Shown here piece by piece: positions 1-64,000 of a DNA stretch of 64,000 bases. The notes under the pieces are model-generated. The model had not been told where the DNA came from and searched no databases. It saw only the letters and a list, made by a program, of their open reading frames with translations. The position numbers and the translations under genes are program-made. Origin of the DNA: Marinomonas sp. THO17. GTDB lineage: Bacteria; Pseudomonadota; Gammaproteobacteria; Pseudomonadales; Marinomonadaceae. Location: contig NZ_AP031575.1 of assembly GCF_040436405.1 (NCBI RefSeq), forward strand, positions 810,501 to 874,500, given 5' to 3'. Position 1 is the first letter of the stretch. Each line of letters opens with the position of its first letter.

Positions 1-122
1 GCACCAGATGCAGTCGCACTATGATCGTTTAAGGCGAATCCAGCTGAATATGCACTGGACGCTGCAGCAACAGACACAGCAACAATGCTTGCCTTAAACA
101 AGCCTTTAGATGAAGTAGTCAT
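1..122 (-). CDS. FadL-family outer-membrane protein, N-terminus only
   Basis: Only the first 40 codons are in the window; the gene continues past the left edge. The translation begins MTTSSKGLFKAS, followed by a hydrophobic alanine/valine stretch and a signal-peptidase-like AYSA site. The mature start reads GFALNDHSATASG. FadL/OmpP1 long-chain fatty acid porins typically begin AGFQLNE.S..G.G, so I infer a FadL-type transporter that takes up hydrophobic compounds across the outer membrane. A GGAGA ribosome-binding site sits about six bases before the ATG. Another beta-barrel family cannot be excluded from so short a piece. Confidence 0.6.
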   Translation of the reverse strand, partial: MTTSSKGLFKASIVAVSVAAASSAYSAGFALNDHSATASG

Positions 123-347
123 AATAATCTCCATTATTATTGTTATTGGAAAATACGATTTTTTTACTTAGTCTTTAACGTTTCTATTATAGAATTCCGT
201 TGACTGATATTACCAGTATGTATTTCATGCGCAATACAATATTCAAAAAATAACAACAAAAAACTATCAAGTACAAATAAAAAGTCATACAACAGCCAAC
301 AACTCATATTTGAAGAATAGGTCATAAAGAGGATTATTGGAAAAGAA

Positions 348-423
348 TGGTGGGTGTGGAGAGGTTCGAACTCCCGACATTCGCCTTGTAAGGGCGACGC
401 TCTCCCAACTGAGCTACACACCC
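348..423 (-). tRNA. tRNA-Val(UAC), copy 1
   Basis: The minus strand folds as a 76-nt cloverleaf with acceptor GGGTGTG/CACACCC, D-arm, anticodon loop CTTACAA (anticodon TAC), T-loop TTCGAAC and an encoded CCA. It is the last gene of the array in transcription order. I see no clear intrinsic terminator between it and the FadL-type gene (123-347). Confidence 0.95.
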
Positions 424-455
424 ATTTTAGATTTACATCTCTAATGGAAAGATGA

Positions 456-520
456 GGAGTTCTTAACTCCCGGTGTCTATGCGCCTTGTTAGGACAGAAT
501 CCCAACTGAGCTACACACCC
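456..520 (-). pseudogene. tRNA-Val-derived element 1
   Basis: The 5' third matches tRNA-Val (GGGTGTGTAGCTCAGTTGGG), but the anticodon region is diverged. A T-arm-like hairpin GGAGTT-AAG-AACTCC ends the similarity, and the 3' acceptor strand and CCA are missing. It cannot close an acceptor stem, so it is not a working tRNA. Confidence 0.8.
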
Positions 521-552
521 ATTTTAGATTTACATCTCTAATGGAAAGATGA

Positions 553-617
553 GGAGTTATTAACTCCCGGTGACTATGCGCCTTGTTAGGACAGAATCCC
601 AACTGAGCTAAACAGCC
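553..617 (-). pseudogene. tRNA-Val-derived element 2
   Basis: Same element as copy 1 with a diverged 5' end (GGCTGTTTAGC). The 3' hairpin is GGAGTT-AAT-AACTCC. One base change (GTCA for GACA) breaks the short central TGTC/GACA pairing found in most other copies. Confidence 0.75.
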
Positions 618-647
618 TTCATTGTTTTACATCTTGAGGATAGATGA

Positions 648-712
648 GGAGTTCTTAACTCCCGGTGTCTATGCGCCTTGTTAGGACAGAATCCCAACTG
701 AGCTACACACCC
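648..712 (-). pseudogene. tRNA-Val-derived element 3
   Basis: By eye identical to element 1, including the AAG-loop hairpin and the TTTAGATTTACATC flank that leads to the next element. Confidence 0.8.
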
Positions 713-744
713 ATTTTAGATTTACATCTCTAATGGAAAGATGA

Positions 745-810
745 GGAGTTCTTAACTCCCGGTGTCTATGCGCCTTGTTAGGACAAATTCCCAACTTAGC
801 TACCCCCCCC
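745..810 (-). pseudogene. tRNA-Val-derived element 4
   Basis: Same element with its 5' end replaced by a run of eight G (minus strand) and TAGCTAAG in place of TAGCTCAG. The 3' hairpin is GGAGTT-AAG-AACTCC. Part of it lies inside the 671-bp duplicated segment. Confidence 0.75.
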
Positions 811-862
811 GCTAACCGTTTACTTTAGTAACGTTAACTTGAGTTTTACATCTTATGAAAGA

Positions 863-939
863 TGGCGGAACGGACGGGACTCGAACCCGCGACCCCCTGC
901 GTGACAGGCAGGTATTCTAACCAACTGAACTACCGCTCC
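863..939 (-). tRNA. tRNA-Asp(GUC), copy 1
   Basis: A 77-nt cloverleaf with acceptor GGAGCGG/CCGTTCC, discriminator G, encoded CCA and anticodon arm CCTGC-CTGTCAC-GCAGG (anticodon GTC). A hairpin CATCTT-TCAT-AAGATG starts within its CCA and precedes the next element. Confidence 0.95.
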
Positions 940-973
940 ATTGTCATAGGTTGTTTAGCCACTCTCCTATAAG

Positions 974-1049
974 TGGTGGGTGTGGAGAGGTTCGAACTCC
1001 CGACATTCGCCTTGTAAGGGCGACGCTCTCCCAACTGAGCTACACACCC
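974..1049 (-). tRNA. tRNA-Val(UAC), copy 2
   Basis: Same 76-nt sequence as copy 1, with anticodon TAC and encoded CCA. It is followed 34 nt later by tRNA-Asp copy 1. The spacer begins with a CCACT/AGTGG pairing that would include the tRNA CCA. Confidence 0.95.
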
Positions 1050-1073
1050 ATTGCCATTTTAGATCTGACGATC

Positions 1074-1138
1074 GAAGTTCTTAACTCCCGGTGTCTATGC
1101 GCCTTGTTAGGACAGAATCCCAACTGAGCTACACACCC
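1074..1138 (-). pseudogene. tRNA-Val-derived element 5
   Basis: Val-like 5' acceptor strand and D-arm are intact. The 3' hairpin is GGAGTT-AAG-AACTTC, where a G-U wobble preserves pairing. No 3' acceptor strand. Confidence 0.75.
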
Positions 1139-1147
1139 GCTTCATAT

Positions 1148-1211
1148 GGAGTTTTCACTCCCGGTGTCTATGCGCCTTGTTAGGACAACTTCCCAACTGA
1201 GCTACACACCC
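1148..1211 (-). pseudogene. tRNA-Val-derived element 6
   Basis: Hairpin of the second class: GGAGT-GAAA-ACTCC, with a GNRA-type tetraloop. The Val-like 5' half is intact and the 3' acceptor strand is missing. Confidence 0.75.
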
Positions 1212-1237
1212 ATCGATATTTTACATCTTATGAAAGA

Positions 1238-1314
1238 TGGCGGAACGGACGGGACTCGAACCCGCGACCCCCTGCGTGACAGGCAGGTATTCTAACCAAC
1301 TGAACTACCGCTCC
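1238..1314 (-). tRNA. tRNA-Asp(GUC), copy 2
   Basis: Same 77-nt tRNA-Asp sequence, anticodon GTC, encoded CCA. Confidence 0.95.
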
Positions 1315-1348
1315 ATTGTCATAGGTTGTTTAGCCACTTTCCTATAAG

Positions 1349-1424
1349 TGGTGGGTGTGGAGAGGTTCGAACTCCCGACATTCGCCTTGTAAGGGCGACG
1401 CTCTCCCAACTGAGCTACACACCC
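1349..1424 (-). tRNA. tRNA-Val(UAC), copy 3
   Basis: Same 76-nt tRNA-Val sequence, anticodon TAC, encoded CCA. The spacer to the Asp gene differs from copy 2 by one base (CTTTCC for CTCTCC on the plus strand). Confidence 0.95.
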
Positions 1425-1456
1425 ATTTTAGATTTACATCTCTAATGGAGAGATGT

Positions 1457-1520
1457 GGAGTTTTCACTCCCGGTGTCTATGCGCCTTGTTAGGACAGAAT
1501 CCCAACTGAGCTACACACCC
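1457..1520 (-). pseudogene. tRNA-Val-derived element 7
   Basis: GAAA-loop hairpin class (GGAGT-GAAA-ACTCC) with the Val-like 5' half intact. No 3' acceptor strand. Confidence 0.75.
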
Positions 1521-1544
1521 ATTGCCATTTTAGATCTGACCATC

Positions 1545-1609
1545 GGAGTTCTTAACTCCCGGTGTCTATGCACCTTGTTAGGACAAATTCCCAACTGAGC
1601 TACACACCC
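1545..1609 (-). pseudogene. tRNA-Val-derived element 8
   Basis: AAG-loop hairpin class. The central region carries GGTGCATAG in place of GGCGCATAG. Val-like 5' half intact, no 3' acceptor strand. Confidence 0.75.
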
Positions 1610-1635
1610 ATCGATATTTTACATCCTGAGAAAGA

Positions 1636-1712
1636 TGGCGGAACGGACGGGACTCGAACCCGCGACCCCCTGCGTGACAGGCAGGTATTCTAACCAACTG
1701 AACTACCGCTCC
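1636..1712 (-). tRNA. tRNA-Asp(GUC), copy 3
   Basis: Same 77-nt tRNA-Asp sequence, anticodon GTC, encoded CCA. Confidence 0.95.
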
Positions 1713-1746
1713 AGTGTCATAGGTTGTTTAGCCACTCTCCTATAAG

Positions 1747-1822
1747 TGGTGGGTGTGGAGAGGTTCGAACTCCCGACATTCGCCTTGTAAGGGCGACGCT
1801 CTCCCAACTGAGCTACACACCC
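1747..1822 (-). tRNA. tRNA-Val(UAC), copy 4
   Basis: Same 76-nt tRNA-Val sequence, anticodon TAC, encoded CCA. Confidence 0.95.
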
Positions 1823-1846
1823 ATTGCCATTTTAGATCTGACGATC

Positions 1847-1911
1847 GAAGTTCTTAACTCCCGGTGTCTATGCGCCTTGTTAGGACAGAATCCCAACTGA
1901 GCTACACACCC
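1847..1911 (-). pseudogene. tRNA-Val-derived element 9
   Basis: Matches element 5, including the wobble-paired GGAGTT-AAG-AACTTC hairpin. Confidence 0.75.
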
Positions 1912-1920
1912 GCTTCATGT

Positions 1921-1985
1921 GGAGCTTTCACTCCCGGTGTCTATGCGCCTTGTTAGGACAAATTCCCAACTTAGCTACCCCCCCC
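1921..1985 (-). pseudogene. tRNA-Val-derived element 10
   Basis: GAAA-loop hairpin GGAGU-GAAA-GCUCC, in which A-to-G keeps a U-G pair. The 5' end has the eight-G run and TAGCTAAG of element 4. Confidence 0.75.
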
Positions 1986-2037
1986 GCTAACCGTTTACTT
2001 TAGTAACGTTAACTTGAGTTTTACATCTTATGAAAGA

Positions 2038-2114
2038 TGGCGGAACGGACGGGACTCGAACCCGCGACCCCCTGCGTGACAGGCAGGTATTCTAACCAAC
2101 TGAACTACCGCTCC
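2038..2114 (-). tRNA. tRNA-Asp(GUC), copy 4
   Basis: Same 77-nt tRNA-Asp sequence, anticodon GTC, encoded CCA. Confidence 0.95.
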
Positions 2115-2148
2115 ATTGTCATAGGTTGTTTAGCCACTCTCCTATAAG

Positions 2149-2224
2149 TGGTGGGTGTGGAGAGGTTCGAACTCCCGACATTCGCCTTGTAAGGGCGACG
2201 CTCTCCCAACTGAGCTACACACCC
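2149..2224 (-). tRNA. tRNA-Val(UAC), copy 5
   Basis: Same 76-nt tRNA-Val sequence, anticodon TAC, encoded CCA. Confidence 0.95.
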
Positions 2225-2248
2225 ATTGCCATTTTAGATCTGACGATC

Positions 2249-2313
2249 GAAGTTCTTAACTCCCGGTGTCTATGCGCCTTGTTAGGACAGAATCCCAACT
2301 GAGCTACACACCC
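2249..2313 (-). pseudogene. tRNA-Val-derived element 11
   Basis: Duplicate of element 5 within the 671-bp repeat, with the wobble-paired AAG-loop hairpin. Confidence 0.75.
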
Positions 2314-2322
2314 GCTTCATAT

Positions 2323-2386
2323 GGAGTTTTCACTCCCGGTGTCTATGCGCCTTGTTAGGACAACTTCCCAACTGAGCTACACACCC
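2323..2386 (-). pseudogene. tRNA-Val-derived element 12
   Basis: Duplicate of element 6 within the 671-bp repeat, with the GAAA-loop hairpin. Confidence 0.75.
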
Positions 2387-2412
2387 ATCGATATTTTACA
2401 TCTTATGAAAGA

Positions 2413-2489
2413 TGGCGGAACGGACGGGACTCGAACCCGCGACCCCCTGCGTGACAGGCAGGTATTCTAACCAACTGAACTACCGCTCC
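2413..2489 (-). tRNA. tRNA-Asp(GUC), copy 5
   Basis: Same 77-nt tRNA-Asp sequence, anticodon GTC, encoded CCA. It is the first Asp gene in transcription order. Confidence 0.95.
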
Positions 2490-2523
2490 ATTGTCATAGG
2501 TTGTTTAGCCACTTTCCTATAAG

Positions 2524-2599
2524 TGGTGGGTGTGGAGAGGTTCGAACTCCCGACATTCGCCTTGTAAGGGCGACGCTCTCCCAACTGAGCTACACACCC
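2524..2599 (-). tRNA. tRNA-Val(UAC), copy 6
   Basis: Same 76-nt tRNA-Val sequence, anticodon TAC, encoded CCA. It is the first Val gene in transcription order. Confidence 0.95.
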
Positions 2600-2654
2600 A
2601 CTAACCGTTTACTTGCGTAACGTTAACTTGAGTTTTACATCTTAAGAAAGATGT

Positions 2655-2720
2655 GGAGTTCTGAACTCCCGGTATCTATGCACCTTGTTAGGACAAAATT
2701 CCCAACTGAGCCAGACATCC
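2655..2720 (-). pseudogene. tRNA-Val-derived element 13
   Basis: The most diverged copy and the first in transcription order. The 5' end reads GGATGTCTGGCTCAGTTGGG and the hairpin is GGAGTT-CAG-AACTCC. The central TGTC/GATA pairing is kept through a G-U wobble. Confidence 0.7.
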
Positions 2721-2760
2721 AACTCATTCAGCTGGCCTCATCACTATTAACAATAGTGAG

Positions 2761-2836
2761 TGGTGCCGCCACCAAGAGTCGAACTCGGGACCCTCTGATT
2801 ACAAGTCAGATGCTCTACCAACTGAGCTATAGCGGC
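2761..2836 (-). tRNA. tRNA-Thr(UGU), copy 1
   Basis: A 76-nt cloverleaf with acceptor GCCGCTA/TGGCGGC, anticodon arm TCTGA-CTTGTAA-TCAGA (anticodon TGT), T-loop TTCGACT and encoded ACCA. Confidence 0.95.
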
Positions 2837-2881
2837 ATAACGCCAAATAAAAATATTATTACTTTCTCAATAGTGAAGTAA

Positions 2882-2957
2882 TGGTGCCGCCACCAAGAGT
2901 CGAACTCGGGACCCTCTGATTACAAGTCAGATGCTCTACCAACTGAGCTATAGCGGC
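2882..2957 (-). tRNA. tRNA-Thr(UGU), copy 2
   Basis: Same 76-nt tRNA-Thr sequence. The spacers between the four Thr genes (about 45-60 nt) share no clear similarity, unlike those of the Val/Asp part. Confidence 0.95.
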
Positions 2958-3000
2958 ATAACTATAGCTAACGCAGTTTACTCTTATCATTCCATATAAA

Positions 3001-3076
3001 TGGTGCCGCCACCAAGAGTCGAACTCGGGACCCTCTGATTACAAGTCAGATGCTCTACCAACTGAGCTATAGCGGC
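3001..3076 (-). tRNA. tRNA-Thr(UGU), copy 3
   Basis: Same 76-nt tRNA-Thr sequence, anticodon TGT, encoded CCA. Confidence 0.95.
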
Positions 3077-3137
3077 TTTAACAAAAGCAAAATCTTTTTT
3101 AATCTCTTACCTAAAGCAAGACATTTTCACCAAGAAA

Positions 3138-3213
3138 TGGTGCCGCCACCAAGAGTCGAACTCGGGACCCTCTGATTACAAGTCAGATGCTCTACCAACT
3201 GAGCTATAGCGGC
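3138..3213 (-). tRNA. tRNA-Thr(UGU), copy 4
   Basis: Same 76-nt tRNA-Thr sequence, anticodon TGT, encoded CCA. It starts 10 nt after the Pro gene ends. Confidence 0.95.
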
Positions 3214-3223
3214 TAAAAATTCT

Positions 3224-3300
3224 TGGTCGGGACGGCAGGATTTGAACCTGCGACCACTAGCACCCCATGCTAGTGCGCTACCAGGCTGCGCTACGCCCCG
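3224..3300 (-). tRNA. tRNA-Pro(GGG)
   Basis: A 77-nt cloverleaf beginning CGGGGCG with anticodon arm CTAGC-ATGGGGT-GCTAG (anticodon GGG) and encoded CCA. It is the first gene of the minus-strand array. A tRNA-Pro close to ihfA is also found in some pseudomonads (recalled, not searched). Confidence 0.95.
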
Positions 3301-3330
3301 ATGCAAACAACAACACTGTCGTTGTCAGCG

Positions 3331-3343
3331 GGTGCGTATATTA
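3331..3343 (-). promoter_or_regulatory. candidate promoter of the tRNA array
   Basis: The minus strand has TAATAT (3338-3343) followed by a GC-rich discriminator ACGCACCC. This resembles the rnpB promoter in this window (TAATAT then GCGCCTC). No good -35 box is visible at 16-18 bp, so this is a weak prediction. Confidence 0.3.
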
Positions 3344-3513
3344 CTATAACGAGTTGAAAAGGGAAGACTTTTATTAACTTTTTTTCGATTTTATCACTGC
3401 ATTCTCAAAAGCAAATCAAATAGATTAAGCATTGATCTAAATATCATTATTCATGCCCTATCTTATTATCCGTGATCCACAATTTACCAAGTTGACTTAA
3501 TGTATACACACGC

Positions 3514-3540
3514 AAAAAAGCCACCATAGAGGTGGCTTTT
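3514..3540. terminator. terminator after ihfA
   Basis: Inverted repeat AAAAGCCACC / GGTGGCTTTT around a 5-nt loop, with an A-run on the plus strand giving a U-tract for minus-strand transcripts. It closes the pheST-ihfA transcript and could work in both directions. Confidence 0.85.
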
Positions 3541-3556
3541 CAGGCATCATTTGCGC

Positions 3557-3853
3557 TTACTCTTGCATATAATCTTCAACTTTAGACTTGAGCTTTTGAC
3601 CCGGCCTAAAGGTAACAACAGTACGAGCAGTAATTGGAATTTCTTCCCCTGTTTTTGGGTTTCGACCAGGCCGTTGACTCTTCTCTCGAACTTCGAAGTT
3701 ACCGAAGCCAGACAGTTTCACTTGTTCTCTTTCAACAAGGGAATTACGCACAACGCCAAAAAAACCCTCAACCAAATCTTTAGCATCTTTTTTACTAAGA
3801 CCAATTGAATCGACTAAGTTTTCAGCAAGGTCTGCTTTCGTCAACGATCCCAT
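3557..3853 (-). CDS. ihfA: integration host factor subunit alpha
   Basis: Encodes a 98-residue DNA-bending protein of the HU/IHF family that works as a heterodimer with IHF-beta in nucleoid architecture, transcription and recombination. The sequence shows the family core [13 protein letters not shown] (about 46-58) and the DNA-binding arm [17 protein letters not shown] (61-77), the latter essentially as in E. coli IhfA. It starts 4 nt after the pheT stop, and its AAGGGGG ribosome-binding site lies inside the end of pheT, so translation is probably coupled. The pheT-ihfA order is conserved in gammaproteobacteria. A strong terminator follows. Confidence 0.97.
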
Positions 3854-3857
3854 AAAT

Positions 3858-6242
3858 CTACCCCCTTACAACGGCTCCCAATTTTTCGGACAGTGCTTTC
3901 ACCGCCTGCTCGACAGAGTTGTTTACTTCTTCATCACTAAGAGTGTGTGAAGGATGCTGCCACGTCAAGCCCAAAGCAACACTTTTTTTCGATTCATCAA
4001 TACCTTGTCCCTGATAAACATCAAAAACCAACACATCTTTGAAAGCATCACCAGCAGATTGTACAATCACAGCTTCCAATTCATTCACCGGAACATCGCG
4101 ATCCAGTAACAAAGCAAGGTCACGTCGTACTTCCGGGAAACGAGATACCGCTTGATACTCTGGTAATGTCGCATTCAATACCGCATCTAAAGCAATATCA
4201 AACACATACAGAGTTTGCTTAGCACCCAGCGCTTTCGCTATTTGTGGATGTAACTCCCCCATCAAACCAACAAATTCACCGTTAAGGTAAATATTCGCAG
4301 AACGACCTGGATGCAAGAATTCACAGGTAGAACGCTGATAAGTCGGTTGACCACCATTGTTCACCGCAAATAAAGCTTCAACATGCGCTTTAAGATCATA
4401 GAAATCCACCTTCTCATTATTGTGGTACCAGGCTTCAGGATGACGACTTCCAGCAATCAAACCGGAAATTTGCAATTGCTGATCCAACTCATCAAGCGCA
4501 TCAACAGAACCGATAAAACGACGCCCAGTTTCAAACAAGCGTACACGGGATTGCTGACGGTTCTGATTGTATAAATAGGCTTTCACCAAACCTGGAATCA
4601 AACTTGGACGCATGACCCCCATATCCGCTGAGATAGGGTTTTCTAATGGCACAGGTTCAATTTCAGGTAAAAACTGCTTACTTAAGCTAGGGTCGATGAA
4701 ACTGTAAGTGACCGCTTCTTGATAACCATAAGAGACCAAAGTAGCACGCAATGATTGAATCGGTGTTTTAGATTCGCTCAATGGGGTGAAATTGACCGCG
4801 GCTGATGGCATAGAAGAAGGCAGATTATCGTAGCCATAAATACGCGCTACTTCTTCGATCAAATCCGCTTCAATAGCAATATCAAATCTGTGAGATGGTG
4901 CTTTTGCTACCCAAGCTTGATCCGTCACTTCAACCATTTCAAGACCAAGTCGCGTTAAGATATCAGTCACCAAGTCTTTTTCTAAAGACATGGCAAGATA
5001 CTGATCTAACTTTTGACGACGTAAGGTTACTTCAGTCGCGACAGGCAAAGCATCTTCATTCACCGCCTGAGTGATTGGACCAACTTGACCGCCAGCAATT
5101 TCCAATACCAGCTGAGTAGCACGCTCAATGGCTTTTTCTTGCAACGAAGCATCAACACCACGCTCAAAACGGTGAGATGAATCCGTATGCAAACCATAAG
5201 AACGGGCTTTGCCAGCTAAAGCTAATGGTGTAAAAAAAGCACTCTCAAGAAAAATGTCTTGTGTTTTCTCATTCACTCCTGATCCTTCGCCACCCATAAT
5301 ACCAGCAATAGCAAGTGGCGCCTGTTCATCAGCGATCACCATAGTATCTTCGCGCAAACTAATCTCTTGACCGTCTAGCAAGACAATCTTTTCACCAGCG
5401 CCTGCCATACGAACCACCACGGAACCACTTAAGTTCGCTAAGTCGAAGGCATGCATAGGCTGGCCTAATTCCAACATTACATAATTGGTAATGTCGACAA
5501 TAGGATCAATCGAACGAATGCCGCTACGACGCAGTTTTTCTGTCATCCACAATGGCGTTTCTGCGCTGACATTCACACCGCGGATCACACGACCAAGGTA
5601 ACGTGGACAGGCATCAGTCGCCTCCACTTTCACAGGAAAAGCATCCGCTATACTCACTTCTGCAGCCTGAATAGCAACCGGCGTCAGATCAACTTTATTC
5701 AATACACCTACTTCACGAGCCAAACCCGCAACACTTAGGCAATCACTACGATTTGGCGTCAAATCAACGTCAATGATCTGATCATCTAACCCTAGAAAAG
5801 CACGAAAATCCTCGCCTGTTGTCGCACCTAGTGGCAATTCCATAATGCCGTCGTTGTCTTCACTTACACCTAATTCAGAAGCGGAGCACAACATACCGAA
5901 CGACTCAACCTGACGCAACTTGGCTTTTTTGATTTTGAAATCATCACCTAATACAGCGCCAATTTTAGCGAATGGAATCTTAATTCCTGGACGAGCGTTT
6001 GGCGCGCCACATACCACTTGAAATTCTTCTTTACCATCTGACACACGACAAACTTGTAACTTGTCGGCATTCGGGTGTGGCTCAGCAGCCAAGATTTCAC
6101 CCACAACTACACCACTGAAGGGTGCCGCAGCTGGCAATACTTCATCAACTTCTAAGCCAGCCATGGTAATTTGAGCAACCAAATCATCGCTACTGATGTT
6201 TGGATTGACCCACTCTCTTAGCCAATTCTCACTAACTTTCAT
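3858..6242 (-). CDS. pheT: phenylalanyl-tRNA synthetase beta subunit
   Basis: A 794-residue beta chain of the alpha2-beta2 class IIc enzyme that charges tRNA-Phe in the cytoplasm. The N-terminus ([14 protein letters not shown]) leads into an EMAP/tRNA-binding-like domain at about 40-150 ([20 protein letters not shown]). The B3/4 editing and B5 regions follow, and a C-terminal ferredoxin-like anticodon-binding domain begins around residue 700 ([19 protein letters not shown]). Length is normal (E. coli 795). It lies 22 nt downstream of pheS and almost touches ihfA, forming a pheS-pheT-ihfA unit. Confidence 0.98.
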
Positions 6243-6264
6243 ATAAACATCCTAGGTCGACTGA

Positions 6265-7263
<999 letters not shown>

Positions 7264-7274
7264 TCACTCCAAAA

Positions 7275-7312
7275 AATAAAATAGGGGAAGAGCATTGGCT
7301 CTTCCCCTATTA
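7275..7312 (-). terminator. pheS leader terminator / candidate attenuator
   Basis: In the minus-strand RNA a 13-bp stem AATAGGGGAAGAG / CTCTTCCCCTATT closes on CCAATG and is followed by TTATTTTTT, then immediately by the pheS ribosome-binding site. Upstream, AAGAGCAT (plus-strand ATGCTCTT, 7346-7353) can pair with ATGCTCTT in the loop and 3' arm. That gives an alternative antiterminator fold. Position and structure suggest attenuation of pheST, as known in E. coli, but I see no Phe-rich leader peptide upstream of the hairpin. Confidence 0.75.
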
Positions 7313-7386
7313 AAGACTGCATTGAGTCACTCGTTCTATTAAGAGATGCTCTTTCAAGATCGAATCACCCTAAGGCTACGTCAGAA

Positions 7387-7743
7387 TTAAGCCAAGCTTG
7401 CTTTCGCTTTTTCAACGATCGCTGCAAAAACTTCTTTCTCGTACACAGCTAGATCAGCCAAAACTTTACGGTCGATTTCGATTGCAGCTTTCTTAAGACC
7501 TGCAATGAAACGGCTATAAGACAAACCGTTTAGACGAGCCGCAGCGTTAATACGAGCAATCCACAATGCACGGAATTGACGCTTACGTTGACGACGGTCA
7601 CGGTATTGATATTGACCAGCTTTGATGACAGCTTGTTTTGCTACACGAAATACACGACTACGTGCACCGTAGTAACCTTTAGCTTGCTTTAAAATCTTCT
7701 TGTGACGGCGACGAGCCTGAACACCACGTTTTACGCGAGGCAT
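7387..7743 (-). CDS. rplT: 50S ribosomal protein L20
   Basis: A 118-residue, very basic early 23S-rRNA-binding assembly protein ([19 protein letters not shown]...), full length for the family. In E. coli L20 also represses translation of rpmI-rplT, and that feedback is likely here because the infC-rpmI-rplT order is the same. An AAAGGGT ribosome-binding site precedes the start. Confidence 0.98.
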
Positions 7744-7786
7744 AATATAAACCCTTTACTAATGAATTAATGACTAAAAATGAAAC

Positions 7787-7981
7787 TTAAACGTATGGCA
7801 ACATGCGTACAATTAACGCTTTGTCGCTTTGTGCAACTTGGTTCAAAGAACGAAGATGACGTTTACGCTTAGTCGATTTCTTAGTCAAAATGTGACTAGT
7901 ATGAGACTGCTTATGTTTAAAACCATTCGCGGTACGTTTGAAGCGCTTAGCTGCGCCACTGTGTGACTTAATTTTGGACAT
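7787..7981 (-). CDS. rpmI: 50S ribosomal protein L35
   Basis: A 64-residue basic ribosomal protein ([22 protein letters not shown]...), the standard length. It lies between infC and rplT, 43 nt upstream of rplT. Its ribosome-binding site is weak (GAGAGTGG, rather far from the ATG), as would fit translational control by L20. Confidence 0.97.
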
Positions 7982-8025
7982 GATAAAACCACTCTCGCAT
8001 TCGTTAATGTTAATGTAATTTACCT

Positions 8026-8049
8026 ACGCGACGCATAATCACGCCGCGT
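8026..8049 (-). promoter_or_regulatory. infC-rpmI intergenic hairpin, candidate L20 operator
   Basis: The RNA can form ACGCGGC-(10 nt)-GTCGCGT, a 7-bp stem with one G-U pair, shortly after the infC stop. L20 autoregulation in E. coli uses an RNA structure between infC and rpmI. Assigning that role here is inference from position only. Confidence 0.35.
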
Positions 8050-8055
8050 GAGAAA

Positions 8056-8589
8056 TTACTTCTTCTTTTTGGGGCCTAGCACCATAGTCAATTGACGACC
8101 TTCCATTTTCGCAGCTTGTTCAACTGTACCGTATTCCTCTAAGTCTTGAGCGACTCGATTCATAAGTTGCATCCCAAGCTCCTGATGGGCCATTTCACGA
8201 CCGCGGTATCTAAGTGATACTTTGGCCTTATCCCCGCCTTCAAGGAAACGTATCAGGTTGCGGAGTTTTACCTGATAATCCCCTTCCTCCGTCCCTGGAC
8301 GGAATTTCATTTCTTTAACCTGGATTTGCTTCGCATTTTTCTTTTGAGCAGCCTTCGCTTTTTTCTGCTCAAAAACATGCTTACCGTAGTCCATAATCTT
8401 ACAAACAACTGGATCAGAGTCAGCGATTTGTACTAAATCAAGGCCCGCTTCTTGAGCTGCTTGTAGCGCCTCTTCAATCGATACAACACCAATTTGTTCA
8501 CCATCCGCTGCGATTAGACGCACTTCAGTTGCTCGAATGTTCTCGTTGATTTGAGGACGCTGCTTGTTAGCGGCACGTCCACGATTCAT
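8056..8589 (-). CDS. infC: translation initiation factor IF-3
   Basis: A 177-residue IF3 that binds the 30S subunit, blocks subunit joining and proofreads start codons. The N-domain ([19 protein letters not shown]) and C-domain ([20 protein letters not shown], then [20 protein letters not shown]) are joined by a lysine-rich linker. The only sensible start is an ATG nine bases after the thrS stop, preceded by AAGG. E. coli infC uses a rare AUU start for autoregulation; no in-frame ATT or ATA start is present between the thrS stop and this ATG. Confidence 0.97.
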
Positions 8590-8597
8590 ATTACCTT

Positions 8598-10535
8598 TTA
8601 TAGCTCTATCTCCACTTCTTGTTTACGGCTACGGCGAGCAACTTCTTTTTGAAGCAAATCTTCAAAATCAGAAATACTCATTACTCCAAGATCTTCACCA
8701 GAACGAGTTCGCACTGCGACTTGTTGATTTTCAACTTCTTTGTCGCCGATAACTATCATGTAAGGGACTCGTTGAAGAGTATGCTCGCGAATTTTAAACC
8801 CGATCTTCTCGTTTCTCAAGTCAAGTTTTGCTCTAAAGCCGTTTGAATTCAATCTTTTTTCCAAATCAGAGCAATAATCTGCTTGGCGATCAGTAATATT
8901 CATTATTACCACCTGCTCTGGGGCTAACCAAGCAGGGAAAGCGCCTTCACTTTCTTCGATCAAGATACCAATGAAACGCTCCAAAGAACCCACTATGGCT
9001 CGATGCAACATAACGGGTGTTTGACGCGAACCGTCTTCGGAGACGTATTGCGCACTCAAACGCGTTGGCATTGAGAAATCGACCTGCATAGTACCGCATT
9101 GCCAAACACGGCCAATCGCATCTTTTAAGGAAAATTCTATTTTAGGCCCATAGAAAGCCCCTTCACCTGGTAATTCTTCCCATTCCAGGTTAGCCGCATC
9201 TAATGCGTCCGCCAAGGCTTTCTCAGATTTATCCCAAACCTCATCAGAACCCACTCGCTGTTCTGGACGAGTAGACAAACGATAAATAATATTTTCAAAT
9301 CCAAAATCTGCATAAACTTCGTGCAGCAGCTTAATGAATTCAGAGACTTCTTGCTGAATCTGGCCTTCTGTCACAAAGATGTGTCCATCATCCTGTACAA
9401 AGTTACGCACACGCATAATACCGTGCAATGCACCTGATGGCTCGTTACGGTGACAAGAACCAAACTCCGCCATACGGAATGGTAAGTCACGATAACTCTT
9501 CAGACCTTGGTTATATACCTGAATATGACACGGGCAGTTCATTGGTTTCACGGCGTAATCACGGTTTTCAGAATGAGTAGTAAACATGTTTTCATGATAC
9601 TTACCCCAGTGACCGGATTTCTCCCACAAAACACGATCCACAATTTGTGGCGTTTTTACTTCTTGATAGCCATTATCAAGCTGTTTCTGACGCATGTACT
9701 GTTCAACCACTTGATACAAGCGCCAACCTTTAGGATGCCAAAACACCATACCGGGAGCTTCTTCTTGTACATGAAAGAGATCTAGCTTTTTACCCAGTTT
9801 ACGGTGATCACGCTTTTCTGCCTCTTCAATACGATTCAAATAGGCTTTTAATTCTTTCTTATCATTCCACGCTGTACCATAAATACGCTGTAATTGCTCA
9901 TTGTTAGAATCACCGCGCCAATATGCACCAGCCAACTTCATCAATTTAAAATGACGCAAAACACGAGTATTTGGCACGTGAGGGCCACGACACATATCCA
10001 TGTATTCTTCGTGATGATACAAACCCACCTCTTTGACAGAGTCGTCCATATCATCGATAAGAGACACCTTATAAGATTCACCACGATCAACAAATTGCTG
10101 ACGCGCATCGGCAATCGGCGTCATTTTCTTCACAACGTCATAATCCGTTTTGATCAACTCAGCCATGCGCTTTTCGATAGCGGCAAGATCCTCTGGTGTA
10201 AAGGGACGCTCATACGCAATATCGTAATAGAAACCTTCATCAATTACCGGACCTATGGCCATTTCAGCCGTTGGGTACAATTGCTTAACCGCGTGACCAA
10301 CAAGGTGAGCAAAGGAGTGGCGAATGATTTCAACCCCTTCTGCATCCTTACCGGTTACTATGCTGAGATCTGCGTCGTTTGTGATCAATTCACAAGCATC
10401 GACAAGCTGACCATTGATACGACCCGCCACCGTTGCTTTTGCAAGACCAGGACCAATATCCTCGGCCACTTGCATCACAGTTACAGGATCAGAAAAAGAA
10501 CGTTGACTGCCATCAGGCAAAGTAATTACAGGCAT
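8598..10535 (-). CDS. thrS: threonyl-tRNA synthetase
   Basis: A 645-residue class II synthetase. Domains in order: TGS (about 1-61), N2 editing domain with the [10 protein letters not shown] motif (from about 73) for hydrolysing Ser-tRNA-Thr, a zinc-dependent catalytic core (MNCPCHI and later [15 protein letters not shown]), and a C-terminal anticodon-binding domain. Length matches E. coli (642). The leader carries a hairpin that mimics a tRNA-Thr anticodon arm, so translational autoregulation is likely. It is the first gene of thrS-infC-rpmI-rplT, and AGGGGA precedes the ATG. Confidence 0.98.
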
Positions 10536-10559
10536 TTTATTCCCCTATCGGAGTCAGTG

Positions 10560-10580
10560 GTGCTCCATACCAAAGAGCAC
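10560..10580 (-). promoter_or_regulatory. thrS leader hairpin mimicking the tRNA-Thr anticodon arm
   Basis: The minus-strand RNA has GTGCTC-TTTGGTATG-GAGCAC, 25-45 nt before the thrS ATG. With a U-G closing pair this leaves the 7-nt loop UUGGUAU, in which U33, anticodon GGU and A37 fall where they do in tRNA-Thr(GGU). In E. coli, ThrRS represses thrS through an anticodon-like leader hairpin. Further upstream CGCAT (10622-10626) can pair with ATGCG (10594-10598), possibly a second operator domain. Confidence 0.6.
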
Positions 10581-10706
10581 ATGGAAATTTAAGCGCATAA
10601 CCTATCATTTTTCGTATCATCATGCGACTTTAATTTAGCAATTACGCAAAACATGTGAATTCTCTACAGGATAAGAAAATCAAGTATTTTTTCTTACTTT
10701 CAACCA

Positions 10707-10734
10707 TAGACATTCTGCTGCTAACGAGTAAAAT
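10707..10734 (+). promoter_or_regulatory. candidate promoter of the O-methyltransferase gene
   Basis: TAGACA, a 16-bp spacer and TAAAAT fit a sigma-70 promoter about 40 bp before the chosen start codon. They lie inside the in-frame upstream extension of the gene, which supports the downstream start. Confidence 0.4.
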
Positions 10735-10774
10735 TGCCCTCCGTTTCACACAGACTTCACCAAACAAAGGCGTT

Positions 10775-11401
10775 ATGGACCTCAATATTCTTGACGATTA
10801 CTGCATTGAAACCACTCAAGCAGAACCTGAGCTATTACTCGAGTTAGTGGAAAAAACTTACTCGGATATGGGCTACCCAAATAAATTGTCAGGTAAGACC
10901 ATTGGCCGTACATTGAAGTTATTAGCCAAAATTGCTCAACCCAAACGTGCTTTAGAAATTGGCATGTTCACGGGATATTCAGCACTTTCCATTGCGGAAG
11001 GCATGCCTGAGCAAGGCAAGCTTATTTGTTGTGAAACCAATCCCAGGGCAATTGAATTTGCTCAATCTTTCTTTGATCGCAGCGAGCATGGTCACAAAAT
11101 CCAAGCGATTTTTGGCCCGGCCCTCGAAACGATCAAATCCTTAGACGGTGATTTCGACTTTGTCTTTATCGATGCGGATAAGAGCAATTATCTAAACTAC
11201 TATCAAGCAGTGGTTCCTCTGGTACGCTCTGGCGGCCTAATTATCATCGATAATTCATTGTGGCAAGGCAGGGTTCTAGCCCCTCAAGAAAATAGTGACA
11301 TTGCTGTGAACGACTTAAATCGCTTTATTGCTCAAGACAGTCGTGTGGAAAATGTTCACCTCAATGTTCGAGATGGATTAAACATCGTCGTCAAGCACTA
11401 A
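10775..11401 (+). CDS. SAM-dependent O-methyltransferase, COG4122-like
   Basis: A 208-residue class I methyltransferase resembling the caffeoyl-CoA/catechol O-methyltransferase family. Motif I is ALEIGMFTGYSALSIAE, followed by an acidic CCETNPRA segment and the metal/substrate region FDFVFIDADKSNYLNYYQ. These are typical of cation-dependent O-methyltransferases, whose bacterial substrates are mostly unknown. An in-frame extension back to 10655 exists, but AAAGGCGTT directly before the ATG at 10775 and family alignment favour this start. It is a single gene divergent from thrS. Confidence 0.85.
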   Translation: MDLNILDDYCIETTQAEPELLLELVEKTYSDMGYPNKLSGKTIGRTLKLLAKIAQPKRALEIGMFTGYSALSIAEGMPEQGKLICCETNPRAIEFAQSFFDRSEHGHKIQAIFGPALETIKSLDGDFDFVFIDADKSNYLNYYQAVVPLVRSGGLIIIDNSLWQGRVLAPQENSDIAVNDLNRFIAQDSRVENVHLNVRDGLNIVVKH

Positions 11402-11422
11402 ATTTATTTTTCAATTTGTCAA

Positions 11423-11444
11423 TCACCTTTCCACATCAAGGTGA
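11423..11444 (+). terminator. possible weak terminator after the O-methyltransferase gene
   Basis: A 7-bp inverted repeat TCACCTT / AAGGTGA around 8 nt lies 22 bp after the stop codon. Only a loose T-rich stretch follows, so termination may be partial or absent. Confidence 0.4.
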
Positions 11445-11491
11445 GAGGCGTTTATTTGCTATTTACAGAGACAAGCTAAGAGGCTGCAATT

Positions 11492-12190
11492 TTGGTTGTT
11501 TTTAAAATCACGAATCATATTACTGGAAAGCACTATATTGGAACGTCGTTTAATAGCGGTTTTCAACGTTTCGAACAATACGTTGAAGCAACCAACGAAG
11601 GCCTTGATTTTCCACTTTACAATGACATTCGTGCACATGGCGTGGAAGCTTTTACGGTAGAAGAATTATTCGATACAACAGATAAGAAAGAACTCTATGA
11701 ACTGGAGTCAGATTACTTAGCCATTTATAACGCTGATAGTTTACGTGGCTATAAGATTGCTCAAACGGCAGAAAAAAACCTCAATTTACATTTTGCTAAA
11801 AAAGCCCTATTTGATGCCAATGGTGTATCCACCGCCGAACCGATAAAAAAAATGAAAAAGGCTACCGAAAAGAAAAGCGTCGAACTGCCTAAAAAAGCCA
11901 CCGATCCCACTCCCAAAGTTCGATCTTTCTTTGGCGAGTTGATTGGTGAAGAAAGACTAGACAGTCTTGCCAAACCAGCAAAGGAAAATAAAAAATCACC
12001 GACTCGTACACGCAGTAAAGCCAGTATCCAAAAAATGTTGAAAGAAGCGGAACGAGCTGCCAAAAAGGAACGTGAGGAAAAGCTTAAACGACAACAGCAA
12101 GCCGAAGCAGATGAAATGGCTATCATCATGGCGAAAATTGACATCACCTCAAAATCTGCCGCCTCTGCCTTTCGTCGCCGCAAAGCCTAA
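11492..12190 (+). CDS. GIY-YIG-like protein with basic coiled-coil tail
   Basis: A 232-residue protein of unknown function. Residues about 2-90 resemble a GIY-YIG nuclease domain: VVFKITN...GKHYIGTS with Arg26, the LYNDIRAHGVEAFTVEEL segment, and Glu72 in ELESDYLAIY. The GIY element reads VVF, so the first tyrosine is Phe4, which may weaken or abolish catalysis. Residues about 110-232 are highly charged, lysine-rich and probably coiled coil, suggesting nucleic-acid binding. The start is TTG with a good AAGAGG ribosome-binding site eight bases upstream. Confidence 0.75.
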   Translation: MVVFKITNHITGKHYIGTSFNSGFQRFEQYVEATNEGLDFPLYNDIRAHGVEAFTVEELFDTTDKKELYELESDYLAIYNADSLRGYKIAQTAEKNLNLHFAKKALFDANGVSTAEPIKKMKKATEKKSVELPKKATDPTPKVRSFFGELIGEERLDSLAKPAKENKKSPTRTRSKASIQKMLKEAERAAKKEREEKLKRQQQAEADEMAIIMAKIDITSKSAASAFRRRKA

Positions 12191-12230
12191 CAACAGACAA
12201 AGCCTAACAGTAAAAAATCAAACGAAGTCA

Positions 12231-12271
12231 TAAAAAGACCCCCAATAATTGGTGTCCAACTATTGGGGGTC
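12231..12271 (-). terminator. terminator after class II DAHP synthase gene
   Basis: A long hairpin GACCCCCAATA / TATTGGGGGTC whose inner part also pairs (TTGG-TGT-CCAA). A TTTTTA tract follows on the minus strand only. It lies about 100 bp past the DAHP synthase stop and separates it from the converging GIY-YIG-like gene. Confidence 0.85.
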
Positions 12272-12369
12272 ACTTCACATTGGCAGGTTTTTTTGATCTA
12301 GCGAGTCTCAATTTACCCCAAGCATACATAACTGATTTCAGGCAATCCAACTCACAGTAAGCCAAAAAC

Positions 12370-13716
12370 TTAGCTACGGGCTTTTTTCAATGTCTCAGAG
12401 ATCATGAAAGCCAATTCCAGAGATTGATCAGCATTCAAACGAGGATCACAATGAGTATGATAACGATCCGCCAAATCCGCTTCCGTTACTTGGAAGGCTC
12501 CGCCAACGCATTCAGTGACATTTTGCCCTGTCATTTCAAAATGTACGCCACCTGCATAAGTACCTTCAGCATTGTGTACTTGAAAGAACTGCTGGACTTC
12601 TTTTAACACATCATCAACATGACGTGTCTTATACCCCGTAGAGGCCTTCACTGTATTACCATGCATTGGGTCACAGCTCCACACCACTTTTTTACCTTCA
12701 CGTTCAACAGCACGAATCAAAGCTGGCATTCCATCTTCAACTTTATCAGCTCCCATACGTACGATCACATTTAAGCGACCCGCTTCATTATTCGGGTTTA
12801 AAGTATCACACAAACGCACTAGGTCTTCTGGGTCCATAGTTGGACCAGCTTTAACACCAATTGGATTTTGTACACCTCGTAAGAACTCAACATGCGCACC
12901 ATCAAGTTGACGAGTACGATCACCAATCCATAACATGTGTGCAGAACAGTCGTACCAGTCTCCCGTCATGCTATCTTGGCGAGTTAAGGCTTGTTCATAT
13001 GGCAAGAGAAGAGCTTCATGGGAAGTATAAAATTCCGTTTCTGTCAGCTGCGCCAATCCAGGACCAATTCCACACGCTTCCATAAACTGTAAAGCATCAT
13101 CAATTTTATCCGCTACATCCTGAAAACGACTACCCGCTGGACTGGCATTCAGGAAATCCAAATTCCATTTATGTACTTCATGTAAATCGGCGAAACCACC
13201 TTGCGCAAAAGCACGTAGCAAGTTCATTGTAGAAGCACTTTGGTTGTACACCTGAACAAGACGCTCAGGGTCTGGCACACGAGCATGCTCATTAAATTCA
13301 ATACCATTGATAATATCACCACGGTAGCTTGGAAGCTCAACGCCATTAACGGTTTCAGTTCCTGCCGATCTAGGTTTGGCAAATTGACCCGCCATACGAC
13401 CCACCTTAACAATTGGGCATTTACCTGCGTAAGTTAGCACCACTGCCATTTGCAGCATAACCTTAAAGGTATCGCGAATATTGTTAGCGTGGAATTCCGC
13501 AAAGCTCTCTGCACAGTCACCACCTTGCAACAAGAAGGATTGACGATTAGCCACTTTCGCTAATGCACTTTTCAGCTGACGCGCCTCACCCGCAAAAACA
13601 AGCGGAGGCATTTTTCCCAAAGTACTTTCTACTTGAGCCAGATGCTCAGCACTTGGATAAACCGGCTGTTGAAGTGCCGTTTTATTTCTCCAACTTGTTA
13701 ACTCCCACTCTTTCAT
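12370..13716 (-). CDS. class II 3-deoxy-7-phosphoheptulonate synthase
   Basis: A 448-residue type II DAHP synthase, which condenses phosphoenolpyruvate with erythrose 4-phosphate in the first step of aromatic amino acid biosynthesis. Family hallmarks include [47 protein letters not shown] and [18 protein letters not shown]. These include likely metal ligands (Cys, His, Glu, Asp). Length equals the short class II enzymes of pseudomonads. It appears monocistronic, with a strong terminator. No feedback type can be read from sequence alone. Confidence 0.95.
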
Positions 13717-13755
13717 ATCAATTTACAACCTTATTTTATTTTCAACTTTATTATG

Positions 13756-14367
13756 TTATCGGGCTACAACCCACAATATTTCAGCATCCTTTGCTGACAA
13801 TGATGTAACAGCGTGTCCCATGGTGGCATCATAATACACACTATCCCCTTCTTTTAATTCAATTGGTTCATAGAGTTCAGAGAAAAAATTAATTTTACCC
13901 TGCAAAACCAACAAAAATTCCTCACCATCATGACGTACCCACTCTTTAAACTCCGCAAAAGAACGTGCTCTCACGCGAGTTTTGAAAGGCACCATTTTTT
14001 TACGGCTAATTGAGTAATTTAGCAATTCATGCTCATAAGTCGCAGTAGGATGCGGCTCCCCTTTACCCTTACGAGTAATATCGCGACGTCCTGCAATGGA
14101 TTGATCACTCGCCTCAACAAACAATTGTGGCAAGTCCATTTCTAATCCATTTATGAGTTTCTGAACTATGGTAAAACTAGGCGACACTTGGTCATTTTCA
14201 ATTTTTGACAAAGTTGAGCGAGCTATTCCAGTGCGTTTACCCACCTCTTCTAGGGTCCAACCTTTGGCCAAACGAATTTTTTTCACTCGTTTTCCTAGCT
14301 CTAAAGGTTCAACAAAACGATCTGGATCTGCGGCGGTTGCAGTTTCTAAAGAAGGACGACTAACCAT
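13756..14367 (-). CDS. XRE-family regulator with C-terminal cupin domain
   Basis: A 203-residue transcription regulator. An XRE helix-turn-helix spans about residues 24-78 (WTLEEVGKRTGIARSTLSKIE). A C-terminal cupin_2 domain (about 115-200) includes HDGEEFLLVLQGKINF and LKEGDSVYYDATMGHAV, where it probably senses a small molecule or metal. The architecture matches PuuR/SutR-type regulators. It begins 7 nt after the stop of the DUF442 gene, with a TAAGAG ribosome-binding site, so the two are likely cotranscribed. Its ligand and targets cannot be told. Confidence 0.88.
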   Translation of the reverse strand: MVSRPSLETATAADPDRFVEPLELGKRVKKIRLAKGWTLEEVGKRTGIARSTLSKIENDQVSPSFTIVQKLINGLEMDLPQLFVEASDQSIAGRRDITRKGKGEPHPTATYEHELLNYSISRKKMVPFKTRVRARSFAEFKEWVRHDGEEFLLVLQGKINFFSELYEPIELKEGDSVYYDATMGHAVTSLSAKDAEILWVVAR

Positions 14368-14374
14368 ACTCTTA

Positions 14375-14803
14375 CTACTGGCCTTTCAAAGGTATCATTG
14401 CAGACTCACAACGAGACAAGTCAAATCCTTTTGCAGAGACTTGTGAAACTAGATCAGCATAGGACCGTCCTTTGGCATTTTCCATTAACACCCAAAGTAC
14501 TGAGGAACGCGTTCCTGTACGACAAAAAGCCAAGGTTTTTTGTATGGGTGTAATGATCTCAGACTGCTTAGTAAGATGTTCCTGCGCTAATTTTGGCAAT
14601 TCAATCGGGTTCCAAGCGTATTTTAAACCTAATGCTTTTGCCGCTTTTTCAAGCTGCTCTGCATTTGGCTGATCTTCCGCTTCACCATCAGGACGATTAT
14701 TCACAATCAATGTAAAACCTTGCTCTTTTAACACAGATAAATCTTCGACAAATATTTGCGGAGCAACGAAGTAATTTTCATCTAATTGAACAGGCGTAGT
14801 CAT
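14375..14803 (-). CDS. DUF442/BLH-type phosphatase- or rhodanese-like protein
   Basis: A 142-residue protein of the TIGR01244/DUF442 family, fused in other bacteria to beta-lactamase-fold sulfur enzymes. The fold is dual-specificity-phosphatase-like, and the loop FCRTGTRSS has Cys94 and Arg99. That gives a C-X4-R loop, the length seen in rhodaneses rather than the C-X5-R of protein phosphatases. Sulfur transfer or persulfide chemistry is therefore as plausible as phosphatase activity (inference). It lies just upstream of the XRE-cupin gene. Confidence 0.8.
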   Translation of the reverse strand: MTTPVQLDENYFVAPQIFVEDLSVLKEQGFTLIVNNRPDGEAEDQPNAEQLEKAAKALGLKYAWNPIELPKLAQEHLTKQSEIITPIQKTLAFCRTGTRSSVLWVLMENAKGRSYADLVSQVSAKGFDLSRCESAMIPLKGQ

Positions 14804-14825
14804 AATCTGAATCCTATTTTCTTTG

Positions 14826-15104
14826 TTAATTTCGGTATAATACTTTAATCAAATGAAAACCAAATTGGGTTTTTATTGGACCTTGTATTTTCAATAAAGG
14901 CCCATTGAAAACCGCCTTGTCAAAAGCAGGCACCATTTCCCCTTTACGGAATTCACCAAGATCACCACCTTTTTTACCTGAAGGGCAGGTAGAATGCTGT
15001 TTCGCAAGCTTATGAAAATCACCGCCCTTATCCAATTTTTCTTTAATTAAAGACGCTTCTGCTTTGGTTTTTACCAAGATATGACAGGCACTTGCCGTAG
15101 GCAT
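14826..15104 (-). CDS. parvulin-type peptidyl-prolyl isomerase
   Basis: A 92-residue single-domain parvulin similar to E. coli PpiC. It shows the signature [12 protein letters not shown], the [15 protein letters not shown] segment and the C-terminal FGFHLIKVL. It has no signal peptide, so it should act in the cytoplasm, assisting cis-trans isomerisation of prolyl bonds. An AGGGG ribosome-binding site precedes the ATG. It lies 22 bp upstream of the DUF442 gene on the same strand. Confidence 0.92.
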
Positions 15105-15247
15105 GAAAACCCCTAAGTTATTTAATCTGCTAGAAAAATGATATTAACCCAATTAGTATAATAGAATTACCTACTAGTCAGCACTAGTTGAATCATTTTT
15201 TACGACATTAATCACAATAATATAATAACCGATGGGCAAGGCCGTTT

Positions 15248-16045
15248 ATGAGCGCATACGCAGCAATCAGCGATTTATCTTTTCTGCTTGTGGAACCTTC
15301 AGAAACACAAAGAAAGATAATCACAAAAGCACTAGAAGACGCAGGCATTAAGCAAATTGAATACGCTAACGACATAAAACAAACCATTGAGATTCTTTCA
15401 AGCTTTCCGCCTGATCTAGTGATTTCTTCAATGTATTTGCCTGATGGTTCAGCAAACGAATTGATTGATCGTATTCGCAGCAATCAAGAAACCGAAGAAC
15501 AATGCTTCATGCTGATTTCCAGTGAAAGAAACCGTGAATATCTGGAGCACCTAAAGCAATCTGGGGTTTTAGCCATTCTTCCCAAGCCCTTTAATCAGAA
15601 AGATCTAAAAAGAGCCATTCACGCAACACTTGACCTAATAGTGGCGGAGGAAATCGACCTTGAGATGTTCGACCCCCACAGTTTACGAGTGTTGGTGACA
15701 GATGACAGCATAACGGCCAGAAAACACATCAGCAAGACTCTCAACACTATGGGTATCGACGACATAGAATTTGCTGAAAATGGCCGCCAAGCCATTGAAC
15801 GACTTAATGAAGAAGAGTTTGACCTCATCGTAACCGACTACAATATGCCAGAAATGGATGGTCGCGAACTCACCGATGCGGTGAGACAAAATCCAGATAT
15901 TGCTCATATTCCAATCTTGATGGTCAGCTCCAATGCTGATGAAAGTCAATTATCCAATATCACTCAAGAGGGAGTCGATGCCATTTGTGGTAAACCATTT
16001 GAGCCGAACACAGTAAGACAACTCTTAGCACAAATACTGAACTAA
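15248..16045 (+). CDS. double-receiver response regulator, first receiver degenerate
   Basis: A 265-residue protein made of two CheY-like receiver domains with no output domain. The second (about 145-265) has the full set: acidic pair TDD, phospho-acceptor Asp197 in VTDYNMPEMDG, and Lys249 in CGKPFEP. The first (about 10-130) keeps Lys113 but has VEPS in place of the acidic pair and Ser61 where the phosphorylated Asp should be. The first receiver is therefore probably a regulatory or docking module. No histidine kinase is adjacent. AAGG precedes the ATG, and a bidirectional terminator follows. Confidence 0.88.
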   Translation: MSAYAAISDLSFLLVEPSETQRKIITKALEDAGIKQIEYANDIKQTIEILSSFPPDLVISSMYLPDGSANELIDRIRSNQETEEQCFMLISSERNREYLEHLKQSGVLAILPKPFNQKDLKRAIHATLDLIVAEEIDLEMFDPHSLRVLVTDDSITARKHISKTLNTMGIDDIEFAENGRQAIERLNEEEFDLIVTDYNMPEMDGRELTDAVRQNPDIAHIPILMVSSNADESQLSNITQEGVDAICGKPFEPNTVRQLLAQILN

Positions 16046-16063
16046 AATTGCCTGCTAATGGGT

Positions 16064-16095
16064 AAAAAAAAGAGTTCAACTTGAGCTCTTTTTTT
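16064..16095. terminator. bidirectional terminator
   Basis: AAAAAAAGAG / CTCTTTTTTT with an inner TCAA-C-TTGA pairing lies between the converging response-regulator and mutT genes. It supplies a U-tract in both directions. Confidence 0.85.
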
Positions 16096-16109
16096 GCATT
16101 AAACCAAAG

Positions 16110-16493
16110 TTATTCTGATGACAAAGCATCCACTATTGGCACATTTGCTTCAGGAAAGGAAAAGGCTTTGAGTTGCGACAAGGACGCCCAGCGAACTTCT
16201 TGACCCTCTTTACCGTGAGGTTCACCAGTAAACTCCATTACCTTGTAAAAGACCAGCTCAACTTGTTTGTCACCATAATCATGAACAATAGTTTGAAAAT
16301 GTTCACATGCATTGATGCGAATACCACACTCTTCTTCAAGCTCTCGAGACAATGCCAGTTCAACAGCCTCGCCAGATTCAACTTTACCACCAGGAAATTC
16401 CCAAAGGCCCCCTTGATGCTTGCTTGAATCACGCAGTGCAATAAAGATTTGATCACCACGCATGATCAAACCAACCGCTACTCTAACTAACAT
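16110..16493 (-). CDS. mutT: MutT/Nudix hydrolase
   Basis: A 127-residue Nudix protein, close in size to E. coli MutT (129), which removes 8-oxo-dGTP from the nucleotide pool. A complete Nudix box covers residues 36-58 (GKVESGEAVELALSRELEEECGI), and the MutT-like GLWEFPGGK precedes it. Its ATG overlaps the argJ stop by one base (TAATG), so translation is coupled. The secA-argJ-mutT neighbourhood is common in gammaproteobacteria (recalled). Confidence 0.9.
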   Translation of the reverse strand: MLVRVAVGLIMRGDQIFIALRDSSKHQGGLWEFPGGKVESGEAVELALSRELEEECGIRINACEHFQTIVHDYGDKQVELVFYKVMEFTGEPHGKEGQEVRWASLSQLKAFSFPEANVPIVDALSSE

Positions 16494-17713
16494 TAGGTAC
16501 GGTACTCTGCATTAATAGTAACGTATTCATGAGAAAAATCAGTAGTCCAAACCGTATCCATTTGATCTCCCATGCCCAAGTCCACACAAATATGTATGTC
16601 TTGCGGAGCCATGGCTTGCACACCATGCTCTTCCAAATAATCCGGTGAACGACCGCCATCGCGAGCGATTTCAAAGCCATTAATATGCAACTGAACTTTA
16701 TCTACGTCCAAACCCTCAACACCAGCACGACCCACAACAGCCAAAATACGTCCCCAGTTAGGATCGGAGGCAAACAATGCCGTTTTTACCAAAGGTGAAT
16801 GCGCAATTTCAAATGCTGTTTTGGTAGCATCACTCGTTTGTTTCGCTCCAACCACTTCAACGGTGACAAATTTGGTCGCACCTTCACCATCTCTAACAAT
16901 CGCATGCGCCAATTCTTGCATCACTTCAGTGAAAGCCACTTCAAATGCTTGTGCCAATGGCGTATCTAAAGTTTCGATAATAGGATTACCAGCCTTACCC
17001 GTCGCAATTGCAATGCAAGAATCATTAGTAGAGGTATCACTGTCAACCGTGATGCGGTTAAAGCTCTTATCTGTAGTCTTTTTCAAAAGTTGCTGCAACG
17101 ATTCAGCCGCAATTGCTACATCCGTACAAAGATAACCTAACATAGTCGCCATGTTTGGACGAATCATACCAGCACCCTTAGAAATACCAGCAATTCGATA
17201 GACCTTATCTTCAAACTTAAACTCACGAAAAGAACCTTTGGGCAAGGTATCTGTAGTCATAATGCCAAAACCAGCCGACGACCAATTATCGGCTGACAAA
17301 TTTGCTAAAGCATCCGGGATAGCAGCCGTAATTTTCGCAACCGGCAAAGGTTCACCAATCACACCGGTCGAAAATGGCAATACAGCCTGCAACGGTACAC
17401 CAGTTTGCTCTGCCAAATACTGACAAGTAGTCAAAGCATTATCAACGCCAGATTTTCCTGTACCGGCATTGGCATTACCTGTGTTGATCAATAGGTAACG
17501 AGAATCAGCTTGGGCTAAATGAGATCGACAGATTCGAACAGGGGCCGCACAAAATGCATTCTGTGTAAACACACTAGCAACACTTGCACCTTCACAGATT
17601 TCAAACACCACAACATCTTTATTATTTGGTTTTTTAATACCCGCTTCTGCAACACCAATTCTGATTCCATCAATGCCCGGAATGAATGGAAAATCCTGCA
17701 AGCCAACAGCCAT
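16493..17713 (-). CDS. argJ: bifunctional ornithine acetyltransferase/N-acetylglutamate synthase
   Basis: A 406-residue ArgJ, which recycles the acetyl group from N-acetylornithine to glutamate in arginine synthesis. The precursor cleaves itself into alpha and beta chains: KGAGMIRPNMATMLGY is the cleavage region, with Thr190 the expected nucleophile. Conserved TTDT, DSDTSTNDS and DPNWGRI segments are present. Bifunctionality (acetyl-CoA use) is a family property, not visible here. It lies 17 nt downstream of secA and overlaps mutT. Confidence 0.95.
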   Translation of the reverse strand: MAVGLQDFPFIPGIDGIRIGVAEAGIKKPNNKDVVVFEICEGASVASVFTQNAFCAAPVRICRSHLAQADSRYLLINTGNANAGTGKSGVDNALTTCQYLAEQTGVPLQAVLPFSTGVIGEPLPVAKITAAIPDALANLSADNWSSAGFGIMTTDTLPKGSFREFKFEDKVYRIAGISKGAGMIRPNMATMLGYLCTDVAIAAESLQQLLKKTTDKSFNRITVDSDTSTNDSCIAIATGKAGNPIIETLDTPLAQAFEVAFTEVMQELAHAIVRDGEGATKFVTVEVVGAKQTSDATKTAFEIAHSPLVKTALFASDPNWGRILAVVGRAGVEGLDVDKVQLHINGFEIARDGGRSPDYLEEHGVQAMAPQDIHICVDLGMGDQMDTVWTTDFSHEYVTINAEYRT

Positions 17714-17730
17714 TTATTACTTACTCCGAA

Positions 17731-20451
17731 TTAAACTAATTTACCGTGACATTGTTTGTATTTTTTACCGGATCCACAAGGACAAGGCTCATTACGCCCT
17801 ACCTTCGGAAAGTTTCGCGCAACACTCTCTGAAGCTCCTGGCGATGAATCAGAACCCGCTAATGAATCTGCAGCCTTATGCACCATGCTCATCTTCACTT
17901 TTTCTTCTTGTTGACGACGAGCCTGTTCAATTTTTTCTGCTTCATCTGCTGTTTGAACCCTCACTCGGGTAATAACTTGAATAACCTCAAATTTGATTTG
18001 CTCCATCAAACCCTGGAACAGTTCAAACGATTCACGCTTGTACTCTTGTTTGGGATTTTTCTGCGCATAACCACGCAAATGTATGCCTTGTCTAAGCATA
18101 TCCATGGTTTGCAGATGCTCTTTCCATAATGTATCCAATACTTGCAGCAAAACCTGTTTTTCAAACGCACGGAATTGCTTCTCACCAGCCACTTGTTCTT
18201 TAGTTTTATAATCTTCAATAAAACAATCTAGAATTTTCTGACGCAATGGCTCTTCATAAAGCTTTTTATCTTCAGCAAGCCACTGAGCAACCGGAATATC
18301 TAAGCTAAATTCATTACGCAATTTTTCTTCTAAACCAGTCACATCCCACATATCAAAGATGCTTTGCGGTGGAATAAATTCGTCTATCACCCCCATCACC
18401 ACTTCTTCACGCATGGCAGCAATGGCTTCTGATAAATCATCCGACACCATCATATCAAAGCGCTGGCGATAAATGACTTGACGCTGATCGTTAGCAACAT
18501 CATCGTATTCAAGCAATTGCTTACGAATATCAAAGTTGCGGCCTTCTACTTTGCGTTGAGCTTTTTCGATGGCATTAGACACCATCTTATGCTCAATTGC
18601 TTCTCCTTTTTCCATGCCTAATGCCATCATCATGCGCTTAATTCGATCAGACATAAAAATACGCATCAAATTGTCTTCAAGAGACAAATAGAAACGAGAA
18701 GAACCAACATCTCCCTGACGACCAGAGCGACCTCGCAGTTGATTATCTATACGACGAGACTCATGGCGCTCAGTTCCTATAATATGCAAACCGCCAGCCG
18801 CCAATACAGATTCATTACGAGTCTGCCAATCTGCCTTCAGCGCATTAATTTGCTCTTCAGAGGCACCTTCGCCTAACTGAGCAATCTCAACCTGCAAGTT
18901 ACCACCCAAGACAATATCAGTACCACGACCAGCCATATTAGTCGCAATAGTAACAGCGCCAGGTCGACCTGCCTCAGCAACAATTTCTGCCTCGCGTTCG
19001 TGCTGCTTGGCATTCAATACATTGTGCTTAACCTTCTTTTTGTTCAGATAATTGGACAATAATTCAGAGTATTCAATAGATGCCGTTCCTACTAAAACAG
19101 GACGACCTTGTTTAACATTCTCTTCAATATCCAACACAATGGCTTCAAACTTGTCTTCCGTTGACATATAAATAAGGTCGTTATAGTCCTTACGTTGTAC
19201 CTGACGATTGGTAGGAATAACAATAACTTGCAAACCATAGATTTGCTGAAATTCAAATGCCTCTGTATCAGCAGTACCTGTCATGCCTGACAGTTTTTCA
19301 TATAAACGGAAGTAATTCTGGAAAGTCGTCGATGCCAGTGTTTGGCTCTCCGCTTGAATGGTTACACCTTCTTTTGCCTCTACCGCCTGATGGATACCTT
19401 CAGACCAACGACGCCCTGGCATGGTACGACCAGTATGTTCATCAACGATCACAACCTGATCACCCTGAATCACATAATCTATGTTCTTTTTGAAAATAAC
19501 ATGCGCTTTCAAGCAAGCATGAACATGATGAAGCAGAGCTAGGTTAGTAGCAGCATATAAGCTTTCCCCTTCTTCCAACATCCCCTGTTCGACCAACCAA
19601 GCTTCAACAAAACTGTGACCATCTTCAGTGAGTTCAATACTGCGTTGAGACTCATCTAAAATATAGTGACCATCTTGGCCTTCTGCTCCTTCATCAGCCT
19701 CTACATGGGGCTTAAGCAAGGCAGCCAAAGCATTAATTTTTCGATATTGTTCAGAGCTGTCTTCGACTGCACCAGAAATGATAAGCGGTGTTCGAGCCTC
19801 ATCAATTAAGATGGAGTCAACTTCATCAACCACGGAGAAATGCAAATCACGCTGCACTCGATCCTCAAGGCGAAATACCATGTTATCCCGTAAGTAATCA
19901 AAACCGAACTCGTTGTTGGTACCGTATGTGATATCACAAAGGTAAGCGGCTTTTTTGTCATCACGCTCCTGACCAGAGAAGACAACACCGACACTCATGT
20001 CCAAAAATTCATAAAGTGGGCGCATCCAATTAGCGTCACGCTTGGCCAAATAATCATTTACCGTAACAACATGCACACCTTTTGAAGCCAATGCATTTAA
20101 ATATACCGCCAAAGTCGCTACCAAGGTCTTACCTTCACCAGTACGCATTTCCGCGATACGACCTTCGTTAAGCACCATCCCACCAATTAACTGAACATCA
20201 AAGTGGCGCATCCCCATTACACGGCAACTACCCTCACGCACAACTGCGAAAGCTTCTGGCAATATAGAGTCTAGAGAATCACCTTGCTGCAATCGCTCAC
20301 GAAACTCACTTGTTTTACCGGCCAAGTCATCATCTGACAATGACTTATAGCTTTCTTCAAGTTGATTTATCTTCGCTACAATTTTTTTGTAGCGTTTTAC
20401 TTCTCGGTCATTCTTAGTACCGACGATTTTTTTAATTACAGTTCCTAACAT
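17731..20451 (-). CDS. secA: preprotein translocase ATPase
   Basis: A 906-residue motor that drives preproteins through SecYEG at the inner membrane. Walker A is [13 protein letters not shown] (about 102-114). [19 protein letters not shown] is the DEAD-like region, with [20 protein letters not shown] and [10 protein letters not shown] in the second helicase lobe. The C-terminal zinc/SecB site [14 protein letters not shown] is intact. Length is close to E. coli (901). A terminator separates it from lpxC, so it should have its own promoter within about 85 bp. No secM-like ORF is found upstream. Confidence 0.98.
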
Positions 20452-20537
20452 CTCGAATTCAACGTAGCCAATTAGTAATAAATAGAGTCTATCACGGTAA
20501 TGTGTGACAAAACATGAAATATCAAGGACCTAGACAT

Positions 20538-20566
20538 AAAAAAACCAGACACATAGTCTGGTTTTT
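20538..20566. terminator. terminator between lpxC and secA
   Basis: AAAACCAGAC / GTCTGGTTTT around a 5-nt loop, with A and T runs on both sides. It ends the lpxC transcript on the minus strand. Confidence 0.88.
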
Positions 20567-20596
20567 ATCATTTCTTAGATAGTCATTTTACCAAGT

Positions 20597-21514
20597 TTAA
20601 GCACCGGCTAAAACAGGCTCAACATATGAAACAGGATTTTCTTGTGTTTCATCTTCAAAAACAACATATTCCCACGCTTCTGGCTGCTCTAACATAGCTA
20701 ACAACAACTTATTGTTTAGACCATGACCAGATTTGTATGCTTTGTACTCACCAATCAAACTATGACCAAGAAGATACAAATCACCGATGGCATCAAGAAT
20801 CTTGTGACGAACTAATTCATCACGATAACGCAAACCTTCTTCATTCAAGACACGATAATCATCCAATACAATCGCATTTTCCATGTTCGCACCGCGAGCA
20901 AGATTGTTCGTCTTAAAGTATTCAATGTCTTTCATGAAACCGAAAGTACGCGCACGACTGATTTCTTTAACAAAAGTCGTTGTTGAAAAATCCAAAGACG
21001 TGGTTTGCACATCTTCACCTATTGCTGGGTGATCAAAATCAATCTTGAATGACAATCTGAAACCAGAGTGCGGCTCAAGAGAAGCATATTTATCACCATC
21101 TTCAATGCGAATAGGCTTTTTAACGCGGATGAATTTCTTCGGTGCATTTTGTGCTTCCAAACCTGCTGATTGCAGCAAGAAAACAAAAGGACTTGCACTA
21201 CCATCCATCAGAGGAATCTCACTAGCGCTAACCTCTACATAAGCGTTATCAACACCGAGGCCAGCCATAGCAGAAAGTAAATGCTCAACCGTACTCACTT
21301 CAACACCATTTTGCGACAAAGCCGTAGCAAAATTAGTCGAGCCGACTAGACGTGCATCCCCATGGATCTCTACAACTGGATCCAAATCCGTACGAACAAA
21401 TACAATGCCGGTATTTACTGGGGCAGGTTTCAGTGTCAGATACACCTTCTCGCCAGAGTGCAGACCAACGCCAGTTGCTCGAATAATGTTCTTAAGTGTA
21501 TGTTGGCGTACCAT
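20597..21514 (-). CDS. lpxC: UDP-3-O-acyl-N-acetylglucosamine deacetylase
   Basis: A 305-residue zinc amidase of the committed step of lipid A synthesis. Expected zinc ligands and catalytic residues lie in [18 protein letters not shown] (His near 79), in [15 protein letters not shown] (His and Asp) and in the late GHGLNNKL segment. Length matches E. coli (305). TAGGAAT precedes the ATG. It follows ftsZ by 104 bp of AT-rich sequence that probably holds its promoter, though I cannot fix the boxes. Confidence 0.98.
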
Positions 21515-21618
21515 TCTATTCCTACATTTATATGACTAGATACATTTATTTACAAATATATCAGTAACTCATTATATATACAATCCAACGTTTTGATTTT
21601 GCACGTTTTTTGCTCAAA

Positions 21619-22851
21619 TTAATCAGCCTGACGACGCAAAAATGCTGGAATGTCCAAATACGATAATTTATCGCCACTTGAATTATCCGTTGAATCTTTA
21701 GATTCTGCCGGCTCCTCCAAGTTTCTCTCCACCTCTTCCACCTTCGCGCTAGGCGTAGGGGTTGACACAGGTTTTACCGCTTCCTGAGAGACTTCTTCCT
21801 TCTCGATTACAGGCTGCTCCACCTTAGTCGTAACTGGTTGAGAGATAACAGATTCGCCAACAGCAGATTTCATTTCTACTGAATTTCGACCCTCTAAACC
21901 AGTCGCCACCACTGTAACTCGCATCTCATCACCCACACTTGGGTCAATCGCACAGCCAATTACAACAGTTGCATCCTCCGATGCATATTCTTCAATAATG
22001 CCACCTACCTCAGTAAACTCTGACAAACCAACCTCTTCATTGGCTGTGATATTTACCAGCACACCTCGTGCACCTTTAAGATTGATGTCTTCCAATAACG
22101 GGTTATGAATGGCAGCTTCAGCAGCTACTTTCGCCCTATCATCTCCTGAGGCAGTACCTGTCCCCATCATTGCCATGCCCATTTCAGACATCACAGTTCT
22201 TACATCAGCAAAATCGACATTAATAAGACCTGGACGCATGATAAGGTCAGTAATACCTTGTACCGCATTAAACAAAACATTGTTTGCTTCACCAAACGCC
22301 TTCAATAGAGAAATGTTCTTCCCCAATACTGGCAACAAACGTTCATTTGGCACTGTAATTAATGAATCGACATTTTCTCGTAATTCTTTAACACCTTCTT
22401 CCGCTACTTTTGCACGACGGCGTCCTTCAAAAGGAAATGGCTTAGTAACGACCGCTACCGTTAGGATTCCCAATTCACGAGCAACCTTAGCAATCACAGG
22501 GGCTGCACCGGTACCTGTACCACCACCCATACCGGCTGTGATAAACACCATATCAGCGCCAGTAAGTAACTGTGTAATTCGTTCTTGATCTTCCAGAGCA
22601 GAATCACGACCTACTTCTGGGTTTGCTCCTGCTCCCAACCCTTTGGTGATGGTTGAACCAAGCTGCAAGGAAATTCCAGTATCAAAACCAATCAGCGCTT
22701 TAGAATCTGTGTTGGCACAAATAAACTCAACACCCTCTAATTGATTTTCAAGCATGTGGCGAACTGCGTTTCCGCCGCCACCGCCAACACCAACAACTTT
22801 AATCACCGCGTTGTCGGATAAATTATCTTCGGCCATATCAAAGACATTCAT
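21619..22851 (-). CDS. ftsZ: cell division protein FtsZ
   Basis: A 410-residue tubulin-like GTPase that forms the division ring. The tubulin signature GGGTGTG is at 109-115, with NTDSKAL and the T7-loop region NVDFADVRTVM also present. A variable acidic/proline-rich linker (about 325-390) leads to the conserved C-terminal peptide YLDIPAFLRRQAD, which binds FtsA and ZipA. GAGGAGCGAG is the ribosome-binding site. It is the last gene of the dcw cluster proper, 40 nt after ftsA. Confidence 0.98.
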   Translation of the reverse strand: MNVFDMAEDNLSDNAVIKVVGVGGGGGNAVRHMLENQLEGVEFICANTDSKALIGFDTGISLQLGSTITKGLGAGANPEVGRDSALEDQERITQLLTGADMVFITAGMGGGTGTGAAPVIAKVARELGILTVAVVTKPFPFEGRRRAKVAEEGVKELRENVDSLITVPNERLLPVLGKNISLLKAFGEANNVLFNAVQGITDLIMRPGLINVDFADVRTVMSEMGMAMMGTGTASGDDRAKVAAEAAIHNPLLEDINLKGARGVLVNITANEEVGLSEFTEVGGIIEEYASEDATVVIGCAIDPSVGDEMRVTVVATGLEGRNSVEMKSAVGESVISQPVTTKVEQPVIEKEEVSQEAVKPVSTPTPSAKVEEVERNLEEPAESKDSTDNSSGDKLSYLDIPAFLRRQAD

Positions 22852-22891
22852 GGGCTTACTCGCTCCTCAATAAATTCGCTATCAATTTTGC

Positions 22892-24166
22892 TTAGATGTA
22901 ATTCTGAAACCAATGTTTCAACTTCTGCCATCCTTTCGTTGCACTGAAAGACGACCTGGTTTCTTTCTTCGGAGCCAAAATTGATGCTTCACGTTTAGTT
23001 TGCGTCTTAGACATCATCCCTTTAGCGACTTCGGCTACATCAGCCTCTTTACTGCCATAAGCCAACAACCCAACGCTGGTTGAATATATTGGGTTATCGA
23101 CAATATCTGACATTCCTTTAGTACAATCTGGCACTGACAACCTCACTGGCATCTGAAAAATCTTCTCAGCCAGATCTGCCGCACCTTCCATAAGTGATGT
23201 ACCGCCAGTAATCACAATACCTGCAGGGATGCGCTCGGCAAAACCACTGCGCCTTAATTCATCCAGAATTAAGTTATAAATTTCTTCATATCTTGCTTCT
23301 ACCACTTCCGTTAACGCATGACGAGTAATAGATCGAGGTTGACGATCACCAACACTGGGCACCTGCAACACTTGATCTGTAGACGCCATGGACGACATTG
23401 CACAAGCGTATTTTACTTTTATTTCTTCAGCGTGTTGAGTTGGAGTACGTAATGCCATCGATATGTCATTCGTCACCTGATCACCCGCTACCGGCACAAC
23501 AGCTGTGTGATGCAAAGCACCATCAATCCAAACTGCTATATCGGAAGTGCCTGCCCCTATATCAATCAAGCAAACACCCAAATCTTTTTCATCTTCACTC
23601 AATGATGACTCACTGGAAGCCAACTGAGATAAAATGGCGCCATCTACACCAAGTCCACAGCGTTTTATGCATTTTTCAACATTCATAACCGCATTCACAG
23701 CGCCAGTTATTAAATGCACATTTGCTTCCAGTCGAACTCCAGACATACCAAGTGGATCTTTAATCCCTTCTTGGGAGTCTATGTGATATTCTTGCGGTAA
23801 AATATGCAGCACACGCTGATCAGAAGAAATAGGCACAGCTTGTGCTGCATCTATCACTCGCTCAATATCTTCCTTTTGAACCTCACCGTCTTTCACCGCG
23901 ACAATACCGTGAGAGTTGAGGCTACGTATATGGCTACCTGCCACGCTGACATACACCGAATGAATATTACAACCCGCCATCAATTCAGCTTCTTCAACCG
24001 CACGCTGAATCGACTGCACTGTTGACTCAATATTAATTACAACACCGCGCTTCATTCCTTTCGCGCTATGAGAGCCAATACCGACAATTTCTAAACTACC
24101 ATCAGCCAGTATTTCACCGACCAAACAGATAACTTTTGATGTGCCTACATCTAGACCGACTATCAT
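22892..24166 (-). CDS. ftsA: cell division protein FtsA
   Basis: A 424-residue actin-like protein that anchors FtsZ to the membrane. Visible features are the phosphate-1 motif IVGLDVGTSKV, the phosphate-2 region GVCLIDIGAGTSDIAVW, the adenosine motif IVITGGTSLMEGA, and a C-terminal amphipathic membrane-targeting helix WQKLKHWFQNYI. An in-frame TTG extends the frame to 24205, but the ATG at 24166 has the ribosome-binding site GGAAGGTG and gives the usual length (E. coli 420). A bare MIVGLDVG start leaves almost no N-terminal extension. Confidence 0.96.
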   Translation of the reverse strand: MIVGLDVGTSKVICLVGEILADGSLEIVGIGSHSAKGMKRGVVINIESTVQSIQRAVEEAELMAGCNIHSVYVSVAGSHIRSLNSHGIVAVKDGEVQKEDIERVIDAAQAVPISSDQRVLHILPQEYHIDSQEGIKDPLGMSGVRLEANVHLITGAVNAVMNVEKCIKRCGLGVDGAILSQLASSESSLSEDEKDLGVCLIDIGAGTSDIAVWIDGALHHTAVVPVAGDQVTNDISMALRTPTQHAEEIKVKYACAMSSMASTDQVLQVPSVGDRQPRSITRHALTEVVEARYEEIYNLILDELRRSGFAERIPAGIVITGGTSLMEGAADLAEKIFQMPVRLSVPDCTKGMSDIVDNPIYSTSVGLLAYGSKEADVAEVAKGMMSKTQTKREASILAPKKETRSSFSATKGWQKLKHWFQNYI

Positions 24167-24239
24167 TTCACCTTCCCGGTATTTATGTGCGTTGTCACCC
24201 GGCAAGTTTGTTATTTTGAAAGCAACAAACAGGCCAAAA

Positions 24240-24920
24240 TCAATTTTTTTTCTTCCAACCGACCGCTACCCCGTGAGGATAACGTGCATCAATAGAAGAA
24301 ATTTGCTCTATTCTACCTGATAAATCGCTTTTATACACGGCTATAAAGCGCTGTAATCGCTCTAAAATTTCATCTCGACCTAGCTTAACAACTAGACCAT
24401 TCCTAAAAACAATTTGCCAAGCACCTCTTGGCTCTAAAGTCAGCTTTGCAATACGTAAAGAAGTTGGTGCTAACACCTGACTAATTAACCCAAACTGCTC
24501 CAACACCACATCACTCGAATCCGCTGGCCCAAACAAACTTGGCAAAGGCAAATCAGGCACAGTAGGCGGAGTAATCACCACCGCTGAAGCGGAAATAATT
24601 TGCCCATCACGCCAGTATGCAAGAGGCACATATTCGTGCACAATCACCTGCAAGGTATTTGGCCAAACTTTACGAACCTCTGCACTTTCTATCCAAGGTG
24701 ATGACAAAACCGTTTGTAACGCCTCTTTCACAGACAGCCCTAACAAACTTCGCCCCAGTAGTGGAGAGAACTCTTGTTGCAATTCCACCTGCGAGGTATT
24801 TTTCAAATCCCCTTGTATGTCTATTTTATTAATAGCAAACCAAGTGTCCGGAGAGTTTTCCCCCTGAAAACTTGCTACTAAAATCAACAGAACGGCTCCT
24901 ATGAGCGCTGCTAACCTCAT
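24240..24920 (-). CDS. ftsQ: cell division protein FtsQ
   Basis: A 226-residue bitopic division protein that joins FtsB/FtsL in the divisome. A single N-terminal membrane segment (about 3-19) is followed by the POTRA domain (FAINKIDIQGDLKNTS...) and a beta domain in the periplasm. The cytoplasmic N-terminus is only two or three residues, much shorter than in E. coli. The upstream ddl stop is 8 nt away, so a longer start would have to overlap ddl. C-terminal DARYPHGVAVGWK is the usual FtsQ ending. Confidence 0.95.
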   Translation of the reverse strand: MRLAALIGAVLLILVASFQGENSPDTWFAINKIDIQGDLKNTSQVELQQEFSPLLGRSLLGLSVKEALQTVLSSPWIESAEVRKVWPNTLQVIVHEYVPLAYWRDGQIISASAVVITPPTVPDLPLPSLFGPADSSDVVLEQFGLISQVLAPTSLRIAKLTLEPRGAWQIVFRNGLVVKLGRDEILERLQRFIAVYKSDLSGRIEQISSIDARYPHGVAVGWKKKN

Positions 24921-24928
24921 CTTTTTGC

Positions 24929-25876
24929 TTATCTCGCTTTATCAAAAGCTTGCTGAGCGATTTTCTCCACCAAGGAGGCGTAATCCAAGCCAAGATACGC
25001 TGCCGCCATAGGCACTAAACTGTGAGACGTCATACCCGGTGCAGTATTCACTTCCAACACCCAAAACTGGCCCTGCTGATCACGCATCACATCCACTCGC
25101 CCCCAACCAGTACAACCAAGCGACTGATACGACTCAAGGGCTAGTTGTTTCAATTCCGCCTCATCCGCTTCATTCAGACCGCATGGCAATAGATATTGGG
25201 TATCATCAGCAATGTATTTAGCTTCGTAATCATATAGCTTATGCTCTTGTGAAGGCTGCAAACCAATTGGCGTATAAGCTTCATTATCAATAATTGTAAC
25301 GGTGAATTCAGGGCCATCCACAAACTCTTCTACTAGAATATCGGAATCATACTGCAAGGCCTGTTTCAAAGCCGTTGCCAATTCCTCCTGATTAGCCACC
25401 TTACTAATACCAATAGTGGAACCTTCTCGAGACGGCTTCACAATCAAAGGATAAGACATTTGTTGCTCAATGCTAGCCACATCAGCTTTGTCGGAAAATG
25501 ACATATAAGCAGGTGTTGGAATACCTATGCCTTTCCAGAAGCGCTTAGTCAGCACCTTATCCATAGCAAAACCACAAGCTAATGGTGAGCTACCTGTATA
25601 AGGCCTACCCATAAGCTCTAGCAAAGCTTGAATACGACCGTCTTCACCTTCACCGCCATGCAGGGCAATAAAAGCCAAATCAAAATCAACCGCTTGCAAT
25701 TGCGCAATAGGATCAAGATTTTTATTAGCACCAAATAAATCAATCGCCTCGACTTGGTAACCTTTATCACGCAAAGCTTTCACTATCATAGTGCCACTTT
25801 CTAGAGATACTTCTCGCTCTGCAGAACGGCCACCATAAATAACGGCAATGATGGATTCTTTAAAACTCTTAGTCAT
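24929..25876 (-). CDS. ddl: D-alanine--D-alanine ligase
   Basis: A 315-residue ATP-grasp enzyme making the D-Ala-D-Ala dipeptide for peptidoglycan. It shows the N-terminal VIYGGRSAEREVSLESG, the HGGEGEDGRIQ loop, PLIVKPSREGSTIGISK and the metal site LEVNTAPGMTSHSL. Its ATG is one base after the murC stop, with ribosome-binding site AAGGGATC inside murC, so translation is probably coupled. Confidence 0.97.
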   Translation of the reverse strand: MTKSFKESIIAVIYGGRSAEREVSLESGTMIVKALRDKGYQVEAIDLFGANKNLDPIAQLQAVDFDLAFIALHGGEGEDGRIQALLELMGRPYTGSSPLACGFAMDKVLTKRFWKGIGIPTPAYMSFSDKADVASIEQQMSYPLIVKPSREGSTIGISKVANQEELATALKQALQYDSDILVEEFVDGPEFTVTIIDNEAYTPIGLQPSQEHKLYDYEAKYIADDTQYLLPCGLNEADEAELKQLALESYQSLGCTGWGRVDVMRDQQGQFWVLEVNTAPGMTSHSLVPMAAAYLGLDYASLVEKIAQQAFDKAR

Positions 25877-25877
25877 A

Positions 25878-27299
25878 TTAGATCCCTTGCGCCGACAGAT
25901 TTTTTGACACAGTTCCGATATCTCCCGCGCCTTGAGTAATTAACAAATCCCCTTCACGTAAAACGTTCTTGAGAATAGAACGCAAATCCGCCTCACCACC
26001 AACATGAATTGGATCCACATTGCCCCGTTGGCGAATACTGCCACAAAGAGAACGACTGTCAGCGCCATTTATTGGCTGCTCACCCGCAGGATAAACCTCC
26101 AACAATAGCAACACATCTACTTGCGATAAGACACGCACAAAATCTTCATAAAGGTCTCGTGTTCTGGAATATCTATGCGGTTGATACACCATCACCAAAC
26201 GTTTTTCAGGCCAACCTTCGCGAATCGCACTGATGGTTGCCATCACTTCACTTGGATGGTGACCATAGTCATCCACAAACATCACTTCCGATTGATCGGC
26301 CAACTTCAAAGGCTGTTGCTCTTGAAAACGACGTCCTACACCTTCAAAGCCCATCAACCCTGCCTGAATAGCGACAGCGTCGACACCCAAATCTGTCGCT
26401 ACTGCAATGGTTGATAAGGCATTCAACACATTATGACGCCCCGGCATGGGCAGACGAATCTTTAACGGCTCCCCTTCTGGACGATGAGCCATAAACTCAC
26501 AAAAGCGGCCTGTTTGAGTAATGTCTGTAGCATAAAAATCTGCTTCATTATCTATCCCATAAGTCAGCACTGGACGACTCAAATGCGGCAAAATTTCACG
26601 CACATTGGCATCATCGACACACATTACAGCCAAACCGTAAAAGGGTAGATTATGAACAAACTCGACAAAGGTATGTTTTACTTTCTCAAAATCCCCCTGA
26701 TACGTATCCATATGATCTTCATCAATGTTGGTCACTATCACGGTCTGAGGCTGTAAATGTAGAAATGAAGCATCGCTCTCATCCGCTTCGGCAACCAAAT
26801 ATGAACTACTGCCCAACTGAGCATTGGTTCCCGCACTGGTAAGACGCCCACCAATAACAAAAGTTGGCGTTTCCCCAGTTGCTGCCAAAACGGATGCCAT
26901 CAAACTAGTAGTGGTGGTTTTACCATGCGTCCCAGCCACCGCAATACCGTGACGATAGCGCATGAGCTCAGCCAGCATTTCAGCACGACGAACAATAGGA
27001 ATACGATGTTCTTTACCCCAGATAATTTCCGGATTCGCTTCATTAATAGCGGTAGATACGACAATAACGTGCGCATCAAGGACGTTACCTTCTTCATGTC
27101 CTATGCAGATCTTAATACCTAACTCTGCCAATCGTTTCGTCGTAGAAGACGCTTTGAGATCAGAGCCAGATACCTTATATCCTTGATTATGCAATACTTC
27201 GGCAATACCACACATTCCGACACCACCAATACCAATAAAGTGGATATTTTGGATACGACGCATAGTCGGGATATCGTATTGAACTTTGTTTTCCATCAT
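25878..27299 (-). CDS. murC: UDP-N-acetylmuramate--L-alanine ligase
   Basis: A 473-residue Mur ligase adding L-Ala to UDP-MurNAc. Key motifs are [17 protein letters not shown] (UDP site), the P-loop [21 protein letters not shown] and [12 protein letters not shown]. The frame extends to a TTG at 27320, but ATG codons at 27299 and 27296 sit on the murG stop. The first makes an ATGA overlap, the pattern used elsewhere in this cluster. The start is therefore uncertain by a few residues. Confidence 0.96.
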
Positions 27300-28369
27300 G
27301 ATTTCACTAACCTTAAGCAATGTGCAACGACATCTTGTGTCGCCCTCGGGTGGGCAATCAGTTTTGCCTGCTCACCCATTTTTAATAATGTTTCGTCACT
27401 TTCCAGCAGCCCAGCTAACAAAGAAATCACCTTCTCACTGCTTAATTCTGACTGAGGTAACATATATGCAGCGCCTACTTTTTCCAGATGACGTGCATTT
27501 TCTGTTTGATGATCATCAATCGCAAAAGGAAACGGTACTAATATGGATGGCAATCCAGCAATCGCCAATTCACTAACCGTCATCGCACCAGAACGACATA
27601 AAACCACATCAGCCCAATAATAGGCGTGGTTCATATTTTCCAAATAGGGCTCAACACGTGCCTCCACCCCAAGCGATCGGTACGCATTCTGTACTTCTGT
27701 AAAATTACGCTTACCTGTTTGATGCCATATATCTAAGCGTTGTGAAAATGGCCATTCAGCCAACACCTTTGGCACCATATCGTTAATCGCTTTAGCCCCT
27801 AGGCTGCCACCAACCACTAATAAACGCAGAGGCCTGGCTGAATCAAATCTTGACGCTCTAACCTGCTGGTGCAAAATATCGCTACGTACCGGATTACCCA
27901 AAGTCAACGCCTTAGGCAAAGCCTTATTAAAAGCCTGCATACGAAGACTGGCTACTTTCGCCAACAATTTATTGGTTGTTCCTGCAATCGCATTTTGCTC
28001 ATGAATGGCCAAAGGAATACCCAACAACTTTGCCGCCACACCACCCGGACCGGCAACAAATCCTCCCATTCCTAACACCACATCCGGTTTTATAGATTGC
28101 ATAATAGCTATCGCCTGACCTAAGGCATGAAGAATACGAAACGGCGCGCTAACTAACCCAAGTAGCCCTTTACCACGCACACCTTTGATAGATAAAGTAT
28201 GCAATGGAATCTCGTTCTGCGGCACAATAGATTCTTCCATGCCACCTTTTGAACCTAACCAATGCACTTCCATTCCTTTCTTTTTAAAATCTTCAGCACA
28301 GGCTAAAGCGGGATAAATATGACCACCTGTTCCACCCGCCATGATAACGACCCTGTTCATTTTGCTCAT
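27296..28369 (-). CDS. murG: UDP-GlcNAc:lipid I N-acetylglucosaminyltransferase
   Basis: A 357-residue peripheral glycosyltransferase (GT28) that converts lipid I to lipid II on the inner membrane face. The N-terminal G-loop [12 protein letters not shown] and second G-loop [13 protein letters not shown] are visible, as are HEQNAIAG and the C-terminal UDP-GlcNAc region [24 protein letters not shown]. The start overlaps the ftsW stop (ATGA). Confidence 0.98.
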
Positions 28370-29553
28370 CCTGCACTCTCTTTTGTTAGGCTATTGTTAA
28401 TAACAGAACCTTCTGCACGACGGTTTTCTACATCCACTCGAGCAATAACAAACAAACTTGCCATAGTAATAATGAGACTACTGCCACCAAAGCTAATTAA
28501 TGGCAAAGTCAGCCCCTTAGTAGGTAAAAAACCTGTATTGACACCAATATTAATGATGACTTGAGCCAGTATTAAAATAGCGAACCCAAAACTCATGTAT
28601 GCGGCGAAAGGCTGCCCAAGAGACATAGCCTTATAACCTATTTTAAAAGCGCGACTGACCATCAAACCAAATAACAGTATTAGCAAGAGGCCCCCCATCA
28701 TTCCGGTCTCCTCTACCCAAATTGAAAACACAAAATCGGTATGAGCTTCTGGCAAATATGATAACTTCTGCACACTGTTGCCCAGGCCTAAACCAAACCA
28801 TTCACCCCGACCGTAAGCGATTAAGGCCTGACTCAATTGATAACCTTCATTAAAAGGATCTGCCCACGGATCGACAAAATTCATCAAGCGCTTGAGGCGA
28901 TAACTTTCCGACACAGCCACCAAAGCCAACATGGAAACCGCTGCGGCCATCAGTAACAAAAACTGATACAGAGGAGCACCACCTAAAAACAACAACACCA
29001 TCACGGTGCCAAGCAATACAACAGAGGCTCCAAAGTCTGGCTCTAATAGTAAAAACAATAAAAAAATACTGCACAGACACAAAGGCAGCACGAAGCCAAC
29101 CCAACCTTGTCGTACACGATCAGCGCGGCGCACCAAGTAGCCAGACACGTAGACCACCATACAGACTTTCGCTACTTCCGACGCTTGCAGATTAAACAAC
29201 ACCAGATTTATCCAGCGACGACTACCATTGACGCTTTTTCCAATGCCCGGCACTAATACCAAAATCAGCAATACCAGAGACAGGCCCATCATCAAAATCC
29301 CCCATTTTTGCAGCTGACTGGTTGGCAAAGACAGCATAATCCAACCAAAAATCAGTCCTAAAACAAGGTAAATCGTTTGACGAACCATAAAGAAATAAGG
29401 GTGACCATGAACACTTTCAGAAATAGAAATAGAAGCGCTGGACACCATAATAAGACCCAACGCCAAAATCGCAGTGACGGAAGTCAGAAACAAGGCATCA
29501 ACTCGCGAAAATTCATCCAACGACACGCGATCAAAAAGGCTCAACCACTTCAT
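28366..29553 (-). CDS. ftsW: peptidoglycan polymerase FtsW
   Basis: A 395-residue SEDS-family glycosyltransferase with about ten membrane segments that polymerises lipid II at the septum with FtsI. Conserved SEDS pieces include GSRRWINL, LEPDFGASVV, AYGRGEWFGLGLGNSVQKL, PEAHTDFVFSIWVEETG and GLTLPLISFGGSS. ATGA overlaps link it to murD upstream and murG downstream. Confidence 0.97.
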   Translation of the reverse strand: MKWLSLFDRVSLDEFSRVDALFLTSVTAILALGLIMVSSASISISESVHGHPYFFMVRQTIYLVLGLIFGWIMLSLPTSQLQKWGILMMGLSLVLLILVLVPGIGKSVNGSRRWINLVLFNLQASEVAKVCMVVYVSGYLVRRADRVRQGWVGFVLPLCLCSIFLLFLLLEPDFGASVVLLGTVMVLLFLGGAPLYQFLLLMAAAVSMLALVAVSESYRLKRLMNFVDPWADPFNEGYQLSQALIAYGRGEWFGLGLGNSVQKLSYLPEAHTDFVFSIWVEETGMMGGLLLILLFGLMVSRAFKIGYKAMSLGQPFAAYMSFGFAILILAQVIINIGVNTGFLPTKGLTLPLISFGGSSLIITMASLFVIARVDVENRRAEGSVINNSLTKESAG

Positions 29554-30896
29554 AGAGCATTAACCAGAGAAACAAAGTGCTGACCTCGCACTTCATAGTT
29601 TTTGTACATATCCAAGCTGGCGCAAGCGGGTGAAAACAGGACTATGTCGCCCTCTTCAGCCATTGACGAGGCTGCAAGTACAATCTCATCCAAGGTCTCA
29701 CAGCGCGAAAAAACCACATCTTCAGGTACAATGTGTGCAATACGTTCAGCGTCTTTACCAAACAAATATAAGTGTCGTACAAATTGCTGTAGCGGTTTCG
29801 CTAAGCTACTGAAATCAGCTCCCTTACCTTCTCCTCCCGCGATCAAAATAATATTCTTTCGACTGCTTCCTAATCCTTGTAATGCCGCCAAAGTAGCACC
29901 CACATTAGTACCTTTCGAGTCATTAATGTATGTAACTCCCAGATACTTACGCACCGTCTCACAGCGATGCTCTAAACCGCCAAAGCTTGCTAGTACTTCA
30001 GCAACTTGTGGTGCCTTAATATCAACTTTAAGCAATTCCAACATCGCCAAACAAGCCAACACATTGGCATGATTATGAGAGCCTTGTAATGCGATATTAT
30101 CTGTATGGTAAAGACGCTCCACACCACGACACAACCAAGCTCCTTCACCATCAGCTAGAAGACCAAATTCTTTAAGGTCAGGACTTTTTGTTGTAAAGGC
30201 TCGCACAGGGACACCTTCAGCTAATAAAGGTGCAGTGAGAATATCTTGCTTATTACAGACTGCTGCTTTACAACCACGATAAACCCGTTGTTTGGCTCTT
30301 TGATATTCATATAAATCGTCATAACGATCCATATGATCTTCTGAAACGTTGAGCAAACATGCCACATCTGCTTTCAAGGCATGAGTCGTTTCCAACTGAA
30401 AGCTGGACAATTCCAGCACATAATAGTCTTTATCATCTGCTAATAAATCTAATGCTGGTAAACCGAGATTACCGCCAGCTATGGCCTTTTTCCCCAAGGC
30501 TTGGAGCAACTTAGCCAACAAGGTTGTGACAGTACTTTTGGCATTTGATCCTGTAATGGCCACAAAGGGTGCATTGGCGTAATCACAAAACAAATCTATG
30601 TCACCACGCATAGCAACACCCTTTTCAGCTAAGCGTTTCAAAACTGGCGTTTTTAAAGAAATACCTGGACTGACAAACAATTCAGTCACCCCAAGACTTT
30701 CAAGCACATCCAGATCACCCACCATGATTCGATCTTCAGGACAATGAGCCTTTACCTCTTCAAGCCCGGGTGGTTGCGTTCGCGAATCCACCACATAAAA
30801 GTCCAAGTCTTTTGAAGACAAAAAACGGGCACAAGATACCCCTGTCGCTCCCAAGCCGACAACGGCTCTTATTCGATCTGACCCGATTAACGACAT
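29550..30896 (-). CDS. murD: UDP-N-acetylmuramoyl-L-alanine--D-glutamate ligase
   Basis: A 448-residue Mur ligase adding D-Glu. It has the N-terminal nucleotide fold VVGLGATGVSCARFL, the P-loop ITGSNAKSTVTTL (Ala in place of the usual Gly in GxxGKST, a common MurD variant), LSSFQLET, LNVSEDHMDRYDD and INDSKGTNVGATLAAL. It starts 10 nt after mraY and overlaps ftsW. Confidence 0.97.
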   Translation of the reverse strand: MSLIGSDRIRAVVGLGATGVSCARFLSSKDLDFYVVDSRTQPPGLEEVKAHCPEDRIMVGDLDVLESLGVTELFVSPGISLKTPVLKRLAEKGVAMRGDIDLFCDYANAPFVAITGSNAKSTVTTLLAKLLQALGKKAIAGGNLGLPALDLLADDKDYYVLELSSFQLETTHALKADVACLLNVSEDHMDRYDDLYEYQRAKQRVYRGCKAAVCNKQDILTAPLLAEGVPVRAFTTKSPDLKEFGLLADGEGAWLCRGVERLYHTDNIALQGSHNHANVLACLAMLELLKVDIKAPQVAEVLASFGGLEHRCETVRKYLGVTYINDSKGTNVGATLAALQGLGSSRKNIILIAGGEGKGADFSSLAKPLQQFVRHLYLFGKDAERIAHIVPEDVVFSRCETLDEIVLAASSMAEEGDIVLFSPACASLDMYKNYEVRGQHFVSLVNAL

Positions 30897-30906
30897 GATG
30901 CTTCTC

Positions 30907-31989
30907 CTAGCGAACTTTCAGAGTAGCCAAACCGATCAAAACTAAACACACAGTAATGATCCAAAAACGCACAATGACTTTAGGTTCTGCCCAACCTTTT
31001 AATTCAAAATGATGATGGATGGGTGCCATTCTAAAAATACGACGCTTGGTCAATTTATAGGACGCTACCTGTAAAATAACCGATACCGTTTCCATTACGA
31101 ATACACCACCCATAATGAAAAGCACCAACTCCTGACGAACTACAACAGCAATTACACCAAGCGCAGCACCTAACGCCAAAGACCCCACATCCCCCATAAA
31201 AATTTGTGCAGGGTAAGTGTTAAACCATAAAAAGCCTAATCCAGCACCAGCCAAAGCGGCACAAAACACCAATAACTCACCTGTTCCCTGCACATAGGGG
31301 ATCAACAAATACTCAGAGAACTGACTATTACCAGTCAGGTAAGCAAAAATACCTAGCGCGCCACCAACCAGTACCGTAGGTAAAATCGCTAAGCCATCTA
31401 AACCATCGGTTAAGTTCACTGCGTTACTGGTGCCAACAATGACAAAATAGGTAAGCACAACAAAGAAGATTCCCAAAGGAATAGCGACATCTTTAAACAA
31501 AGGAACAATCAGAGAAGTTTCCACTGGTGTTGTGGCAGTAATGTAAAGAAACACGGCTGCTGCCAAACCGAAGAAGCTCTGCCAAAAGTACTTCCATTTA
31601 GCCGGTAAACCACGAGGATTCTTCTCAACTACTTTACGATAGTCGTCTACCCAGCCAATGGCTCCAAAACTCAACATCACCAACAACACTAGCCATACAT
31701 AATGATTAGTTAAGTCACCCCATAAGATGGTACTAACGGAAATGGAAAAAATAATGAGTGCACCACCCATAGTTGGTGTGCCTGCTTTTGACAAATGGGT
31801 TTGCGGGCCATCATCTCGAACCGCCTGACCAATTTGTAACCGCTGCAACATGACAATCACCTTATTACCAATTAATAAAGAGATCACCAAGGCAGTTAAC
31901 ACCCCTAAAATGGCGCGTAATGATAGATAGTTAAATACCGTAAAAAAGGTGTGGTACTTACTTAAATAGGTTGTGAGAAGAAGTAACAT
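30907..31989 (-). CDS. mraY: phospho-MurNAc-pentapeptide transferase
   Basis: A 360-residue integral membrane enzyme (about ten helices) that moves phospho-MurNAc-pentapeptide onto undecaprenyl phosphate to give lipid I. Family motifs include [21 protein letters not shown] (aspartate pair for Mg), [26 protein letters not shown] and [13 protein letters not shown]. It has the standard E. coli length and sits between murF and murD as usual. Confidence 0.98.
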
Positions 31990-32003
31990 GGCTCAAGAAC
32001 ATC

Positions 32004-33350
32004 CTAATCTTTTAATTTTTCTACAATTTTTTCCATCTTAGCGGAGCGAGAGCCCTTCACTAAAATAGCGTGGTTTTTATCTAGCTCTTGCACAACAACA
32101 GCCGCTTCTTCATGGTGATCACAAAAATGCGCATCACCACCTAAATTCTCAAAAGTTTTTCCTGCAATCGCTGCCAATGGCCCTAAACAGACCAAATGTG
32201 ACACGTCTTTTTGCTTTGCATACTCTCCTAGTTCGGCATGAAATTCATCTTGACGCTCGCCAAGCTCCCCCAATCCCCCCAAAACCAACCAAGTTGCCGA
32301 GGCAGCTTGCATAGTTAGCACATCAATGGCCGCTTTCACCGAAGTGGGGTTCGCATTGTAACAATCATTGATCAACAGAGCGCCTTTTTTTGTATTTAGA
32401 CGCTCCAAACGACCTGACACCTGAACAGCTTGCGCCAATTTCCCAGCGGCATCAGTAAAAGACATTCCGACTGTCATCAAGGCCAACACAATCGCCATAC
32501 CATTGGCAATTTGGTGACGCCCAGGACTTCCTACTTCGACAGACAAAGTTTCACCTTGATAGCACAAAGTAACTTGGCTAGATTGCGCACCGAGCACAAT
32601 ATCTTTGGCAAATAAACTGGCTTTATCAGTAAAACCAAATGACAAGACCTTGCGTTGTCCAGCAATACCACACCAATAATCAAAAAAAGCATCGTCTGAA
32701 TTCAAAATCACAGTGGCATTGTCTGCAGCTCCCGTAATTAAACTGCCTTTTTCGATGGCAATGCCTTCTAAGCTGCCCAAACCTTCAAAATGACTACCAC
32801 TGGCATTTGTCAAAATCACCACATCTGGCTGAGCAATACTCGCCAAACTGGCAATTTCACCAGGATAATTGGTACCAGCCTCAATCACGGCCACTTCATG
32901 GTATGGTTGTAATTCCAGTAAGGTTTGCGGTAAACCAATTTGGTTGTTTAAGTTAGCGCGGGTTTTTAACACATTTTTATGACTGAGGGATTGGGCAAGC
33001 CAGTCTTTTACAGTGGTTTTACCATTGCTACCAGTAATGCAAATCACCGGCCCTTGAAATGCATGACGTATTAGATTAGCAATTCGACCATACGCCACTC
33101 GAGTATCTTCCACTTTAATATGACAAATGCCTTGCAACTCACTATCACTGACTACACAGACTGCCCCCATTTCAATGGCTTGATAGGCAAAGTCGTGACC
33201 ATCAAAATGCTCACCACGTAAGGCAACAAAGACACTACTAGGCTCGATTTTGCGGGTATCTGTGATAACACTTTCAACAAATTGATTGTCTCCCACCAGT
33301 TCGCCATCACAAGCGAGGGCCATTTCTTCCAGAGACAATTTAACTAACAT
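32004..33350 (-). CDS. murF: UDP-MurNAc-tripeptide--D-Ala-D-Ala ligase
   Basis: A 448-residue Mur ligase that attaches D-Ala-D-Ala, the product of the nearby ddl. P-loop ITGSNGKTTVKDWL, EAGTNYPGEI, and INDCYNANPTSVKAAID are the key segments. Its ATG lies inside the end of murE (11-nt overlap), with AGAAGA as ribosome-binding site. C-terminal ILVKGSRSAKMEKIVE matches the family. Confidence 0.97.
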   Translation of the reverse strand: MLVKLSLEEMALACDGELVGDNQFVESVITDTRKIEPSSVFVALRGEHFDGHDFAYQAIEMGAVCVVSDSELQGICHIKVEDTRVAYGRIANLIRHAFQGPVICITGSNGKTTVKDWLAQSLSHKNVLKTRANLNNQIGLPQTLLELQPYHEVAVIEAGTNYPGEIASLASIAQPDVVILTNASGSHFEGLGSLEGIAIEKGSLITGAADNATVILNSDDAFFDYWCGIAGQRKVLSFGFTDKASLFAKDIVLGAQSSQVTLCYQGETLSVEVGSPGRHQIANGMAIVLALMTVGMSFTDAAGKLAQAVQVSGRLERLNTKKGALLINDCYNANPTSVKAAIDVLTMQAASATWLVLGGLGELGERQDEFHAELGEYAKQKDVSHLVCLGPLAAIAGKTFENLGGDAHFCDHHEEAAVVVQELDKNHAILVKGSRSAKMEKIVEKLKD

Positions 33351-34803
33351 ATTCTTCTAACACCTTACTGGCTTCTTCTTTGTCATCAAAATGATGTTTA
33401 ACACCATCAATATCTTGGTAAGTCTCATGTCCTTTACCAGCAATTAAAATAACATCATTTGGCGAAGCTGACATCACTGCTTGACGAATTGCCAAGCGCC
33501 GATCTGCTTGCTGATGATAACAGGCCTCTGTGTCAATTTTCTCTACCGCATCTGCAAATATTTGCGCGACTGATTCAGTACGTGGATTATCAGAGGTTAG
33601 CCATACATCATCGGCGTTTTCCATTGCTGCTGCCATCATCAAAGGACGCTTTCCTCTGTCCCTATCGCCACCGCAACCAAACACACAAATAAGCTTACCA
33701 CTAGTATGCTCTTTGACTGCAGATAAAGCACTCTGCAAAGCATCTGCTGTGTGTGCAAAGTCCACTACCACTAACGGCGCACCTTGCTTTTCTATCTTAT
33801 CCATTCGACCTGGCGCACCTTGCAAGCTCTGTAATGCCGCAATTAAATTTTGTTTATTCGCAGTTTGCTGCCAGAGTGAAGCCAATGCAGCCAACGCATT
33901 TTGCACATTAAATCGACCTAATAGAGGTAAAAAGACAGCTTGTTCACCTTCAGGATGGCATAAAGTAAAACGACAACCTGTTGGCTCAAGTTGCAAATCC
34001 TTGGTGTAAAAATCGGCTTGCGGATTCGCCTCACTGTAAAAATAGCAATTAGCATTAATGGCAGGTTGCGCCATAAAAGCAACATATTCATCATCTAAAC
34101 AAAAGACCGCATTCTCAACGCTTGGGTAAGAGAACAATTTCTGCTTGGCTGCAGCGTAATTTTCCATGGTAAGGTGATAATCTAGATGATCTCGGGTTAG
34201 ATTGGAAAACACTGCGGTTTGAAAGGTCACTCCTAAAATACGCCCTTGATCAAGGGCATGAGAAGATGCTTCAAACGCCACATAATCTACGCCCTGCTGT
34301 GCGAGGGACATTAAGGTTTTATGCATTGTCAAAATGTCTGGCGTGGTTTGTTCGGCGGCTTCTAATTGACCTAGAGGGCCGATACCAAAGGTTCCAACAA
34401 GACCACTTCGCTGACCGACTTTTTCAGCCAATTGCGCAGCATAATAACAAATAGAAGATTTGCCATTGGTGCCAGTTACCGCCATCATTTTGGCTGGCAT
34501 TGAACCAAATTTTTGCAAGCATGAGAGCATAAGATCAATTGGCTCATCCACAGCAAGCAGTTGAATATCTTGCCTCTTAACGTTCAAGCCAGTAGGTAAG
34601 ATTGCCAGCTGACAACCTAACGCAACAACATCATCTAGATAATCCCAACCGTTTGAGGTCACACCCGGCAAAGCGAAAAACACACCATCTTTATCCAGCT
34701 TTCGACTATCCGTTTCTATATGGCTATAAAAAGCAGAATGCGGGCTACCCTGTTCAGAGTAGCCCGCTAATGAAAGTATATCTTGATGAGAAATGACTGG
34801 CAT
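33340..34803 (-). CDS. murE: UDP-MurNAc-dipeptide--meso-diaminopimelate ligase
   Basis: A 487-residue Mur ligase adding the third stem-peptide residue. The P-loop is VTGTNGKSSICYY. The amino-acid-selecting motif reads TSDNPRTE, and DNPR indicates meso-diaminopimelate rather than lysine, as expected for a Gram-negative. HALDQGRI, LTRDHLDYH and IAGKGHETYQ are also present. A perfect GGAGG ribosome-binding site lies in the ftsI stop region, 3 nt after ftsI. Confidence 0.97.
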   Translation of the reverse strand: MPVISHQDILSLAGYSEQGSPHSAFYSHIETDSRKLDKDGVFFALPGVTSNGWDYLDDVVALGCQLAILPTGLNVKRQDIQLLAVDEPIDLMLSCLQKFGSMPAKMMAVTGTNGKSSICYYAAQLAEKVGQRSGLVGTFGIGPLGQLEAAEQTTPDILTMHKTLMSLAQQGVDYVAFEASSHALDQGRILGVTFQTAVFSNLTRDHLDYHLTMENYAAAKQKLFSYPSVENAVFCLDDEYVAFMAQPAINANCYFYSEANPQADFYTKDLQLEPTGCRFTLCHPEGEQAVFLPLLGRFNVQNALAALASLWQQTANKQNLIAALQSLQGAPGRMDKIEKQGAPLVVVDFAHTADALQSALSAVKEHTSGKLICVFGCGGDRDRGKRPLMMAAAMENADDVWLTSDNPRTESVAQIFADAVEKIDTEACYHQQADRRLAIRQAVMSASPNDVILIAGKGHETYQDIDGVKHHFDDKEEASKVLEEYVS

Positions 34804-34806
34804 ACG

Positions 34807-36570
34807 CTAGCCTCCTTGCGCCACCTGATATGGAAGCTTTTTCGTTTGTAATCTTACTTCCCGCAATCCTTCTGGCATATCTGGGTAAATATTTAAGGTG
34901 GTGAGCGCACCTTCCATCACACGTGAAAAAACTGGCGCCGCCACTTCTCCACCATAATACTCACGACCTTTTGGATCATTTACCATCACTACCATGGCCA
35001 ATCTTGGATTTGACGCCGGCGCAACACCGGCGAACAAGGCAATGTATTGATCGTATTCATAACCCTTTGAACCAACTTTGTGTACCGTGCCTGTTTTACC
35101 CGCCACACGATAGCCTGGAATTTGTGCCGCTTTACCTGAGCCTCGTTGCACAACCGCTTCCATCATTTTCACCACATCACCAGCAACCTGGCTGGGTATC
35201 ACCTGCTTTCCTTCGGCTGGTATATCTTGCTTAAAAATGGTGACAGGTACACGATAACCATGATTAGCTAAGGCCATATAAGCTTGCGCAAGCTGAAGTG
35301 TGGAAACAGACAAACCGTACCCATAAGATAAAGCAGCAACTTCAGCTGGATGCCACTTAGGATGGGACGGCAAAACACCTGTAGCCTCACCAGGGAAACC
35401 AATGCCAACTGGCGAACCAATACCAAGTTCATAATCCATATTCCAAACCGCATCTTGCGATAGGGATAAAGCAACTTTAGAAGCTCCCACGTTACTGGAT
35501 TTAATCAGCAGTTTTTCAAAATCTATGGCGCCGTAGTTGGCTGCATCTCGAATGGTGAAGCGACCAAAGCGCATATAACCAGGCGAGGTATCAATAATAG
35601 ATTCTGTAGAATATTGCCCCGACATCAAGGCTGCAGAAATGGTAAAGGGCTTCATGGTCGATCCAGGTTCAAACAAATCAATAACAGCACGATTACGCAA
35701 TTCTTCATATTCTAGTGCAGAACGATCATTTGGATTATAGGATGGCTGATTAACCATGGCCAAAATCTCACCTGTTTTCACATCCAAAATCACTGCTGAT
35801 GCGGATGTCGCCCTATGCTCAGTCACTGCGGCCTTAAGTTCTCGATAAGCCAGATATTGCAATCTCAGATCAATACTTAACTCAATATTTTCACCAGGAC
35901 GCTCGTGTATTTCATCGCCGATACCATGAATAATATTACCCGACAAATCTTTTAAATAACGACGTTCACCCGGCTGTCCTTGCAAAGCAGCATCATAAGC
36001 CAGTTCAATACCTTCTTGCCCTTTATCGTCTATATTAGTAAAACCCACTACATGAGAAGCCACTTCACCTGCTGGATAAAAGCGCTTGTACTCTTTCATC
36101 TTACTAACACCTAACACCTTTGCCGCCATAATGGCATCGGCTTCTTGTGGTGGTATTTGCCGACGTAAATACATGAAGGAGCGATTTTTATTCGCCTCAA
36201 ACTTTTCTTGCAACCATGCTCGCCCCACCCCCATAACTTCCGCCAAGCGTTTGATCTCTTGCTCAGGGCCCACTCCAACGGTAGGGTCACTCGGCATTCT
36301 CCACAAGGCCTTAGGGTTGGCAATAATAGTCCAAGTTGGTGTACTAACTGCCAAGGGCTCACCACGACGGTCCAAAATCATACCTCGAGTAGCAGGAATG
36401 GATTCAGTTCGGACAGCACGAATCTCGCCCTGATTCTGTAAAAAAGCTTTGTCTACCACTGTTAGATAAAACAAACGCCCAGCAGCCACGACAAACAAAA
36501 TGAGGGCCATTCCATACACAAAGCGTAGGCGCCATTTACCGATATATTGAGAACTCTCTAACGTTTTCAT
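34807..36570 (-). CDS. ftsI: septal peptidoglycan transpeptidase FtsI (PBP3)
   Basis: A 587-residue class B penicillin-binding protein. One membrane segment (about 17-38) is followed by the pedestal domain and the transpeptidase. Catalytic motifs are STMK with Ser304, SSN at 358-360 and KTGT at 492-495. It acts in the periplasm with FtsW to cross-link septal wall. Length matches E. coli (588). Its ATG overlaps the ftsL stop (ATGA). An RRG-containing N-terminal segment (MILDRRGEPLAVS) is typical of the family. Confidence 0.97.
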   Translation of the reverse strand: MKTLESSQYIGKWRLRFVYGMALILFVVAAGRLFYLTVVDKAFLQNQGEIRAVRTESIPATRGMILDRRGEPLAVSTPTWTIIANPKALWRMPSDPTVGVGPEQEIKRLAEVMGVGRAWLQEKFEANKNRSFMYLRRQIPPQEADAIMAAKVLGVSKMKEYKRFYPAGEVASHVVGFTNIDDKGQEGIELAYDAALQGQPGERRYLKDLSGNIIHGIGDEIHERPGENIELSIDLRLQYLAYRELKAAVTEHRATSASAVILDVKTGEILAMVNQPSYNPNDRSALEYEELRNRAVIDLFEPGSTMKPFTISAALMSGQYSTESIIDTSPGYMRFGRFTIRDAANYGAIDFEKLLIKSSNVGASKVALSLSQDAVWNMDYELGIGSPVGIGFPGEATGVLPSHPKWHPAEVAALSYGYGLSVSTLQLAQAYMALANHGYRVPVTIFKQDIPAEGKQVIPSQVAGDVVKMMEAVVQRGSGKAAQIPGYRVAGKTGTVHKVGSKGYEYDQYIALFAGVAPASNPRLAMVVMVNDPKGREYYGGEVAAPVFSRVMEGALTTLNIYPDMPEGLREVRLQTKKLPYQVAQGG

Positions 36571-36845
36571 GGTTTCACTATTATCAATTCATTTTGAGAT
36601 GGCGCATGCATATTTAGATCCTTTATTGCTGTCTGCTCCAACCGACTTGGTTGAGTTAAAGCACTTTGCTCCAAAAGCAACTGCCCCCATTTCACTTCAA
36701 AATCCACTTCTTCTTGCTTGAGTTTTTGTAAATAAGAAAAATCTTGTCGAAACTCATAAACCTGTACCACAACGAACAAAGAAACCAGAGTCAGCACCAC
36801 CACACCAAATAAAAAGATGATGGGTGTGAATCTCGATTTATTCAC
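36567..36845 (-). CDS. ftsL: cell division protein FtsL
   Basis: A 92-residue bitopic division protein, poorly conserved in sequence but fixed in position between rsmH and ftsI. One membrane segment (about 8-26) is followed by a periplasmic coiled coil ([20 protein letters not shown]). Two GTG starts are possible, at 36851 and 36845. The second has GGAG at good spacing and is chosen. Either way the gene begins inside the rsmH coding sequence. Confidence 0.9.
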
Positions 36846-37776
36846 TGACACGCTCCAATACTCTTAATACCGCACTGCGCGAGCGAACATTATCATTTAC
36901 CTCATTCTTAGAAGGTTTAATTGCCTTACCTACTGTTTTGAATTTGATGTCCAAATGCGCATTCTGAATCGGTAAGTGTCGAGGCAATTCCGGTCCTTTG
37001 GACTTCAATTTCATAAAGCGCTTAACAATACGGTCTTCCAATGAGTGAAAGCTGATCACTACTAAACGACCACCTACTTTAAGAGCATCCACTGCCGCTT
37101 CTAGACCTTTTTCTAAATCACCCAATTCATTATTTATATGAATTCGAATTCCTTGAAAGGCGCGTGTTGCAGGGTTTTTGCCTTTTTCCCAAGCTGGATT
37201 TGCTTCCGCAATAATTTTCGCCAATTGCAAGGTACTGACAATCGGCGTATGCACTCGATATTCACATATTGCTTTAGCAATACGGCGGGAAAAACGTTCT
37301 TCACCGTATTGATACATGACATCTGCTAACTCTTTTTCTTCTACGTGAGCAATCCATTCAGCCGCACTCATACCCTCATTTGGATTCATACGCATATCCA
37401 ATGGGCCATCATTCATAAAACTAAAACCACGCTCAGCATCATCCAGCTGAGGCGATGAAACACCCAAGTCCATCATGACGCCATCAATCTTCTCAGTTCC
37501 AAATACGACTGAAATGTGCTCTTGCATATTGGCAAAACTGTCTTGCACGATGTGAAAGCGCGCATCTTCTTGCTCAAGTTGTCGACCAAACCCAATCGCC
37601 ACAGGATCTTTATCAAACCCTAACAAACGCCCTTTATTCAGCTGACTTAACACCAAACGTGTATGCCCACCTCGCCCAAAGGTACCATCGAGATAATCCC
37701 CATCCGGGTTGGTCACCAACATATCGACGGATTCATTAAGCATTACACTTATGTGTTCGTGTTCGGCATTTGTCAT
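36838..37776 (-). CDS. rsmH: 16S rRNA (cytosine-1402-N4)-methyltransferase
   Basis: A 312-residue SAM-dependent methyltransferase (formerly MraW) that modifies C1402 in the ribosomal P site. Motif I is [12 protein letters not shown], then [38 protein letters not shown] and [15 protein letters not shown]. The start overlaps the mraZ stop (ATGA). Confidence 0.97.
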
Positions 37777-38228
37777 AAAGAGATATCCATCATGCTTTCT
37801 GTCTGTAAGTCCTCAAGCGCATCTTGGGATAAATAATCTTCTCGTTGCGCATCCCATTCTTCTTGACTCCAAATTTCAAGTTTTTTGCCTTGACCAAGAA
37901 TGGTGAGCTTTTTATCAAGCCGCGCAAATTCTCGAAGTGGCGCCGGCAATAAAATTCGCCCAGCCTTGTCTACTTCTAAATCGGTAGCGTGTCCCACTAG
38001 CAAACGTTGCAAACGCCTTGCTTGTGGCTGAAAAGTAGGCAGTTTGTCTAACTTCTGCTGAATTAACTCCCACTCCGATAAGGGATAAAGCAATAAACAA
38101 CGAGAAACAGGATCTATGGTGACCACCACACCTTCTTCCTCATATTGACTGAGTTCATCACGCAAGCGAGCAGGAAGCGACATGCGCCCCTTTGCATCCA
38201 CACTGACTTGATGAATCCCTCTAAACAC
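37773..38228 (-). CDS. mraZ: MraZ, transcriptional regulator of the dcw cluster
   Basis: A 151-residue double-AbrB-fold protein that represses its own operon in E. coli. It starts at a GTG giving [26 protein letters not shown], which lines up with E. coli MFRGATLVNLDSKGR and gives almost the same length (152). A longer frame to a GTG at 38261 would place the operator inside the coding sequence and is less likely. The second half repeats the domain ([26 protein letters not shown]). It is the first gene of the 15-gene cluster ending with ftsZ. Confidence 0.95.
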
Positions 38229-38235
38229 AATTATA

Positions 38236-38271
38236 TCCCACTTATCGACACTTTCTCCCACAATTTAACAC
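38236..38271 (-). promoter_or_regulatory. MraZ operator: GTG boxes with 10-bp spacing
   Basis: On the minus strand GTG recurs at exactly 10-bp steps: GTGTTA (38271), GTGGGA (38261), GTGTCG (38251) and GTGGGA (38241), ending 8 bp before the mraZ start codon. Known MraZ sites are short direct TGGGN or GTG-containing repeats with a 10-bp period. The two GTGGGA boxes are the strongest. Upstream AT-rich DNA contains possible but unconvincing promoter boxes. Confidence 0.75.
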
Positions 38272-38571
38272 CATTCCACCAAAATAGTAAAAAAATATTG
38301 GTTAAAAAATGCAAAATTGATGAAAAGCAGGCACAACAAAACCTCTCTAGAATCAAATGAGTGGTAAAAACATGTACTTCTGGAAACAAAAAAGACTTTT
38401 AAAACAATAAAGAAGGAAAAATATGGGGACAATTCCCATTTTCGACGACCAAAAATATGAAAAAAGGGTATAAAGTGGGAAATAAGGACAAGGACACGCT
38501 AAAACCAAAGCCAATCGAACAAAGCGATAGCTTTACTTATCAACATGAGTCTTGAGAGACAAAGAAATGAG
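38272..38571. other. intergenic region between mraZ and rnpB
   Basis: About 300 bp of AT-rich sequence without a credible gene. It must hold the mraZ promoter and the 3' flank of rnpB. I see an imperfect palindrome ATGGG/CCCAT at 38423-38439 and no clear hairpin terminator apart from the U-run after rnpB. Confidence 0.6.
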
Positions 38572-38925
38572 AAAAAGCAAGTTGGTCGATAAGCCGGGTT
38601 CTGTCGTGGACAGTCATTCATCTAATACGTACATCACTGCACGTCTTTAGCAACCTACCCGAACTCAGCGCGGGTCACGCCAAAGAGTTCCTATTTGGTC
38701 TTGCTTCAAGTGGGGTTTACCATGCCACAAACTGTTACCAGTCGCGCGGTGCGCTCTTACCGCACCATTTCAACCTTACCGGCAGTAAACTGCTTAGGCG
38801 GTATATTTTCTGCTGCACTTTCCGTAGGCTCACGCCCCCCAGGTGTTACCTGGCACTTTACCCTGCGAAGCCCGGACTTTCCTCCCCCCATAAATATATG
38901 AGCGGCGACTGCCTGACCAACTTGC
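38572..38925 (-). ncRNA. rnpB: RNase P RNA component
   Basis: Type A RNase P RNA, the catalytic RNA that matures tRNA 5' ends. Recognisable parts on the minus strand are GAGGAAAGTCCGGGC near the 5' end, the central GGTAAGAGCGCACCGCGCG region, CAAATAGGAACTC, and the 3' segment AGATGAATGACTGTCCACGA followed by CAGAACCCGGCTTATC. Helix P1 is perfect: GCAAGTTGGTC at the 5' end (38925-38915) pairs with GACCAACTTGC at the 3' end (38587-38577), followed by a U-run. Ends are approximate to a few bases. Confidence 0.96.
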
Positions 38926-38932
38926 GAGGCGC

Positions 38933-38961
38933 ATATTACGTCTCTCGCTACAGAATGACAA
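38933..38961 (-). promoter_or_regulatory. rnpB promoter
   Basis: TTGTCA (38961-38956), a 17-bp spacer and TAATAT (38938-38933), with a GC-rich discriminator GCGCCTC. It places transcription start at about 38925, exactly where helix P1 begins. The GC-rich discriminator is typical of stable-RNA promoters. Confidence 0.8.
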
Positions 38962-38987
38962 GGCATTTTAACAGGCAAACTGAACTT

Positions 38988-40295
38988 CTATTTCATTGGC
39001 AAACAAAAACAAACCTCCAAGCCTCCCTCTGGGCGATTTTTAGCAGTAATCTTCCCTTTATGGGCACGAATGATACGCTGGGAAATAGTCAATCCAACAC
39101 CAAAACCACCACTATTAGCTTCCCTTGCTTCAGAAGAACGATAAAAAGCATGAAAGATCTTCTCTAACTTCTCTTCATCCACACCAGGGCCATTATCTCT
39201 AACACAAATAAAGGCTTCACCTGCCTTCTCATCTGTAACTACTTCAACCATGCCACCTTTCCCTGTATAAAAGCAGGCATTGCGCAGCACATTCTCAATC
39301 GCATGTCGCAATTGCAGCGGATCACCTATCAAGGTCTTAGGCAATCGTCCCGTTTTGGTGACGGAGATACCTTTTAACTGACTTTCAAAATTCACATCAG
39401 CTACTATCTCATCCAACCACACCTGCACGTCCATGCTTTCCTTAACCAATGCCGCAGCTTCCAAACGACTCAGGGTCAGCACTTGACCAATCAATTCGTC
39501 TAATTCATGCAATTCATCACGGATACGACACAGGTAATTTTTCTGAATATCCATGCCATGCTTATCTTCTGCGATGGTTAACGCCACCTCGATTCGGGCT
39601 AAAGGGGTACGCAATTCATGCGACACATCACGCATCAAGCGCTCTTTAGAAGACAACAAGGTTTCAATACGTTCCGCCATCTCATTGAACTCACGCGCCA
39701 ATTTACCTACCGCATCACTCCGGCGCGCCAATTTATTCTCGACCCGCACGGACATTTCACCATGACCAAAAGATCGAGCAACACGCTGCAACTTAAGCAA
39801 GGGACCAAGCAACCAATAGGCCAATACACCGCTGGATACCAACAAACCTAATAGGGAGAAGCCTACCACAGCCTCAGGAGCCAAGGAGTTTAGCTCAGGA
39901 TTGGGCTTAAAAATCAACAAATACTGAACATTATTGCCACCAATCACTTGAATGAATTGGCTGTGTAGAAAGTCCGCAGATGGTTGTCCATTCGCATCCG
40001 CCGAATTTTGCTCACGAAAATTACGTGGTAAGGCTTTCAATAAAGGCTTACCATTTTCCTGATACAAATAAATGGAACCAGATAAACGCTTCTCCGCTTG
40101 CGCTGTTTCTTTTTCCAACACCGCAATACCAAATTGCTCATAACTGGACACGAGCTGGACACCCACATCCCCCAATAAGTCTGCAGATACTTGATTTTGT
40201 TTTTGAACAATTTGAACCACGCTCAAACCAATGCTGACAACCACAATATTGGAAAGCAGCACGACAAGAAACACGCGCAGAAAAGTGTTTTTCAT
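38988..40295 (-). CDS. CpxA-like sensor histidine kinase
   Basis: A 435-residue membrane sensor kinase. Two membrane segments (about 7-29 and 143-165) flank a periplasmic sensor region of about 110 residues. HAMP follows, then a HisKA domain with His226 in RDVSHELRTPLARI, and a HATPase domain with N box NVLRNACFY, G1 DNGPGVDEEKL and G2 GGFGVGLTI. It begins 6 nt after the response regulator stop. Partner resemblance to CpxR suggests an envelope-stress role, but the periplasmic region is not conserved enough to prove it. Confidence 0.88.
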   Translation of the reverse strand: MKNTFLRVFLVVLLSNIVVVSIGLSVVQIVQKQNQVSADLLGDVGVQLVSSYEQFGIAVLEKETAQAEKRLSGSIYLYQENGKPLLKALPRNFREQNSADANGQPSADFLHSQFIQVIGGNNVQYLLIFKPNPELNSLAPEAVVGFSLLGLLVSSGVLAYWLLGPLLKLQRVARSFGHGEMSVRVENKLARRSDAVGKLAREFNEMAERIETLLSSKERLMRDVSHELRTPLARIEVALTIAEDKHGMDIQKNYLCRIRDELHELDELIGQVLTLSRLEAAALVKESMDVQVWLDEIVADVNFESQLKGISVTKTGRLPKTLIGDPLQLRHAIENVLRNACFYTGKGGMVEVVTDEKAGEAFICVRDNGPGVDEEKLEKIFHAFYRSSEAREANSGGFGVGLTISQRIIRAHKGKITAKNRPEGGLEVCFCLPMK

Positions 40296-40301
40296 GAAAA
40301 A

Positions 40302-41000
40302 TTAAGCGCCTTGATCGTTTGCGACAAAAATATACCCAACACCACGAACCGTTTTAATTCTCGGATCACCATTTTCCAAACTACCTATTTTTTTACGCAA
40401 ATTACTAATATGCATATCCAAACTACGATCGTACATGGTTAATTTACGGCCCAATGCCTTCTCAGACAATTCTTGTTTGGTTAAAACTTGACCTGGTGCC
40501 ATTAACATACATTCAAGTAATGTATATTCAGAGGTTGTTAATTCAACCAGTTCACCTTCTAGATAAACAGTACGATCTTTACGGCGCAACAACACACCGG
40601 ACAACTCAATATCTGCGGTTGGATCGTCTTCTTTTTCCTGGCTAGCGCGACGTAAAATTGCTTTTATACGAGCCAACAATTCACGTGGATTAAATGGCTT
40701 CGATAAATAATCGTCTGCCCCCATTTCCAGACCTAAAATACGATCAATATCATCCCCTTTCGCTGTCAACATAATAACCGGGACCGCACTCTTATTACGG
40801 ATTTGTTTAAGGGTTTCGAAGCCATCCAACTCAGGCATCATGACATCCAAAATCACAATATCGGGCATGTCATTTGCCATCAACTCCAAGGCTTCACGGC
40901 CATTCCAAGCATGCATCACTTCATAGCCTTCACCATCAAAATATTCTTTTATTAAATCCGATAAGCGAGCGTCATCATCAGCCAGCAACAACTTCATCAT
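40302..41000 (-). CDS. CpxR-like OmpR-family response regulator
   Basis: A 232-residue response regulator. The receiver has acidic residues LLADDDARL and phospho-acceptor Asp52 in VILDVMMPELDG, plus the Lys in YLSKPFNPREL. A winged-helix DNA-binding domain follows (LTTSEYTLLECM, SLDMHISNLRKKIG, IKTVRGVGYIF). MLTAKGDDIDRILGLEMGADDYL is close to E. coli CpxR. An in-frame GTG at 41018 exists, but AAGAGGA fits the ATG at 41000. It forms an operon with the kinase. Confidence 0.9.
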   Translation of the reverse strand: MMKLLLADDDARLSDLIKEYFDGEGYEVMHAWNGREALELMANDMPDIVILDVMMPELDGFETLKQIRNKSAVPVIMLTAKGDDIDRILGLEMGADDYLSKPFNPRELLARIKAILRRASQEKEDDPTADIELSGVLLRRKDRTVYLEGELVELTTSEYTLLECMLMAPGQVLTKQELSEKALGRKLTMYDRSLDMHISNLRKKIGSLENGDPRIKTVRGVGYIFVANDQGA

Positions 41001-41153
41001 ATTTAAATCCTCTTCCACTAATCTTTATTATATCGACATAATATGCCTTCAATTCAATTGTAAAGATTACCCTAGACAGCAGCACACCCGCGCCCCTCTT
41101 TTCACACTATTTACAAAGAATACTTAATATTGAACTATGGGATTTATAACAAC

Positions 41154-41178
41154 AAAAAAGCCGCAAAACTGCGGCTTT
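41154..41178 (-). terminator. terminator after purA
   Basis: AAAGCCGC / GCGGCTTT around a 6-nt loop, followed by TTTTTT on the minus strand, 32 bp past the purA stop. Confidence 0.88.
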
Positions 41179-41210
41179 CTTTACAAAACAATTAAGGAAG
41201 ATGTATTAAC

Positions 41211-42524
<1,314 letters not shown>

Positions 42525-42553
42525 TTAGATAGTTCTTAAAGAAAAGTCTTGTG

Positions 42554-43723
42554 TTAACGTGGCAGCATTTGCCATTCGCCATCCATTTGCACCAACTGGT
42601 ATTGCGCCTCTTTGGCTGTGTCACCCTCCAGTGCTTCAACCACCTGATAACCTTCAGCACGAAGTGCATTCACCTTATGCCAAAGCTTGGCATCTTGACT
42701 AACAGGAGAAATCACCGTTTTTGGTTTCGCTACCACCACTTCACTGAGGCTCACCAAAGCCTTAACATCGGTACTAAAACCCGTTGCTGGACGCGAACGA
42801 CCAAACACGTGACCAATGTTGTTATAACGACCACCACGAGCGATCGCATTACCATGACCCGGCACATAAGCTGCGAATACCACACCTGTGTGGTAGCTAT
42901 AAGACACCAAATCACTTAAATCAAAATGCATTCCCACTGCTGGGAAACGGTTTTCTACAGACCTTGCCATGTCCTGCAAAAGCGCAATGGCATTTTTCAC
43001 TGGCACTGAGATATTCGCCAACAAAGCTTCCGCTTTTTCCAACACTTCATAACCACCACACAAACGAGGTAATTGAATTAACCAGTTTGCTTGCTCAGCA
43101 TTTAATGAAAGGGTTTCAACATAACGCTCAAGCTCAGGCAAATCTTTGGCACGATACAAATCAGCCAATTTAGTTTCTTGGTCTGACGTTAAACCACAGG
43201 CCGCCACCACGCCATTAACGATGTCAACATGCCCAAGATCTAGCACTAGATTTGACAAACCTGCTACAGTTAAGGTCTGTAGCATTAAAGAGAGCACTTC
43301 GATATCACTTTCAACACCACCATGACCGTATAATTCTGCTCCCAATTGAATCGGACAGCGAGTGCCATCTAAACCAGATGGCACAGTACGCAACACACTG
43401 CCGCAGTAACTCAAGCGCTGAACACCTTCTTCTTTTAGACAGTGCGCATCAATACGCGCCACTTGAGATGTAAAGTCGGCACGCACCCCCATGAGGCGAC
43501 CCGACAACTGATCGATAACTTTGAAGGTTTCAATTTCTAAATCTGAACCAGCACCCGTTAATAAGGAATCTAGGTACTCTAATAGAGGAGGTATTACCAG
43601 TTGGTATCCCCAACCTTGATGGAGATTAAGCAGAGTTCTTCTTAGGTGTTCTATTTTAGCAGCCTGCTCAGGCAAAGCTTCGTCCACTCCCTCAGGAAGT
43701 AACCAGCGATCTGCTAACGTCAT
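42554..43723 (-). CDS. hisZ: ATP phosphoribosyltransferase regulatory subunit
   Basis: A 389-residue catalytically inactive paralogue of histidyl-tRNA synthetase that pairs with the short HisG to form the first enzyme of histidine synthesis. It retains the class II core (VIPPLLEYLDSLLTG, FKVIDQLSGRLMGVRADFTSQVARI) but lacks an anticodon-binding domain. Its presence predicts a short-form hisG elsewhere in the genome. AGAGGAT precedes the start, 12 nt after the DUF2065 gene. Confidence 0.93.
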   Translation of the reverse strand: MTLADRWLLPEGVDEALPEQAAKIEHLRRTLLNLHQGWGYQLVIPPLLEYLDSLLTGAGSDLEIETFKVIDQLSGRLMGVRADFTSQVARIDAHCLKEEGVQRLSYCGSVLRTVPSGLDGTRCPIQLGAELYGHGGVESDIEVLSLMLQTLTVAGLSNLVLDLGHVDIVNGVVAACGLTSDQETKLADLYRAKDLPELERYVETLSLNAEQANWLIQLPRLCGGYEVLEKAEALLANISVPVKNAIALLQDMARSVENRFPAVGMHFDLSDLVSYSYHTGVVFAAYVPGHGNAIARGGRYNNIGHVFGRSRPATGFSTDVKALVSLSEVVVAKPKTVISPVSQDAKLWHKVNALRAEGYQVVEALEGDTAKEAQYQLVQMDGEWQMLPR

Positions 43724-43735
43724 TCAATTATCCTC

Positions 43736-43933
43736 TTAGCTTCGTGTCAGCAAAAGAAGCGCTACTCCAAGAAACATACTAACCGCCCCTAGGATACGTA
43801 GATTGAGGTCGGAGCTGGCTAGAGCTCGAGCCATAATTTCACGCCAGAAATGCGGCGCGAGAAAAGGCAAAATCCCCTCGGCGATCAATAAAAGGCTGAC
43901 GCCAACCAGTAGCGACTGCAACAATTCCTGCAT
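43736..43933 (-). CDS. DUF2065 small membrane protein
   Basis: A 65-residue protein with two hydrophobic segments (about 5-27 and 45-63) and a central LAPHFWREIMARAL segment. DUF2065 (YjeT-like) proteins are regularly found between hflC and purA/hisZ, as here, and are of unknown function. A role tied to the membrane or HflKC is only a guess from position. AAGAGAA precedes the ATG. Confidence 0.85.
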   Translation of the reverse strand: MQELLQSLLVGVSLLLIAEGILPFLAPHFWREIMARALASSDLNLRILGAVSMFLGVALLLLTRS

Positions 43934-43954
43934 AGATTCTCTTTATTCCGACCA

Positions 43955-43980
43955 TTAAAAAACCGGGCCTAACCCGGTTT
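43955..43980 (-). terminator. terminator after hflC
   Basis: AAACCGGG / CCCGGTTT around a 5-nt loop, with TTTTTT on the minus strand, separating the hfq-hflX-hflK-hflC transcript from DUF2065-hisZ-purA. Confidence 0.88.
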
Positions 43981-44100
43981 GTGCAATAATAACATGTTTC
44001 CTATTTTAACAAATAGGCTTAACGGACGATTATTCACGAATATCTGTCGAAGATACCCACAAAATTGCTTTCGCCTTTATGAGTACCCTCAACAAAAGAA

Positions 44101-44982
44101 TTACTTGATACCACCTTCCGTAGAGCTATTTAAATACTTAAAGAACTCACTATCTGGTTCAAGTACAAACAAGTTCCCATTACCAACAAAGCTTTCTCGA
44201 TAAGCTTGGAGACTACGATAAAATTCATAAAACTCAGGATCTTGTTTATACACTTCAGCATAAATAGCTGCCGCTTGGGCATCGCCATCACCACGAATCA
44301 TTTCCGCGTCACGTTGTGCTTCAGCTTCCAGTACAACTTTTTGACGATCTGCATCAGCACGAATACCTTCCGCTAGCTCCAGACCTTTTGATCTGTGTTC
44401 TCGCGCCTCACGCTCACGCTCCGTTCTCATACGCTGATAAACAGACTCACTAACATCTGGTGGAAGATCGATTCGCTTAACACGGATATCGATAATAGAA
44501 ATACCCAATTCATTTTGTGCGACTTTATTTAGGTCATCACGCAATTCTGTCATGAGCAAATCACGCTCTCCAGACACCACTTCGTGCATGGTTCGCTCAC
44601 CAAACTTGTTACGCAAACCTGTATCTACTCGTGAAGACAAAACACGGTTAGCAACAAACTCATCACCCGAAGTGGCTTGATAGAACTTAGCAACCGAATC
44701 AATTTTCCATTTTACATAAGAATCTACCACTACCGCTTTTTGCTCCAAGGTCAAGTAACGTTGTGGGCGTGAATCCATCGTCAGAATACGCGCATCAAAC
44801 TTCTTCACCTCGTTCATAATGGGCAGTTTGAAATGTAAGCCTGGCTTGACATCATCCTCAACAATTTCACCAAATCGCAACACCACTGCACGTTCAGTTT
44901 CTTTCACAACATACAGAGTCTGAGAAGCAACCAAAACCACCAACAGGACGACAAATAAAACGACAAAAGAAAAACCTTTCAT
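44101..44982 (-). CDS. hflC: HflC, modulator of FtsH protease
   Basis: A 293-residue SPFH/band-7 membrane protein that with HflK forms a large periplasmic assembly around FtsH and controls its proteolysis. One N-terminal membrane segment (about 5-24) precedes the band-7 domain (VVKETERAVVLRFGEIV), with a helical region rich in EAQRDAEMIRGDGDAQAAAIYAE. Its ATG overlaps the hflK stop by one base. Confidence 0.97.
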   Translation of the reverse strand: MKGFSFVVLFVVLLVVLVASQTLYVVKETERAVVLRFGEIVEDDVKPGLHFKLPIMNEVKKFDARILTMDSRPQRYLTLEQKAVVVDSYVKWKIDSVAKFYQATSGDEFVANRVLSSRVDTGLRNKFGERTMHEVVSGERDLLMTELRDDLNKVAQNELGISIIDIRVKRIDLPPDVSESVYQRMRTEREREAREHRSKGLELAEGIRADADRQKVVLEAEAQRDAEMIRGDGDAQAAAIYAEVYKQDPEFYEFYRSLQAYRESFVGNGNLFVLEPDSEFFKYLNSSTEGGIK

Positions 44983-46226
44983 TAATTTCTGCCCTCTCTA
45001 CGAACGGTTACACCTTGACGCTTACGCAACTCATTTACTACTTGATCCGCTAAGCTACTGATGTCTGAAGAACCTAAGCTACTTGTATCTCTAGCAGAGG
45101 TGGCCGCTTGCTTCATAAGCTGATCCAAAGGCAAATACATCATATTGTTGCCACCTTCCGTATCAACCACCACTTTATTCACGTCTTTGTAAACAGACTC
45201 AACCGTTTCGATATACAAGCGACGACGAGTCACTTCAGGCGCTTTGGTATATTCGCGGTACAATCGATCAAAACGATCTGCTTGACCACTGGCTCGAGCG
45301 ATAATTTCGGAACGGTATGCTTCCGCTTCCTCTCGAATACGCTGTGCACGACCACGTGCTTCAGGAATCACACCATTGGCGTAAGCCTCAGCTTCATTTT
45401 TCACCCGTAACTCATCTTCTTTGGCCTTGATTACATCATCAAACGCTTCTTGAACTTGTGTAGGCGCTTGTGTGTTTTCAACGTTGACTTTCGAAATCAA
45501 CAAACCAGTACCGTAAGCATTACTGTAATTCTGAATACGTGTTTTCACTTCATCAGCCAACAGCTCACGACCTTCTGTCAGAATCTGTCCCATCTGTGAA
45601 CTGCCCACTACATGGCGTAAAGCACTCTCTGTCATTTGCGCCAAAGACTCTTCAGGATTGCGCACATTGATCAAAAAGTCTTTTGGGTCTTGTACTGAGT
45701 ATTGAACTGAAACGCCCACTTCTACAATGGCATCATCAACCGTCAACATAAGCGCTTTGTGATCATGAGAACGTACTTTGGTTACGTTCACTTTACTCAC
45801 GCTGTCAATTAAAGGTGGATTCCAATGTAAGCCTGGCATCACAGTGCTATGGTATTTACCAAGACGCAGAACCACACCGCGCTCTTGTTGGTCAACCTGA
45901 TACACACCCGTTGCCGCCCACAAAGCAAATAAAGCCAATAGCACGATAACCACTAAGCCACCGCTGAACTTGCCAGAGAAACCTGAGCTGCCATTACTGG
46001 AACCGCCACCTTTACGAGATTTTTTCACCCCTAACATGTCCATCAATTTATTAAAGGCTTCATCAAGGTCTGGTGGACCTTGTTCCTTACCTCCTGATGG
46101 ACGGCCCCAAGGATCATTACCTTTTTCTTTATCGCGACCTTCATCTGGGCGACCAGTACCATTACTACGGTTTTTATCTGGATTCCATGGGTCGTTGTCG
46201 TTATTACCCGGTTCATTCCAGGCCAT
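44982..46226 (-). CDS. hflK: HflK, modulator of FtsH protease
   Basis: A 414-residue SPFH protein. A Gly/Asn/Pro-rich cytoplasmic N-terminus (MAWNEPGNNDNDPWNPDK...) is typical of HflK, with a membrane segment about 91-108. The band-7 domain (QERGVVLRLGKYHSTVMPGLHW) and coiled coil follow. GGAG is the ribosome-binding site. It lies 39 nt downstream of hflX. Confidence 0.97.
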   Translation of the reverse strand: MAWNEPGNNDNDPWNPDKNRSNGTGRPDEGRDKEKGNDPWGRPSGGKEQGPPDLDEAFNKLMDMLGVKKSRKGGGSSNGSSGFSGKFSGGLVVIVLLALFALWAATGVYQVDQQERGVVLRLGKYHSTVMPGLHWNPPLIDSVSKVNVTKVRSHDHKALMLTVDDAIVEVGVSVQYSVQDPKDFLINVRNPEESLAQMTESALRHVVGSSQMGQILTEGRELLADEVKTRIQNYSNAYGTGLLISKVNVENTQAPTQVQEAFDDVIKAKEDELRVKNEAEAYANGVIPEARGRAQRIREEAEAYRSEIIARASGQADRFDRLYREYTKAPEVTRRRLYIETVESVYKDVNKVVVDTEGGNNMMYLPLDQLMKQAATSARDTSSLGSSDISSLADQVVNELRKRQGVTVRREGRN

Positions 46227-46265
46227 ACTACATCTCCACTTTATTTTAATGATAATTCCAGTTAC

Positions 46266-47555
46266 CTATGCGGCTTCTATCTGCTCTTCAGACATACCAA
46301 CACGGGCCAAAATCTGTAAATAGTCTTTCTTTGGTAGCTTCACATCCAACACAAAGCGACCATCGTCATCAAAGCTTTCTGACTTTACCGCGCCTTGTTC
46401 AAACAACATAGCACGTAAGCGCCCATAATGACTTGGCAAACGCAATGTTTCACTGAATACGTCCACCGCCAGCAACTCAGCGATGGCCTGTTTTAGCAAA
46501 TCCATTCCATCTCCGTCACGTGCAGACAACCAAACTCGACGAGGGTTCCCTTGTTCGTCTCTATCTATACGTGGCTCAGCGGTAGAAAGTGCATCAATTT
46601 TATTAAAAATCAGTAAAGTCGGCACGTCTTTGGCACCAATTTCTTCTAACACGTCATCCACATGCAGCATATTATCGTCACGAGACACGTCAGCCGCATC
46701 AACTACATGCAATAGCAAATCTGCCTCTGCAGACTCTTTCAAAGTCGCTTGGAAAGCATTAATCAAACGATGAGGCAAATGTCGAATAAAACCAACGGTA
46801 TCCGCTAACACTACGGAGCCGATCTGCTCTAAATCCAAACGACGTAGAGTCGGATCCAAGGTCGCAAACAATTGATCTGCTGCATAGACTTCAGAACCCG
46901 TCACACGATTAAACAAGGTAGACTTACCGGCGTTGGTATAACCCACTAAAGAGACAGTTGGTACCGCTGAACGAGAACGAGAACGTCGGCTCTGGTCACG
47001 CTGTGTACCCACTTTATCTAAGCGTTTTTGAATGGATTTTATTCGCACACGCAATAAACGACGGTCGGTTTCCAACTGGGTTTCACCCGGCCCACGCATA
47101 CCGATACCGCCTTTTTGGCGCTCTAAGTGAGTCCAACCCCGAATAAGGCGAGTAGACATGTGCTGCAACTGGGCCAGTTCAACTTGCAGTTTACCTTCAT
47201 GGGTACGTGCACGTTGCGCAAAGATATCAAGAATCAGACCAGTACGATCTAATACTCGACACTTCAAAACACTTTCTAAATTACGTTCTTGAGATGGCGA
47301 TAAAGCGTGATCGAACAATACCACTTGGGCTTCTTCCTGATCCACAATATCTTTAATTTCATCCAATTTTCCGCTGCCAACAAAATATTTAGCATCGGGG
47401 CGCTGACGGGACCCTGTCACCACTGCCACAGGGTCAGCACCAGCCGATATAGCAAGCTCAACAAACTCTTCTGGACCATAGCTTTCATTTTGATCATGAA
47501 AATCAATGTGAACCACAACAGCAATTTCACCACTATCTGGGCGTTCAAAAAACAA
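46266..47555 (-). CDS. hflX: GTPase HflX
   Basis: A 429-residue ribosome-associated GTPase that splits stalled ribosomes under heat stress in E. coli. The N-terminal HflX domain (VLFDHALSPSQERNLE) is followed by a coiled coil (GPGETQLETDRRLLR). The G domain has G1 GYTNAGKST, G3 DTVG and G4 NKID. The start is TTG (MFFERPDSGE), preceded by AGAGGAA. E. coli begins MFDRYDAGE, which supports this start. It follows hfq as in E. coli. Confidence 0.96.
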   Translation of the reverse strand: MFFERPDSGEIAVVVHIDFHDQNESYGPEEFVELAISAGADPVAVVTGSRQRPDAKYFVGSGKLDEIKDIVDQEEAQVVLFDHALSPSQERNLESVLKCRVLDRTGLILDIFAQRARTHEGKLQVELAQLQHMSTRLIRGWTHLERQKGGIGMRGPGETQLETDRRLLRVRIKSIQKRLDKVGTQRDQSRRSRSRSAVPTVSLVGYTNAGKSTLFNRVTGSEVYAADQLFATLDPTLRRLDLEQIGSVVLADTVGFIRHLPHRLINAFQATLKESAEADLLLHVVDAADVSRDDNMLHVDDVLEEIGAKDVPTLLIFNKIDALSTAEPRIDRDEQGNPRRVWLSARDGDGMDLLKQAIAELLAVDVFSETLRLPSHYGRLRAMLFEQGAVKSESFDDDGRFVLDVKLPKKDYLQILARVGMSEEQIEAA

Positions 47556-47590
47556 TCTAGTATTCCTCTGTTTGCCTTATCTCAGACAAA

Positions 47591-47836
47591 CTATTCAGCG
47601 GCATCTTCCGGCTGATCAGGAGACGGGATGCGAATTGTACGAGAAGGCACTACAGTTGAAATAGCATGTTTATATACCATTTGGCTCACTGTGTTCTTCA
47701 AAAGAATCACGAACTGATCAAATGATTCAATTTGGCCTTGAAGTTTAATCCCATTCACAAGAAAGATTGACACAGGTATTCTTTCCTTGCGTAGAACATT
47801 TAAGTAAGGGTCTTGTAATGATTGCCCTTTTGACAT
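47591..47836 (-). CDS. hfq: RNA chaperone Hfq
   Basis: An 81-residue Sm-like hexameric RNA chaperone that pairs small RNAs with mRNAs. Sm1 and Sm2 regions are intact ([48 protein letters not shown]), and the C-terminal tail is short ([11 protein letters not shown]) compared with E. coli (102 residues). It has a strong AAGGAGAT ribosome-binding site and lies between miaA and hflX as usual. Confidence 0.98.
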
Positions 47837-47925
47837 CGGAATCTCCTTAAAAAAAGCGAAAACTAAAAATTAAATATTGAAAAAACAATACCGTAGATAC
47901 TACACCAAAATTTTTATTATTTCCC

Positions 47926-48858
47926 CTATATAATCCTGCTTTCTGTATAATTCAAGACTTGTGAGACAAGATCTTGCGACAAACTGTCAAAAATCCTCAG
48001 ATCCTCCCAACCTCGCAACCAAGTCAGCTGTCGCTTCGCTAGCTGACGCGACGCGACCACTCCTTTAAAGATAGCATCTTCTAATAAATCGTCACCGTCT
48101 AAATACTGCCAAAGTTGCCGATAGCCGACACAGCGCATGGATGGCATTTCACTGGTCAAATCACCACGTCGGTATAACGCTTCAACCTCAGCTAAAAAAC
48201 CTTGCTCCATCATCTGATAAAAACGCTGCTCAATACGTTCATGTAATACGCTTCTTTCTTTGGGCATAACCGCTATATTAATCATGTTAAATGGTAAAGC
48301 CATTTTTTCCTGTTCTGCCCACCATTGCGTCATGGTTTTTCCCGTTAAACGGTAGACCTCCAACGCACGCTGTAATCGTTGCGGATCATTGGGATGAATG
48401 CGCGCCGCTGCAGCAGGGTCCACTTCAGCCAGTTGTGCGTGCAAAGCCCCCCAACCAAGCTGAGCGGCTTCCGCTTCTATCTGTTGACGTAATGCGGCAT
48501 CGGCTTTGGGCATATCGGCCAAGCCTTTTTGCAACGCATTGAAATACATCATGGTTCCGCCAACCAGTAATGGTTTTTTCCCTTTTGCCAAAATATCATC
48601 AACATGGGCTACGGCATCGACCACAAAATCCGCCGCTGAGTAAGACTCAATCGGATCAATAATATCAATCAAACGATGCGGCGCTCTAGCCAGTACTTCA
48701 GCCTCAGGTTTTGCCGTACCTATATCCATTCCTTTATAAACCAAGGCCGAATCAACACTAATGATCTCAAAACCATGCTGTTCAGCCAGTTCTACCGCTA
48801 AGCCAGTTTTTCCTGAGGCCGTCGGCCCCATTAAACACAATACATTTGGCTTAGCCAT
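47926..48858 (-). CDS. miaA: tRNA dimethylallyltransferase
   Basis: A 310-residue enzyme that adds a dimethylallyl group to A37 of tRNAs reading codons starting with U. P-loop [14 protein letters not shown], the [15 protein letters not shown] segment, VGGTMMYF and YRQLWQYL (family C-terminal part) are present. It begins one base after mutL, so the pair is likely coupled. Confidence 0.97.
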
Positions 48859-48859
48859 G

Positions 48860-50806
48860 TTAGCGACCCCGTAAAAATAGTTTATCTAAATCAGACATAC
48901 TTAAATATGCCCATGTCGGTCGTCCGTGGTTGCATTGCCCACTGCGTTCCGTGATTTCCATATCACGCAGTAAACTATTCATTTCTTCTATGGTCAATTT
49001 ACGATTGGCACGCACTGCACCGTGACACGCCATAGAAGCCATCAACTCATTCGCTCTTGACTCCAATAAATCCGAGACTCCATTGGTTGATAAATCACTG
49101 ATCACGTCACGCACTAAATTCTCCACATCCCCTCGTATCAGAATAATAGGCACTTCTCTTACCATGACGCTTTCCAGGCCAGTTCGCTCGACTTGAAAAC
49201 CGAAAGCCTCAAATACGTGACCGCTCTCCTCGACCAGATCTGCCTCACTTTGTGACACGGAAATATTGATCGGTACCAACAAGGGTTGAGTCGCAATGCT
49301 TTTTTCATAGAAAGCATTTTTCATACGCTCATACACTATGCGCTCGTGAGCTGCATGCATGTCCACGACAATTAAACCTTGCTCACTTTCAGACAAAATA
49401 TAGACACCATGAATTTGCGCCACGGCATAACCCAAGGGCGGCACTTTTTGATAATCCTTTTCCGCCACATGGTCAAAAGGGGTTACCGATGACGCCGTCG
49501 CTACCTGAGTCACTTCGCCAGTTTCAGGGTCTATCTGCTCAACGAATGGTGAACTTGATGAGGTAAAACCCTCTGCGTATCCAGAAAAACGCTGTATGCC
49601 ATTTAACTGACTACGAATGGAATCTCCAGATGGATTTTGAGCATTATTTTGCGAACTCTTTTGAAAATCTGTTTGACGCATCCAATCCATTCCAGAAGAA
49701 GGACGATTGGCTAAAGGCAAAGCCGATTGTTCAGACAGTTGCGAATTCACTGCCGCTTCATTTTGATAATCCGTTACACCCGTTGGAGCCGCTTCTGATT
49801 CTGGACGCACATCGGCAATGGCTTTATGGATACGACTAAATAAAAAGTCATGTACTAGACGACCATCACGAAAACGTACTTCATGCTTGGTTGGATGCAC
49901 ATTGACATCCACAGTGGAAGGATCCAGCTCTAAATACAACACAAATGTTGGATGTCGACCGTTATACAAAACATCCCGATACGCTTGTCGCACCGCATGC
50001 GCCACCAACTTATCTTTAACCACTCGGCCATTGACAAAGAAATATTGTAAATCCGCTTGTGAACGAGAAAAGGTTGGCAGCCCTATCCAGCCCCATAAGC
50101 GCAAACCAGCCGCTTCCACATCTAATGTCAGAGCATTTTCAATGAACTTCTTACCTAACAAGGTGGCCAATCTGTGTTCCGCGTGCAACTGATCCGTCAC
50201 TGGTCGAAGATCATATACCTGTTTGCCATTATGACTTAAACGAAAACCAGTCTCATAACGACTCAGCGCCAAACGTTTGACCACTTCCTCTAGGTGAGAA
50301 AACTCCGTTTTTTCAGTACGCAAAAACTTACGGCGCGCTGGTGTATTAAAAAACAAATCACGTACGTCAATGGTGGTACCTTGTGGGTGGGAAGCCGGTC
50401 GAATCGCCGCGGCCATCTCCTTGCCTTCTGCTTCAACACGCCAAGCTTCACTCTCATCTTCTGCCAACGAGGTCAAATGCATACGAGAAACCGAACTAAT
50501 ACTGGCCAAAGCTTCACCACGAAAGCCCAGAGTAGACACAGCTTCCAAATCATCCAAGGTGACAATTTTGCTGGTGGCGTGACGACTCAACGCCAAGGAC
50601 AGATCGTCTTTGACAATACCAGCACCATTGTCGCGAATTTTTATGCGTCTTACGCCTCCCTGCTCTACATCAATGTCCAATTGAGAAGCACCAGCGTCCA
50701 AGCTGTTCTCCAGCAATTCCTTAACAACGGACGCTGGTCGCTCAACCACTTCACCTGCAGCAATTTGGTTGGCAAGACGAGGAGATAAAAGATGAATTCT
50801 TTTCAT
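48860..50806 (-). CDS. mutL: DNA mismatch repair protein MutL
   Basis: A 648-residue mismatch-repair ATPase. GHKL motifs are [36 protein letters not shown] and [13 protein letters not shown]. After a poorly conserved linker, the C-terminal dimerisation domain carries [12 protein letters not shown], matching the endonuclease motif D-x-H-A-x2-E-x4-E, and the late CNHGRPTW. Nicking activity is therefore likely, unlike E. coli MutL. The frame extends 30 codons upstream, but AAAGGT before the ATG at 50806 and [19 protein letters not shown] mark the real start. Confidence 0.96.
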
Positions 50807-50849
50807 TAACGACCTTTTGTAGTTTGTCCCTAAAAGATAGGCAATGTTG

Positions 50850-52178
50850 TTATCCGGCTGGAATGACGAGCTTCTGGCCCACCCAAATAACATCATTCTT
50901 TAGGTTGTTGGCTTTACGCAGTACGCCTAAGGATACCTGATTACGACGTGCAATTTTTGATAAGGTATCACCTTTGCTTACGGTATAAATGTAATCGGAA
51001 TGTTTTTTCTGCTTCCAAGCAACCAAGGTACCTTCTGGCGCATTCTTGGTGTAGTAATCAATCACGCCCTCAGCAATCGCGGCTGCCAACTTAACACGAT
51101 AAGTGCGACTGGATAAATTTTTGGCTTCCGTTTTATTTGACACAAAGCCTGTTTCCACCAATATGGAAGGTATATCAGGCGATTTTAACACCACAAAACC
51201 CGCCTGCTGAACGGTATTCTTATGCAGCTTAGCAACATTTTTCATTTCACCTAGAACACTTTGCCCTATGTTCAAACTCATTTGAATGGTCGAGTTCATT
51301 GACATATCGAGCAAGACTTCTGCCAAAAGTTGGTCTTTATCATCCAGTGAGATCCCCCCCACTAGATCAGCCGCATTTTCTTGCTGAGCCAACCAACGAC
51401 CCATTTCTGAAGTTTTACCGCTTAACGATAAGGCCCATACTGAAGCACCGCGAGCGCTAGGTTTCGTAAAGGCATCAGCGTGTACCGAGATCATCAAATC
51501 CGCATTTGCTTCACGCGCCACTCGTGATCGATCCCGCAATTTTAAAAATACATCTGTAGAGCGAGTCATGACGGCTTTAAAACCCTCAACCTCATTAATG
51601 CGCCTGGCCAACTCTTTACCTATGGATAATACAATGTCTTTTTCACGCACCTTGTATTGGCCCAGTGCCCCAGGGTCTTTACCACCGTGCCCCGGATCAA
51701 TGGCAATAACGATGTCACGTTTTTCTTGCGATAAATTGGCCAAACTTTTCACAATGGTCGCAGGCTTTTTTTCACCGTATTCCAGCTCCACCATAATCCG
51801 CGGTCCATAGGTTTGGTTGGCTGCCAGCTCAGTACTTTTGGCTCGTGCAGCTTGCGCGAGATCCAATACAAAACGTACACCATCGTTGCGCTTAGCATAA
51901 CGTACTCTCATCAACACATCTGACGATAAGGCGGATAAGTTATTCACCACTGCATTACTCAAATGAGCATCGCTTATGTCTACCACAACACGATCAGGAT
52001 TGGAGAGCGGAAAGACTCGATGAGTAGATTTTTCAGATAACTCAAATACCAAGCGCGTTATTCCATCTTGCTGCGCAACTCGAATATCACGTACCTCAGA
52101 TGCGACAACTTCCATAGACAGCATGGACGCCATCCAGAACAGAAAAATACTTAGTAAAGTTTGAAATTTAGTTTGCAT
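50850..52178 (-). CDS. amiB: N-acetylmuramoyl-L-alanine amidase with AMIN and LysM domains
   Basis: A 442-residue periplasmic cell-separation amidase. An N-terminal signal segment (about 1-27) is followed by an AMIN septum-targeting domain (about 28-135). The Amidase_3 zinc domain contains [24 protein letters not shown] and [11 protein letters not shown]. One C-terminal LysM repeat ([21 protein letters not shown]...) is present. The architecture and mutL-proximal position match AmiB. It should be activated by EnvC/NlpD-type proteins (family knowledge). Confidence 0.95.
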
Positions 52179-52265
52179 ATCAGACAGCTAGCAATATATA
52201 TGAGACACACTATAACGGCTGAACCTATGGATCTCAATCAATCATAGAGTAAAGAATTTGACAGC

Positions 52266-52736
52266 TTAGCTTGCCAGGCTCGTTTGCCATTGCGTCATAA
52301 CATGATCACCTTTATCAGTAAGGGATTTAATCAGCACATGTCGACCCTGGCGAATTAAGGAGAGGTGTACCACAAGATCGGCAGCTGGCAAAATACCTTG
52401 CCCCATTTCAGCCCATTCTATTAAACACAAACTCCGTTCGTTAAAATAATCTCGGATCCCCATGAATTCGAGTTCTTCAGGGTCCGCAACACGATATAAA
52501 TCAAAATGATATACCTCTAAATCGGCTATCTCATAAGGCTCAACTATCGTGTAAGTGGGACTTTTTACTGGACCTTGGTAACCCATACCACGCAAAATTC
52601 CTCGTACCAGGGTCGTTTTCCCCATCCCTAAGTTACCTTCTAAATGAACCACACCACCTTGCAGCAAAGCAGCAGAAAACTCAGCGCCAAAAGCTTCCAT
52701 ATCCACTTCACCATAAATTTCTCTTTCTATTTGCAT
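52266..52736 (-). CDS. tsaE: tRNA t6A biosynthesis ATPase TsaE
   Basis: A 156-residue P-loop ATPase of the TsaBDE complex that makes t6A37 in ANN-decoding tRNAs. Walker A is GNLGMGKTT, followed by GPVKSPTYTIVEPY, VYHFDLYRVADPEELEFMGIRDYF and LIEWAEMGQGILP. The frame extends to a TTG at 52793. The ATG at 52736 gives the usual family length, though neither start has a clear ribosome-binding site. It is upstream of amiB in the usual gammaproteobacterial order. Confidence 0.94.
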   Translation of the reverse strand: MQIEREIYGEVDMEAFGAEFSAALLQGGVVHLEGNLGMGKTTLVRGILRGMGYQGPVKSPTYTIVEPYEIADLEVYHFDLYRVADPEELEFMGIRDYFNERSLCLIEWAEMGQGILPAADLVVHLSLIRQGRHVLIKSLTDKGDHVMTQWQTSLAS

Positions 52737-52884
52737 TCTTATATTAACCCTATATACCCGCACCTTTCTCTTCAACTGTGCAGAGTTATTCAAAACTCAG
52801 ACAATTCTAATACACAAGACTTTTGAAACAAGCTCCGTTAGCGCATAATCGAATATTTTTGGACCGTTTCAATTAAGGCGTTTT

Positions 52885-53634
52885 ATGGATTGGTTTCTTA
52901 TTGGCTTAATCGCCATCGCAGTTTTCATTACAGGCATTTCAAAAGGCGGCTTCTCTGGTGCATTTGGCATTATTGCCGTGCCACTAATATCACTACAAGC
53001 CTCTCCAGTTTACGCCGCCGCCATCATGCTACCCATCTTATGTTTAATGGACATTTTTACCGTGCAAAAGTTTTGGCAAAAATGGAATAAACAGGAATTA
53101 ATTAACTGTATTCCCGCCGCCATTGCTGGTGTGATCCTTGGTGGATTAACCGCATCATGGTTCTCAGCTGATTGGTTAAAACTCTTAGTAGGTATTATTG
53201 CAGTTGGTTTCAGTATCAATTCATGGCCGCGTCATAAGAGCACATCAACTAAGCGCCCTCTGAGTAAATTCGTCGGCAAATGCTGGTGTGTATTGAGCGG
53301 CTTTACCAGTTTTATCGCCCATGCTGGCGGGCCACCTTTAAGTGTTTATTTGCTGCGCGCCAATCTAGACAAAACCCAATACGTCGCCAGCGCTGCCGTC
53401 ATCTTCACAGCCATAAACTATGTGAAACTCATTCCTTACAGCATGCTAGGACAACTCAATACAAGTAACATACTCGTATCTTTATGCTTCGCCCCACTCG
53501 CTTATCTCGGTGTACAACTGGGGGCTTGGTTGCACTATCGTATTTCTACAGGTTTGTTCTTTAAATGCATGTACAGTTTCTTATTTTTAACAGGTTGGAA
53601 GCTCATATGGGACGGCACTATTGCCTTATTCTAA
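52885..53634 (+). CDS. TSUP-family (TauE/SafE) membrane permease
   Basis: A 249-residue inner-membrane protein with about seven or eight hydrophobic segments. N-terminal TGISKGGFSGAFGIIAVPLISL and mid-sequence AHAGGPPLSVYLLRANL are the paired motifs of the sulfite/organosulfonate exporter family. The substrate cannot be told. It stands alone on the plus strand, divergent from tsaE. AAGG precedes the ATG by 6 bases. Confidence 0.9.
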   Translation: MDWFLIGLIAIAVFITGISKGGFSGAFGIIAVPLISLQASPVYAAAIMLPILCLMDIFTVQKFWQKWNKQELINCIPAAIAGVILGGLTASWFSADWLKLLVGIIAVGFSINSWPRHKSTSTKRPLSKFVGKCWCVLSGFTSFIAHAGGPPLSVYLLRANLDKTQYVASAAVIFTAINYVKLIPYSMLGQLNTSNILVSLCFAPLAYLGVQLGAWLHYRISTGLFFKCMYSFLFLTGWKLIWDGTIALF

Positions 53635-53650
53635 CCCCCAAAAAGCACTT

Positions 53651-53684
53651 AAAAAAATACCGCCCTTTAAAGAGCGGTATTTTT
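53651..53684. terminator. bidirectional terminator
   Basis: AAAATACCGC / GCGGTATTTT between the converging permease and orn genes, with A and T runs on both sides. Confidence 0.88.
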
Positions 53685-53709
53685 CATCATCTTACCTAAA
53701 AAGTGCTGC

Positions 53710-54267
53710 TTACAGAGCCAGTCCAAACATGGTTTTACGGTAATGCTTTAATTCATCTATGGACTCCAAAATATCATCCAATGCCAGATGGGCGCCAGAT
53801 TTACTAAAACCTTCTAAAGCTTCTGGCTTCCAGCGACGAGCCAACTCTTTAATAGTACTCACATCCAGATAACGGTAGTGAAAGTAGGCCTCCAAGTTAG
53901 GCATGTAACGGTATAAGAAGCGACGATCCTGACCCACACTGTTACCACAAATTGGCGAAGCGCCTGCGGGAACATATTTCTCAAGAAAAGCAATGGTCTG
54001 TGCTTCCGCTGCTGCCATATCGATCTCAGACGATAAAACGCGTGCCGTTAAGCCTGACTCTCCATGATGTTGTGTACACCACTCATCCATGCCATCCATT
54101 ACGGATTTGTCTTGATGTATCGCTAAATTAGGCCCTTTAGCCAGCAGATTCAAATCTTTATCTGTTACCACTGTGGCAATTTCAATGATGGTGTCTTGCT
54201 CAGGATCCAAGCCCGTCATTTCTAGGTCAATCCAGATTAAATTGTCTCTATTCAAACTCATACTCAC
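53710..54267 (-). CDS. orn: oligoribonuclease
   Basis: A 185-residue DEDDh 3'-5' exonuclease that degrades RNA dinucleotides and pGpG. ExoI is [12 protein letters not shown], Exo[13 protein letters not shown], and Exo[15 protein letters not shown] second ATG two codons downstream (54261) is also possible as start. It is divergent from rsgA, the common arrangement in gammaproteobacteria. Confidence 0.97.
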
Positions 54268-54335
54268 TCAAATCCTTTATTATCAATGCCAAGCATTATA
54301 CTCTATGCGCCTTACTATAGGATCAGAAAAGACGA

Positions 54336-55373
54336 ATGTCGAAGCGAAAACTCACCAAACAACAAACTTGGCGCATTGAAAAAATTCAGCAAGAGCGCGT
54401 CGAAAGAACCAAGAAACGCAGTAACAAAGCAGAAGAATTGTTGCAATCTTCTGATCTTGGTCCTGAAACACAAGGCATGGTGATTTCTCACTTCGGCACT
54501 CAAGTGGAAGTGGAAGGCACTCAAGAGCCTTTTATTGGTGTCACTACTCGCTGCAACCTACGTGCAAACCTTGGTCAATTGGTAACAGGAGACCAAGTCA
54601 TTTGGCGTCCTAAACAACAAGAAGGTGGTGTGGTAGTGGCCACCACGGAGCGCCATACCTGCTTGTCACGCCCCGATATGCACGGCCGTCTAAAACCGGT
54701 CGCCGCCAACATTGATCATATTGTGATTGTGATTGCCGCTGAACCTGTGGCGCATGCTAACTTGATAGATCGTTATTTGGTCGCAGCCGAAACCGTTGGT
54801 ATTCCTCCGGTTATCTTGTTAAACAAGTGCGATTTAATCAATGACACTAACCGTGATGATTTGCAAATCCTAATGGCAACTTACCAGCAGCTTGGCTATC
54901 AAATCATTCGTACTTCCACTAAAGATCAAGCTGGAATGGAGTCCCTTTATCAATTTCTACAAGGCAAAACCAGTGTTTTTGTGGGTCAATCCGGTGTCGG
55001 CAAGTCGTCATTAATCGGCACCCTATTACCCGGCATTGAAATCAGCGTAGGTGAATTATCTCAAAAACGTAAAAAAGGCACTCACACCACAACAACCGCT
55101 CGTTTATTCCATATGCCAAAAGGTGGTGATCTCATTGACTCACCCGGCATTCGTGAGTTCGGTTTATGGCACATTAGTGAAGATGAACTGCTCAACGGTT
55201 TTATCGAGTTTCGTCCTCATATTGGCTACTGTCGCTTCCGTGATTGCGCCCATGAAAAAGAGCCAGGCTGCGCTATCTTAGAAGCGCTTGAAAAAGGTGA
55301 GATTAGCCAACACAGATTTGAAAGCTACTTAAGAATCAAACAATCAATTCAAGACAATCAAAACAACTATTAA
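54336..55373 (+). CDS. rsgA: ribosome small subunit-dependent GTPase A
   Basis: A 345-residue circularly permuted GTPase for late 30S maturation. A basic N-terminus and OB fold are followed by the GTPase motifs in permuted order: G4 LLNKCDLIN, G1 GQSGVGKSSLIG, G3 DSPGIREFG. The C-terminal zinc site is HIGYCRFRDCAHEKEPGC. A terminator follows. Confidence 0.97.
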   Translation: MSKRKLTKQQTWRIEKIQQERVERTKKRSNKAEELLQSSDLGPETQGMVISHFGTQVEVEGTQEPFIGVTTRCNLRANLGQLVTGDQVIWRPKQQEGGVVVATTERHTCLSRPDMHGRLKPVAANIDHIVIVIAAEPVAHANLIDRYLVAAETVGIPPVILLNKCDLINDTNRDDLQILMATYQQLGYQIIRTSTKDQAGMESLYQFLQGKTSVFVGQSGVGKSSLIGTLLPGIEISVGELSQKRKKGTHTTTTARLFHMPKGGDLIDSPGIREFGLWHISEDELLNGFIEFRPHIGYCRFRDCAHEKEPGCAILEALEKGEISQHRFESYLRIKQSIQDNQNNY

Positions 55374-55393
55374 ATGATTCAATAAAAGGATAC

Positions 55394-55422
55394 AAAAAAA
55401 CGAGCACACAGCTCGTTTTTTT
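55394..55422. terminator. bidirectional terminator
   Basis: ACGAGC / GCTCGT with a 5-nt loop between runs of A and T, between converging rsgA and motB. Confidence 0.88.
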
Positions 55423-55458
55423 ATTGATAGACACTATATCGGTAAATCCATCACTTCA

Positions 55459-56367
55459 TCAGAATACCGTTTCAGGCGTTAACTTAATATCTGACTGTTT
55501 AACAGCGTTGCCGAAATTACGACGATTTTGCGCCAATAATTTACGATAGGCTTCATCGGTTAACAAAGTAATCGTAATACGTCGGTTCTCAGGGCTGGCG
55601 GTATTAAATCGATTGTATGGCACAGTATCACCTAAGCCGACCACCTGTGCAAAACGATTATCGGTAACACCTCCTTCCTCCAGAATTTGACGGGCCGCAT
55701 TTGCGCGTAACGCCGATAAATCCCAATTATCCAAACCGCTGGAACCAGCATATTTCGATGAATCCGTATGGCCACTGATCACAATGGGGTTTTTCACCCG
55801 ATTAAACAGAGGTGACATGGTCAGCAAAGTATTTTCTATGTCAGGCATCATACGTGCACTGCCACGTTCAAACATAGGCTTATCTGGCGTTTCCAAAAGA
55901 GTAATTCGCACTCCGATTGGAGTCACTTCTATACGTAAATTCCTTTGCTCGGCCAAAACAATGTTATTTTGCTCTAACTCTTGCTGAACCAAATCATTTA
56001 ACGATTTCGAGTCCGAAGATGCATCCCCATTGCCCACCATAGATTCATGAGAAGGTACATCCGTACTGCCAGGTTCTGGCAACTGCAAATCCAATTTTCT
56101 CTCTACACTCATAGCAGGACTGCCACCCAAATCAATCGGATTGGCACTAAAACCTGCCGTGCCTGCCCCCATTGGATCCTGAAAATAACCCTGAATGACT
56201 TTTCGCTCTTGAGGTGTCGTTACACTGAGTATCCATAACACCAAAAAGAATGCCATCATTGCCAAAGCAAAATCCGCTAAAGCAATTTTCCAGGCGCTAC
56301 TGTGATGCCCACCTTTTTTAACTTTTTTGACTCGTCGAATAATTAAGCTATTGGAACCTAAGGCCAT
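55459..56367 (-). CDS. motB: flagellar stator protein MotB
   Basis: A 302-residue stator subunit. One membrane helix (about 28-48, ALADFALAMMAFFLVLWIL) carries the proton-accepting Asp32, the same number as in E. coli. The periplasmic plug/linker is followed by an OmpA-like peptidoglycan-binding domain (VISGHTDSSKYAG, LSALRANAARQIL, NRRITITLL). With MotA it forms the ion channel that turns the flagellum. Proton rather than sodium use is inferred. AGGGGG precedes the ATG, 28 nt after motA. Confidence 0.96.
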   Translation of the reverse strand: MALGSNSLIIRRVKKVKKGGHHSSAWKIALADFALAMMAFFLVLWILSVTTPQERKVIQGYFQDPMGAGTAGFSANPIDLGGSPAMSVERKLDLQLPEPGSTDVPSHESMVGNGDASSDSKSLNDLVQQELEQNNIVLAEQRNLRIEVTPIGVRITLLETPDKPMFERGSARMMPDIENTLLTMSPLFNRVKNPIVISGHTDSSKYAGSSGLDNWDLSALRANAARQILEEGGVTDNRFAQVVGLGDTVPYNRFNTASPENRRITITLLTDEAYRKLLAQNRRNFGNAVKQSDIKLTPETVF

Positions 56368-56395
56368 ATTTTCCCCCTAAGAGCAGCTCATCGCC

Positions 56396-57250
56396 TTAGC
56401 GATACTGCTGAAGCTCAATCGACAATTCTACAAAACTTGGACGCATTTCTGGAGGCAGCAATTTGCGACCTGTTTCAACCGCTACTGGTGGCGCATAACC
56501 AGACACCACAGAGTTCAAGCTCGCCTTGATACACAAATAAGCCTTCAATTCATGACTACCCAAAGTTTCAAGATGAGCAGCTGCTGGGCCAACAAAACCG
56601 TAGCCTAAAAAAATACCCAAAAAGGTACCCACCAAAGCCGCAGCTACATGATGCCCTATTTCTTCTAAAGGACCGCCAATAGCCCCCATGGTAATAACAA
56701 TCCCTAATACCGCAGCAACAATACCAAAGCCCGGTAAGCCTTCAGCCACACGATTCAGAGCATGGCCTGGTTCCACTAATTCTTCCTGAATCTGTTCTAT
56801 TTCATTATCCATAATGGCTTCAATTTCATAAGCGGGTAACCCGGTTAAAGTGAAAATACGGTAATTATCGGTGAGGAACTCCACTATTTCGTGGTCACGA
56901 ACCACATCAGGAAAACGATGAAACAAGTCACTGGTAAAAGGCGATTCAATGTCTTCTTCAATAGACAAAAATCCCTCTTGACGACTTTTCTGAAACAGAC
57001 AATACATCAAACCTAATAACTGAGAATAAAAACGTTTATTGTGCCGACTTCCCGTAATCACTTGCGGTAGCATAGTAAAGACTTTTTTCTGAACAACGAA
57101 AGGATTCGCTACCATAAAGGCCCCTAATGCGGCACCACAAATAATAATGACTTCAAAAGGCTGCCATAAGGCCAATAACTGTCCATGTGCGGCCACGTAT
57201 CCTGATACAACACTGATAATTACGACTAGCAGGCCCGCTATTGCAAACAT
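56396..57250 (-). CDS. motA: flagellar stator protein MotA
   Basis: A 284-residue four-helix stator subunit. Hydrophobic segments lie near 1-21, 32-49, 165-190 and 200-222. The cytoplasmic loop contains the charged region that contacts FliG (RFPDVVRDHEIVEFLTDNYR). GIVAAVLGIVITMGAIGG and LVGTFLGIFLGYGFVGPAA are the usual pore helices. The ribosome-binding site is AAGGAAGT. No other flagellar gene lies in the window. Confidence 0.96.
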   Translation of the reverse strand: MFAIAGLLVVIISVVSGYVAAHGQLLALWQPFEVIIICGAALGAFMVANPFVVQKKVFTMLPQVITGSRHNKRFYSQLLGLMYCLFQKSRQEGFLSIEEDIESPFTSDLFHRFPDVVRDHEIVEFLTDNYRIFTLTGLPAYEIEAIMDNEIEQIQEELVEPGHALNRVAEGLPGFGIVAAVLGIVITMGAIGGPLEEIGHHVAAALVGTFLGIFLGYGFVGPAAAHLETLGSHELKAYLCIKASLNSVVSGYAPPVAVETGRKLLPPEMRPSFVELSIELQQYR

Positions 57251-57275
57251 AATTTTACTTCCTTAATACTGACAA

Positions 57276-57342
57276 AGTATGCTCTTACATAAATATACAG
57301 TATGATTAATCTGATACGAAGTATAAGAGCATGATGCATACT
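57276..57342. repeat. nested inverted repeats between motA and the HDOD gene
   Basis: ATGCTCTTA (57279-57287) is repeated inverted as TAAGAGCAT (57324-57332), and AAGTATGC (57276-57283) as GCATACTT (57335-57342). Both lie in the divergent promoter region. They may be regulator sites, a possibility based on position only. Confidence 0.45.
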
Positions 57343-57374
57343 TATAAACAACCGAGTGAGCAAAGTCACCTTTT

Positions 57375-58877
57375 ATGAGCAGCAAATCTCCATCGGGCCT
57401 AAATGCATGGCTGAGTTTTCTTCAGACAAAAAAATTTCCAGTGCGAGCTGGTAATTTGGCTCGCCTAAAGGCGCAAATAGTACGTCAAGAAGACACACTT
57501 GAAAGTATGCAAAAGAACATCGCCAGCGACCCGCTTCTCGCCTTCGCTATTTTAAATGAAGCGAATCGCATCGTACCCAATAGGCACACTGAAATTAATA
57601 CCCCATTCCATGCGGCGACTATGGTGGGAATGAAAGGCATCCACAATTTATTTAAGCATTTTGATGCTTACGAAACCCGCAACCGTAAATTACCCGAGCG
57701 TCTAAAAGCCTTTATCAGAGCGATTCAAACCAGCTATGAAGCCGCGACCATTGCCCGTCACTGGTCAATTGAAAAATTAACCAGTCACGAGGATGATATT
57801 TTTTGGATTACCCTCTTTCGTGATACCGCACGCTGGTTACTTTGGTATCACGCGTTTCCACAAATGTCGGAAATAGAACAACGCATCCAAAATGGCGAAA
57901 ACGCCAGTAAAGCTGAGACGATGGTTCTTGGGTGCCGAATTGACGAATTAACCGTACATTTATGCACCTTTTGGGAATCACCAAACAATATTATTGAATC
58001 CTTTTTGACCAAACACATTCCCAATGCAGAAGAGTTACAACAGCTAGCACACTTAGCTCATCACCCTGATGAATTACCTGGTTTTACAGAAGACAAACGT
58101 TTAACCATTTTAATCAACAATCCTTTGATTTTTTCTTATTGTGCTACCAAAGTGGCCCATGAAGTGGAGCGCAATGGTTGGGACGCCAAACAACTGGCAT
58201 TTTTCTACCGCATCATTTCTACCGTCATGCATCGCCGTATTGGCGAGGTCATTCGCACTGCCCATTTTGCCTCCACCGAAGCCGCTAGGCTTTATAACAT
58301 GCGCGGCAAACGGCCTGTCGCTTTACAACTATTAGATCCAAATTTGTATACTGCAAAAAGCGCTTCTCAGCGCCCAAAAATTGTTGAATCGCCATTACAA
58401 GAGTTGAAAAAAGCCTTAGCCAGAAGCGAGAATCAAAATAGTAAAAATCGAGCCAATTTGGCACTTAAAACCATCAAACAAACCATTCCAAGCACTCAAC
58501 ACTCTATTTTGTTTAAACACAGCAAACAGAAAGCGCAGCCATTACTTCAATTTGGCTACAAGCTTGACGTGCTCAAAAACATTAATTGGAGCGCCAATTC
58601 AAAAGTCTTTAACAAACTTTCCAGCGGTGTCTCGGCAAGCCACCTGCATGGTGAAAAATTACAGGCTATGGTTCCCGGCCTGCCAGGATCCTCAGACCAA
58701 ATTATTGATTCAGAAAGTCACTTAATGCTGGCTTCGGCTAAATTAAACGATGAAGAAATGATGATATTTTGGTTGGAAACCCGCAGTGCATTTAAAGACA
58801 AAGATTTCAAGACACTCAAACAAATAGTATCGTTAGTTCATAACACAAAAAATCAATCATCAGGACGAGTACAGTGA
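57375..58877 (+). CDS. HDOD-domain protein
   Basis: A 500-residue cytoplasmic protein. An HDOD domain covers about residues 15-270 (LARLKAQIVRQEDTLESMQKNIASDPLLAFAILNEANR, then MVGMKGIHNLF). HDOD proteins are non-catalytic relatives of HD hydrolases used in signalling. Residues about 335-500 may form a GAF-like sensory domain (weak similarity). Its last codons overlap the psd start (GTGA), so the two are translated together. Function is unknown; links to motility or lipid synthesis are suggested only by neighbours. Confidence 0.82.
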   Translation: MSSKSPSGLNAWLSFLQTKKFPVRAGNLARLKAQIVRQEDTLESMQKNIASDPLLAFAILNEANRIVPNRHTEINTPFHAATMVGMKGIHNLFKHFDAYETRNRKLPERLKAFIRAIQTSYEAATIARHWSIEKLTSHEDDIFWITLFRDTARWLLWYHAFPQMSEIEQRIQNGENASKAETMVLGCRIDELTVHLCTFWESPNNIIESFLTKHIPNAEELQQLAHLAHHPDELPGFTEDKRLTILINNPLIFSYCATKVAHEVERNGWDAKQLAFFYRIISTVMHRRIGEVIRTAHFASTEAARLYNMRGKRPVALQLLDPNLYTAKSASQRPKIVESPLQELKKALARSENQNSKNRANLALKTIKQTIPSTQHSILFKHSKQKAQPLLQFGYKLDVLKNINWSANSKVFNKLSSGVSASHLHGEKLQAMVPGLPGSSDQIIDSESHLMLASAKLNDEEMMIFWLETRSAFKDKDFKTLKQIVSLVHNTKNQSSGRVQ

Positions 58878-59734
58878 CGAAAGATCAATTATTTGCCTTT
58901 GCGCAGCACATCACACCTCAAAAATCTCTATCGCGCATCATCGGGCGTATTGCGGAATGCGAAAACACCTGGGTAAAAAATACTTTTATTAACCAGTTTG
59001 TTAAAAAGTATCAAGTTGACATGTCTGAAGCGGTAAACAGTGATCCTTCGTCTTACCGTAACTTCAACGATTTTTTCACGCGAGAAATTCGTTCAGAACT
59101 TAGGCCCATTACTCGTAAAAGAAATGGCATCGCTTGTCCTGCCGATGGCGCAATCAGTCAATTAGGCAAGATAGAGCATGGCACCCTTTTCCAAGCCAAA
59201 GGCCATCATTATAGCCTGACTAGCCTACTGGGCGGAGATGCCTCATTATCTGATCAGTTTTTAGGTGGCTCGTTTGCGACTGTTTACTTATCGCCGAAAG
59301 ATTACCACCGTGTTCATATGCCATTAGCAGGCAAGCTGACTAAGATGATTCATGTTCCCGGCAAGCTCTTTTCCGTAAACAAAGTCACTGCGGAGCAAAT
59401 TCCTAATGTATTCGCTCGCAATGAAAGAACCGTTTGCCTTTTTGACACCGAAGCAGGCCCAATGGCAGTCATTTTAGTTGGCGCTATGATTGTGGCTAGC
59501 ATCGAAACCGTATGGGCAGGTCAAGTCACTCCTTTTAATAAACAAGTGGTTACTTGGGACTACACCTCTTTAAGCGATGTTAAATTAAAGAAAGGTGAAG
59601 AAATGGGACGCTTTAAACTGGGTTCCACTGCCATCGTCTTATTTGGCAAAGATGCCGTTGAGTGGGAAGATACCCTAGAAGCCGATAGCCCAACCAAAAT
59701 GGGCATGGCATTTGGTAAAGTGATTAAGAGTTAA
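58874..59734 (+). CDS. psd: phosphatidylserine decarboxylase proenzyme
   Basis: A 286-residue enzyme making phosphatidylethanolamine from phosphatidylserine at the inner membrane. The proenzyme self-cleaves at the LGST motif (Ser251 in RFKLGSTAIVLF), generating the pyruvoyl cofactor. Conserved FFTREIRSELRPI, CPADGAISQLG and YLSPKDYHRVHMP are visible. The start is GTG with AGGACG upstream. In many gammaproteobacteria rsgA, orn, motAB and psd lie together, as here. Confidence 0.96.
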   Translation: MTKDQLFAFAQHITPQKSLSRIIGRIAECENTWVKNTFINQFVKKYQVDMSEAVNSDPSSYRNFNDFFTREIRSELRPITRKRNGIACPADGAISQLGKIEHGTLFQAKGHHYSLTSLLGGDASLSDQFLGGSFATVYLSPKDYHRVHMPLAGKLTKMIHVPGKLFSVNKVTAEQIPNVFARNERTVCLFDTEAGPMAVILVGAMIVASIETVWAGQVTPFNKQVVTWDYTSLSDVKLKKGEEMGRFKLGSTAIVLFGKDAVEWEDTLEADSPTKMGMAFGKVIKS

Positions 59735-59760
59735 TCCTATATTTTTATAGGGTACATATT

Positions 59761-59786
59761 AAAAAGCCTGCATTGCAGGCTTTTTT
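59761..59786. terminator. bidirectional terminator
   Basis: AAAAAGCCTGC / GCAGGCTTTTT with a 3-nt loop, between converging psd and secF. Confidence 0.88.
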
Positions 59787-59814
59787 CGATCCAATAAAAC
59801 AAGCTTTACCAATA

Positions 59815-60729
59815 TTATGGTAGCTCGTCTTCCAATTCCTCTTTTGGCGTTGGCACCAAATCTTCACGACTCACGTTCATAGCCAACAACAAGTTAGCTG
59901 CGACAAAGATAGAAGAATAAGTACCAATCACAATACCAACCAGTAAGGCCATTGAGAAGTTGTGAATGGCTTCGCCACCAAACAAGAATAAAACAACCAA
60001 AACAAACAAGGTTGTCATCGAGGTAATCAAGGTACGACCCAAGGTTTGGTTAATCGATTCGTTGATCAAGTCATAGGGTTCTGTATCACGCATAATCCGG
60101 AAGTTTTCACGAATACGATCACATACAACGATTGTATCATTCAATGAATAACCCACGACCGCCAATAATGCCGCCAGCACCGTCAGATCAAACTCCACTT
60201 CAAATACAGAGAAGAAACCTAGGGTGATGATCACATCGTGCGCTAAGGCTGCAACAGACGCCACAGAGAACTTGAACTGGAAGCGTACCGCAACGTACAA
60301 CATAACAATGAGCAATGCCAACAGCATCCCCAATCCACCTTGCTCGCGTAGCTCTTCACCTACTTGTGCACCAACAAATTCAGAACGTTGCAAGGTCACG
60401 GATTGCTCGCCGTTGTTTTGCAAACTGGCTAATACTTCATCGCCCAAGGTTGGGGTGTAAGCATTTGCCATGCGTACCACTACATCAGTTGGCGAACCAA
60501 AATTCTGAACAACAACATCATCATAACCATTATCACTTAGCAACTGACGCACATCATCCAATTGGGGGGCGGTTTCATATGCCACCTCAATCAAGGTACC
60601 GCCAGTAAAGTCGAGGCCAAACTGCAAACCTTTGATGGCCAGTGAAGCTAAAGAAATAAGGATTAGTACGATAGAGAAACACGCAACGATCTTACGCATT
60701 GCCATAAATGGAATATTGGTCACTTTCAT
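59815..60729 (-). CDS. secF: protein translocase subunit SecF
   Basis: A 304-residue membrane subunit that with SecD uses the proton gradient to pull preproteins out of SecYEG. Six membrane segments surround a periplasmic domain. Conserved LDFTGGTLIEV, VGYSLNDTIVVCDRIREN and LNQTLGRTLITS-like segments are present (ESINQTLGRTLITSMTTL). It starts 10 nt after secD. Confidence 0.96.
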   Translation of the reverse strand: MKVTNIPFMAMRKIVACFSIVLILISLASLAIKGLQFGLDFTGGTLIEVAYETAPQLDDVRQLLSDNGYDDVVVQNFGSPTDVVVRMANAYTPTLGDEVLASLQNNGEQSVTLQRSEFVGAQVGEELREQGGLGMLLALLIVMLYVAVRFQFKFSVASVAALAHDVIITLGFFSVFEVEFDLTVLAALLAVVGYSLNDTIVVCDRIRENFRIMRDTEPYDLINESINQTLGRTLITSMTTLFVLVVLFLFGGEAIHNFSMALLVGIVIGTYSSIFVAANLLLAMNVSREDLVPTPKEELEDELP

Positions 60730-60739
60730 GGCTCACTCC

Positions 60740-62593
60740 TTAAATATAAAGCTTCTTGTTTTTACGACCACCACCGTACACTAGGTTAACCTGTGCACGT
60801 GTTACCAAAATAGCCGTAAACATGGAGGTCAAAATACCTAACGATAAGGTAACTGCAAAGCCTTTCACCGGCCCTGTTCCCACGGCAAATAAAATAACCG
60901 CAACCAGTAAGGTAGTGATATTAGCATCAAAGATAGTCGTAAAAGCTCGGTTGAACCCTGAGTGAATGGCTTGTTGACTTGGCACACCATTGGCAAGCTC
61001 TTCCTTTATCCTAGAGAAGATAAGCACGTTAGCGTCCACCGCCATCCCCATAGTCAATACAATCCCGGCAATCCCCGGCAAGGTTAATGTCGCCGACAGA
61101 ATGGACATACAAGCCATCAAGAGAATAATGTTAAGGGCCAAAGAAATGTTGGCGAAAATACCAAATACCTTGTAGTAAACCAACATGAATAACATGACCA
61201 CCAACAAACCAATCTGCGCCGACGTCACACCCAGTTGAATATTTTCAGCCCCTAGGCTTGGGCCAATAGTTCGCTCCTCAACAAAGTAAATTGGTGCCGC
61301 CAAAGCACCAGCTCGAAGCAATAGGGCTAATTCTGAAGATTCACGTGGACTGTCCAACCCAGTAATACGGAAAGAGTTGCCCAAGGTAGTCTGAATGGTC
61401 GCTAAAGAGATAATCCCTTTTTCACTGTAACTGCGACGCACTTCTTCTAGCTTACCGTCTTTTTCCACAAATCGACTGCGAGATTTGTGTTCAATAAACA
61501 CCACTGCCATATTTCGGCCCACTGCAGAACGCGTGACTTTCGTCATCTGTTTGCCGCCTTTGGAGTCCAGGCTGATGTTTACCTGTGGCTGACCATTTTC
61601 ATCAAATGATGAGCTGGCATCGGCCACACTGTCACCTGTGATAATAATGTCGCGCTCAAGACGTGCAGTACGACCACTACCATCACGGAAAGACAAGGTT
61701 TCGACATCAGCACCTTGATCGTCCAGACCCGCTTCCAAATGGAATTCCAAGTTCGCTGTCGCACCGATAATACGTTTTGCCGCCGCCGTATCTTGTACAC
61801 CCGGCAACTCTACAACAATGCGGTTGCTGCCTTGACGCTGTACCAAAGGTTCCGCTACACCTAATTCGTTAACACGATTACGCAAAGTCGTTAAGTTTTG
61901 CTCTAACGCATAAGCTTCAATTTCTTGCGTTTCTGCTTCGGTAAAGGTCACATCCAAGAAGTAATCACTGCCTTCTTGACGAGTGTTGTAACGGTAGTCG
62001 GCAAACTCATCTTTCAATCGGTTTTCCGCCAAATCAAGGTCGCTTTCTTTCAGGAAGCGAATAGACATCACGCCATCTGCTATGGTCACACTACGGTAAC
62101 GAATTCGCTCTTTACGTAATGCTGCCTTCATTTCGCTGCTGCTCACTTCCAAACGCTGCTTGAGCGCCGCTGGCGTATCCACTTCCAATAGGAAATGCAC
62201 ACCTCCGCGCAAGTCCAAACCCAGTTTAGCAGGGCCAGCACCCAGTGATGCCAACCATTGTGGCGTTGTCGGCACCAAGTTCAAAGCACTAACATAATCT
62301 TCACCAAGGGCGGCAGCAACAACAGGTTTCGCCGCCAATTGGTCCTCACCGCTATTGAAACGCAAGGTACCACCAGCAGAAGTTAACTCTGCTGATTTCA
62401 ATTCGATATTCGCTTTTTTGAGCGCTGCCTCAGCAGTTTGTAGGGTTCGCTCATCCACTAGGGCAGTGGCTTTTTGAGTAGAGAGTTGTAACGCTGGATC
62501 ATCTGGATAAAGGTTTGGGAAGGCATAGAGTAGCCCCAAAGCCAAAACAAGAAGAATTAGCAAATACTTCCACAAGGGGTACTTGTTAAGCAT
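60740..62593 (-). CDS. secD: protein translocase subunit SecD
   Basis: A 617-residue membrane subunit with an N-terminal helix (about 9-26), a large periplasmic P1 domain and a C-terminal bundle of five helices. Key motifs are GLDLRGGVHFLLEVD, VELPGVQD, and the RND-family segment TLPGIAGIVLTMGMAVDANVLIFSRIKEE. Length equals E. coli (615). It is preceded by a hairpin in the yajC-secD gap. Confidence 0.97.
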   Translation of the reverse strand: MLNKYPLWKYLLILLVLALGLLYAFPNLYPDDPALQLSTQKATALVDERTLQTAEAALKKANIELKSAELTSAGGTLRFNSGEDQLAAKPVVAAALGEDYVSALNLVPTTPQWLASLGAGPAKLGLDLRGGVHFLLEVDTPAALKQRLEVSSSEMKAALRKERIRYRSVTIADGVMSIRFLKESDLDLAENRLKDEFADYRYNTRQEGSDYFLDVTFTEAETQEIEAYALEQNLTTLRNRVNELGVAEPLVQRQGSNRIVVELPGVQDTAAAKRIIGATANLEFHLEAGLDDQGADVETLSFRDGSGRTARLERDIIITGDSVADASSSFDENGQPQVNISLDSKGGKQMTKVTRSAVGRNMAVVFIEHKSRSRFVEKDGKLEEVRRSYSEKGIISLATIQTTLGNSFRITGLDSPRESSELALLLRAGALAAPIYFVEERTIGPSLGAENIQLGVTSAQIGLLVVMLFMLVYYKVFGIFANISLALNIILLMACMSILSATLTLPGIAGIVLTMGMAVDANVLIFSRIKEELANGVPSQQAIHSGFNRAFTTIFDANITTLLVAVILFAVGTGPVKGFAVTLSLGILTSMFTAILVTRAQVNLVYGGGRKNKKLYI

Positions 62594-62635
62594 GAAAAAT
62601 CCTTTATACCTTAAAAATTAAGTGGATCGACAAAA

Positions 62636-62671
62636 GAAAAAGCGCCTTTGGCTGAGCCGGTAGGCGCTTTT
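62636..62671 (-). terminator. hairpin between yajC and secD, possible partial terminator
   Basis: AAAAGCGCC / GGCGCTTTT around a 17-nt loop that contains a short GGCT/AGCC pairing, with TTTTCTTTTG on the minus strand. It could lower secDF expression relative to yajC, or mark separate transcription units. Confidence 0.6.
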
Positions 62672-62681
62672 CTTAGCAACA

Positions 62682-63008
62682 TTAAATCGACTTTAATGTT
62701 CCTTTCGGCAACACAGCCGCAACAGAAGACTTCTGGAATTTCATCTCAATGCCTTCAGACACTTCAAGAGCGACATAAGTGTCGTCTACTTTTGTTACCT
62801 TACCCAAGACACCACCGCCTGTTACGACTTCAGTCCCTTTCTCCAAAGAAGCAATTAAGTTTTTATGCTCTTTGGCACGCTTTGCTTGTGGACGCCACAT
62901 TAAGAAGTAGAAAATAACAACAAAGCCAGCAAGTAGAATCAGGTTAAACATACCTGCATCTGCTGGTGCGCCACCTTCAGCGTAAGCTGGTGAGATCAAT
63001 GCGATCAT
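62682..63008 (-). CDS. yajC: preprotein translocase subunit YajC
   Basis: A 108-residue bitopic membrane protein of the SecDF-YajC complex. One membrane segment (about 20-40, FNLILLAGFVVIFYFLMWRPQ) with the family motif WRPQAKR is followed by a small cytoplasmic domain (VVTGGGVLGKVTKVDD). The frame extends to 63056, but GGAGAG eight bases before the ATG at 63008 and the normal length (E. coli 110) support this start. Confidence 0.96.
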   Translation of the reverse strand: MIALISPAYAEGGAPADAGMFNLILLAGFVVIFYFLMWRPQAKRAKEHKNLIASLEKGTEVVTGGGVLGKVTKVDDTYVALEVSEGIEMKFQKSSVAAVLPKGTLKSI

Positions 63009-63080
63009 GGTTTTAGCTCTCCAATGGTTTATGAAACTCTTACAATTCTCTAACAAAAGAAAATTGTCTTATTTTGTTTA

Positions 63081-64000
<920 letters not shown>

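Follow-up and report, generated by a model that had tools for sequence, protein, structure and literature searches.

A tRNA-Val pseudogene family with a predicted new fold in the tRNA arrays of Marinomonas

Introduction

What keeps 13 tRNA-like elements inside a working tRNA operon? The question arises from a tRNA array of Marinomonas sp. THO17, which lies in a stretch of 64,000 nucleotides (NZ_AP031575.1, positions 810,501 to 874,500), called the window as a whole. A sequence-only reading of this DNA had described 13 elements of about 65 nt interleaved with working tRNA-Val and tRNA-Asp genes, and ARAGORN, a repeat search and a covariance model agree on this. It also rightly remarked that they form a conserved, amplified family within a working array. 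For their meaning it offered inert debris carried by unequal crossing-over, spacers or processing signals, and decoys for valyl-tRNA enzymes. The interest of the locus is that, within an essential tRNA operon, a dead tRNA gene appears to have gained a new predicted RNA fold that is maintained.

Layout of the array

ARAGORN identified six tRNA-Val(UAC) and five tRNA-Asp(GUC) genes on the minus strand at 348-2599. Because this element-bearing array holds the entire tRNA-Val(UAC) and tRNA-Asp(GUC) gene sets of the genome, any effect of the elements on the precursor would bear on translation. The repeat search located 13 copies of the element core within 447-2702, and the covariance model recovered 13 elements and no more in the window, with scores of 58-91 bits, while each of the six real tRNA-Val genes scored 39 bits. 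No element copies were found elsewhere in the 3.92-Mb genome. The features are as follows (tRNA genes from ARAGORN; bit scores from the covariance model).

348..423, minus strand, tRNA-Val(UAC)
424..455, minus strand, example of the P3 hairpin (CAUCU..AGAUG) with AU-rich linker UAAAUCUAAAAU, from element 13 to tRNA-Val (sequence and fold)
456..520, minus strand, element 13, directly preceding the final tRNA-Val; 90.5 bits, fold z -3.8 with P3
553..617, minus strand, element 12; 82.6 bits
648..712, minus strand, element 11; 90.5 bits
745..809, minus strand, element 10, normal 5' end replaced by a G run; 72.2 bits
863..939, minus strand, tRNA-Asp(GUC)
974..1049, minus strand, tRNA-Val(UAC)
1074..1138, minus strand, element 9; 85.8 bits
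1148..1211, minus strand, element 8; 77.2 bits, fold z -4.3
1238..1314, minus strand, tRNA-Asp(GUC)
1349..1424, minus strand, tRNA-Val(UAC)
1457..1520, minus strand, element 7; 79.0 bits, fold z -4.9 with P3
1545..1609, minus strand, element 6; 87.5 bits
1636..1712, minus strand, tRNA-Asp(GUC)
1747..1822, minus strand, tRNA-Val(UAC)
1847..1911, minus strand, element 5; 85.8 bits
1921..1984, minus strand, element 4, normal 5' end replaced by a G run; 58.4 bits, weak fold z -1.4
2038..2114, minus strand, tRNA-Asp(GUC)
2149..2224, minus strand, tRNA-Val(UAC)
2249..2313, minus strand, element 3; 85.8 bits
2323..2386, minus strand, element 2; 77.2 bits
2413..2489, minus strand, tRNA-Asp(GUC)
2524..2599, minus strand, tRNA-Val(UAC)
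2655..2720, minus strand, element 1, transcribed first, after tRNA-Thr no. 4; 81.4 bits
2761..3213, minus strand, four tRNA-Thr(UGU) genes
3224..3300, minus strand, tRNA-Pro(GGG), first gene of the array

Ancestry and anatomy of the element

Nucleotides 1-21 of the element are those of tRNA-Val in most window copies; over this stretch identity to tRNA-Val averages 90% and is perfect in 14 of 29 elements, whereas beyond nucleotide 21 it is about 59-68%. This homology with a tRNA from their own genome marks the elements as tRNA-Val pseudogenes by origin. The tRNA-Val-like start noted in the sequence-only reading holds for these nucleotides, but no D-arm remains: the 3' strand of the stem has disappeared, and elements of the window type retain none of the four D-stem pairs. 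Across the elements, the cloverleaf pairs that are left number 2-5 of 7 in the acceptor stem, 0-3 of 4 in the D-stem, 2-5 of 5 in the anticodon stem and 2-5 of 5 in the T-stem. CCA is absent, as had been stated; the 3' acceptor strand, however, persists as a vestige in some copies (CCACAUCU in place of CCACACCC), where it is used within P3. Even with the threshold at E <= 10, the Rfam tRNA model matched none of the 13 copies, and none was hit in a genome-wide scan. With the cloverleaf broken, no Rfam tRNA match and neither a 3' acceptor strand nor CCA encoded, the reading as a functional tRNA was rejected.

Instead of a cloverleaf, the element is predicted to have adopted a new, non-tRNA fold that had gone unnoticed. 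A long irregular hairpin (P1) comes first, then a short hairpin (P2) and, in most cases, P3 and UAAA(A/U). P1 is built from the pairings UGUGU/GCAUA or GGUGU/ACACC, GCU/GGC and GUUGGGA/UCCUAAC. P2 is the hairpin that had been described as T-arm-like; the hairpin is there, but it has six base pairs (GGAGUU/AACUCC), a loop of 3-4 nt and no T-loop. A decoy for valyl-tRNA enzymes is unlikely on this anatomy, since the element has no acceptor end and no CCA and its anticodon region is buried in the P1 helix, and we rejected this option.

Distribution in Marinomonas

The search of related genomes that the sequence-only reading had proposed gave a positive result: 12 of 50 Marinomonas genomes carry well-preserved elements, which score far above tRNA-Val and always lie immediately upstream of tRNA-Val. 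Degenerate elements occur in at least four further Marinomonas genomes. The distribution of the element follows the main Marinomonas clade in a PheT tree, and 19 derived columns common to elements of different clades point to a single origin with later losses. Copy number per genome ranges from 0 to 13, and because at least nine of the species examined have arrays without the element, it is dispensable. Two copies in M. aquiplantarum and those of TW1 are decaying, and there are fresh tRNA-Val fossils that have not refolded, one of them in G033; together they make up a traceable series from fresh fossil through refolded element to remnant. Beyond the genus, a blastn search gave no element match in 21 genomes from other families of the order; the genomes returned by a family-level search with the covariance model were all Marinomonas, so that the blastn search alone reached outside it. 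A phage origin was rejected, with no element matches among 50,697 phage records. A second family, derived from tRNA-fMet 3' ends, has matches in 32 of the 50 Marinomonas genomes.

Maintenance of the fold

Most elements outdo their dinucleotide shuffles by 2-5 SD in the refolded structure, and highly diverged elements retain the two-hairpin fold (z -2.6 in Marinomonas sp. UCMA 3892, z -2.8 in G028), whereas the fresh fossil of G033 gives a z of 0.2. A hand alignment of 29 distinct elements has 95% of its cells paired and double changes in six pairs, against a null mean of 1.3 and a maximum of 5 in 2000 shuffles that ignore kinship. A MAFFT alignment gave 98.1% of cells paired, and sliding lowered pairing to 37-60%; its three double-change pairs were matched by 1 of 500 shuffles, as was its covariation score of 0.129, and these shuffles again ignore kinship. 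Changes on both sides of a pair across species, as expected of a conserved structured RNA, are thus seen in either alignment.

Past nucleotide 21, the elements of the window and of KMM3893 are 87% alike, whereas similarity is 46% at four-fold sites and 48% in the neighbouring Val-Asp spacers (random about 48%), and recent block transfer is therefore no explanation for the elements of this pair. As the sole cause of conservation, recent horizontal transfer of entire blocks of the array was rejected, with Val-Asp spacers at random level both between the window and KMM3893 and between the window and M. foliarum, and elements 0.82-0.87 alike. In other genome pairs, identical or near-identical spacers indicate that exchange or strong constraint does occur. 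Across the array, identity is 0.67-0.69 for Thr-Thr spacers and 0.77 for the element, both far above neutral; because other array spacers share this property, the element is only moderately special.

These results bear on the reading that the elements are inert debris without effect, a truncated tRNA-Val that unequal crossing-over among identical tRNA genes has multiplied. Identical tRNA repeats offer a ready recombination mechanism, and the variable copy number, the absence of the element from many species, the decaying copies and the fresh, unrefolded fossils all suit it. Copy number does change through duplication and loss, as the sequence-only reading had supposed. Pure debris, however, is disfavored by the compensatory changes, by a fold unchanged where little sequence remains, and by derived columns held in common despite near-saturated synonymous divergence. 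The kept pairing, the same fold in diverged elements and the fresh fossil that does not fold together make simple neutral debris unlikely, and we give the inert reading as a whole a clear minority chance. The copies in relatives are not the mere neutral decay of tRNA-Val that had been envisaged, given their recurrence in the genus, their compensatory changes and their derived columns.

Proposed role and alternative readings

On balance, we lean towards a dead tRNA-Val(UAC) copy of single origin that has refolded, has been maintained and serves most likely as a structured spacer of the tRNA precursor. One tRNA-Val(UAC) gene would have died early in the main Marinomonas clade, losing CCA and most of the 3' acceptor strand as well as the T-loop and the strand that completed the D-stem. 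The dead copy would then have refolded so that the former 5' half pairs with its own altered middle as P1, followed by P2, usually P3, and an AU-rich single strand adjoining the next tRNA-Val. Recombination among the identical tRNA repeats would move, multiply and delete copies, and we infer that the elements are transcribed within a Pro-Thr4-(Val-Asp)n precursor.

Processing offers a putative role. RNase E cutting of tRNA precursors requires a neighboring tRNA or a simple stem-loop near an unpaired site (PMC9841416). A stem-loop beside an unpaired AU-rich stretch is present in most pre-Val elements as P3 followed by UAAA, and 33 of 38 long pre-Val spacers have UAAA[AU] within their final 30 nt vs 17 of 53 short ones, an enrichment for which the common ancestry of the elements accounts in part. 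The stem-loops next to unpaired UAAAA may therefore represent the RNase E cutting arrangement; this role, like the target of selection, is putative. The new fold may also prevent mispairing between the element's tRNA-like 5' half and the 3' half of the real tRNA-Val downstream, for which folding gives little backing. With the element added, five of six contexts show a predicted tRNA-Val cloverleaf probability of 0.36-0.44 instead of about 0.9, and the remaining one shows 0.77; shuffled elements do only mildly worse than the native one, and insulation of tRNA-Val was rejected as the main role on this weak support. Structured processing spacers of the precursor, or else damage-limiting refolding, thus appear most likely from sequence comparison, and the spacer or processing-signal option is the best supported of those first offered. 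The locus provides a testable case for the origin of structured spacers in tRNA precursors and for stem-loop recognition by RNase E.

A broader proposal is that tRNA fragments in Marinomonas (the 5' part of tRNA-Val and the 3' end of tRNA-fMet) became structured tRNA-operon modules at least twice, and that these modules genuinely serve the processing of precursors or, released as small RNAs, control translation capacity; we hold it only tentatively and think it rather doubtful. For the elements themselves, release as a stable small RNA that regulates or acts as a sponge, like RtT RNA of the E. coli tyrT operon or the leuZ 3' external transcribed spacer, seems improbable. The predicted units of 65-97 nt are compact, thermodynamically stable and repeated many times in the tRNA precursor, and such RNAs are known from tRNA operons (RtT, as cited in PMC4986893), but the element is missing from many species and the window array has no Rfam RtT match. 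A small selfish or mobile repeat with tRNA arrays as its niche would explain several copies and patchy presence; it is very improbable with the copies of the window genome confined to a single array, all inspected copies in relatives immediately upstream of tRNA-Val, and neither end structure nor target-site duplication seen. Internal promoters for each tRNA-Val, suggested in a consensus scan by TTAAGA-17-TAAAAT in four copies, ending a few bases ahead of the tRNA, are scarcely credible and were rejected, as the region has 7 promoter-like sites vs 5.3 +/- 3.0 in shuffles and the hexamer spacing is not conserved in elements of other species.

Comparison with known systems

The RtT repeat of E. 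coli derives from the 3' end of tRNA-Tyr. The tyrT operon repeats resemble the Marinomonas elements as repeated tRNA pieces inside a tRNA operon, whereas the Marinomonas element is the refolded 5' part of tRNA-Val. The Rfam RtT covariance model had no match up to E 10 in window positions 300-3330. A tRNA-Pro/tRNA-His cluster with tRNA pseudogenes was reportedly described in Photobacterium phosphoreum by Giroux, Beaudet and Cedergren in 1988. In this species, also a marine gammaproteobacterium, a repetitive tRNA operon reportedly holds amplified truncated tRNA copies, but they have another parent tRNA than the Marinomonas element. We know of no conserved new fold or genus-wide recurrence for that cluster.

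RtT RNA is released upon processing of the tyrT operon (PMC4986893), whereas release of the Marinomonas element is conjectural. In Bacillus cereus, the pseudo-tRNA tRNA-Other is also a degenerate tRNA, which stands outside translation and may have a role (PMC3399842); it flanks a genomic island, whereas the Marinomonas element is a many-copy family in a working array. Like the element, the structures that guide RNase E (PMC9841416) place a stem-loop next to unpaired sequence within a polycistronic tRNA precursor. In E. coli the guide is a neighboring tRNA or a terminator hairpin, whereas in Marinomonas a dead tRNA refolded into a hairpin would take this part at a putative RNase E site.

Elements in the tRNA array

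The window contains a tRNA array downstream of genes that are named after the conserved thrS-infC-rpmI/rplT-pheS-pheT-ihfA cluster.

348-3300, minus strand: whole tRNA array (tRNA gene prediction)

The array opens with tRNA-Pro(GGG) and four tRNA-Thr(UGU), after which six tRNA-Val(UAC) and five tRNA-Asp(GUC) alternate. A genome-wide scan placed all six tRNA-Val(UAC) genes of the genome in this array, along with all five tRNA-Asp matches. It also holds 13 tRNA-Val-derived elements of 64-66 nt: one follows the final tRNA-Thr, and the rest either separate a tRNA-Asp from a tRNA-Val or are arranged in tandem. No further copy was found outside the array in this genome (3.92 Mb, one contig). Nucleotides 1-21 (GGGUGUGUAGCUCAGUUGGGA) are the same as in tRNA-Val in most copies (mean identity 90% among 29 distinct elements, 14 of them perfect), while identity past nt 21 is only 59-68%. 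Because the cloverleaf is lost (the acceptor stem keeps 2-5 of its 7 pairs and the D-stem 0-3 of 4) and the Rfam tRNA model matched none of the 13 window copies even at E <= 10, a functional tRNA was ruled out. The predicted fold comprises a long irregular hairpin, P1 (UGUGU/GCAUA or GGUGU/ACACC; GCU/GGC; GUUGGGA/UCCUAAC), a second hairpin, P2 (GGAGUU/AACUCC), and usually a third, P3 (CAUCU/AGAUG), followed by UAAA(A/U).

Hairpins lie 3' of most tRNAs of the array (348-3213), with the 5' strand beginning at or in the CCA end, as in CCACUU..AAGUGG 3' of tRNA-Val; such hairpins are present in relatives too. The window also encodes a bacterial class A RNase P RNA (38574-38924, 328 bits).

Distribution and conservation

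Judged by sequence comparison, the element family is real, old and genus-wide, and its predicted fold is structurally maintained. A PheT scan identified the genus as Marinomonas, and most of 35 named loci carry the array. A covariance model of the element separated well-preserved elements (47-91 bits), tRNA-Val (39-41) and degenerate elements (<37); well-preserved elements occur in 12 of 50 Marinomonas genomes and degenerate ones in TW1, M. transparens, UCMA 3892 and the genome G028. Every inspected copy sits upstream of a tRNA-Val. In 19 alignment columns most elements share a state differing from tRNA-Val (in one column, 13/13), which points to a single origin. The elements are dispensable. 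They are absent from the arrays seen in the outgroup clade (M. aquimarina, M. ostreistagni and Maribrevibacterium) and in several main-clade species, contigs ending inside the array having been left out of this scoring.

At four-fold identity <0.45, which is near saturation, mean identity past element nt 21 was 0.77, compared with 0.67-0.69 for Thr-Thr spacers, 0.56 for Val-Asp spacers and ~0.48 for random sequence; thus the element is the best conserved among them, and the two spacer classes are likewise under constraint or passed between species. Some of these spacers show full identity, or identity of 0.94-0.98, in species pairs whose four-fold sites are near saturation (window/M. aquiplantarum, which share an identical Val-Asp spacer, and MAG B4/KMM3893); this suggests either interspecies exchange or a very strong constraint.

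Maintenance of the predicted fold

Most elements are 2-5 SD better folded than dinucleotide shuffles, and this advantage persists with the tRNA-like nt 1-21 held fixed. The two-hairpin architecture is kept despite very different sequence in UCMA 3892 (z -2.6) and G028 (z -2.8), and decaying copies have lost the fold. With 15 distinct elements aligned by MAFFT, 98.1% of cells pair, against just 37-60% for slid structures; three pairs carry changes in both partners, and 1 of 500 shuffles, which ignore relatedness, reached the covariation score. A hand alignment of 29 elements, built with the structure in view, gave six double-change pairs versus a mean of 1.3 under a null that ignores relatedness. 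A 141-nt Asp-Asp spacer of another Marinomonas genome (G033, locus L137) carries a tRNA-Val fossil with the first 45 nt intact and unrelated sequence thereafter; truncated, fresh and not refolded (z 0.2), it is likely the birth stage of such elements.

Candidate function

In E. coli tRNA precursors, efficient RNase E cuts at unpaired sites need an adjacent tRNA or simple stem-loop (PMC9841416). The element puts predicted stem-loops beside an AU-rich linker immediately 5' of tRNA-Val, and 33/38 long pre-Val spacers have UAAA[AU] among their final 30 nt, against 17/53 short ones. The most likely candidate mechanism is RNase E processing aided by these stem-loops, which would guide cutting of a putative precursor before tRNA-Val. 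Refolding may also protect the true tRNA-Val, whose 3' half could otherwise be captured by the tRNA-like 5' half of the element, an idea to which modeling lends weak support: the predicted tRNA-Val cloverleaf probability was ~0.9 without the element. With the native element present, five contexts gave 0.36-0.44 and a sixth 0.77; with its 3' part shuffled, those five gave 0.29-0.39 and the sixth 0.89.

Related repeats and array inserts

tRNA-derived repeats in tRNA operons are an already known phenomenon, of which this family is a new variant. The window genome also has ~10 copies of a 46-nt piece comprising the tRNA-fMet T-arm region, 3' acceptor strand and CCA, with the T-stem-loop swapped for another hairpin.

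137.8-138.8 kb of the genome (locus L152, G000:C1:137500-139000, 535-1300): tRNA-fMet-derived repeats around tRNA-fMet genes

These resemble E. coli RtT repeats in kind, and the Rfam RtT model did not match them. One full-length pseudo-tRNA-fMet at this locus scored 28.8 bits to Rfam tRNA. The piece matches 32/50 Marinomonas genomes, and weak hits can take in the 3' end of the genuine tRNA.

The arrays of several Marinomonas (L140 in G021, L135 in G001 and L139 in G031) are split by ~4-7 kb inserts between tRNA genes, two of which were read by eye.

L140 (G021), 1500-8900: array insert reading as a type I restriction-modification system
L135 (G001), 950-4650: array insert including transposase-like and LysR-type ORFs
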